Assembly: GCA_004213965.1 (NCBI GenBank)
Contig: SGZI01000007.1
Location: 1-33,640, forward strand
Direction: 5' to 3'
From: Flavobacteriales bacterium
GTDB taxonomy: Bacteria > Bacteroidota > Bacteroidia > Flavobacteriales > Flavobacteriaceae
Length of the DNA: 33,640 nucleotides
Part shown: piece by piece, positions 1 to 33,640 of the stretch
How the letters are laid out: each line of letters starts with the position of its first letter
Position numbering within the stretch: position 1 is the first letter of the stretch
Notes under the pieces: model-generated
Seen by the model: only the letters and a program-made list of their open reading frames with translations
The model's database searches: none
Told to the model about the DNA's origin: nothing
Position numbers and translations under genes: made by a program

Positions 1-144
1 GTCATCTAGAATAATATTTGCCCCAAGTAATGGTAATTGACTTTTGCTATCAAATATTTCACCAATAATACTTCCCTGGTTTTGTGAAAAGGAAGAAAAG
101 ATATTTAAAATTAAAACTGCTAAAAATAAATTTAAATTTTTCAT
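1..144 (-). CDS. Exported CarboxypepD_reg-like protein, N-terminal fragment cut by the window edge
   Basis: The minus strand from an ATG at 142-144 is open to the window edge (48 codons). It begins MKNLNLFLAVLILNIFSSFSQ, a clear Sec signal peptide with probable cleavage just before or after the Gln. The next residues (GSIIGEIFDSKSQLPLLGAN and on to IILDD) match the start of a CarboxypepD_reg-like beta-sandwich, which in Bacteroidota often forms the N-terminus of TonB-dependent receptors or other outer-membrane proteins. It starts 9 bp after the stop of the DUF819 gene on the same strand, so the two are probably co-transcribed. Whether this is a receptor or another exported protein cannot be decided from what is visible. 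Confidence 0.75.
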   Translation of the reverse strand, partial: MKNLNLFLAVLILNIFSSFSQNQGSIIGEIFDSKSQLPLLGANIILDD

Positions 145-153
145 ATAAGTTAA

Positions 154-1410
154 TTACAGATTAGAGGTATATTCCATTAAATAGGTACAAATCATTGCTC
201 CGTAGGTTCCTACTACATATCCAAAAACTGCAAGTAACACACCAACAGTGGCTAAAGATGGATGAAATGCTGCAGCTACAACAGGTGCAGATGCGGCACC
301 ACCTACATTAGCTTGACTTCCGACAGCTAAAAAGAAATAGGGAGCTTTAATTAATTTTGCAACAATAATTAATAAAAATGCATGAATTGACATCCATATT
401 ATTCCAATTAGAATTAGTTTAGGTTCATCTAAAATAGATCCTAAATCCATTTTCATTCCAATTGTTGCAACCAGTACATAGATAAAAATACTACCAATTT
501 TACTAGCACCAATTCCTTCAAAATTTCTAGCTTTTGTGAATGATAATCCAATTCCAATAAATGTTGCAATTGATATCATCCAAAAAAACTTAGACGCAAA
601 AGAGGATAACCCTGAGCTTTTATCAGCAATTATTTCAAAATTTGAAGTTAGAAATTCAGAAATATATTCAGCTCCTAGATGGGAAAAACCAACTGTTCCA
701 AACGCAATTCCTAATAGTATCATATAATCTGTTAAGTTTGGAATTCTTTTATTACTGTTGGAAAATGAACTAACTTTTTCTTTCAGTTCTTCAATTGCAG
801 ATGTATCAGCCTTCAACCACTTATTAATTGCTTTTTTCTTTCCAATGCCAAATAATATTAGAGCCATCCAAATATTTGCAACTACAATATCTACTAAGAC
901 CATCCCACCATATTTTTGTGGATTATATTCAAATATTTCTAACATTGCTGCTTGATTTGCTCCACCACCAATCCAGCTCCCTGCCAATGTTGATAATCCT
1001 CTCCAAATTGCATCTGGACCAGCACCGTTAAATAATTCAGGGAAAAAAAATGATAAGATTAAGATTGATATTGGCCCTCCTATTATGATTCCAACCGTTC
1101 CAGTAAAAAACATAACCAGCGCCTTGTAGCCTAAATTGTATATTGCTTTTAAATCAATACTTAATGTCATTAATAATAATGATGCAGGCAATAAATATCT
1201 GCTTGCTATATAGTAAGTTTGAGATTCCTCAGAAGAAATTATTCCTAATGAGTTGAATATTGCAGGAATAAAATAACACATAAGTAGCCCAGGAATAATT
1301 TTATAAAATTTATACCAAAACCCATTTTCCTTTGATTCAGTATAAAAGACAAATCCAAGGGAAATCATTAATATTCCGAATACTATTGCATCATTTGTAA
1401 AAGGCATCAT
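154..1410 (-). CDS. DUF819 family integral membrane protein
   Basis: A 418-residue, strongly hydrophobic protein with roughly ten membrane segments. The pattern fits the DUF819 (YjcL-like) family. Conserved-looking glycine-rich stretches include GSWIGGGANQAA (about residues 144-155) and VGSQANVGGAASAPVVAAAF near the C-terminus, a repeated-half arrangement typical of secondary transporters. A charged, probably cytoplasmic loop (about residues 190-225) separates the two halves. Family members are thought to be transporters, but I know of no firm substrate. The gene begins with two consecutive Met codons, so the start may be one codon later. It is followed 9 bp later by a signal-peptide protein on the same strand. 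Function is inferred from family resemblance only. Confidence 0.8.
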   Translation of the reverse strand: MMPFTNDAIVFGILMISLGFVFYTESKENGFWYKFYKIIPGLLMCYFIPAIFNSLGIISSEESQTYYIASRYLLPASLLLMTLSIDLKAIYNLGYKALVMFFTGTVGIIIGGPISILILSFFFPELFNGAGPDAIWRGLSTLAGSWIGGGANQAAMLEIFEYNPQKYGGMVLVDIVVANIWMALILFGIGKKKAINKWLKADTSAIEELKEKVSSFSNSNKRIPNLTDYMILLGIAFGTVGFSHLGAEYISEFLTSNFEIIADKSSGLSSFASKFFWMISIATFIGIGLSFTKARNFEGIGASKIGSIFIYVLVATIGMKMDLGSILDEPKLILIGIIWMSIHAFLLIIVAKLIKAPYFFLAVGSQANVGGAASAPVVAAAFHPSLATVGVLLAVFGYVVGTYGAMICTYLMEYTSNL

Positions 1411-1506
1411 TTATTAAATTATAATTTGTATAAAAATACTATGATTTTTTAACTAGTCATTAACATGGCATGAAATGTTTAATATATATATTTAAAAAAA
1501 AATAAA

Positions 1507-2952
1507 TTGTCTAAAAAAATATTCTTATCATTCGTTTTTAATTGCTGGATTTTAAATTTAAGCTCTCAGACATTAAACGTAAAAGTAATTGATTCAATTA
1601 CTGAACTACCCATTGCATATTCTAATGTATACTTTTCAAATAATACTGGGTTAATTACAGACGATTCGGGAAATTTTGAATTGATTAAATCTCAATTGTC
1701 TCAAAATGATTCGATGCATGTTTCTATGATTGGATATGATAAAAAGTCTTTTTTCATAAATAATTTTAACGATTCATTGATAAAATTAGTTGAGTCACCA
1801 ATTAAATTATCCGATGTTGTTTTAACAAATAAAAAATTAAGTTCGGATGAAATAATTTCTAATGTAATTAAAAATATAGAAATGAATTATGAAAAAGAAT
1901 TCACTGAAAATAAAATTTATTTAAGCAGAAAATCTAATTCTATTACTGAAAAATTTAGAATTGATAAGTTTAAATCTACAATTCCCGAAATAAACAAGAG
2001 TCTAATAGATAGTTTACTAGCTAACCTTACAAAAGAAAATAATTCAGGACTTGAAACACTGGCTTATTATTACAAAAACTTTGAGGATGAAGTTCAAAAA
2101 ATTAAAATAATTAAGTCTAGAGAAACATATAATAAGGAAGGTGAAGTTTTAGAATCAATCAATAAAAAAATGGAAGAAGCTTTTAAAAATGAATTAAAAG
2201 CCGACTCCTATTTTAAAATAAAATCAGGAATATTTGGAGGTGATTTAGATTTTGAGGGGCTTGAAGAAATAGATAGTACTAATGTTGAATCAATTAAAAA
2301 GTTCGAAGAAAAAGAAATTAAAGAAAAAGATGATTTTGCAAATAATCAAATAAGGACTATAAATAGGCTTTATAATTCTCTTTTTTTTGAAAGGGATTCT
2401 TATTTAAACTTTATTCTAAAGCCTAATAAATATATTTTTTCAGAGCCTAAAATAGATGTTCTAGGTAATGATCTGGTTTATATAATAGAAGCTGCACCAA
2501 AAGGTAGAGGTAAATATTCGGGAACGTTATATATAAATCCCGATGATTATGCGATAGTTAGAATAGATTATAAAAATATTAAAACAGTTTATAATTTAAA
2601 ATTACTAGGAATTTTTGTCAATATTTATTTTAGAGATGGAAAGATGATTTTTTCAAAATATGAAAATGAAAAATACAGTTTGTCTTATGCTAAAATTAAT
2701 TTTGGACGAAGGATTGGATTTGATAGACCTATAAAGTTGATCGAAAAAAATAAAAATGTAAAAGGTAGAAGAAAACAAAATGAAATTTCATTTAGAATGG
2801 ATATAGTTTTTGACGAAAAGAGCACAACGGAATTACAGGTGTTTGAATCGAAAAAAATATCAAAGGAAAAGTTTGAAAATCTTAAAAATAAAAATGAAGT
2901 AATGCCAGAATATTTGGAAGAATTTACAACAAATTTTTGGGAAGAATTTTAA
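1507..2952 (+). CDS. Exported protein with N-terminal CarboxypepD_reg-like domain
   Basis: A 481-residue protein with an N-terminal signal sequence (residues 1-21, ending NLSSQ). A CarboxypepD_reg-like domain follows (about residues 22-105), recognisable from the LPIAYSNVYF and DDSGNFEL segments. The remaining 370 residues have a lysine/glutamate-rich, partly helical middle (about residues 110-270). The C-terminal part is beta-rich (YIIEAAPKGRGKYSGTLYIN and later strands) and resembles flavobacterial outer-membrane-associated proteins with this N-terminal domain. The start is TTG, because no in-frame ATG lies close enough to keep the signal peptide. No lipobox is seen; the early Cys lies inside the signal. 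The stop abuts the stop of glmS on the other strand. The specific role is unknown. Confidence 0.75.
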   Translation: MSKKIFLSFVFNCWILNLSSQTLNVKVIDSITELPIAYSNVYFSNNTGLITDDSGNFELIKSQLSQNDSMHVSMIGYDKKSFFINNFNDSLIKLVESPIKLSDVVLTNKKLSSDEIISNVIKNIEMNYEKEFTENKIYLSRKSNSITEKFRIDKFKSTIPEINKSLIDSLLANLTKENNSGLETLAYYYKNFEDEVQKIKIIKSRETYNKEGEVLESINKKMEEAFKNELKADSYFKIKSGIFGGDLDFEGLEEIDSTNVESIKKFEEKEIKEKDDFANNQIRTINRLYNSLFFERDSYLNFILKPNKYIFSEPKIDVLGNDLVYIIEAAPKGRGKYSGTLYINPDDYAIVRIDYKNIKTVYNLKLLGIFVNIYFRDGKMIFSKYENEKYSLSYAKINFGRRIGFDRPIKLIEKNKNVKGRRKQNEISFRMDIVFDEKSTTELQVFESKKISKEKFENLKNKNEVMPEYLEEFTTNFWEEF

Positions 2953-4800
2953 CTACTCTACGGTAACTGATTTTGCAAGATTTCTGGGTTGATCCACGTT
3001 TTTCCCTAGCTTTACAGCAATGTGATACGCCAATAGCTGAAGAGGAATTGTTGTAACAAATGGTGTTAGCGCTGCAATTGTTTCGGGCACTTCAATTGTT
3101 TCATCTGCAATTTTTGAAATTTCTTTATCACCTTCAAAAACTATTGCAATTATTTTCCCTTTTCTAGATTTTATTTCTTGAATATTACTCAATATTTTAT
3201 CATAATAAAGCTTATTTGTTGCTATAACTATTGATGGCATGTTTTTATCAATTAGAGCAATGGGACCATGTTTCATTTCAGCTGCAGGATATCCTTCTGC
3301 ATGTATATAGGATATTTCTTTAAGTTTTAGTGCGCCTTCAAGTGCAACTGGAAAGTTATATCCTCTCCCTAGATATAAGCAATTAGTTGAATTTTTTATT
3401 TTGTTGGCAATTTTTTTGACCTTATTATCAGTGCCAAGGACTTTAGTAATTTTTTTCTCAATAGAACTTAGTTCATATATATATTCACGATATTTTTTTG
3501 AAGATATTACCCCTTTGCTTTTACTTAGTTTAACAGCAATAAGATAAAGAACAGTCATTTGAGTAGTAAATGCTTTAGTTGAAGCTACTCCAATTTCTGG
3601 ACCAGCATGAGTATATGATCCAGCATCAGTTTCTCTACTAATTGTTGAGCCAACTACATTACATATGCCATATACAAAGGCACCGCTGCTTTTAGCAAGT
3701 TTTATTGCAGCTAGCGTATCAGCTGTTTCGCCTGACTGAGATATGGCGATTATTATATCTGATTTATTTATTACAGGATTTCTATATCTAAATTCAGAAG
3801 CATACTCAACCTCTACGGGAATTTTAGCAATTTTTTCAAACATATACTCAGCAATCAATCCTGCATGCCAAGAAGTCCCACAAGCAACAATAGTAATTTT
3901 ATTGGCTGCAAGAAATTTATCAATATAATCATCCACTCCGGACATTTTTATTATACCACTTTTTGTTTTTAGTCTACCACGAAGCGTGTCGATTACTGCT
4001 TTAGGCTGTTCATAGATTTCTTTTAACATAAAGTGATCAAAGCCTCCTTTTTGAATTTTAGCTAAATCAATTTCTAATTTTTCAACTGTTGGGTTTGTAA
4101 ATGAATCATCTTTTATTTTTCTGTATTGAGTCTGTTTGTGATTGCGAATTATGGCCATCTCTCCATCATTTAAATAGATAACGTTTTTTGTGTGATCTAA
4201 AAAAGGAGTGACATCACTACCAATAAAATATTCGTCATCCCCTATACCTATACATAACGGGCTTCCTAATCTTGCAACTACTATTTCATCGGGTTTTTTA
4301 ATATCTATAACAGCAATTGCATAAGCTCCAACTACATAATTCAAAGCCAATTGAACTGCCTCGCCTAACTTTATTTTTTCTTTAAGTTGTATGTACTCAA
4401 TTAAATTAACTAAGACCTCAGTATCAGTATCTGTGTAAAAGACAAAACCCTTATCTACTAACTCTTTTTTTAAAGAAGAATAATTTTCTATAATCCCATT
4501 ATGTACAATATGTAATTCATTTGAATTTGAAGAATGCGGGTGTGAATTGTTATCATTTGGTTCTCCATGGGTTGCCCATCTTGTATGGCCTATTCCCATA
4601 AAACCACTAAAGGATTTAAGTTTAGAAATCTTCTTTTCTAATTTGCTTATTTGGCCTTTTGACTTTTTAGAGGCTATTTTGCCATTATTATATAAACAAA
4701 TTCCAGCACTATCATAGCCTCTATATTCAAGCCTTTTTAAACCATTTAATATTATTGGGTATGCGTCCTTTGATCCTATATACCCTACAATTCCACACAT
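2953..4800 (-). CDS. glmS: Glutamine--fructose-6-phosphate aminotransferase (isomerizing)
   Basis: GlmS makes glucosamine-6-phosphate from fructose-6-phosphate and glutamine in the cytoplasm, the entry step to UDP-GlcNAc, peptidoglycan and lipid A. The 615 residues match the usual length (about 608-615). The N-terminal Ntn amidotransferase domain begins MCGIVGYIG, exposing Cys as nucleophile after Met removal, and has LEYRGYDSAG, GHTRWATHGE (71-80) and HNGIIENY (100-107). Two SIS sugar-isomerase domains follow, with ACGTSWHAG (306-314), SQSGET (354-359) and AEMKHGPIALI. The C-terminus ends DQPRNLAKSVTVE, as is typical. It is last in a likely operon with a DUF4270 lipoprotein and a GT5-domain protein. 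The 78-bp leader is too short and AT-rich to hold a glmS ribozyme. Confidence 0.98.
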   Translation of the reverse strand: MCGIVGYIGSKDAYPIILNGLKRLEYRGYDSAGICLYNNGKIASKKSKGQISKLEKKISKLKSFSGFMGIGHTRWATHGEPNDNNSHPHSSNSNELHIVHNGIIENYSSLKKELVDKGFVFYTDTDTEVLVNLIEYIQLKEKIKLGEAVQLALNYVVGAYAIAVIDIKKPDEIVVARLGSPLCIGIGDDEYFIGSDVTPFLDHTKNVIYLNDGEMAIIRNHKQTQYRKIKDDSFTNPTVEKLEIDLAKIQKGGFDHFMLKEIYEQPKAVIDTLRGRLKTKSGIIKMSGVDDYIDKFLAANKITIVACGTSWHAGLIAEYMFEKIAKIPVEVEYASEFRYRNPVINKSDIIIAISQSGETADTLAAIKLAKSSGAFVYGICNVVGSTISRETDAGSYTHAGPEIGVASTKAFTTQMTVLYLIAVKLSKSKGVISSKKYREYIYELSSIEKKITKVLGTDNKVKKIANKIKNSTNCLYLGRGYNFPVALEGALKLKEISYIHAEGYPAAEMKHGPIALIDKNMPSIVIATNKLYYDKILSNIQEIKSRKGKIIAIVFEGDKEISKIADETIEVPETIAALTPFVTTIPLQLLAYHIAVKLGKNVDQPRNLAKSVTVE

Positions 4801-4878
4801 AGTTTATTTTTTATATAAATTTAAATTATTATAAATGAAGTGAAATAAAATTTGTTAAATATTATAATGTCTAGAATA

Positions 4879-6537
4879 TTAGTCTTCTGGCTCAGTATAG
4901 TATATTTTAATTTTAGGCCTTTTGTCTTCTTGCTGACTTTGATTGCCATGAAGAACAGTCCCCTTATGACTTAATATTGTTCCTGAGGCTAATTGTAAAT
5001 CTTCATCGTCCGCTTCATCATTTAGAATACTAAAGAATGAAGTAGCAGCTATATCATTAATTATCCCTAGTCCCAATTTAGAATTAGTTGAATCATTTAA
5101 AATTATATTATTTAGGTGCTCTGTTATTCTAATTTTATATTTTATTCCTTGACCTTCAGGCTCATCATCAACCCTTTGAAGAGGCTCAAGATGATTAATT
5201 TTTGCATTAATTGTAGTTGAGCTTACTGATTGATCTAGATAATAATCTATTAAACTCATATTTTGTTCATAGTTATATATGTATATTCTGTCAGGCTCAT
5301 TTTCTAGATTTAAACCTTGATCTACATAAAATTCAATATAGGCTTCATTAATTAATTTTAAAGGGACATCTGCAATATCATCATAGAAGAAACTTTTAAA
5401 ATGATCAAATGCATCAACTTGATCTCCCATTTCATCTTCTACCGTTCCATTAAATAAGTCAACTATTCCAATATATCCTTCCCCTCCCTTTAAATACATG
5501 GCTTCATCTCCATTAACATCATCTGAATTTGTAACATCAACAGAAAAATTGTTGTCAAAAACATTTAAAAGAACACCAGAGAAATTAAGAACATAATCAT
5601 TTTGATATGTTGTTATATCATCAACATTGCCTGTGTCTGTTTCTGAAGTAATAGGCGTGTCAGATGTATAGTGAATTGTTAAATTAGTATTAGTAGATGC
5701 CAAATTTAAAAGCATCATAGATCCGTCTGAATTTATACTCTCAACTTTAAAATATAATCCTCTAAAAAATTCTTTAAAATTATACTCGTTGCTTAATACA
5801 GGGTCATCTTGGTTTGATAAAATTAAATTTTGCCAATATTCATCAACCTCATTATCTAATCTAATCCTTAAAGCAGGAGCTATTTTTTGAGAGACAAAAG
5901 CTACATCATTTGTGTCTAATTCAGTTAGATTAATTTGACTTGCATCTGGAACAAAATCATTAATTTCAAATAGAAGATCACCTTCTAATTGCCCTTGACT
6001 AATGGATTCTATATTGGACAACGAGCCATTAGAATAATATTTTTGAGTATCATCAAATTCTCCATATGGATCAAAAGATCTTAAGAAGAAATTATTTCTG
6101 TATATAGAAATCTTAATAGGAGAATCCCCATATATTGAATCAAGTTCATATGTAACATCATCATCATCACTTGTCTCTACGCCTCTACTAAAATACGGGA
6201 TAGTTAGTATGACTGAGTCGAGGACAGCGTTTTCACCAAAGTCAGGATGATATTGATCTGGAACCATTTGTCCTACAAAGCTAGAAGTAGATTCACCATA
6301 TACTGCATGATTATTATATCCAAGAAGAAATGAAGGCAAATTGTTTGATTGGACTGGGTCAAGGCTTTTTGAACTAGTTACAATTGGATATTCAATTGAT
6401 TTAGTTTCAAAATTAATTGCATTATCTGAATTAATGACATCAGATTCAAGACTAGTAAAATCTTTTTCACAAGATTGAATTGATATCAATGCGAAACAAA
6501 TTATAAATAAATAAATTTTGTTTGGAAAACTTTTCAT
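4879..6537 (-). CDS. DUF4270 family lipoprotein
   Basis: A 552-residue protein with a lipoprotein signal peptide. The lipobox is ISIQSC with acylated Cys23, followed by EKD, an acidic stretch like the lipoprotein export signal that sends Bacteroidota lipoproteins to the cell surface. The rest is rich in Asp/Asn/Ser and predicted beta strands, and fits DUF4270, a Bacteroidota-specific family of unknown function. Recognisable parts include SFLLGYNN and VGQMVPDQYHPDFGENAVLDSVILTI (only part of the conserved region is quoted here; it spans about residues 68-110) and the C-terminal TILSHKGTVLHGN. It starts 13 bp after the GT5-domain gene, with glmS downstream. I recall the same gene neighbourhood in other flavobacteria, which suggests a cell-envelope or sugar-linked role. 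That part is inference. Confidence 0.85.
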   Translation of the reverse strand: MKSFPNKIYLFIICFALISIQSCEKDFTSLESDVINSDNAINFETKSIEYPIVTSSKSLDPVQSNNLPSFLLGYNNHAVYGESTSSFVGQMVPDQYHPDFGENAVLDSVILTIPYFSRGVETSDDDDVTYELDSIYGDSPIKISIYRNNFFLRSFDPYGEFDDTQKYYSNGSLSNIESISQGQLEGDLLFEINDFVPDASQINLTELDTNDVAFVSQKIAPALRIRLDNEVDEYWQNLILSNQDDPVLSNEYNFKEFFRGLYFKVESINSDGSMMLLNLASTNTNLTIHYTSDTPITSETDTGNVDDITTYQNDYVLNFSGVLLNVFDNNFSVDVTNSDDVNGDEAMYLKGGEGYIGIVDLFNGTVEDEMGDQVDAFDHFKSFFYDDIADVPLKLINEAYIEFYVDQGLNLENEPDRIYIYNYEQNMSLIDYYLDQSVSSTTINAKINHLEPLQRVDDEPEGQGIKYKIRITEHLNNIILNDSTNSKLGLGIINDIAATSFFSILNDEADDEDLQLASGTILSHKGTVLHGNQSQQEDKRPKIKIYYTEPED

Positions 6538-6550
6538 TATTAATTAATCT

Positions 6551-7357
6551 TTAATTCAACAATTTGTTATAAAATTCTGAATACTCTTCTATAAATGAAT
6601 CTTTGGATTGATACCCTAATACAGGTTTTTTACATTTATCTAAGTAATCTTGAAGTTCTTTTGGCATTTTTTCTGAACCTACTATAAGTGCATCAGAAAA
6701 ATCAATAGCAGTTTTCATAAGATTATTATAGTTAGGATTCTTTATGTCTGCAATTTTACTTTCTTCAATTTCATCAAACATGATTTTATCAAATAATTTT
6801 TTGTTTAATGAACCAGTAAATCCTGTGCCATAAACAGATGTAACAACCTTGCTGTTTTGAAAAATTGGTTCATCTTTATACATTTCTTTCAGATATAAAG
6901 GGAAGAATGATGAAAGCCATCCATGTACATGAATTATATCTGGAGGCCAATTAAGTCTTCTAATGGTTTCAATTACACCCTTAGCAAAAAAGATTGCACG
7001 CTCATCATTATCTTTAAATAGTTTCCCATTTTCATCAGTAAATGTTGCCTTTCTTTTAAAATAGTCTTCATTATCAATAAAATAAACTTGTATTCTTTCT
7101 TTAGGAATAGAGGCTACCTTAATAATTAGAGGCATGTCAAGATCATTAATCACTAAATTTAATCCAGATAATCTTATTACTTCATGAAGTTGATGCCTTC
7201 TTTCATTAATACTCCCATATTTTGGCATGAAAATTCTAATTTGCCCCCCTTGTTTGTTGACCATTCGAGGAATTTCAAAAGACATGGATGAGATTTCTGT
7301 TTCTGGTAAATAGGGAACTACCTCAGATGATACATATAAAATCTTTTTGTTTTTCAT
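6551..7357 (-). CDS. Degenerate GT5 (glycogen/starch synthase N-terminal) domain protein
   Basis: A 268-residue protein that aligns by pattern with only the N-terminal Rossmann half of glycogen/starch synthase. ILYVSSEVVPYL (6-17) matches the first strand and HVHGW (143-147) corresponds to the HxHDW element. Full-length GlgA is about 480 residues; here the C-terminal nucleotide-sugar-binding half is absent. The KxGGL loop that should follow PYL reads PETEISSM (18-25), so the Lys and Gly pair that contact ADP-glucose are missing. DUF4270 begins 13 bp downstream, leaving no room for a lost C-terminal half. Annotation pipelines would probably call it glycogen synthase, but glycogen synthesis is unlikely. 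A regulatory or scaffold role near GlmS is possible but unproven. No signal peptide is seen. Confidence 0.8.
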   Translation of the reverse strand: MKNKKILYVSSEVVPYLPETEISSMSFEIPRMVNKQGGQIRIFMPKYGSINERRHQLHEVIRLSGLNLVINDLDMPLIIKVASIPKERIQVYFIDNEDYFKRKATFTDENGKLFKDNDERAIFFAKGVIETIRRLNWPPDIIHVHGWLSSFFPLYLKEMYKDEPIFQNSKVVTSVYGTGFTGSLNKKLFDKIMFDEIEESKIADIKNPNYNNLMKTAIDFSDALIVGSEKMPKELQDYLDKCKKPVLGYQSKDSFIEEYSEFYNKLLN

Positions 7358-7392
7358 AATCCCTAAATTTGAAAGTGGCCCTTAAAAGGAAG

Positions 7393-7425
7393 CAAAATTA
7401 CAAAAATTATGCAGATTAATTGCAA
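7393..7425 (-). promoter_or_regulatory. Predicted Bacteroidota promoter for the GT5-domain/DUF4270/glmS operon
   Basis: Read on the minus strand, a TTG (complement of 7423-7425) lies 22 nt before TAATTTTG (complement of 7393-7400). This is a full match to TAnnTTTG, with spacing in the 17-23 range described for Flavobacterium promoters. Transcription would start around 7386, giving a leader of roughly 29 nt before the ATG at 7357. This is a pattern match in AT-rich DNA, so it is moderately reliable. Confidence 0.5.
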
Positions 7426-7461
7426 TGTATTAAGTTTACAAGGTGTTAAATTTTTATTAAA

Positions 7462-8310
7462 ATGATTCTGTTTAGAAAAAAATCTGATTTAATTATCAGA
7501 AGAGACGATCTAAAGAAAAATAAGTTTAAAATTGGGCTAGTTCCTACAATGGGAGCATTGCATGAAGGCCATATGTCATTAATAAAGAGGTCTATAAAAG
7601 AAAATGATTATACAATTGTTAGTATTTTCATAAATCCAACTCAATTTAATGATAAGAAAGATTTAATTTCTTACCCTAAAAATTTAACAAAAGACTGTAA
7701 TTATTTAGATTCTGTTTCAAAGGATATCATTGTTTTTGCTCCTGAAATTAGTGAGATTTATGATGAGAATTTATCTATTAAAGAATTCAATTTTCAAGGT
7801 TTAGATAAATTTATGGAAGGCCAACACAGAAAAGGACATTTTAATGGTGTGGGGACCATAGTTAGCCACCTATTAGAGATAATAAAACCAAATAACGCCT
7901 ATTTTGGAGAAAAAGATTATCAGCAATTAAGAATTATTCAACAACTAGTTATTGAGAACAATTTTCCAGTAAATATTATTGGTTGTGAAACGATTAGAGA
8001 AAGGGATGGCCTAGCATTAAGTTCCAGAAATTCAAAGATAACAGGATCTTATAGAAAATTTGCAGGGAAAATATTTGAAGTCATTAACTATGCTAGAATT
8101 AATTTTAATTCTATGAGCTTAGATGAAATATATAGTCATGTTAACAATTTTTTTGATAATATAGAGAATATGGAATTAGAATATTTTACTATTGCAGAAT
8201 CAGAATTTTTAGTTCCTGTAAATAAAAAAATAATTGATAAAAAATATAGAGCATTTATAGCAGTTAAATTACAGGAAATAAGATTAATAGATAACATTGC
8301 ATTAAATTAA
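7462..8310 (+). CDS. panC: Pantoate--beta-alanine ligase (pantothenate synthetase)
   Basis: PanC joins pantoate and beta-alanine using ATP (via pantoyl-adenylate) to make pantothenate, the coenzyme A precursor. The 282-residue length is standard. Visible motifs are PTMGALHEGH (28-37, the HIGH-like nucleotide-binding signature), FINPTQF (56-62), MEGQHRKGHFNGVGTIV (118-134), FGEKDYQQL (148-156) and LALSSRN (184-190, the KMSKS-like loop). It is first in a tight plus-strand operon. panD, which supplies its beta-alanine substrate, starts 8 bp downstream, so two consecutive pathway steps are co-expressed. The ATG lies 104 bp from the divergent GT5-domain gene. No convincing promoter was found on this strand. 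Confidence 0.97.
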   Translation: MILFRKKSDLIIRRDDLKKNKFKIGLVPTMGALHEGHMSLIKRSIKENDYTIVSIFINPTQFNDKKDLISYPKNLTKDCNYLDSVSKDIIVFAPEISEIYDENLSIKEFNFQGLDKFMEGQHRKGHFNGVGTIVSHLLEIIKPNNAYFGEKDYQQLRIIQQLVIENNFPVNIIGCETIRERDGLALSSRNSKITGSYRKFAGKIFEVINYARINFNSMSLDEIYSHVNNFFDNIENMELEYFTIAESEFLVPVNKKIIDKKYRAFIAVKLQEIRLIDNIALN

Positions 8311-8318
8311 TTTTAATA

Positions 8319-8669
8319 ATGAACGTACAGGTACTGAAATCAAAAATTCATAGAGTAAGAGTAACAGGAGCAAATTTAGACTATATAGGAAGTATTACAA
8401 TTGATAAAAGCTTAATGGAAGCTTCTAATATCATTGAAGGAGAAAAAATTCAAGTAGTGAATAATAACAATGGAGAGCGATTCGAAACCTATGTAATTCC
8501 TGGGGAGAGAAATTCAGGTGAAATTACAGTTAATGGTGCAGCTGCAAGGAAAGTTAATTTAGGAGATACATTAATTTTAATTACATATGCAATAATGGAT
8601 TTCGATAAAGCAAAAAGGTTTAACCCCTCTATAATATTTCCTAATGAAGAAAACAATCAATTAAATTAA
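8319..8669 (+). CDS. panD: Aspartate 1-decarboxylase (pyruvoyl-dependent)
   Basis: PanD decarboxylates L-aspartate to beta-alanine for pantothenate synthesis. The 116-residue proenzyme carries the self-cleavage site Gly24-Ser25 inside LDYIGSITID; Ser25 becomes the N-terminal pyruvoyl cofactor of the alpha chain. Arg54 and Tyr58, the residues that bind substrate and act in catalysis in characterised PanD, are at the expected positions (GERFETY). The conserved NGAAARKV segment (about 75-82) and the LGDTLILITYA strand follow. Its length is slightly under the common 116-127 range but complete. It lies 8 bp after panC and 4 bp before a membrane protein gene. Confidence 0.97.
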   Translation: MNVQVLKSKIHRVRVTGANLDYIGSITIDKSLMEASNIIEGEKIQVVNNNNGERFETYVIPGERNSGEITVNGAAARKVNLGDTLILITYAIMDFDKAKRFNPSIIFPNEENNQLN

Positions 8670-8673
8670 AAAG

Positions 8674-9645
8674 TTGAAAGTAAATATTTTGAAATACTTA
8701 AAATCAATTATACCTGTCTCAATAGGGCTAGCTTGTATATATTACTCTGCCTCTACTCTTAGCCAAGATGATATTAATTCTATAATTAAATCATTTGCTA
8801 ATGCAAAATACTCTTGGGTATTTTTTGGAGTGATCTTAGGTGGACTGAGTCATGTTTCTAGATCTTATCGATGGAAATATTTATTGAAACCTTTAGGGTA
8901 TAATATTAGTTTTTTAAATAGTGTTTTAGCTGTTTTTTCTGGTTATCTAATAAATTATACAATTCCTAGAGCTGGAGATGTTGCCAGAGGAACTATTGCT
9001 TATAAGTATGAGGGAATCCCTTTAGAAAAAGGTCTTGGAACTATTGTAGCTGAGAGAGCAGTAGATGTGCTGTGTATTAGTATATTAATAATAATAGGAC
9101 TATTCATTAATTATGAACTTATATCTGAAAAATTATTAGATGCAAGCAGTTTTATTAACATAAAATTTTTATTTCTAGCCGGTATAATATTAGCTAGCAT
9201 TTTGTTTTTTATTTTAAGAAAACAGAATAATACATTACCGATCATTTCTAAATTGCAAGAATTTTTTAAAGGGCTGTATGAAGGGTTTATGATAATATTT
9301 AAACTTGAAAATAAGTGGCTTTTTATTTTTCACAGCATATTTATTTGGCTTATGTATGTATTAATGTTCTTAGTCACTACTAAAGCAATAGCGGAGTTGC
9401 CAGATTTATCATTTTCAATAATTTTAATTTCATTTATTTTGGCAAGCCTCACTATTATGTTTACTCCTGGTGGAATTGGCGCTTATCCTCTTGCTGTTCA
9501 ATTATCTTTTAGTTGGTTTGGAATAAGCTCTGTTTCAAGCTTGTCATTTGGATGGATAATGTGGACTTCACAGACATTAATGATAATAATTTTTGGAGGT
9601 TTATCTTTAATTATACTACCTTTTGTTAACGATAAAAAAGCTTAA
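8674..9645 (+). CDS. Lysylphosphatidylglycerol synthase TM-region (flippase-like) membrane protein
   Basis: A 323-residue integral membrane protein with about eight hydrophobic segments, matching the LPG_synthase_TM (UPF0104/DUF340-like flippase) family. Signature stretches are HVSRSYRWKYLLKP (about 61-74), NYTIPRAGDVARG (about 94-106), GTIVAERAVDVL and FTPGGIGAYP. It has no C-terminal soluble aminoacyl-phosphatidylglycerol synthase domain, so it is the membrane half only; such stand-alone members are presumed lipid flippases or transporters. The start is TTG, 4 bp after the panD stop, and no suitable ATG is nearby. The next gene starts at 9647, one base after this stop, so translation is probably coupled. 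Substrate unknown. Confidence 0.88.
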   Translation: MKVNILKYLKSIIPVSIGLACIYYSASTLSQDDINSIIKSFANAKYSWVFFGVILGGLSHVSRSYRWKYLLKPLGYNISFLNSVLAVFSGYLINYTIPRAGDVARGTIAYKYEGIPLEKGLGTIVAERAVDVLCISILIIIGLFINYELISEKLLDASSFINIKFLFLAGIILASILFFILRKQNNTLPIISKLQEFFKGLYEGFMIIFKLENKWLFIFHSIFIWLMYVLMFLVTTKAIAELPDLSFSIILISFILASLTIMFTPGGIGAYPLAVQLSFSWFGISSVSSLSFGWIMWTSQTLMIIIFGGLSLIILPFVNDKKA

Positions 9646-9646
9646 C

Positions 9647-10819
9647 ATGCGCGACTTATTATTATTTATATTTTTTCTTTCATCATTTTCTTTACTAGCT
9701 CAAGATTCTGATACCATTAGAAATAAAAATATTTATGATAAAATCTATTCTGCTAAATTAAATTCAGACAGGGAAATAACAATTCAATTACCAAGAGATT
9801 ATAATTTAGATGAGGAAAAAAGATATCCATTATTTCTTGTATTTGATGGAGACTATTTATTTGAAGTAGTTTCAGGAAATGTTGATTATATGTCTTTTTG
9901 GGGTGATATTCCTGAATCAATTGTTGTGGGAATAAATCAAATTGATTCTAGATATAATGACACAAGTGTTTTAGATAACATAAATTACACCCCCATATCA
10001 TCTACTGCTAACTTTTTTGAATTTGTAACCCAAGAACTATTACCCTACATAAATGAAAAATATAGGACCACTCAATATAGAGTTGCTGTTGGGCATGAGA
10101 GAACAGCAAATTTTATTAATTTTTTCTTGCTAAAAAAGGTCCCAATAATGAATGGTTATATAGTTGTGAGTCCAAAATACACTAATAAAATGAAGGAATA
10201 TATTTCAGAATATTTAATGTATTCTAATGAAAATATATACTACTATCTAAGCACATCAGAAAAAGATTTACAATCAATTTCGGAGGATGTATTAAATTTT
10301 AATCAGAAGCTTGATTCCTTAGATAGAGGTAATATTCACTATAAATTTCAAAATCTTGAAACACCATCACACTTTACACTTCCAGCCTACACGATTCCTC
10401 ATTCAATCGAGGATATGTTCTCTATATATAAGGATATAAACAGGGCCGAATATGATTCAATTATTTTAAGATTAAAAACCTCTCCTGTAAAATACCTTGT
10501 AGATAAATATGAAAAAATTGAAAATCATTTTGGAGTAAATAAAGAGATGTCAATTAATGATTTTATAGCTATTGAACAATGTATAGATGAAATAGAAAAA
10601 TTTTATTTTTTTAAGGATTTAGCAAAGTTAGCTACTAGCAAATACAGGGAAACAATATTGCCAAGTTATTATATGGGTAGATTTTATGAAGAAACTGGTG
10701 ATGCTGAAAAAGCTATGCATATTTATAGGTCAGCATATAATATGGATGATATTGCTGGAATAACAAAAGAGTATCTTCTTCAAAGAGCTGACGAAATAGC
10801 TGATTATTATGGTTATTAA
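9647..10819 (+). CDS. Exported esterase-fold (alpha/beta hydrolase) protein lacking the nucleophile serine
   Basis: From the ATG at 9647 the protein has 390 residues and a signal peptide (MRDLLLFIFFLSSFSLLAQ). An upstream in-frame start at 9623 would overlap the previous gene and spoil the signal, so I reject it. Residues 40-240 match the esterase-D/Fes-like fold: DREITIQLPRDYN, YPLFLVFDGDYLF, FFEFVTQELLPYI and YIVVSPKY. The nucleophile elbow, normally GHSxGG, reads GHERTAN (149-155), with Glu in place of Ser. A C-terminal helical stretch (about 240-390) contains a TPR-like unit (YYMGRFYEETGDAEKAMHIYRSAY). The fold is kept but classic serine hydrolysis is unlikely. It may be a binding or scaffold protein in the periplasm. 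It lies between the flippase-like gene and radA. Confidence 0.8.
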   Translation: MRDLLLFIFFLSSFSLLAQDSDTIRNKNIYDKIYSAKLNSDREITIQLPRDYNLDEEKRYPLFLVFDGDYLFEVVSGNVDYMSFWGDIPESIVVGINQIDSRYNDTSVLDNINYTPISSTANFFEFVTQELLPYINEKYRTTQYRVAVGHERTANFINFFLLKKVPIMNGYIVVSPKYTNKMKEYISEYLMYSNENIYYYLSTSEKDLQSISEDVLNFNQKLDSLDRGNIHYKFQNLETPSHFTLPAYTIPHSIEDMFSIYKDINRAEYDSIILRLKTSPVKYLVDKYEKIENHFGVNKEMSINDFIAIEQCIDEIEKFYFFKDLAKLATSKYRETILPSYYMGRFYEETGDAEKAMHIYRSAYNMDDIAGITKEYLLQRADEIADYYGY

Positions 10820-10821
10820 TT

Positions 10822-12177
10822 ATGAATAAAATTAAAACAACTTTTTATTGTAAAGAATGTGGATCCCAATATTCAAAATGGCAAGGGCAATGTAATAAAT
10901 GTCAGGAGTGGAATAGTATTGAAGAAGAGATAATAAACACATCTAAGAAAAATAAAGAAGGATCATATAGTTCAATAAATAATACTAACTCAAATCCTCA
11001 GAAAATTAGTAGTATAGAAATTAATGATCAATATAGAATTATATCAAAAGACAATGAATTTGACAGAGTAATTGGTGGAGGGATTGTTCCCGGGTCTCTT
11101 GTTTTACTTGGGGGTGAACCAGGAATAGGAAAAAGCACCCTATTTCTTCAATTATCGTTAATGCTATCCCATAAAGTTCTTTATGTGTCAGGTGAGGAAA
11201 GCCAAACGCAAATTAAAATGCGTGCAGATCGAATTAACTACAAAAATGATAATTGCTATATTCTTACCGAAAATAAAATTGAAAATATTTTTAATCAAGT
11301 AAAAAAAATTAATCCGCAGGTATTAGTAATAGATTCAATACAGACATTAAGCTCTCAATTAGTTGATGCATCTTCTGGTAGTATAACTCAGCTTAGAACA
11401 TGCACTGCTGAATTAATAAGTTTTGCAAAATCAACTTCAATTCCCGTTTTAATTATTGGACATATTAACAAAGAAGGACATATTGCAGGTCCTAAAATAC
11501 TAGAACATATGGTAGACACTGTTCTTCAATTTGAAGGAGATAGAAATCATTTTTATAGAATTCTTAGAGCTAAAAAAAATAGGTTTGGATCAACTAATGA
11601 AATAGGAATTTATGAAATGTTAAATGAAGGATTAAAAGAAATAAAAAATCCTTCAGAAATACTAATAAGTAATTCTAATCAAAAGCTAAGTGGAAGTGCA
11701 ATTTCTGCTGCAATTGAAGGTTCTAGGCCTTTTATGATAGAAGTTCAAGCGCTGGTTAGTTCTGCAGTTTATGGAACACCTCAAAGAAGTTGTACTGGGT
11801 TTAATTCAAAAAGATTAAATATGTTATTAGCTGTATTGGAAAAAAGAGTTGGATTTAAATTAGGGATGAAGGATATATTTTTAAATATAACTGGAGGGAT
11901 TAAAGTGGAGGATACTGCAATAGATATGGCAATTGTATCAGCTATATTATCATCAAATAATGAAATTAAAATTCCTGAAGATTATTGTTTTGCAGCTGAG
12001 ATAGGATTGTCGGGAGAAATAAGACCTGTCCAAAGAATAGAGCAAAGAATTAAGGAAGCTGAAAAATTAGGTTTCTCAAAAATATTTATCTCAAAATACA
12101 GCGATAAATTAACTTCTAATAAAATTAATATAGTCTCACTTTCAAAAATAGACGAATTAGTTGATCATATTACATAA
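10822..12177 (+). CDS. radA: DNA repair protein RadA
   Basis: RadA (Sms) is a RecA-like ATPase that drives branch migration during recombination and repair in the cytoplasm. The 451 residues show all expected parts: an N-terminal C4 zinc finger (Cys10, Cys13, Cys24, Cys27), Walker A GEPGIGKST (98-106), Walker B VLVIDSIQT (about 167-175), the RadA-specific KNRFG motif (252-256), and a C-terminal Lon-protease-like domain (about 280-451) with GGIKVEDTAIDMAI and AEIGLSGEIRPV. It starts 2 bp after the preceding gene and is last in the panC operon. An 88-bp gap separates it from ileS. Confidence 0.97.
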   Translation: MNKIKTTFYCKECGSQYSKWQGQCNKCQEWNSIEEEIINTSKKNKEGSYSSINNTNSNPQKISSIEINDQYRIISKDNEFDRVIGGGIVPGSLVLLGGEPGIGKSTLFLQLSLMLSHKVLYVSGEESQTQIKMRADRINYKNDNCYILTENKIENIFNQVKKINPQVLVIDSIQTLSSQLVDASSGSITQLRTCTAELISFAKSTSIPVLIIGHINKEGHIAGPKILEHMVDTVLQFEGDRNHFYRILRAKKNRFGSTNEIGIYEMLNEGLKEIKNPSEILISNSNQKLSGSAISAAIEGSRPFMIEVQALVSSAVYGTPQRSCTGFNSKRLNMLLAVLEKRVGFKLGMKDIFLNITGGIKVEDTAIDMAIVSAILSSNNEIKIPEDYCFAAEIGLSGEIRPVQRIEQRIKEAEKLGFSKIFISKYSDKLTSNKINIVSLSKIDELVDHIT

Positions 12178-12203
12178 TAAATTCTTATAATCTTTAGTGA
12201 ATA

Positions 12204-12226
12204 AAACTAAATTAGTTTAACTAAAT
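12204..12226. repeat. Overlapping inverted and direct repeats upstream of ileS
   Basis: In the 88-bp gap between radA and ileS, AAACTAA (12204-12210) and TTAGTTT (12212-12218) form a perfect 7-bp inverted repeat with a 1-nt centre. TTAGTT (12212-12217) and AACTAA (12219-12224) form a second, overlapping inverted repeat. AACTAAAT also occurs twice as a direct repeat (12205-12212 and 12219-12226). It could be an operator. It lacks GC pairs, so a terminator is unlikely, and chance in AT-rich DNA cannot be excluded. Confidence 0.35.
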
Positions 12227-12265
12227 TTACTATTTTCAGACACTGATTGAAATCAATTAAACAAT

Positions 12266-15200
12266 ATGATTTTTCCAGAATACAAAAAATTAGATTTATC
12301 CAAGATAAGCCAGGATATTCTATCCTATTGGGAACAGCATGATATTTTTAATAAATCTGTTTCTAATGCAGATGGAAAAACTCCATATATCTTTTATGAA
12401 GGGCCTCCATCAGCAAATGGATTGCCAGGAATTCATCATGTTTTAGCCAGAACAATTAAAGATATTTTTTTAAGATATAAAACCATGAAAGGATTTCAAG
12501 TAAAAAGAAAAGCTGGCTGGGATACTCATGGCCTGCCAGTTGAACTTGGTGTTGAAAATAGTTTAGGTATTTCTAAAGAAGATATTGGAAAAAAGATTAG
12601 TGTTGAAGACTATAATAAAGCTTGTAAGGAAGCTGTAATGAAGTATACAGATATATGGAATGATCTTACTAGGAAGATGGGTTATTGGGTAGACATGGAA
12701 AATCCATACATAACTTATACTTCAAAATATATGGAAAGTGTTTGGTGGCTGTTAAAACAGATCTATAGTAAAGACCTAATGTATAAGGGCTATACAGTCC
12801 AGCCTTATTCACCTAAAGCAGGTACTGCAATTAGCTCACATGAATTAAATCAACCTGGAACATATCAGGATGTTACAGATACTTCTGTAACTGCACAATT
12901 TAAAATTAAAAACAATAATCTCCCAGACTTTTTGAACAATGGAGAAGATGTTTTTGTATTAGCTTGGACAACTACTCCCTGGACATTGCCAAGTAATACT
13001 GCTTTAACAGTTGGCTCAAAGATTGATTATACTTTGATTAGAACCTTTAATCAATATACGTTTAAACCTATTCAGGTGATTTTGGCTACAGATTTAATTC
13101 ATAAATTATTTTCTGGGAACTATTTTGAAATTACTAATGAGTCTGATCTGTTGAATTATGAATCTAATTCGAAAAAAATACCTTTCTACATTGCTAATAA
13201 TTTTTTAGGAAAAGAATTATTAAATATTAAATATGAACAATTGTTAAGTTATGCTTTGCCTGCTGAAAATCCTGAAAACGCATTTAGAATTATTCATGGA
13301 GATTTTGTTACAACAAGCGATGGTACTGGGATAGTTCATACAGCCCCTACTTTTGGAGCAGATGATGCCTTAGTAGCAAAGCAAGCTAATCCTCAAATTC
13401 CACCAATGTTAATAAAAAACAGCGATGGAGATTTAGTGCCTCTAGTTGACCTTCAAGGAAGATTTAGACCTGAAATGAAAGAGCTTGCAGGAAAGTATGT
13501 AAAAAATGAATATTATAATAATGATAAAATTCCTGAAAAATCAGTTGATGTTGAAATTGCAATTATATTAAAGAAGGCCAATAGAGCGTTTAAGGTTGAA
13601 AAGTATAAGCATAGCTATCCTAATTGCTGGAGAACAGATAAACCAATATTATATTATCCAATAGATTCTTGGTTTATTAAGACTTCAAAAATTAGTGATT
13701 CAATGGTAACACTAAATAAAGAGATAAATTGGAAACCAAAATCAACTGGCGAAGGCAGGTTTGGTAAATGGTTAGAAAATGTTAATGACTGGAATTTATC
13801 AAGATCAAGATTTTGGGGAATACCATTACCTATTTGGAGAACTGAAAATGGTTCTGAAGAAATATGTATAGGATCATTAAAAGAGTTAAAAAAAGAAATA
13901 GATAAGTCTGTTAAAAATGGTTTTATGTCAAAAGATATTTTTTCAGATTTTGAACCAGAAAATTATTCAGACAAAAATTATGGTAAGATAGATTTACATA
14001 AAAATGTAGTAGATAAAATTATTTTAGTTTCTGAAAGTGGACATAAAATGTATCGAGAAACAGATCTAATTGATGTATGGTTTGATTCAGGTAGTATGCC
14101 ATATGCCCAATGGCATTATCCTTTTGAAAACAAAAACCTAATTGATAACAATAAATTTTATCCTGCAGATTTTATTGCTGAAGGAGTTGATCAAACTAGG
14201 GGGTGGTTTTATACGCTTCATGCAATTAGTTCTTTAGTCTTTAGCTCTAATGCATATAAAAATGTAGTTTCAAATGGCCTTGTTTTAGACAAGAACGGTC
14301 AAAAAATGTCAAAAAGATTAGGCAATGCAGTTGACCCGTTTAAAACATTAGAAAATTATGGAGCAGATGCAACGAGATGGTATATGATATCAAATTCAAA
14401 TCCTTGGGATAATTTAAAATTTGATATTGATGGGGTTGACGAGGTTAGAAGAAAATTCTTAGGCACTTTATATAATACATATTCCTTCTTTTCATTATAT
14501 GCAAATATTGACGGGTTTAGTTATAATGAAAAAAACATAGATCATAATGATAGGCCTGAAATAGATAGATGGATATTGTCTGAATTAAATTCATTAATTG
14601 CAAAGGTAGATGATTATTATAATGACTATGAGCCTACAAAAGCAGCAAGAGCAATCTCAGAATATGTTATAGAATATTTAAGTAATTGGTATGTTAGGCT
14701 AAGTAGAAGAAGATTTTGGAAAGGAGATTATGAGTCCGATAAAATTTCAGCATATCAAACTTTATTTACGGTCTTGTTGAACATCTCTAAAATTTCTGCT
14801 CCAATTGCTCCATTTTTTATGGACAAGCTTTATCAAGATTTGACTAAAAATATAGTTTCTAATAAAAAAGACAGTGTTCATTTAGAGTTCTTTCCCAAAG
14901 CAAACTCATCATTGATAGATTTAAAATTGGAAGATAAAATAAACTATGCTCAAAGAATTTCATCTCTTACGTTATCATTAAGAGCAAAGGAAAAGATTAA
15001 AGTAAGACAGCCATTAAATAAAATAATGGTACCAGTGAATAGTAATGAACAAAAAGAGCAAATTGAAGCAGTTAAAGAGTTAATAAAAAGAGAAGTAAAT
15101 GTCAAGAAAATTGAATTTATTGAAGGGCATTCAGATTTATTAATAAAAGAAGTAAAACCAAATTTCAAAACTTTAGGCCCTAGATTTGGTGCTGAAATGA

Positions 15201-15664
15201 AAGAAATTGCTGCTGTTGTTAAAAATTTAACTTCAGAGCAAATTCAAGATTTGGAAACTAGTTCTAAAATTGATTTAGTAATTAACAAAAAAAATGTTAT
15301 TTTCGATGTCACGGATTTTGAAATCTTATCAAATGACATTGAAGGATGGTTGGTGGCGCATGAAGGAAGCATAACTGTAGCATTAGATATTACTATAGAT
15401 GATGATTTGATTGACGAGGGCATATCTAGAGAAATAGTTAGCAGAGTACAAACTATCAGAAAGGAATCTGGGTTTGAAGTCACTGATAGAATTAAAATAT
15501 TTATGCTAGAAGATAAAAGAATATCTAGAGCAATAAATAATAATATTGAATATATAAAATCTGAAACATTAGCAAATTCTATTGAATTGATAAATAAGTT
15601 AGACAAAGGAATAGAAGTTGAATTTGATAAGATTAAAACAAAAATATTTTTAATAAAAGAATGA
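12266..15664 (+). CDS. ileS: Isoleucyl-tRNA synthetase, eukaryote-like type 2 with GIHH signature
   Basis: This enzyme charges tRNA-Ile in the cytoplasm. The 1132-residue length, the KMSKR loop (residues 680-684) and the absence of a C-terminal zinc-binding cysteine cluster fit the type 2 (eukaryote-like) class rather than the about 930-residue type 1 enzyme. The catalytic signature normally written HIGH reads GIHH here (55-58), with the first and third positions swapped. The CP1 editing domain (about 200-430) has TTPWTLPSNTAL and GTGIVHTAPTFGADD. Other class I signatures are RKAGWDTHGLPVE, AEGVDQTRGWFYTLHA and the anticodon-binding region after about residue 760 (EIDRWILSEL). A 4-bp gap leads to the DksA-like gene. 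Type 2 enzymes are generally insensitive to mupirocin; resistance here is inference. Confidence 0.97.
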   Translation: MIFPEYKKLDLSKISQDILSYWEQHDIFNKSVSNADGKTPYIFYEGPPSANGLPGIHHVLARTIKDIFLRYKTMKGFQVKRKAGWDTHGLPVELGVENSLGISKEDIGKKISVEDYNKACKEAVMKYTDIWNDLTRKMGYWVDMENPYITYTSKYMESVWWLLKQIYSKDLMYKGYTVQPYSPKAGTAISSHELNQPGTYQDVTDTSVTAQFKIKNNNLPDFLNNGEDVFVLAWTTTPWTLPSNTALTVGSKIDYTLIRTFNQYTFKPIQVILATDLIHKLFSGNYFEITNESDLLNYESNSKKIPFYIANNFLGKELLNIKYEQLLSYALPAENPENAFRIIHGDFVTTSDGTGIVHTAPTFGADDALVAKQANPQIPPMLIKNSDGDLVPLVDLQGRFRPEMKELAGKYVKNEYYNNDKIPEKSVDVEIAIILKKANRAFKVEKYKHSYPNCWRTDKPILYYPIDSWFIKTSKISDSMVTLNKEINWKPKSTGEGRFGKWLENVNDWNLSRSRFWGIPLPIWRTENGSEEICIGSLKELKKEIDKSVKNGFMSKDIFSDFEPENYSDKNYGKIDLHKNVVDKIILVSESGHKMYRETDLIDVWFDSGSMPYAQWHYPFENKNLIDNNKFYPADFIAEGVDQTRGWFYTLHAISSLVFSSNAYKNVVSNGLVLDKNGQKMSKRLGNAVDPFKTLENYGADATRWYMISNSNPWDNLKFDIDGVDEVRRKFLGTLYNTYSFFSLYANIDGFSYNEKNIDHNDRPEIDRWILSELNSLIAKVDDYYNDYEPTKAARAISEYVIEYLSNWYVRLSRRRFWKGDYESDKISAYQTLFTVLLNISKISAPIAPFFMDKLYQDLTKNIVSNKKDSVHLEFFPKANSSLIDLKLEDKINYAQRISSLTLSLRAKEKIKVRQPLNKIMVPVNSNEQKEQIEAVKELIKREVNVKKIEFIEGHSDLLIKEVKPNFKTLGPRFGAEMKEIAAVVKNLTSEQIQDLETSSKIDLVINKKNVIFDVTDFEILSNDIEGWLVAHEGSITVALDITIDDDLIDEGISREIVSRVQTIRKESGFEVTDRIKIFMLEDKRISRAINNNIEYIKSETLANSIELINKLDKGIEVEFDKIKTKIFLIKE

Positions 15665-15668
15665 AGTT

Positions 15669-16049
15669 ATGGCAGTAAAAAGCACAAGATATTCTGATAA
15701 AGATTTAGAAAAATTTAGAGCATTAATTTTAGATAAAATTGATAAAGCAAAACATGATTTGGAATTAATAAAAAGCGCATATATGAATGATCATAATAAT
15801 GGTACGGAAGATACAGCACCTACTTTTAAGGCTTTTGATGAAGGGAGTACTGTTATGAGTAAAGAATCTAATTCACAACTCGCATTAAGGCAAGAAAAAT
15901 TTATTAGGGATTTAAAAACTGCATTAATCAGAATTGAAAATAAGACCTATGGTATATGTAGAGTTACAGGAAAATTAATTAGTAAGAGGAGGCTCAAATT
16001 AGTACCACATGCTACTTTAAGTATTGCAGCTAAAAACATGCAAAAATAA
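15669..16049 (+). CDS. TraR/DksA family protein with a degenerate zinc finger
   Basis: A 126-residue protein resembling DksA/TraR regulators, which enter the RNA polymerase secondary channel. It has an N-terminal helical part (residues 8-40, then 62-93) for the coiled coil, with an acidic, glycine-containing tip region (NGTEDTAPTFKAFDEGS, 44-60). The C-terminal domain keeps the family outline (YGICRVTGKLI, then LVPHATLSI). Only Cys97 of the four zinc-finger cysteines is present; the others are replaced by Gly101-region and Lys/His residues. I recall that many Bacteroidota homologues look the same, so it may fold without zinc. It is translated 4 bp after ileS. In many relatives lspA follows; here uvrC does. 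Confidence 0.88.
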   Translation: MAVKSTRYSDKDLEKFRALILDKIDKAKHDLELIKSAYMNDHNNGTEDTAPTFKAFDEGSTVMSKESNSQLALRQEKFIRDLKTALIRIENKTYGICRVTGKLISKRRLKLVPHATLSIAAKNMQK

Positions 16050-16078
16050 TTAGCTACATCTCTAATAATCCTTTATCA

Positions 16079-17908
16079 ATGGATGTTAAGAGTTTAAAAA
16101 TCATTTCCAAAAACCTTCCAAGTAATCCTGGGGTATATCAATTTCTAGATTCGAAAAATAAGATTATTTATATAGGAAAAGCTAAAAATTTAAAAAAGCG
16201 AGTAAGTTCATATTTTTCTAACCAAGGCCATACCGGAAAAACAGCTAAATTAATTTCTAATATATCTTTTATAAAACATATAATTGTAAAGACTGAATCA
16301 GATGCTTTATTATTAGAAAATAATTTAATTAAAAAGCACAAACCCAAATATAACATTCAATTAAAAGACGGAAAATCTTACCCATGGATATGTATTAAAA
16401 ATGAAAGGTTCCCAAGATTATTTATAACAAGAAAATTATTAGATGATGGATCTGAATATTATGGGCCATTTACTTCAATAAAAACTGTGAATGTGTTAAT
16501 TGATTTAATAACTAGTTTGTTTCCAATAAGGTTAAGTAATTATAATCTAACAGAAAAAAAAATCAACAATCCAAAAGACGAACTAACTCTAAGGTTATTC
16601 AGAAGAAATGGACATTCAATAATTCTTGGTTTTAATATAGGAGATGTAATAAAATCAAATGAGCTTAAGATAACAGAAGATCAATATTTGCGAAATATTG
16701 ATTCAGTTAAAGAAATTCTTAAAGGGAAATTCAGTCAATTTAAAACTGAAATGAAGCAAAGAATGAAGAAATTTTCAAATAATATGGATTTTGAAAAAGC
16801 TCAAGAAATTAAAGAAAAAATAGCTGCACTAGAGAATTATCAATCTAAATCTACAATAGTTAATCCAAAAATAAATAACATTGATGTTTTTACAATTATT
16901 TCTGAAAATGATTATGCATATATTAATTTTTTACAAATTTCTTATGGATGTATAGTAAGATCATATAATACTGAAATAAAGAAGAAATTAGATGAGAATG
17001 ATAATCAAATATTAGAATTAGGCATTTTTAATATTAGGTCAAAATTTAATTCTAAATCAAATGAAATCTATACTAATATTAGTATAGATTTAGAAAAAAA
17101 CATAAAGATATCTTTGCCAAAAAGTGGAGACAAAAAACATATTGTTGATTTGTCTTTAAAAAATGTTAAGCATTTTAGAATTAATCAACTTAAGCAAAGG
17201 AAACATATAGACCCACAATCACACTACAAAAGAATCTTAAATCAAGTAAAATTAGATTTAAGCTTAAAAAAGGAGCCTTTTCATATTGAATGTTTTGACA
17301 ACTCAAATTTACAGGGCACTAACTCTACTTCAGCATGTGTAGTTTTTAAAAATGCTAGACCAAATAAAAAAGAATACAGGCATTTTAATATAAGGCAAGT
17401 TGTTGGAGTGAATGATTATGCAATGATTCAGGAAGTAGTATATAGAAGATATTCAAGATTATTAAAAGAAAAAAGGTCATTGCCTGAACTAGTCATCATA
17501 GATGGAGGAAAGGGACAACTTTCTTCTGCACTGGATGCATTAATAAAATTGAAATTAGAAAAAAAAATAGTTTTAATAGGAATTGCAAAAAGATTAGAAG
17601 AAATATATTTTGTCAATGACCCCACTCCTTTATATTTAAATAAGAGATCAGAGACACTTAAATTAATTCAACAATTAAGAAATGAAGCACATAGGTTTAG
17701 CTTAAAACATCATAGGAATAAGCGAGCTAATAGTCTTATTAGAAATGAATTAGAACAAATAAAAGGGATTGGGGGGAAAACAATTATAGATTTATTAAAT
17801 CAATTTAAATCCAATAAAGGAATTTCAATTGCAAAGCTAAAGGATCTTAAAAAAGTTGTTGGAAATTCTAGAGCATTATTGATATATAACTATTATAAGT
17901 CTAGATAA
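16079..17908 (+). CDS. uvrC: Excinuclease ABC subunit C lacking the four-cysteine cluster
   Basis: UvrC makes both incisions in nucleotide excision repair after UvrB loads on damage. The 609 residues contain an N-terminal GIY-YIG nuclease (GVY 18-20, YIG 31-33, Arg41, Glu80), a UVR/UvrB-binding motif (about 225-255), an RNase H-like second nuclease (DNSNLQG with Asp407, IIDGGKGQL with Asp475, NEAHRF with His538) and a C-terminal helix-hairpin-helix (IKGIGGKTIIDLL, 561-573). All catalytic residues are in place. The segment between the GIY-YIG and UVR parts, which in E. coli UvrC holds Cys154/166/174/178, is rewritten: residues 149-205 contain no cysteine and are about a dozen residues longer. 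No frameshift explains this. It starts 29 bp after the DksA-like gene. Confidence 0.95.
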   Translation: MDVKSLKIISKNLPSNPGVYQFLDSKNKIIYIGKAKNLKKRVSSYFSNQGHTGKTAKLISNISFIKHIIVKTESDALLLENNLIKKHKPKYNIQLKDGKSYPWICIKNERFPRLFITRKLLDDGSEYYGPFTSIKTVNVLIDLITSLFPIRLSNYNLTEKKINNPKDELTLRLFRRNGHSIILGFNIGDVIKSNELKITEDQYLRNIDSVKEILKGKFSQFKTEMKQRMKKFSNNMDFEKAQEIKEKIAALENYQSKSTIVNPKINNIDVFTIISENDYAYINFLQISYGCIVRSYNTEIKKKLDENDNQILELGIFNIRSKFNSKSNEIYTNISIDLEKNIKISLPKSGDKKHIVDLSLKNVKHFRINQLKQRKHIDPQSHYKRILNQVKLDLSLKKEPFHIECFDNSNLQGTNSTSACVVFKNARPNKKEYRHFNIRQVVGVNDYAMIQEVVYRRYSRLLKEKRSLPELVIIDGGKGQLSSALDALIKLKLEKKIVLIGIAKRLEEIYFVNDPTPLYLNKRSETLKLIQQLRNEAHRFSLKHHRNKRANSLIRNELEQIKGIGGKTIIDLLNQFKSNKGISIAKLKDLKKVVGNSRALLIYNYYKSR

Positions 17909-17948
17909 TTTTTAAAATTCTATTTTATTATTTTTGAAAAATTATTCA

Positions 17949-18740
17949 ATGTCTTTGATGAACATTAAAGGAGCAATTTTATTTTTCTTGATAATTAGTT
18001 TTAATCTGATTAATTCTCAAGAACATCAACCATTTAAATCTGGAGAATGGTTAAAATACAAAATATCATATAGCGGTTGGCTAAAGGCTGGAGAAGCTAC
18101 AATTCAACTCAATAAAGATACATTAGATAACAAGGAATTATTTCATGCAGTTGCTATTGGCCGAACAATTGGTCCAATAAACTGGTTTTTTAAAGTTAAT
18201 GATAGATATGAGAGTTATTTTGATATAGAAAATACTCGTCCTTATAAATTTATTAGAAAAATCAGTGAAGGAGGATACACAAAAAATCTATTAATTTATT
18301 TTGACCATGAACTTAAGAAAGCAAGAATTAATAATAAGAAAGCCAATAAAATTCAAGAGGCTAATATTAAATTTAATTCATATGATTTGATTTCGATTAT
18401 ATATCATTTAAGAAAAAACTTTGATTTGAAGAATCTTGATAAGAATAATGAGATTTCAATAAATACTTTTTTTGACAATCAAAACAATGAAATGAAGATG
18501 AAGTATTTGTTAACTGAAATCATTAATACTAAATTTGGTAAAATAAAATGTTTAAAAATAAAACCTTATGTTAGTTCTGGCAGAATATTTAAAGAAAAAG
18601 AAAGCCTAACAATATGGGTAACGGCTGATAAAAACAGAGTCCCAGTTAAAATTAAAGCAGATTTAGCAGTTGGGTCAATTAGAGTTGATTTACAGTCATT
18701 TAAAAGTTTAAACAATTCATTTGAAATTCAATTTTTATGA
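17949..18740 (+). CDS. DUF3108 domain exported protein
   Basis: From the ATG at 17949 this is a 263-residue protein with a signal peptide ending NLINSQ. A TTG at 17934 and an ATG at 17958 are alternative in-frame starts; I prefer an ATG, since either gives a normal signal. The mature part opens with FKSGEWLKYKISYSGWLKAGEATI, the start of DUF3108 (quoted region about residues 25-48), a periplasmic beta-sheet family of unknown function. Further typical parts are GPINWFFKVNDRYESYFD and LTIWVTADKNRVPVKIKA. Its stop overlaps the M23 peptidase start in an ATGA, so translation is coupled, which suggests a shared envelope role. No enzymatic motif is visible. Confidence 0.85.
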   Translation: MSLMNIKGAILFFLIISFNLINSQEHQPFKSGEWLKYKISYSGWLKAGEATIQLNKDTLDNKELFHAVAIGRTIGPINWFFKVNDRYESYFDIENTRPYKFIRKISEGGYTKNLLIYFDHELKKARINNKKANKIQEANIKFNSYDLISIIYHLRKNFDLKNLDKNNEISINTFFDNQNNEMKMKYLLTEIINTKFGKIKCLKIKPYVSSGRIFKEKESLTIWVTADKNRVPVKIKADLAVGSIRVDLQSFKSLNNSFEIQFL

Positions 18741-19939
18741 TAATTAGATTTTATATTTTAAAATATTTTCTATTATTTATTTTAATTCAATCATGTGTTT
18801 TTGATGCTGAAGAGAAAATACAACCAAAAATTGAATTTGGATTTGAAATAGATAATTATAAAGTTTCCCGTGATACAATAAGGCCTGGAGATAGTTTTGG
18901 AGAAATATTAATTAATAAAAAATTGTCTTATCCACAGATATATAAAATAGTTCAAACTATAAAAGATTCATTTGATATTCGATGGCTAACTGCAGGCAAG
19001 CCATATACTATTTTATCTACTAAAGATTCCTTAGAACAACCATTATATTTTATTTATCAGCCAAATAAGTTAAATTATGTAGTTATAGATTTTGCCAATT
19101 TTGATTCAATAGTTGCTTATAATAAGAAAAAACCTTTTAAAATCGTAAGAAAAACAACCTCTGGAAGTATAGATAGCAGCTTGTCTGAAACAATGGATCA
19201 ACAGGGGTTGCCATGGGAATTAATTAATCAACTTTCGGATATTTATGCATGGACAATTGATTTTTCTAGATTACAACAGGGGGATAGATTCAAGATTATA
19301 TATAATGAAAGATATATTGAAGATACATTACTAGTAGGTATTAAAAGTATTGATGCAGCGTATTTTGAACATAATAATGAAGAAATATATGCATTTCATT
19401 TTATTACAGATTCGCTTAAAGTAAATCCAGAATTTTATGATGATAATGGGAATAGCTTACAAAGAACTTTTTTAAAATCTCCTCTTAGATTTAGCAATAT
19501 TTCTTCACGATATAATTTAAAAAGAAGGATAGCATATTATGGTAATAAAGTTAGGCCTCATAAGGGAACAGATTTTGCAGCTGCAGTTGGGACTGCAATA
19601 ATGGCTACGGCTGATGGAAGAGTAGTAAAATCATCATATACTAGAGGAAATGGATATTATGTTAAAATTCAGCATAACAATAAATATGCAACACAATATC
19701 TGCATATGCAGAAAAATGGAAGAATAAAGAAAGGGGCTTATGTAAAACAAGGGGATGTAATTGGAAGAGTTGGTATGACAGGAAATACTTCAGGACCACA
19801 TGTATGTTATAGATTTTGGAAAAATAATAAGCAGGTAGATCCATTTAAACAAAAATTACCCCCCGGGAAACCAGTTTCTAACAATTTAAAATCTAATTTT
19901 GATAATTATATTTTACCTTTGAAAGCTATATTAAATTAA
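18737..19939 (+). CDS. M23 family metallopeptidase lipoprotein (LytM-like)
   Basis: A 400-residue lipoprotein (lipobox ILIQSC, Cys20, followed by acidic VFDAEE). Residues 45-250 form an N-terminal region with an opioid-growth-factor-receptor-like/LysM-like start (RPGDSFGEIL) seen in flavobacterial M23 proteins. The LytM domain (about 255-375) has HKGTDFA, with zinc ligands His275 and Asp279, and YLHM with His323. The last motif, normally HLH, reads HVC (355-357), so Cys357 takes the place of the usual zinc-ligand His. Family members cut peptidoglycan cross-links or act as activators of other cell-wall hydrolases. It overlaps DUF3108 by 4 bp and is followed 10 bp later by the cupin gene. Confidence 0.9.
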   Translation: MIIRFYILKYFLLFILIQSCVFDAEEKIQPKIEFGFEIDNYKVSRDTIRPGDSFGEILINKKLSYPQIYKIVQTIKDSFDIRWLTAGKPYTILSTKDSLEQPLYFIYQPNKLNYVVIDFANFDSIVAYNKKKPFKIVRKTTSGSIDSSLSETMDQQGLPWELINQLSDIYAWTIDFSRLQQGDRFKIIYNERYIEDTLLVGIKSIDAAYFEHNNEEIYAFHFITDSLKVNPEFYDDNGNSLQRTFLKSPLRFSNISSRYNLKRRIAYYGNKVRPHKGTDFAAAVGTAIMATADGRVVKSSYTRGNGYYVKIQHNNKYATQYLHMQKNGRIKKGAYVKQGDVIGRVGMTGNTSGPHVCYRFWKNNKQVDPFKQKLPPGKPVSNNLKSNFDNYILPLKAILN

Positions 19940-19949
19940 ATAAAATAAA

Positions 19950-20297
19950 ATGAAAGTAAACACAAAAAATATTGGAGGAGAAATTACTAAGGAAAATGAC
20001 ACTTATGTTTTAGAAGACAACAATTTACTTGAACATATGACTTTGTCAAAAACTACTTTAAAACCTAACCAATCTACTAGGGGGCATCTTCATGATGACC
20101 TTGAAGAAGTTTATTTTTTCACTAAAGGAGATGGTATAATGGTTTTGGGTGAGGAAGAGTTTTTAGTAAAAGAGGATGATGTAGTATTAATACCTCAAGG
20201 GAAATTTCATAGAGTAATCAATAATAAGAGTGAGCCTATGGAGTTTGTATGCGTCTTTGAGAAGTATGATAGACAGAGCGATATAGCCAAATATTGA
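19950..20297 (+). CDS. Small single-domain cupin protein
   Basis: A 115-residue cytoplasmic protein with one complete cupin_2 barrel. Motif 1 is seen at residues 45-60 (GHLHDDLEEVYFFTKG), with probable metal ligands His46, His48 and Glu53 in the HxHx4Ex6G spacing. Motif 2 is IPQGKFHRVIN (81-91), with His87 as the fourth ligand. Single-domain cupins bind small molecules or act as metal-dependent sugar or acid enzymes, and the substrate cannot be read from the sequence. It is last in the plus-strand run that starts at ileS, 10 bp after the M23 gene. A 179-bp AT-rich gap follows before the next gene. Confidence 0.88.
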   Translation: MKVNTKNIGGEITKENDTYVLEDNNLLEHMTLSKTTLKPNQSTRGHLHDDLEEVYFFTKGDGIMVLGEEEFLVKEDDVVLIPQGKFHRVINNKSEPMEFVCVFEKYDRQSDIAKY

Positions 20298-20412
20298 TAT
20301 AATTTACATATTTTTTATGTTAAAAACTTAGTATTACCATATATAGTTTTTAAAAATCTAACTATTTAACCAAGAAATGTTAATAATTGTATTTATAATT
20401 AATTAACCTATC

Positions 20413-20424
20413 AATATCGATATT
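20413..20424. promoter_or_regulatory. 12-bp perfect palindrome in the TonB receptor promoter region
   Basis: AATATCGATATT is its own reverse complement. It ends 14 bp before the predicted -7 box of the receptor gene and so covers the place where a -33 TTG element would sit, which is missing here. This arrangement fits an operator or activator site replacing the -33 element. One short palindrome in AT-rich DNA could be chance. Confidence 0.4.
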
Positions 20425-20438
20425 TAATTAATAATACC

Positions 20439-20446
20439 TATTTTTG
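20439..20446 (+). promoter_or_regulatory. Predicted -7 element of the TonB receptor gene
   Basis: TATTTTTG matches the Bacteroidota -7 consensus TAnnTTTG exactly. Transcription would start near 20452, giving a leader of about 25 nt before the ATG at 20477. No TTG is found 17-23 nt upstream; the palindrome at 20413-20424 occupies that region. Confidence 0.5.
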
Positions 20447-20476
20447 CACTATAAATAACTAAACTAAAAATAAATT

Positions 20477-22960
20477 ATGAAAAAAATTACTCAAAATTTA
20501 TTAGTTGCCTTAGTTTTTCTTTTTTCTTTGGCAATTGTATCTCAAGAAGATGATAATGATTCATTAGATCTTCAAGAATTAGAGGAGGTTGTTTTAATTG
20601 GAGGTGGGGTTATTGACCTTGCTGAAGACAGAAACACTCCTGTTGCTACTTCTACAATTAAAGGTAGCGAAATTCAGAAAAAGATAGGTACGCAAGATAT
20701 CACAATGACTCTTGTTAATACTCCTTCTGTATATGTTGCAGGTCAAGGGGGTGGTTTTGGTGACACAAGAATTGCAGTTCGTGGATTTGAACAAGACAAC
20801 ACAGCTTACATGCTTAACGGTCAACCGATCAATGGTATGGAAGATGGTAAAATGTATTGGTCAAACTGGTCTGGAATGAATGATGTTGCTAGTGTAGTTC
20901 AAATTCAAAGAGGATTAGGAGCTTCTAAATTAGCTATTTCTTCTGTTGGTGGTACTGTTAACTTTGTTATGAAGTCAACAGACAAGAGAGAAGGAGGATT
21001 TGCTTATGCAGGTTTTGCTAATGATAATTATCTAAAAGCTACGTACTCTTATGATACCGGTAAAAAAGGTAAATGGGCTACTAGTTTCTTAATGAGTCAC
21101 TGGCAAGGTGATGGTTACAATGAAGGAACAATGGGTCAAGGACAAACGTATTTTCTATCTGTTGGATATGACGTTAATGACAAACACAGTTTAAATTTTC
21201 TAATGACTGGTGCTCCACAATGGCATGATCAAAACTTTGGAAAAAGTATTGACAGCTATTTAGAGTATGGTAGAAAATATAACAATAACTGGGGTATGTA
21301 TGGAGACACATATATGACTGAAAGAAGAAACTTTTATCACAAACCAGTATTTAACTTAAACTGGGATTGGGATATTGATGATTCTTCAAGTTTATCTACT
21401 GTATTATATGCTTCTACTGGTAATGGTGGAGGTACTGGAGGTAGAGGTCAAAGAATTAGAAATGATCGTGGTAATATAGATTATGATGCAATTTATGGTT
21501 ATAATTTATCTACATCTGGTGCTGGAGGAAATTATGCTGCAGAAGGTGGATATGTTACAAGAGCATCAATGAATATGCACAACTGGGTTGGAATGGTAAT
21601 GAAGTATGAAAAGACATTAAATGATAATCTTACATTAAATGTTGGAGCTGATTTGAGAACATACTATGGAGAACACTTTAGAATTGTAGAGAATTTCCAT
21701 GGGTTACAAACTTGGCAGGAGAATATTAGATTAAGAGATCAAAATAATAATCATCAAACTTATGGTTCTTACGGAACATATAAGAATGTTATTACAGCAA
21801 GAGATATGGCTGCTAATCCTTGGTATGCTACTTTTGCTAAATTTGATCAAGATGAAAAAATTGCTTATAGTAATGATGAAAGAATTTCATATGCTGGAAT
21901 TTTTACTCAGTTAGAATATACTTCTGATAATTTTTCAACATTCTTTCAAGGAGCAGTTTCTAGTCAATCACATCAGAGATTTGATCATTATCAATATGCT
22001 GATCAAACATTAATTGACGGAACTTCATCTCAATCTACTGGAACAGCTCTTCCAGGCGGAATTACTGATGGTGTTGATTCAGAAAAAGTAGACAACATTG
22101 GGTACAATGCGAAAGCAGGTGCTGGATGGGATCTTGGCGCTGATGGAAAAGTGTTTGTAAACGCTGGGTATTATTCTCGTCAGCCATATCATGATAACAT
22201 TTACTTGAATTATACCAATCAAGTTAACCCATTAACTTCTAATGAGACAGTAATTGGTCTTGAGGCGGGTTATAGTTATTCAAGTCCAAATTTCTCTACT
22301 AATGTTAATTTGTACAGAACATCATGGGCAGACAGAGTAGTTACTTCATTTAATGTTCAAAACGATGTTGTTACATTTACAACAAATGAAGGAGTAGAGC
22401 AATTGCATCAAGGTGTTGAATGGGATTTCACATGGAAGCCTCAAGCTGATATGCCATATGATCTTAAAGGATTTGTTTCTGTAGGTGATTGGGTGTATCA
22501 AGGAAATGTAGTTAATAGGGTAGTAGATGAAGATCAAAATGTTATTGATACATTTGAATCAGATGTAGATGGAGGAAAAGTAGGTGATGCTGCTCAGTTT
22601 ACAGCTGGTTTAGGTATTGATGTTAAGTTAGCTGAAAGATTCTCTTGGGATTCAGATATAAGATTTTATGACAATCTTTATGCTGATGTAGGAGCTGTAA
22701 AGGAAAATCTAAAGGTCCCTAGCTATCATGTAGTTGATATGGGATTATCATATAAGATGTATGTAGGTGAAGATGGTCATTCATTAAATGTTAGACTAAA
22801 CGTTAATAATGTTATGGATAATGTTTATATAAATGAATTAAGAACTAACATCGCTGCTGGTGATGGAAATGGAGTTTTATATGATGGAATTGATACGGCA
22901 AACCAAGGATACTTTGGAATGGGTAGAACATGGAATGTTGGTTTAAGATACAGGTTCTAA
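20477..22960 (+). CDS. TonB-dependent outer-membrane receptor
   Basis: An 827-residue receptor with a signal peptide (residues 1-22). A short TonB-box-like stretch (QELEEVVLIGGG, 33-44) follows directly, with no CarboxypepD_reg domain. The plug domain covers about 50-170 (TPSVYVAGQGGGFGDTRIAVRGF, YMLNGQPING, IQRGLGASKLA, SVGGTVNFVMKS, only key parts given). The rest is a beta-barrel ending in the aromatic ...RTWNVGLRYRF. It would import a scarce nutrient across the outer membrane using TonB energy; the substrate is not evident. Its codons look richer in C-ending choices (AAC, TAC, GAC) than its neighbours, which suggests high expression. It is monocistronic, with its own promoter and a strong terminator. 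The receptor at 24168 is a distant paralogue (shared WSNWxGxNDV). Confidence 0.95.
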   Translation: MKKITQNLLVALVFLFSLAIVSQEDDNDSLDLQELEEVVLIGGGVIDLAEDRNTPVATSTIKGSEIQKKIGTQDITMTLVNTPSVYVAGQGGGFGDTRIAVRGFEQDNTAYMLNGQPINGMEDGKMYWSNWSGMNDVASVVQIQRGLGASKLAISSVGGTVNFVMKSTDKREGGFAYAGFANDNYLKATYSYDTGKKGKWATSFLMSHWQGDGYNEGTMGQGQTYFLSVGYDVNDKHSLNFLMTGAPQWHDQNFGKSIDSYLEYGRKYNNNWGMYGDTYMTERRNFYHKPVFNLNWDWDIDDSSSLSTVLYASTGNGGGTGGRGQRIRNDRGNIDYDAIYGYNLSTSGAGGNYAAEGGYVTRASMNMHNWVGMVMKYEKTLNDNLTLNVGADLRTYYGEHFRIVENFHGLQTWQENIRLRDQNNNHQTYGSYGTYKNVITARDMAANPWYATFAKFDQDEKIAYSNDERISYAGIFTQLEYTSDNFSTFFQGAVSSQSHQRFDHYQYADQTLIDGTSSQSTGTALPGGITDGVDSEKVDNIGYNAKAGAGWDLGADGKVFVNAGYYSRQPYHDNIYLNYTNQVNPLTSNETVIGLEAGYSYSSPNFSTNVNLYRTSWADRVVTSFNVQNDVVTFTTNEGVEQLHQGVEWDFTWKPQADMPYDLKGFVSVGDWVYQGNVVNRVVDEDQNVIDTFESDVDGGKVGDAAQFTAGLGIDVKLAERFSWDSDIRFYDNLYADVGAVKENLKVPSYHVVDMGLSYKMYVGEDGHSLNVRLNVNNVMDNVYINELRTNIAAGDGNGVLYDGIDTANQGYFGMGRTWNVGLRYRF

Positions 22961-22980
22961 TATCTTAATTATATATATAA

Positions 22981-23013
22981 AAAAAAGCCTACTTATTAAA
23001 GTGGGCTTTTTTT
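22981..23013. terminator. Bidirectional intrinsic terminator
   Basis: AAAAAAGCCTACTT (22981-22994), a 4-nt loop ATTA, and AAGTGGGCTTTTTT (22999-23012) form a 14-bp hairpin with one G-U pair. The T tract on one side and A tract on the other let it work in both directions, between the receptor gene (stop at 22960) and the convergent nuclease-family gene (stop at 23021). Confidence 0.92.
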
Positions 23014-23020
23014 ATTGGTA

Positions 23021-24070
23021 TTAATGAATTTCTTTTATTAAATAAATATATGACGGCAAATGATCACTATATCCACCAGTAAAACTTCCCCATGAAAAAC
23101 TTCTAAAAGGATAGCCCTTATATCTTCCGGATTTATTAATTAGGTATGACTTATTAAATACTCCAGCTTTATAAAATTGATAACTGTCATATTTTTTATT
23201 TAATAGTGGTTCAGTTACTAATATTTGATCAAACAATTGCCATACATCTCTATAAGCATTTGATCCAATCCCTTGATCAGAAAGTATTGATTCCATTGGA
23301 TTGTATATTCCGTTTGCTTTTACATCTTTAATATCTTTTTTAGCATTTAAAACCTTTTTCATACTGTCATCATGTGGATCATCATTAAAATCTCCCATAG
23401 TAATTATCTTTGCATTTTCATATTCATTTTGCAAGGAATCAATAATCATTTTGTTTAGTTCTGCTGCTGCAATTCTTCCAGCTCTACTTCTTTCCTCACC
23501 TCCAGATCTGGAAGGCCAATGATTGACAATAAGATGGATGAGTTCATTATCAAGTAATCCACTTACTACTAGCTGATCTCTTGTATAATTTCTTTTTGAT
23601 GTTTTGTTGTCATATATTATTAACTCATGTGATTTTGTAGACTTTAATTTAAATACTTTTTTATTATAAATAAGACCTACATCAATTCCTCTTTCATCAG
23701 GTGAGTCATAATGTACTATTTCATAATCTTTATTTAGTAAATGCTTGTTTTTTAATAGGTCCTCAATTACATTTTTATTTTCTACCTCACACAGACCAAC
23801 TATTGATGGCAATTTACCTGTTAAATCAGACCCAATATCAGCAATAACACTAGCCATATTATCTACCTTCTTTTTATATATTTCAGATCTATTAAATTTT
23901 ATCTCCATCATTGGGCTTGCTTCGTCATTTTTATTTACATCATTTATAGTATCAAAAAGATTTTCAACATTATAAAATGCAATAGTGTGTATTTTAAAAT
24001 TTCTTTTTTCTTGAGCATTTATATTCAATGATATAATTACTAATAGAATGGTTAATATGTGATTTTTCAT
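23021..24070 (-). CDS. Exported endonuclease/exonuclease/phosphatase (DNase I-like fold) protein
   Basis: Starting at the ATG complementary to 24068-24070, this is a 349-residue protein with a signal peptide (MKNHILTILLVIISLNINAQ). An upstream in-frame start at 24121 would bury the signal behind 17 extra residues. The DNase I-like catalytic set is complete: FYNVENLFD (Glu36), GLCEVEN (Glu95), RGIDVGLIY, NHWPSR (His184), GDFND (Asp227, Asn229) and C-terminal SDH (335-337). Such proteins hydrolyse phosphodiester or phosphomonoester bonds; extracellular members degrade nucleic acids. No T9SS C-terminal domain or lipobox is present, so the protein is periplasmic or released. It is divergent from a TonB receptor/DUF5689 pair, which suggests nucleic-acid or phosphate scavenging. 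Confidence 0.92.
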   Translation of the reverse strand: MKNHILTILLVIISLNINAQEKRNFKIHTIAFYNVENLFDTINDVNKNDEASPMMEIKFNRSEIYKKKVDNMASVIADIGSDLTGKLPSIVGLCEVENKNVIEDLLKNKHLLNKDYEIVHYDSPDERGIDVGLIYNKKVFKLKSTKSHELIIYDNKTSKRNYTRDQLVVSGLLDNELIHLIVNHWPSRSGGEERSRAGRIAAAELNKMIIDSLQNEYENAKIITMGDFNDDPHDDSMKKVLNAKKDIKDVKANGIYNPMESILSDQGIGSNAYRDVWQLFDQILVTEPLLNKKYDSYQFYKAGVFNKSYLINKSGRYKGYPFRSFSWGSFTGGYSDHLPSYIYLIKEIH

Positions 24071-24167
24071 TTTATGTTTAAAAAAATTATAATTTGAATT
24101 AATTAGTATTAAATAAAGCATTAAATTTAGGCATAAAATTAATAGCTGATAAATAAAAATTTATATA

Positions 24168-26735
24168 ATGAATAAATACTTGATTATTTGCCTTTCTTTT
24201 TTTCTTTATTCAATTAATTCGTATGCTCAATCAGATCTTGTTATTGAAATAGCTGTTGATTCCACAGCCACGGATAATTCAGACAACTTTATTGAGGATT
24301 TATTTAGTATTTCTTTAAGTGATGATGAATTAAATGATGATACTTCAGCCTCAGATAATATTTCAGGATTATTAAACTCTTCAATGGATGTTTTTTATAG
24401 AACAGCAGCTTATGAGTTTAGCTCTTCATTTTTTAAGGTAAGAGGATTAGATTCAGAAAATGCAAATGTTTTAATTAATGGAATTAATATGAACAAGATG
24501 TATAACGGGAGGCCACAGTGGAGTAATTGGGGAGGATTAAATGATGTTTTAAGAAATCAAGAATTATCTAACGGCATAACTCCTTCTGTATATAATTTTG
24601 GAGGAATTTTGGGTTCTAGCAACATAAATATAAGAGCATCAGAATATTCTCAAGGAGGAAGAGTTACATACTCATCCTCTAATAGAAGCTATACAAATAG
24701 ATTGATGGCAACCTATTCATCTGGATTAGATGATAAGGGCTGGGCTTATTCTATTTCAATGGGTAGAAGATGGGGAAATGAAGGATATCAAGATGCATCA
24801 TTTTATGATTCAAATTCATTGTTTGTTTCTGTTGAAAAAATATTAAATGATAAACATAGTTTTAATCTAGCAGCGATTTATGCGCCTAATAGAAGGGGTA
24901 AATCATCTCCAAATACTCAAGAAGTATATGATTTACAGGATACAAGATATAATGAATATTGGGGATGGCATGATGGGGAAAAAAGAAATTCACGTGTAAA
25001 ACGAGTTGTAGAGCCTGTTGTTATTTTAAATCATTATTGGACAATTGATAGCAAATCGTCATTGCAAACCAATCTTGGATTTCAATTTGGAGAATTAGGA
25101 AATAGTCGTTTAGACTATGGCGGAGGAGCTAATCCATCTCCGGCATATTATCAAGGATTACCAAGTTATTTTTTAGCTGATAATGACGGACCTGATTATG
25201 CAGGAGCATATTTAGCTCAAGAAAATTTTGTTAATAATGGTCAAATAAATTGGAATAGAATATATGATGCTAATATTACAAATAATATTGCCAATGTAAA
25301 TGCTGCTTATGTGCTTTATGAGGACAGAAGTGATGATACACAGCTAACAATTAATTCTATATACAAAAATGATTTTAATGATAATATCTCCTTTAGTTCA
25401 TCGCTAAATTATAGGAATTTAGTTTCAGACAATTTTGCAGAGGTTATAGATATGCTTGGCAGTCATACAGGATATTTAAATGTAGATTCATTTGATAATC
25501 TTCAATATGACTTGCAAAATCCAAACCTAGTCGTTTCAAATGGAGATACATTTAAGTACAATTATACTATTCATGCTAATGAATTAACAGCTTATAGCAA
25601 GTTGTTATTTAAATATGATAAATTAGATTTTTTTGTAGCAGGAAGTTATACTAACACGGAATATCAAAGAGAAGGATTATATGATAATGAAGCAAATACA
25701 GGGAATTCACTTGGAATGGGTGATAAAATAAGCTTTACAGGATATGGATTAAAAGCAGGTATAACATATAAATTGTCAGGAAAACACATTTTTGATTTTA
25801 ACTCAGCTTATCTTCAAAAAGCACCATCTATTAGAAATACTTTTACTAATTCTAGAGCCAATCATAATGTAGTTGGAAGCGATGCTAATGGATTAATAAA
25901 TAATAATCCAATAAGCGAAGAAAAGATAATGGCATTTGATGCAAATTATATTTTTAGATCTTCAGTAATTAATGGTAGATTGACAGGGTTTTATACAACC
26001 ATAAAAGATGCAAATGAAATATCATTTTATTATGCTGATGGAGTAATTGGATTTCAAGATACAAGAGAATTTATACAAGAAATACTTCAAGGAATAGATA
26101 AAAAATATTTTGGACTTGAATTAGGGATAGAAGCTCAAATCATCTCTAGCGTTAAGTTGAAAGGAGCTGCTTCAATAGGTCAGTATACATATGACAATAA
26201 TCCATATCTATATTTAGGAGCTGATAATTATACTGTTCCTATTGGTAATTCAAATTTGGAGAATTATAAATTAGCTGGAGGACCTCAAAGAGCATATTCA
26301 GTTGGATTTGAATATAGAGATCCTAACTATTGGTGGATGGGATTAACAACAAACTTCTTCACAAATACCTATGTAGATATAAGTCCACTTACAAGGAGTC
26401 AAAATTTTTATTTAGCTCAAGACGGACTTCCTTTTACAGATTATAATACAAATATTGCCAGAGATTTACTAAGGCAAGAAAAATTTGATGACTACATGGT
26501 TGTTAATCTTATTGGTGGTAAATCATGGAAAATTGAAGATTACTATATTGGATTTTTTGCAAGCATTAATAATATTTTAAACCAGGAATATAAAACTGGT
26601 GGATTTGAACAAGGTAGAAATGCAAACTACCATGAACTATTAGACGATGTTAATAATCCTAAACGTGTTTTTGGACCTAAATACTGGTATGGTAGAGGGA
26701 CCAACTATTTTTTAAACTTATATTTTAGATTTTAA
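24168..26735 (+). CDS. TonB-dependent outer-membrane receptor, nuclease-associated
   Basis: An 855-residue receptor with signal peptide MNKYLIICLSFFLYSINSYA. A low-complexity, Asp/Ser-rich segment (about 28-68) precedes the plug domain (about 65-160). The plug has VRGLDSENANVLINGINMN and WSNWGGLNDV (118-127), the latter shared with the receptor at 20477. The remainder is a long beta-barrel ending YFLNLYFRF. There is no CarboxypepD_reg domain and no clear TonB box, though SDLVIEIAV (22-30) may serve. A DUF5689 lipoprotein starts 10 bp downstream, and an exported DNase I-like protein is divergent 97 bp upstream. By analogy with receptor-lipoprotein pairs, the receptor imports what the lipoprotein captures, possibly nucleotides, phosphate or DNA fragments. 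The substrate is inference. Confidence 0.93.
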   Translation: MNKYLIICLSFFLYSINSYAQSDLVIEIAVDSTATDNSDNFIEDLFSISLSDDELNDDTSASDNISGLLNSSMDVFYRTAAYEFSSSFFKVRGLDSENANVLINGINMNKMYNGRPQWSNWGGLNDVLRNQELSNGITPSVYNFGGILGSSNINIRASEYSQGGRVTYSSSNRSYTNRLMATYSSGLDDKGWAYSISMGRRWGNEGYQDASFYDSNSLFVSVEKILNDKHSFNLAAIYAPNRRGKSSPNTQEVYDLQDTRYNEYWGWHDGEKRNSRVKRVVEPVVILNHYWTIDSKSSLQTNLGFQFGELGNSRLDYGGGANPSPAYYQGLPSYFLADNDGPDYAGAYLAQENFVNNGQINWNRIYDANITNNIANVNAAYVLYEDRSDDTQLTINSIYKNDFNDNISFSSSLNYRNLVSDNFAEVIDMLGSHTGYLNVDSFDNLQYDLQNPNLVVSNGDTFKYNYTIHANELTAYSKLLFKYDKLDFFVAGSYTNTEYQREGLYDNEANTGNSLGMGDKISFTGYGLKAGITYKLSGKHIFDFNSAYLQKAPSIRNTFTNSRANHNVVGSDANGLINNNPISEEKIMAFDANYIFRSSVINGRLTGFYTTIKDANEISFYYADGVIGFQDTREFIQEILQGIDKKYFGLELGIEAQIISSVKLKGAASIGQYTYDNNPYLYLGADNYTVPIGNSNLENYKLAGGPQRAYSVGFEYRDPNYWWMGLTTNFFTNTYVDISPLTRSQNFYLAQDGLPFTDYNTNIARDLLRQEKFDDYMVVNLIGGKSWKIEDYYIGFFASINNILNQEYKTGGFEQGRNANYHELLDDVNNPKRVFGPKYWYGRGTNYFLNLYFRF

Positions 26736-26745
26736 ACTATACATT

Positions 26746-28188
26746 ATGAAACTTTTTAAATTAATTACTGTAATTATCTTTTTATCAATACCTAACTTTT
26801 CCTGTGTTCAGGATGATGATTATTCAATACCTGAAAGTGTTGGATTAGAAGAAAACCAGGATCTAACACAATTATTAGATCAAATTAATAATGGTGAGGT
26901 TGACTTAATGACTATTTCACAAGTAAAATCCCTTTATAATCCTTCAACCAGTACTACGCAATTTGAATCAAATATTGCTGTTAAAGGCTATGTAGTATCA
27001 TCTGATATGACTGGTAATTTTTATAAGGAATTTTATATGCAAGATAGTCCTGATAGCCCAACAGCTGGTATTAAGGTAACAATAAATCAAGTAGATTCAT
27101 ATAATCAATATAATATAGGTAGAGAGGTTTATATTAAGCTTCAAAATCTATATATAGGACCTACACATGGTGATAGTGTTTTAACTATTGGAGGAAGTCT
27201 TAATGGGAATGAGATTGAAGAACTTAATGAAAATTTTGCTTCTGAAGTTATTTTAAGGTCTTCAAATACTTTTGAGATTATACCTCTTAGTTTAACTTTA
27301 CCGGAGATTGATGCCTCTCATATAGGTCAATTTATTAGTATAGAATCTGTACAATTTCCAAATAATCTTTCAGGTTTGACATATGTAGATCCATATGAAG
27401 ATTATGATACTCAAAGAGCTTTAGAAACTTGTGTAGGAACATTTAACCCTTATGCTCCTAAACTTGAGACTAGTGCATATGCTAACTTTGATCAGAATCT
27501 ATTACCAACTGATGGAAGTGGTACTTTGTCTGGAGTATTGAGTAAAGATTATTTTGGTGATGACCTAGTTATTATGTTAAATTCAAAAGATGATGTAGTT
27601 TTTGATTCTCCAAGATGTGACCCTCCTGTCATTGATTGCGGGCTTGCCAGTGCCGAAGGATCTAATATTTTATTTCAAGATGATTTTGAAGCACAAGATC
27701 CTTATACTTCAGTTTCGGGGAACGGATGGACTAACTATATTGAATCGGGCACTGAAACATTTGAAGCTTATTCTGGTAGTGGATCGAATCCTTCTTTAGG
27801 AGTTTCCGTTAGAATCGGCTCCTATCAATCAGGAGATGCTAGTTCTGTTGCTTGGTTAATTACTCCTGCAATTGATTTAACAGCAAACCCTAATGCGACC
27901 TTAACATTCCAAACATCCAATAGCTACTCCGATGGCAGTACATTAGAGTTACAATTTTCTAAAAACTGGGATGGTACTACTGAAGGTATTTCAAGTGCAG
28001 AATGGGGTGTTGTTCCTGCTGCATACATCACCGCTGATTCTGATTTTTATGGCGACTGGTTTGATTCAGGAATTGTAGACCTCTCTTGCGCAGAAGGAAC
28101 AGTGAATTTTGCATTTAAATATGTTGGAGGTGGCGACTCTGATATTGATGGGAGTTACGAAATTGACAATATTAGAATTGCTAACTAA
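26746..28188 (+). CDS. Surface lipoprotein with DUF5689 and choice-of-anchor J domains
   Basis: A 480-residue lipoprotein. The lipobox gives Cys20 (IPNFSC) and is followed by VQDDDY, an acidic export signal that fits display on the cell surface. Residues about 40-295 match DUF5689, an OB-fold-like Bacteroidota domain often found beside or fused to extracellular nucleases (IAVKGYVVSSDMTGNFYKEF; quoted in part). Residues about 305-480 form a choice-of-anchor J, jelly-roll-like module (ILFQDDFEAQDPY, AWLITPAIDL, YEIDNIRI), a common ligand-binding fold. It is co-transcribed with the receptor, 10 bp upstream, and ends at a strong terminator. It probably captures ligand for that receptor. Which ligand is not shown by the sequence. 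Confidence 0.88.
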   Translation: MKLFKLITVIIFLSIPNFSCVQDDDYSIPESVGLEENQDLTQLLDQINNGEVDLMTISQVKSLYNPSTSTTQFESNIAVKGYVVSSDMTGNFYKEFYMQDSPDSPTAGIKVTINQVDSYNQYNIGREVYIKLQNLYIGPTHGDSVLTIGGSLNGNEIEELNENFASEVILRSSNTFEIIPLSLTLPEIDASHIGQFISIESVQFPNNLSGLTYVDPYEDYDTQRALETCVGTFNPYAPKLETSAYANFDQNLLPTDGSGTLSGVLSKDYFGDDLVIMLNSKDDVVFDSPRCDPPVIDCGLASAEGSNILFQDDFEAQDPYTSVSGNGWTNYIESGTETFEAYSGSGSNPSLGVSVRIGSYQSGDASSVAWLITPAIDLTANPNATLTFQTSNSYSDGSTLELQFSKNWDGTTEGISSAEWGVVPAAYITADSDFYGDWFDSGIVDLSCAEGTVNFAFKYVGGGDSDIDGSYEIDNIRIAN

Positions 28189-28207
28189 TAACAAAATTTT
28201 ATTAGCT

Positions 28208-28239
28208 AAAAAAAGCCTCCATATAGTGGAGGCTTTTTT
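28208..28239. terminator. Bidirectional intrinsic terminator
   Basis: Left arm AAAAAAGCCTCCA (28209-28221), a 5-nt loop TATAG and right arm TGGAGGCTTTTTT (28227-28239) form a perfect 13-bp hairpin with A and T tracts on opposite sides. It ends the DUF5689 operon and, from the other side, the PorE-like operon (stop at 28249). Confidence 0.94.
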
Positions 28240-28248
28240 AATTATAAT

Positions 28249-30189
28249 TTATCTTGATACTATTATAAATTCTGATCTTCTGTTTTGAGCATGTTCTTCT
28301 TTTGAACATCCTTGACTACAATCAACTCTAGGCTCTTCTTCACCTTTCCCAACTCCAGTTATTCTGTCTTCACTTATTCCTTTAGAAATAACATATTGTG
28401 CAGTAGATTTTGCTCTTCTATCAGAAAGCCCTTTATTATATGAAGCTGGGCCGCGAGAATCAGTGTGAGATTCTGCTCTAATAATCATTTCTGGATATTT
28501 CTCCATTATAGCAACAAGTTTATCTAATTCAAATGCTGCTTTATTTGTAATATTAGATTTGTCAAAATCAAAATATATTGGATTTAGATTTATTTTTTCC
28601 TCTACTATTATTTCTTCAATAGGATCTAAATACACATCCAATACTGGTGGAGGAATATCAGTAAAAGTAAGATCAAGCATTTTACTTTCATACCCTGTTT
28701 TACTTACCGTTAATTGAATTTTATCTTCACATTCAATCATAAATTCAGCTAATCCTTTTTCAGAGGTCATTTTGGTATTATCAACTATGCCTGTATTATC
28801 TGAAATAGATGTAGTAGCAAATGAAATAGGCTCTTTTGTTTTAGAATCCAGAATATTTGTAGTCAGTAAAATATCACATAGCGGTAATAATTTTTTTACA
28901 GCATAAACATCATCACTTCCTTTTCCTCCAGATCTATTAGATGAAACAAATCCATCTTCACAGTTTTCAGCAAGAATAAATGCAAAATCATCTGCATTAC
29001 TATTCACTGGAATTCCAACATTTCTTGGAGCTGTCCATTTCCCGTCAACTGGTTTGGTATAAAAAACATCCATACCACCTAAGCCTAAATGTGCATCAGA
29101 TGAAAAATATAGTATGTTATCACAGCAAACATGTGGGAACATTTCTTGACCTTCAGTATTTATTTTTTGCCCCAGGTTTTTAACATTACTTATATTTCCA
29201 ATACTATCAATTTCACCTTTATATATATCAAAATTACCATACCCTCCAGGCATATCAGATGAAAAATAGATGATTTCCCCATCACAACTAAGAGATGGAT
29301 TTTTGATTGAATAATTTGGGCTATTAATTTCTAAACGGGTAGCATTACTCCACTCATGCGAAAACTTACATTTCCCATTATCTTTCCATGTAATATGTTT
29401 TTTAATACATCGAGTAGCTTTATAAAGATGAATAACTCCCATCTGATTATAGTTTAGAGAATCTTTATAATATGATTTATCAAATAGACTTTCACGAGTA
29501 AAGTACATTGTTTCCCCATCAGGACTAAATGCAACCATCCCCTCATGATATTTTGTATTTATAACATCTTCTAATATTTGCTCATTCAAATATGACCCTT
29601 GATCAACATCAAATTTATAGATATCTAAAAAAGGTTCATTATTCCATCCATATTTTCTCCCCTTATCATTTCTTGCAGATGTTATGTATATGTTATCTTC
29701 AAAAAGGACACCTCCAAAATCAGAGTATTCACTATTAATATCTAAATTTTGAACATTAAACCTTTTGCCTTTGTTAATTATTTTGGTTAGATAATTTGGG
29801 TCTTTTTTGAATGCAGTCGACCTATTGTCATATGGCCTCATGTCTGCAAATTTATTCATCCAAACATTTGATTCTTTATACTTCCCATTTGCTTTTAACA
29901 TTTGTGCATATTTATAAATCACTTCTGCATCTGATGATGAGTCAACAATTTTACTATACCATTTTTCAGCTTCAACAGTATTAAATATATTATAATAGGA
30001 TTCTGCCAATTGACTAATTACATAATAATCCTCTGAATCTTTATTCGCTATTTTTAAATATTCATCAGCTGCTTTTACAAATTCTAGTCTATCAAATAAC
30101 TTGTCAGCTTTTTTAGTTAAATTATTTTGACCAATTATTGGAGAAAAACTGATTAATGTAATAATTAAAAGTGTAAGTATTTTTTTCAT
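28249..30189 (-). CDS. PorE-like OmpA family protein (TPR, PD40 propeller, CRD, OmpA)
   Basis: A 646-residue exported protein (signal peptide 1-20, ending SPIIGQ) with the domain order known for the T9SS protein PorE. TPR-like repeats come first (about 23-125: YLKIANKDSEDYYVISQLAE and similar). A PD40/WD40-like beta-propeller follows (about 150-425: GMVAFSPDGETMYFT, LSCDGEIIYFSSD, CDNILYFSSDAHLG). A carboxypeptidase-regulatory domain covers about 440-530, and an OmpA peptidoglycan-binding domain covers 536-646 (FDFDKSNI, ESHTDSRG, LSDRRAKS, GKGEEEPRV). It would tie an outer-membrane complex to peptidoglycan. It is last in an operon with PorP/SprF and a type B surface protein. Because it sits with an adhesin rather than with core por genes, it may be a dedicated paralogue rather than PorE itself. 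Confidence 0.9.
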   Translation of the reverse strand: MKKILTLLIITLISFSPIIGQNNLTKKADKLFDRLEFVKAADEYLKIANKDSEDYYVISQLAESYYNIFNTVEAEKWYSKIVDSSSDAEVIYKYAQMLKANGKYKESNVWMNKFADMRPYDNRSTAFKKDPNYLTKIINKGKRFNVQNLDINSEYSDFGGVLFEDNIYITSARNDKGRKYGWNNEPFLDIYKFDVDQGSYLNEQILEDVINTKYHEGMVAFSPDGETMYFTRESLFDKSYYKDSLNYNQMGVIHLYKATRCIKKHITWKDNGKCKFSHEWSNATRLEINSPNYSIKNPSLSCDGEIIYFSSDMPGGYGNFDIYKGEIDSIGNISNVKNLGQKINTEGQEMFPHVCCDNILYFSSDAHLGLGGMDVFYTKPVDGKWTAPRNVGIPVNSNADDFAFILAENCEDGFVSSNRSGGKGSDDVYAVKKLLPLCDILLTTNILDSKTKEPISFATTSISDNTGIVDNTKMTSEKGLAEFMIECEDKIQLTVSKTGYESKMLDLTFTDIPPPVLDVYLDPIEEIIVEEKINLNPIYFDFDKSNITNKAAFELDKLVAIMEKYPEMIIRAESHTDSRGPASYNKGLSDRRAKSTAQYVISKGISEDRITGVGKGEEEPRVDCSQGCSKEEHAQNRRSEFIIVSR

Positions 30190-30206
30190 GTTATTATATT
30201 ATATAA

Positions 30207-31118
30207 TTAGAAATATCTTGGTGATCTTGACACCTTAGTTCTAAAGTTTATATCAAAGTTTATAAAAATTTCATGTGATGCTTTTGTTAAAAAACTAAGT
30301 TCTGACTGGATACTGTCATAAGCATACCCTATTCTAATTGAAGGAGAAACTAGAAAATTAATCATTGCTGTTACTGAATCGTCTGTTCTATATCCCACCC
30401 CAAATTCTACAAAATCATACATAAATAAATTTGCATTTAAATCAATACTTGCAGGGCTGTCAAAAGCATATTTCATAAATACGTGCGGTTTAAGTTTAAA
30501 GTCTTCATTGATATCAAAAACATAACCAGCAGCAGCAAAGAGATGCTGAGTTTCTGAACCTATATTAAAATCATTGCTATCCAAGTGTACTGATTCTAAT
30601 ATATTAGGAACAGAGACTGAAACATAATATTTATTAGGTTTATAAAAATACACACCAGCTCCAAAATTAGCAGTGTTGTCATTTATATCATTAGCAAAAA
30701 ATGGATCGTTTGGATCAATCAGATCAAGACCAATTAACCCTATATCATGAAAAGTTGTTCCAGCTTTAATTCCAAAAGCAAGTCTATTATCATTTGCTAA
30801 GTTTAGCGTATAGGAGAAATCAACATATAAATTTGTTTCACTAACTGGTCCAATTTTATCTGAAATAGCTGAGAATCCAAGTCCAACATTTCTTCCTGCA
30901 GGAAAATGTATGTTCATGGTTCCTGTCTTTGGAGCTCCTTCTAAACCTTCCCATTGATCTCTATAAAGAACCCCAATACTTGTTAAATCACTTGAACCAG
31001 CATATGCAGGATTAATAACATTCATATTATACATATACTGAGTATACTGAGGGTCTTGTTGAGCATTAATTGATAATGCAAAAAAGAAAAGTAACAGAAT
31101 TATAATATTTTTTTTCAT
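30207..31118 (-). CDS. PorP/SprF family type IX secretion outer-membrane protein
   Basis: A 303-residue outer-membrane protein with a signal peptide (ALSINAQ) and the classic PorP/SprF opening QQDPQYTQYMYNMNVINPAYAGS (residues 20-42, partly quoted). GVLYRDQWEGLEGAPKT follows, then alternating beta strands (GLGFSAISDKIGP, FGIKAGTTF, YYVSVSVPNIL, VGYRTDDSVTAMINFLV, IGYAYD) of a 14-strand-like barrel. SprF-like proteins are required for secretion and attachment of type B-CTD substrates such as the gliding adhesin SprB in Flavobacterium johnsoniae. It lies 19 bp after a gene encoding a type B-CTD protein and 17 bp before the PorE-like gene, so it is probably the partner of that one substrate. Confidence 0.93.
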   Translation of the reverse strand: MKKNIIILLLFFFALSINAQQDPQYTQYMYNMNVINPAYAGSSDLTSIGVLYRDQWEGLEGAPKTGTMNIHFPAGRNVGLGFSAISDKIGPVSETNLYVDFSYTLNLANDNRLAFGIKAGTTFHDIGLIGLDLIDPNDPFFANDINDNTANFGAGVYFYKPNKYYVSVSVPNILESVHLDSNDFNIGSETQHLFAAAGYVFDINEDFKLKPHVFMKYAFDSPASIDLNANLFMYDFVEFGVGYRTDDSVTAMINFLVSPSIRIGYAYDSIQSELSFLTKASHEIFINFDINFRTKVSRSPRYF

Positions 31119-31137
31119 TTTTTTACTTCTTGACTTG

Positions 31138-33640
31138 TTAATAATTTAAATATATCCAACTTGTTATTGGCTCTTTATCTGAGTTAAAATATATAATATA
31201 AAAATACGTTCCAACTGGCAATTCCTCATTGTCTTGATCTCTACCACACCATTGATCTATGTATTCGTTTAACTCATATACTTTTGTTCCATATCTGTTA
31301 AACACTTCTATTTTATCAATATCTTCTCTATCTTCAAGATGATCAAGAATTAAGCAATCATTATACCCATCTCCATTTGGTGATAGTCCCTGAGGAAGAT
31401 CAATACAATAGCTATTCTCATAGAAACCTACTTGAATAGTAGTTTGACCCCAACAATAAGTTGTGTCATCAAATACTGTTACAATGAATTCGCCAGATTC
31501 TTCTGCAATTTCATCTAAATTATATGTATTATCAGACCCCCATTGTAAATCTACACCATCCAATGACCATATATATGTTAATGAATTCATCTGAGCACTA
31601 TTAGCTACATCTACTTCAAGAATATAAGATTCATTTGCACATTTTAATATGTTATCTTCAACTGCAGAAATATCTGGAGTAGGAAAGAATTCAACTAAAA
31701 TTTCATCTGAGTATGCACAATCTGTATTATCAATTGTTATAGTTGCGCTATAAAAAGCTGTTTCACTTACAGTTAAGTTAACTCCGTTTTCTCCTTCAAT
31801 TAAATTCCCATCCATGTACCATGCAATGGTAGAATTATTAGGCAATCCTCCTGCATTCAAAGTCATTTCTTGTCCTTGACATAATGCGTTTCCTGAAGAA
31901 AGTAAAACATCTTCTCCAAGGTCTAAGCTTCCAATATCAAAACTTCCAGCATCAATAAATACTGCTGAATCGTATAACGTGTCACCATCATCTGCTACAA
32001 TTAATTTTATATGATATAATTCATTTGGTATAACATCAGCTTCAGCAGTCATAGGAATGGTATGTCCAATAAAATTTGTAGGACTTGTTAGAGGCGCTAA
32101 CCCTCCAGGACCATAATAATTTCCGAAGAACTCTTCATTTACTGATGGACAACTAGCATTCCATTCATCATCTCTGACAGATAGAACAGAAATAGCATCA
32201 GTAGTGCCTGGGACAATTGCAAGATTTGTAGTAACCCCAGCAGTATCTGTTAATAGGAATGCAAAAGCATCCGTAAATGTACACTGAAATGTTCCATATT
32301 CTTCAGCTGCAAATATAAAGTCAAAGCTCATATGGTCTGTTACAGGAACAAAATCAAACTCAAGGATTGAGGCATTGTTTGTGTCTCCAGCATTTAATCC
32401 AGGAATAGCAGCTTCCAAATCAGCATCTCCCACCCAGGCATATGTTCCATCACTAATCACTCCACTTTCTGGGCCTACTGCATTTGCAATATCACCAGAG
32501 GTCATAATTAGGCCACTTTCAAAAGGCCATGTAGAGCCATTTGACTCAAAATATCCTATTCCATTTGTGCTGCCATAATCAGTTCCAGTACTATAGGTAA
32601 CATTAAATGCTTGGTTACATTCAGAATTTATTAAAACTTCTGTCACAATTTCTTCCACTGTATATTCTGTTGCACTTGTTGTTATTGGAGGAGGGATTGT
32701 ATAAACACATATATCAAATGTTAAATAGTCTAATAGAGCAGCAGTATATGAATACACTCTTATACTATAGGTATTGCCTATAGTTAATCCATTTGCTACA
32801 CTATCATCTGCATCACTACAATAAATTTGAGTTAAATCATCACACTGACTTCCTTCATATAACACATGATATAAGTCTTGTGTATTACCCACTATATTAT
32901 AGATAGTTATGGCATGATTTTCTGATGTAGCGGTGAATTCAAACCACACGTCATCATCAGCAGAACCACCACATGTATTCCCTTCTGGAGAAGGGGTTGC
33001 TCCAACTAGATCTCCAGAAGCTGATTCTGTACATGATGAATCAGAGTTAGGAGTAATTACAGTAGCTTGATCACAATTGTCATTTGCTGGAGGACAAGCA
33101 TACATTAGAATTGGATTACTGCCAATCACACAGTTTACGTCTTGATCATTAGATACGGTTATTTCTATACTATTAAAAAACGGGTATGGTCCCATTTGTA
33201 CTGTTCCAGTTTGTGTAGCCTGGCCAGTAGCTGTTCCATAATTATCAGATATTGTTAGGGATTGCGCATCTCCCATGCTTATTATATTGACATCAATTAG
33301 GAATTGATCTCCATTGGCACAATCATCAATAACGGTATATTCTGCTATTGGGTTTGTACATGTAGCACAAGCCACAGTATAGTCAATACCACCAGCATAT
33401 GCAGCACTTCCTGAGCCACAACTAATAGAGCCATCAGACTGGATGGCAAAATATATTGTATCTCCACTTGACTGGAATGTTAATCCAGAAATATCTCCAG
33501 CATTACCATATCCATAGTATAATTGTGTTACACCATCTGAGTCCAAAATTAATAATTCATCCCATCCGTTTTCTATTGCTCCAGAATCTATTGTTAAGTT
33601 TAATGGAGATCCATCAGAACTTACATATTCAAATTGTGTT
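31138..33640 (-). CDS. Large T9SS type B-CTD surface protein, 5' end beyond the window
   Basis: The frame is open from the stop at 31138 to the window edge (about 833 codons visible). A TTG at 33546 is not the true start, because the same frame continues with a CUB-like sequence (SPLNLTIDSG, ENGWDELLILDSDG). Visible order: a CUB-like repeat, an internal module with CDQA and DDVWFEFTAT that resembles prepeptidase C-terminal domains, a choice-of-anchor L domain (GLIMTSGDIANA, ILEFDFVPVTDHMSFDFIFA, FTDAFAFLL), two Ig/PKD-like segments (LCQGQEMTLNAGG; LKCANESYILEV), and the gliding-motility-associated type B sorting domain over the last 86 residues (LPQGLSPNGDGYND, FNRYGTKVYE, VGTYFYIIYF). It is probably a secreted adhesin, first in an operon with its SprF-like partner. 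Confidence 0.92.
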   Translation of the reverse strand, partial: TQFEYVSSDGSPLNLTIDSGAIENGWDELLILDSDGVTQLYYGYGNAGDISGLTFQSSGDTIYFAIQSDGSISCGSGSAAYAGGIDYTVACATCTNPIAEYTVIDDCANGDQFLIDVNIISMGDAQSLTISDNYGTATGQATQTGTVQMGPYPFFNSIEITVSNDQDVNCVIGSNPILMYACPPANDNCDQATVITPNSDSSCTESASGDLVGATPSPEGNTCGGSADDDVWFEFTATSENHAITIYNIVGNTQDLYHVLYEGSQCDDLTQIYCSDADDSVANGLTIGNTYSIRVYSYTAALLDYLTFDICVYTIPPPITTSATEYTVEEIVTEVLINSECNQAFNVTYSTGTDYGSTNGIGYFESNGSTWPFESGLIMTSGDIANAVGPESGVISDGTYAWVGDADLEAAIPGLNAGDTNNASILEFDFVPVTDHMSFDFIFAAEEYGTFQCTFTDAFAFLLTDTAGVTTNLAIVPGTTDAISVLSVRDDEWNASCPSVNEEFFGNYYGPGGLAPLTSPTNFIGHTIPMTAEADVIPNELYHIKLIVADDGDTLYDSAVFIDAGSFDIGSLDLGEDVLLSSGNALCQGQEMTLNAGGLPNNSTIAWYMDGNLIEGENGVNLTVSETAFYSATITIDNTDCAYSDEILVEFFPTPDISAVEDNILKCANESYILEVDVANSAQMNSLTYIWSLDGVDLQWGSDNTYNLDEIAEESGEFIVTVFDDTTYCWGQTTIQVGFYENSYCIDLPQGLSPNGDGYNDCLILDHLEDREDIDKIEVFNRYGTKVYELNEYIDQWCGRDQDNEELPVGTYFYIIYFNSDKEPITSWIYLNY

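Follow-up and report, generated by a model that had tools for sequence, protein, structure and literature searches.

The window analysed here, a stretch of 33,640 nucleotides from a Flavobacteriales bacterium, carries on its forward strand a uvrC gene (16079..17908) with an open reading frame of 609 codons' worth of protein (609 aa). The assignment is supported by a curated model (TIGR00194, the NCBIfam equivalog for uvrC, matched at 432 bits against a cut-off of 285) as well as by four Pfam matches, namely GIY-YIG, UVR, UvrC_RNaseH and UvrC_RNaseH_dom. The GIY-YIG nuclease domain (PF01541, residues 17–92, 16127..16354) retains R41 and E80, and the RNase H endonuclease domain (PF08459, residues 394–541, 17258..17701) retains D407, D475 and H538, so all five catalytic residues checked are in place, as the initial annotation had stated. 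Between these domains lie the UVR motif that contacts UvrB (PF02151, residues 223–253, 16745..16837) and the UvrC_RNaseH domain (PF22920, residues 267–366, 16877..17176).

Upstream of uvrC, on the same strand, are ileS (12266..15664) and, between the two, a dksA/traR-type zinc-finger gene (15669..16049, PF01258). uvrC lies no more than a few kb from ileS in nearly all genomes in which both could be placed, whether or not their UvrC bears the cysteines discussed below; the exception is G278, the assembly of which is fragmented. In two cases, G266 (C5:183847-187238) and L164 (G002), ileS appears to be broken by an in-frame stop or a change of frame, probably through assembly errors.

The unusual part of the protein is the stretch at residues 149–205 (16523..16693), the former iron-sulfur segment. 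The matching region of E. coli UvrC holds Cys 154, 166, 174 and 178. In an alignment with about 100 Flavobacteriaceae UvrCs, the window segment has none of the four, contains an insertion of 12 residues relative to cysteine-bearing relatives and does not have the NCxGPC motif; the pattern C..C..NCxGPC is seen in nearly all Flavobacteriaceae of the UvrC alignment (110 loci). This bears out three observations of the initial annotation: the missing cysteines, the gain of about a dozen residues and the disappearance of the NCKGPC-type motif. Of the four cysteines that mark a [4Fe-4S]-binding UvrC between GIY-YIG and UVR, not one is present in the window protein or in any congener. The window protein resembles E. 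coli UvrC in domain order, in both nuclease centres and in the UVR motif, but differs from it in having no equivalents of C154, C166, C174 and C178 and a segment longer by 12 residues, and no cluster is expected in it. A closer comparison is offered by the cysteine-bearing UvrCs of the Flavobacteriaceae, such as that of Mariniflexile fucanivorans (L033, 597 aa). They are orthologs with 58–60% identity, linked to ileS like the window gene, and have RTCNYDLSEKNIEAGKYKVCLEYHLGNCKGPCEG where the window protein has RLSNYNLTEKKINNPKDELTLRLFRRNGHSIILGFNIG.

The complete list of cysteines in the window UvrC comprises residues 105, 291, 405 and 420, and no other four are grouped close together in the sequence. 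We considered these four as substitute ligands and rejected them: C105, C405 and C420 are invariant in the cysteine-bearing relatives as well and therefore do not qualify, and the sites lie in different domains.

A run of nine adenines inside the segment (16554–16562, one base downstream of the position first given for it) makes a sequencing, assembly or frameshift artefact worth weighing. Such an explanation is virtually inconceivable, however, because the frame, its length and the cysteine-free segment are the same in six assemblies of the genus, down to 78% identity. All six genomes (6/6, 78–98% identity) encode a protein of 609 aa with no cysteine in the segment, including the separately assembled AG-319-B23 record (L031). 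The ratio dN/dS is 0.10–0.39 for the segment and 0.10–0.15 for the whole of uvrC; both are under purifying selection. Given the equal frame in six congeners and the low dN/dS, the window UvrC can be dismissed neither as a sequence error nor as a pseudogene, and a frameshift or assembly fault is ruled out in favour of the real divergence that had been proposed. When cysteine loss was mapped across the Flavobacteriaceae, as the initial annotation had suggested, the close relatives within the genus all proved to lack cysteines in this segment, in the same frame.

That annotation had also raised the prospect of a second, cysteine-bearing uvrC acting as the functional gene. We found none in the window genome or in five congeners, all of them incomplete assemblies: the window genome (65% complete) holds one copy of uvrC, and the congeners (65–84% complete) gave one UvrC match apiece. 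The larger Flavobacteriaceae mostly encode additional GIY-YIG proteins of about 450–500 aa that weakly match UvrC residues 1–100; assemblies of the window genus (G000–G005) are without them.

With its centre so divergent, the protein might be in decay or have been put to another use, its ability to incise damaged DNA gone, in a lineage that has lost nucleotide excision repair. In Helicobacter pylori, UvrC-dependent microimports need no nuclease sites (PMC9426483). We regard the loss of repair as very improbable here, since E80, D407, D475 and H538 are present in all 24 cysteine-less UvrCs examined (R41 in all that cover it, one fragment being too short), dN/dS across the whole gene is low and UvrB is retained. 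uvrB is present in all congeners; in the window genome itself it is a 171-aa end piece (G000:C49:5675-6163), presumably cut by the contig end, and it is whole in the congeners. Most likely, then, to judge from its conserved sequence, the window protein is a working nuclease that makes both the 3′ and the 5′ incision of UvrABC and carries no [4Fe-4S] cluster. In these flavobacteria, the iron-sulfur cofactor of UvrC appears to be dispensable.

The survey of this trait used a 60-aa query covering the cysteine segment against 397 Flavobacteriaceae genomes. It matched in 373, although in six of these the E-value was above 1e-10. Full UvrCs were then inspected from genomes with such a weak match or none, and from a few with middling matches; the latter had four cysteines in every case checked. 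The state could be read in 387 genomes, of which 367 are cysteine-bearing and 20, from 13 genera, cysteine-less; the other 10 have uvrC missing or cut. In a sample of 396 Bacteroidia genomes, the segment was matched in 384, and even the weakest matches inspected still have four cysteines. The rest consist of the window's own genome and genomes with uvrC missing or truncated, so no loss was found elsewhere in this sample.

Of the 24 cysteine-less sequences, 23 have none, and L113 and others have at most one cysteine in the wider stretch. They fall into three structural types. Type A is found in the window genus, G083, G009 with G417, G176, G095 and L042; here, the loop can still be recognised in its first half, with C replaced by S in 'RLSNYNL..KKIN', and the second half is swapped for '..LSLRLFRRNGHSIILGFN'. 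Type B comprises ten sequences of 577–600 aa in which about 20 residues are deleted, leaving 'YPFLNHELNHLLK'. Type C, known from two genomes of one genus, shows four substitutions and no indel. Similarity to the window segment is high within type A (z 12–34) and amounts to about −0.6 for type B and 1.2 for type C. By their sequences, A, B and C represent independent kinds of cluster-ligand loss. The initial annotation had treated the loss as an event of a single lineage, and this does not hold: it is repeated, in three forms, across 13 genera. The UvrC of L113 (G095) has a type A-like segment in which the second ligand position is still occupied by cysteine ('LCLNVH'), and may be an intermediate.

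A structure prediction was also carried out. AlphaFold places strands at residues 170–176 and 179–184 of the window UvrC, that is, a strand-turn-strand element in the replacement (residues 170–184, 16586..16630), with pLDDT of about 43–50 in this stretch and pTM of 0.39. Since confidence in the segment is low, the hairpin is tentative; the central loop of a cysteine-bearing relative is also modelled with low confidence.

Genome size is linked with the loss. All 20 cysteine-less assemblies are no larger than 2.3 Mb, as against 53 of the 367 cysteine-bearing ones (Fisher p 3e-16, kinship ignored; counts were made by hand, and sizes of metagenome-assembled genomes are lower bounds). The initial annotation had spoken of a streamlined marine lineage. 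Small genomes do characterise the cysteine-less group as a whole, but a marine origin is supported only for the window lineage, where it is read from open-ocean record names.

These two features, the small assemblies and the oceanic names, would fit the accompanying proposal of iron economy, by which streamlined ocean bacteria shed iron cofactors, the UvrC cluster among them. We consider it unlikely. The four cluster cysteines of MutY are kept in every cysteine-less genome with a whole MutY, the iron-sulfur assembly protein SufB scores above its cut-off in 26 of the 28 genomes examined (the other two are incomplete) and the 53 equally small genomes mentioned above keep a cysteine-bearing UvrC. 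Iron-sulfur proteins are therefore still made, which rules out their general loss and makes a general saving of iron unlikely; a repair protein of low abundance with a single cluster would presumably contribute little to it. A more likely reading is that loss of the cluster is tolerated, possibly with a gain from shedding an oxygen-sensitive cofactor.

How the cluster-free centres came to be distributed as they are is a separate question. In a UvrC tree built with the segment excluded, as well as in an IleRS tree, types A and B are both scattered. Cysteine-bearing G266 pairs with type A G009 and G417. G025 and G384, both cysteine-bearing, pair with G276 and G214 of type B, respectively, and L042 of type A stands beside cysteine-bearing L055. 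Even congeneric genomes differ in state in genera g5, g21 and g206.

Different parts of the gene gave different groupings. The tree of the outer gene unites L128 with L022 (100/99) and L131 with L118 (100/100); the tree of the segment flanks unites L128 with L125 (98/91) and places L131 among other type B sequences (97/99). AU tests on the outer gene rejected type B as a single clade (p 2e-49) and the pair L128 and L125 (p 0.006). On the inner part, L128 with L022 was rejected (p 0.033) and L131 with L118 was not (p 0.094). Informative sites outside the segment revealed foreign-like blocks at residues 131–321 of L128, 104–321 of L131, 133–234 of L042 and 105–249 of L023, each with p <= 0.0033 in a permutation test of 300 shuffles. 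The block of L111 is weaker (p 0.037 with one donor and 0.0033 with a second), and L113 showed no foreign block in this test. For the AU tests as well as the block test, the groups were chosen after inspection of the data. Two non-donor controls gave blocks as well, weaker ones (p 0.007–0.03) that are off-centre from the segment.

These patterns suggest that cluster-free centres spread between genera by recombination inside uvrC. Exchange of the centre is the simplest reading, its main rival being parallel loss with convergent replacement and no recombination. The latter agrees with the remainder of uvrC tracking the species proxy, and the blocks of sites could reflect co-adaptation of the flanks once the cluster was gone. 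It is less easily reconciled with motifs shared in detail by separate branches (PFLNHEL.HL.K of type B in three or more IleRS branches, and likewise NYN...KKIN...LGF of type A) or with flanking sites beyond the motif that switch allegiance too; parallel loss is thus possible but somewhat doubtful. As for the stronger form of the exchange reading, in which the cluster-free centre would be a transferable module passed among genera of small-genome flavobacteria and replacing the iron-sulfur loop in place, we see the chances as evenly balanced. If true, a repair enzyme can be freed of its need for a cofactor through horizontal exchange, besides losing it through gradual decay.

The same data bear on whether selection was involved. 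Relaxed selection and drift alone might have removed a dispensable cluster, with no benefit, from lineages of small population or small genome. Three unrelated outcomes, plain substitution (C) and deletion (B) among them, would fit this, and so would a remnant such as the ligand-position cysteine of L113. Yet the replacement segment is conserved (dN/dS as given above), type A recurs in distant branches and the foreign blocks suggest repeated uptake of a cluster-free centre, each of which goes beyond what decay would lead one to expect. On balance, we hold drift alone to be a conceivable account that falls short of probable.

Returning to tolerated loss in a working enzyme, we can outline how it may operate. 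The cluster of an ordinary UvrC would mainly give shape and stability to the loop that joins GIY-YIG to UVR. It may also adjust the binding of DNA or the sensing of redox state, and incision would go on without it. In type A, the hairpin-like insertion may assume the structural role, placing GIY-YIG relative to UVR; in type B, the loop would have been dropped and a shortened linker have taken over that role, and in type C the loop would be kept without ligands. With less certainty, the loss may be not just tolerated but favoured, an oxygen-sensitive cluster being a liability in small-genome aerobic bacteria, some of them from the surface ocean, and the cluster-free centres may afterwards have moved between genera via homologous recombination within uvrC.

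Silva and colleagues (JACS, 2020) reportedly call the cluster critical to UvrC, which counts against reading it as dispensable. Going by the title of the article by Silva, Grodick and Barton (2020, JACS; cited in PMC8837605 and PMC9426483), the cofactor of E. coli UvrC is an oxygen-sensitive [4Fe-4S] cluster. The iron-sulfur loop participates in complexes of UvrC with double-stranded DNA once the cofactor is bound (PMC9426483), and in the Deinococcus enzyme, nickel in place of iron is suggested to harm 3′ incision (PMC8837605). Natural cluster-free enzymes bear directly on both findings. Structure, DNA affinity and DNA-mediated redox signalling are the candidate roles of the cluster; three independent cluster-free designs beside cysteine-bearing congeners provide matched pairs for testing them. 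The existence of such proteins would imply that cells can make the incisions without the cluster. Our literature search, which did not cover the key 2020 paper, returned no earlier report of a cluster-free UvrC; because of this, and with a genome survey confined to Bacteroidota, the novelty is provisional.

MutY homologues without a [4Fe-4S] cluster exist. They are similar to the window UvrC in being DNA-repair enzymes that do without their usual cluster, but belong to another family and fold, and MutY retains its cysteines in the genomes studied here. In genus g206 (L217 in G214 and L219 in G384), the spacing in MutY is C-x5-C-x2-C-x5-C instead of C-x6-C-x2-C-x5-C. The latter motif is also absent from an endonuclease III-like protein of about 215–250 aa ('...DTHIHRLMYRWGLSSGKNV...YSPARGW...'; L224–L237 and L221–L223, e.g., G000:C52:27092-27472). 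This second family of repair enzymes without the usual cluster occurs in genomes with cysteine-bearing and cysteine-less UvrC alike.
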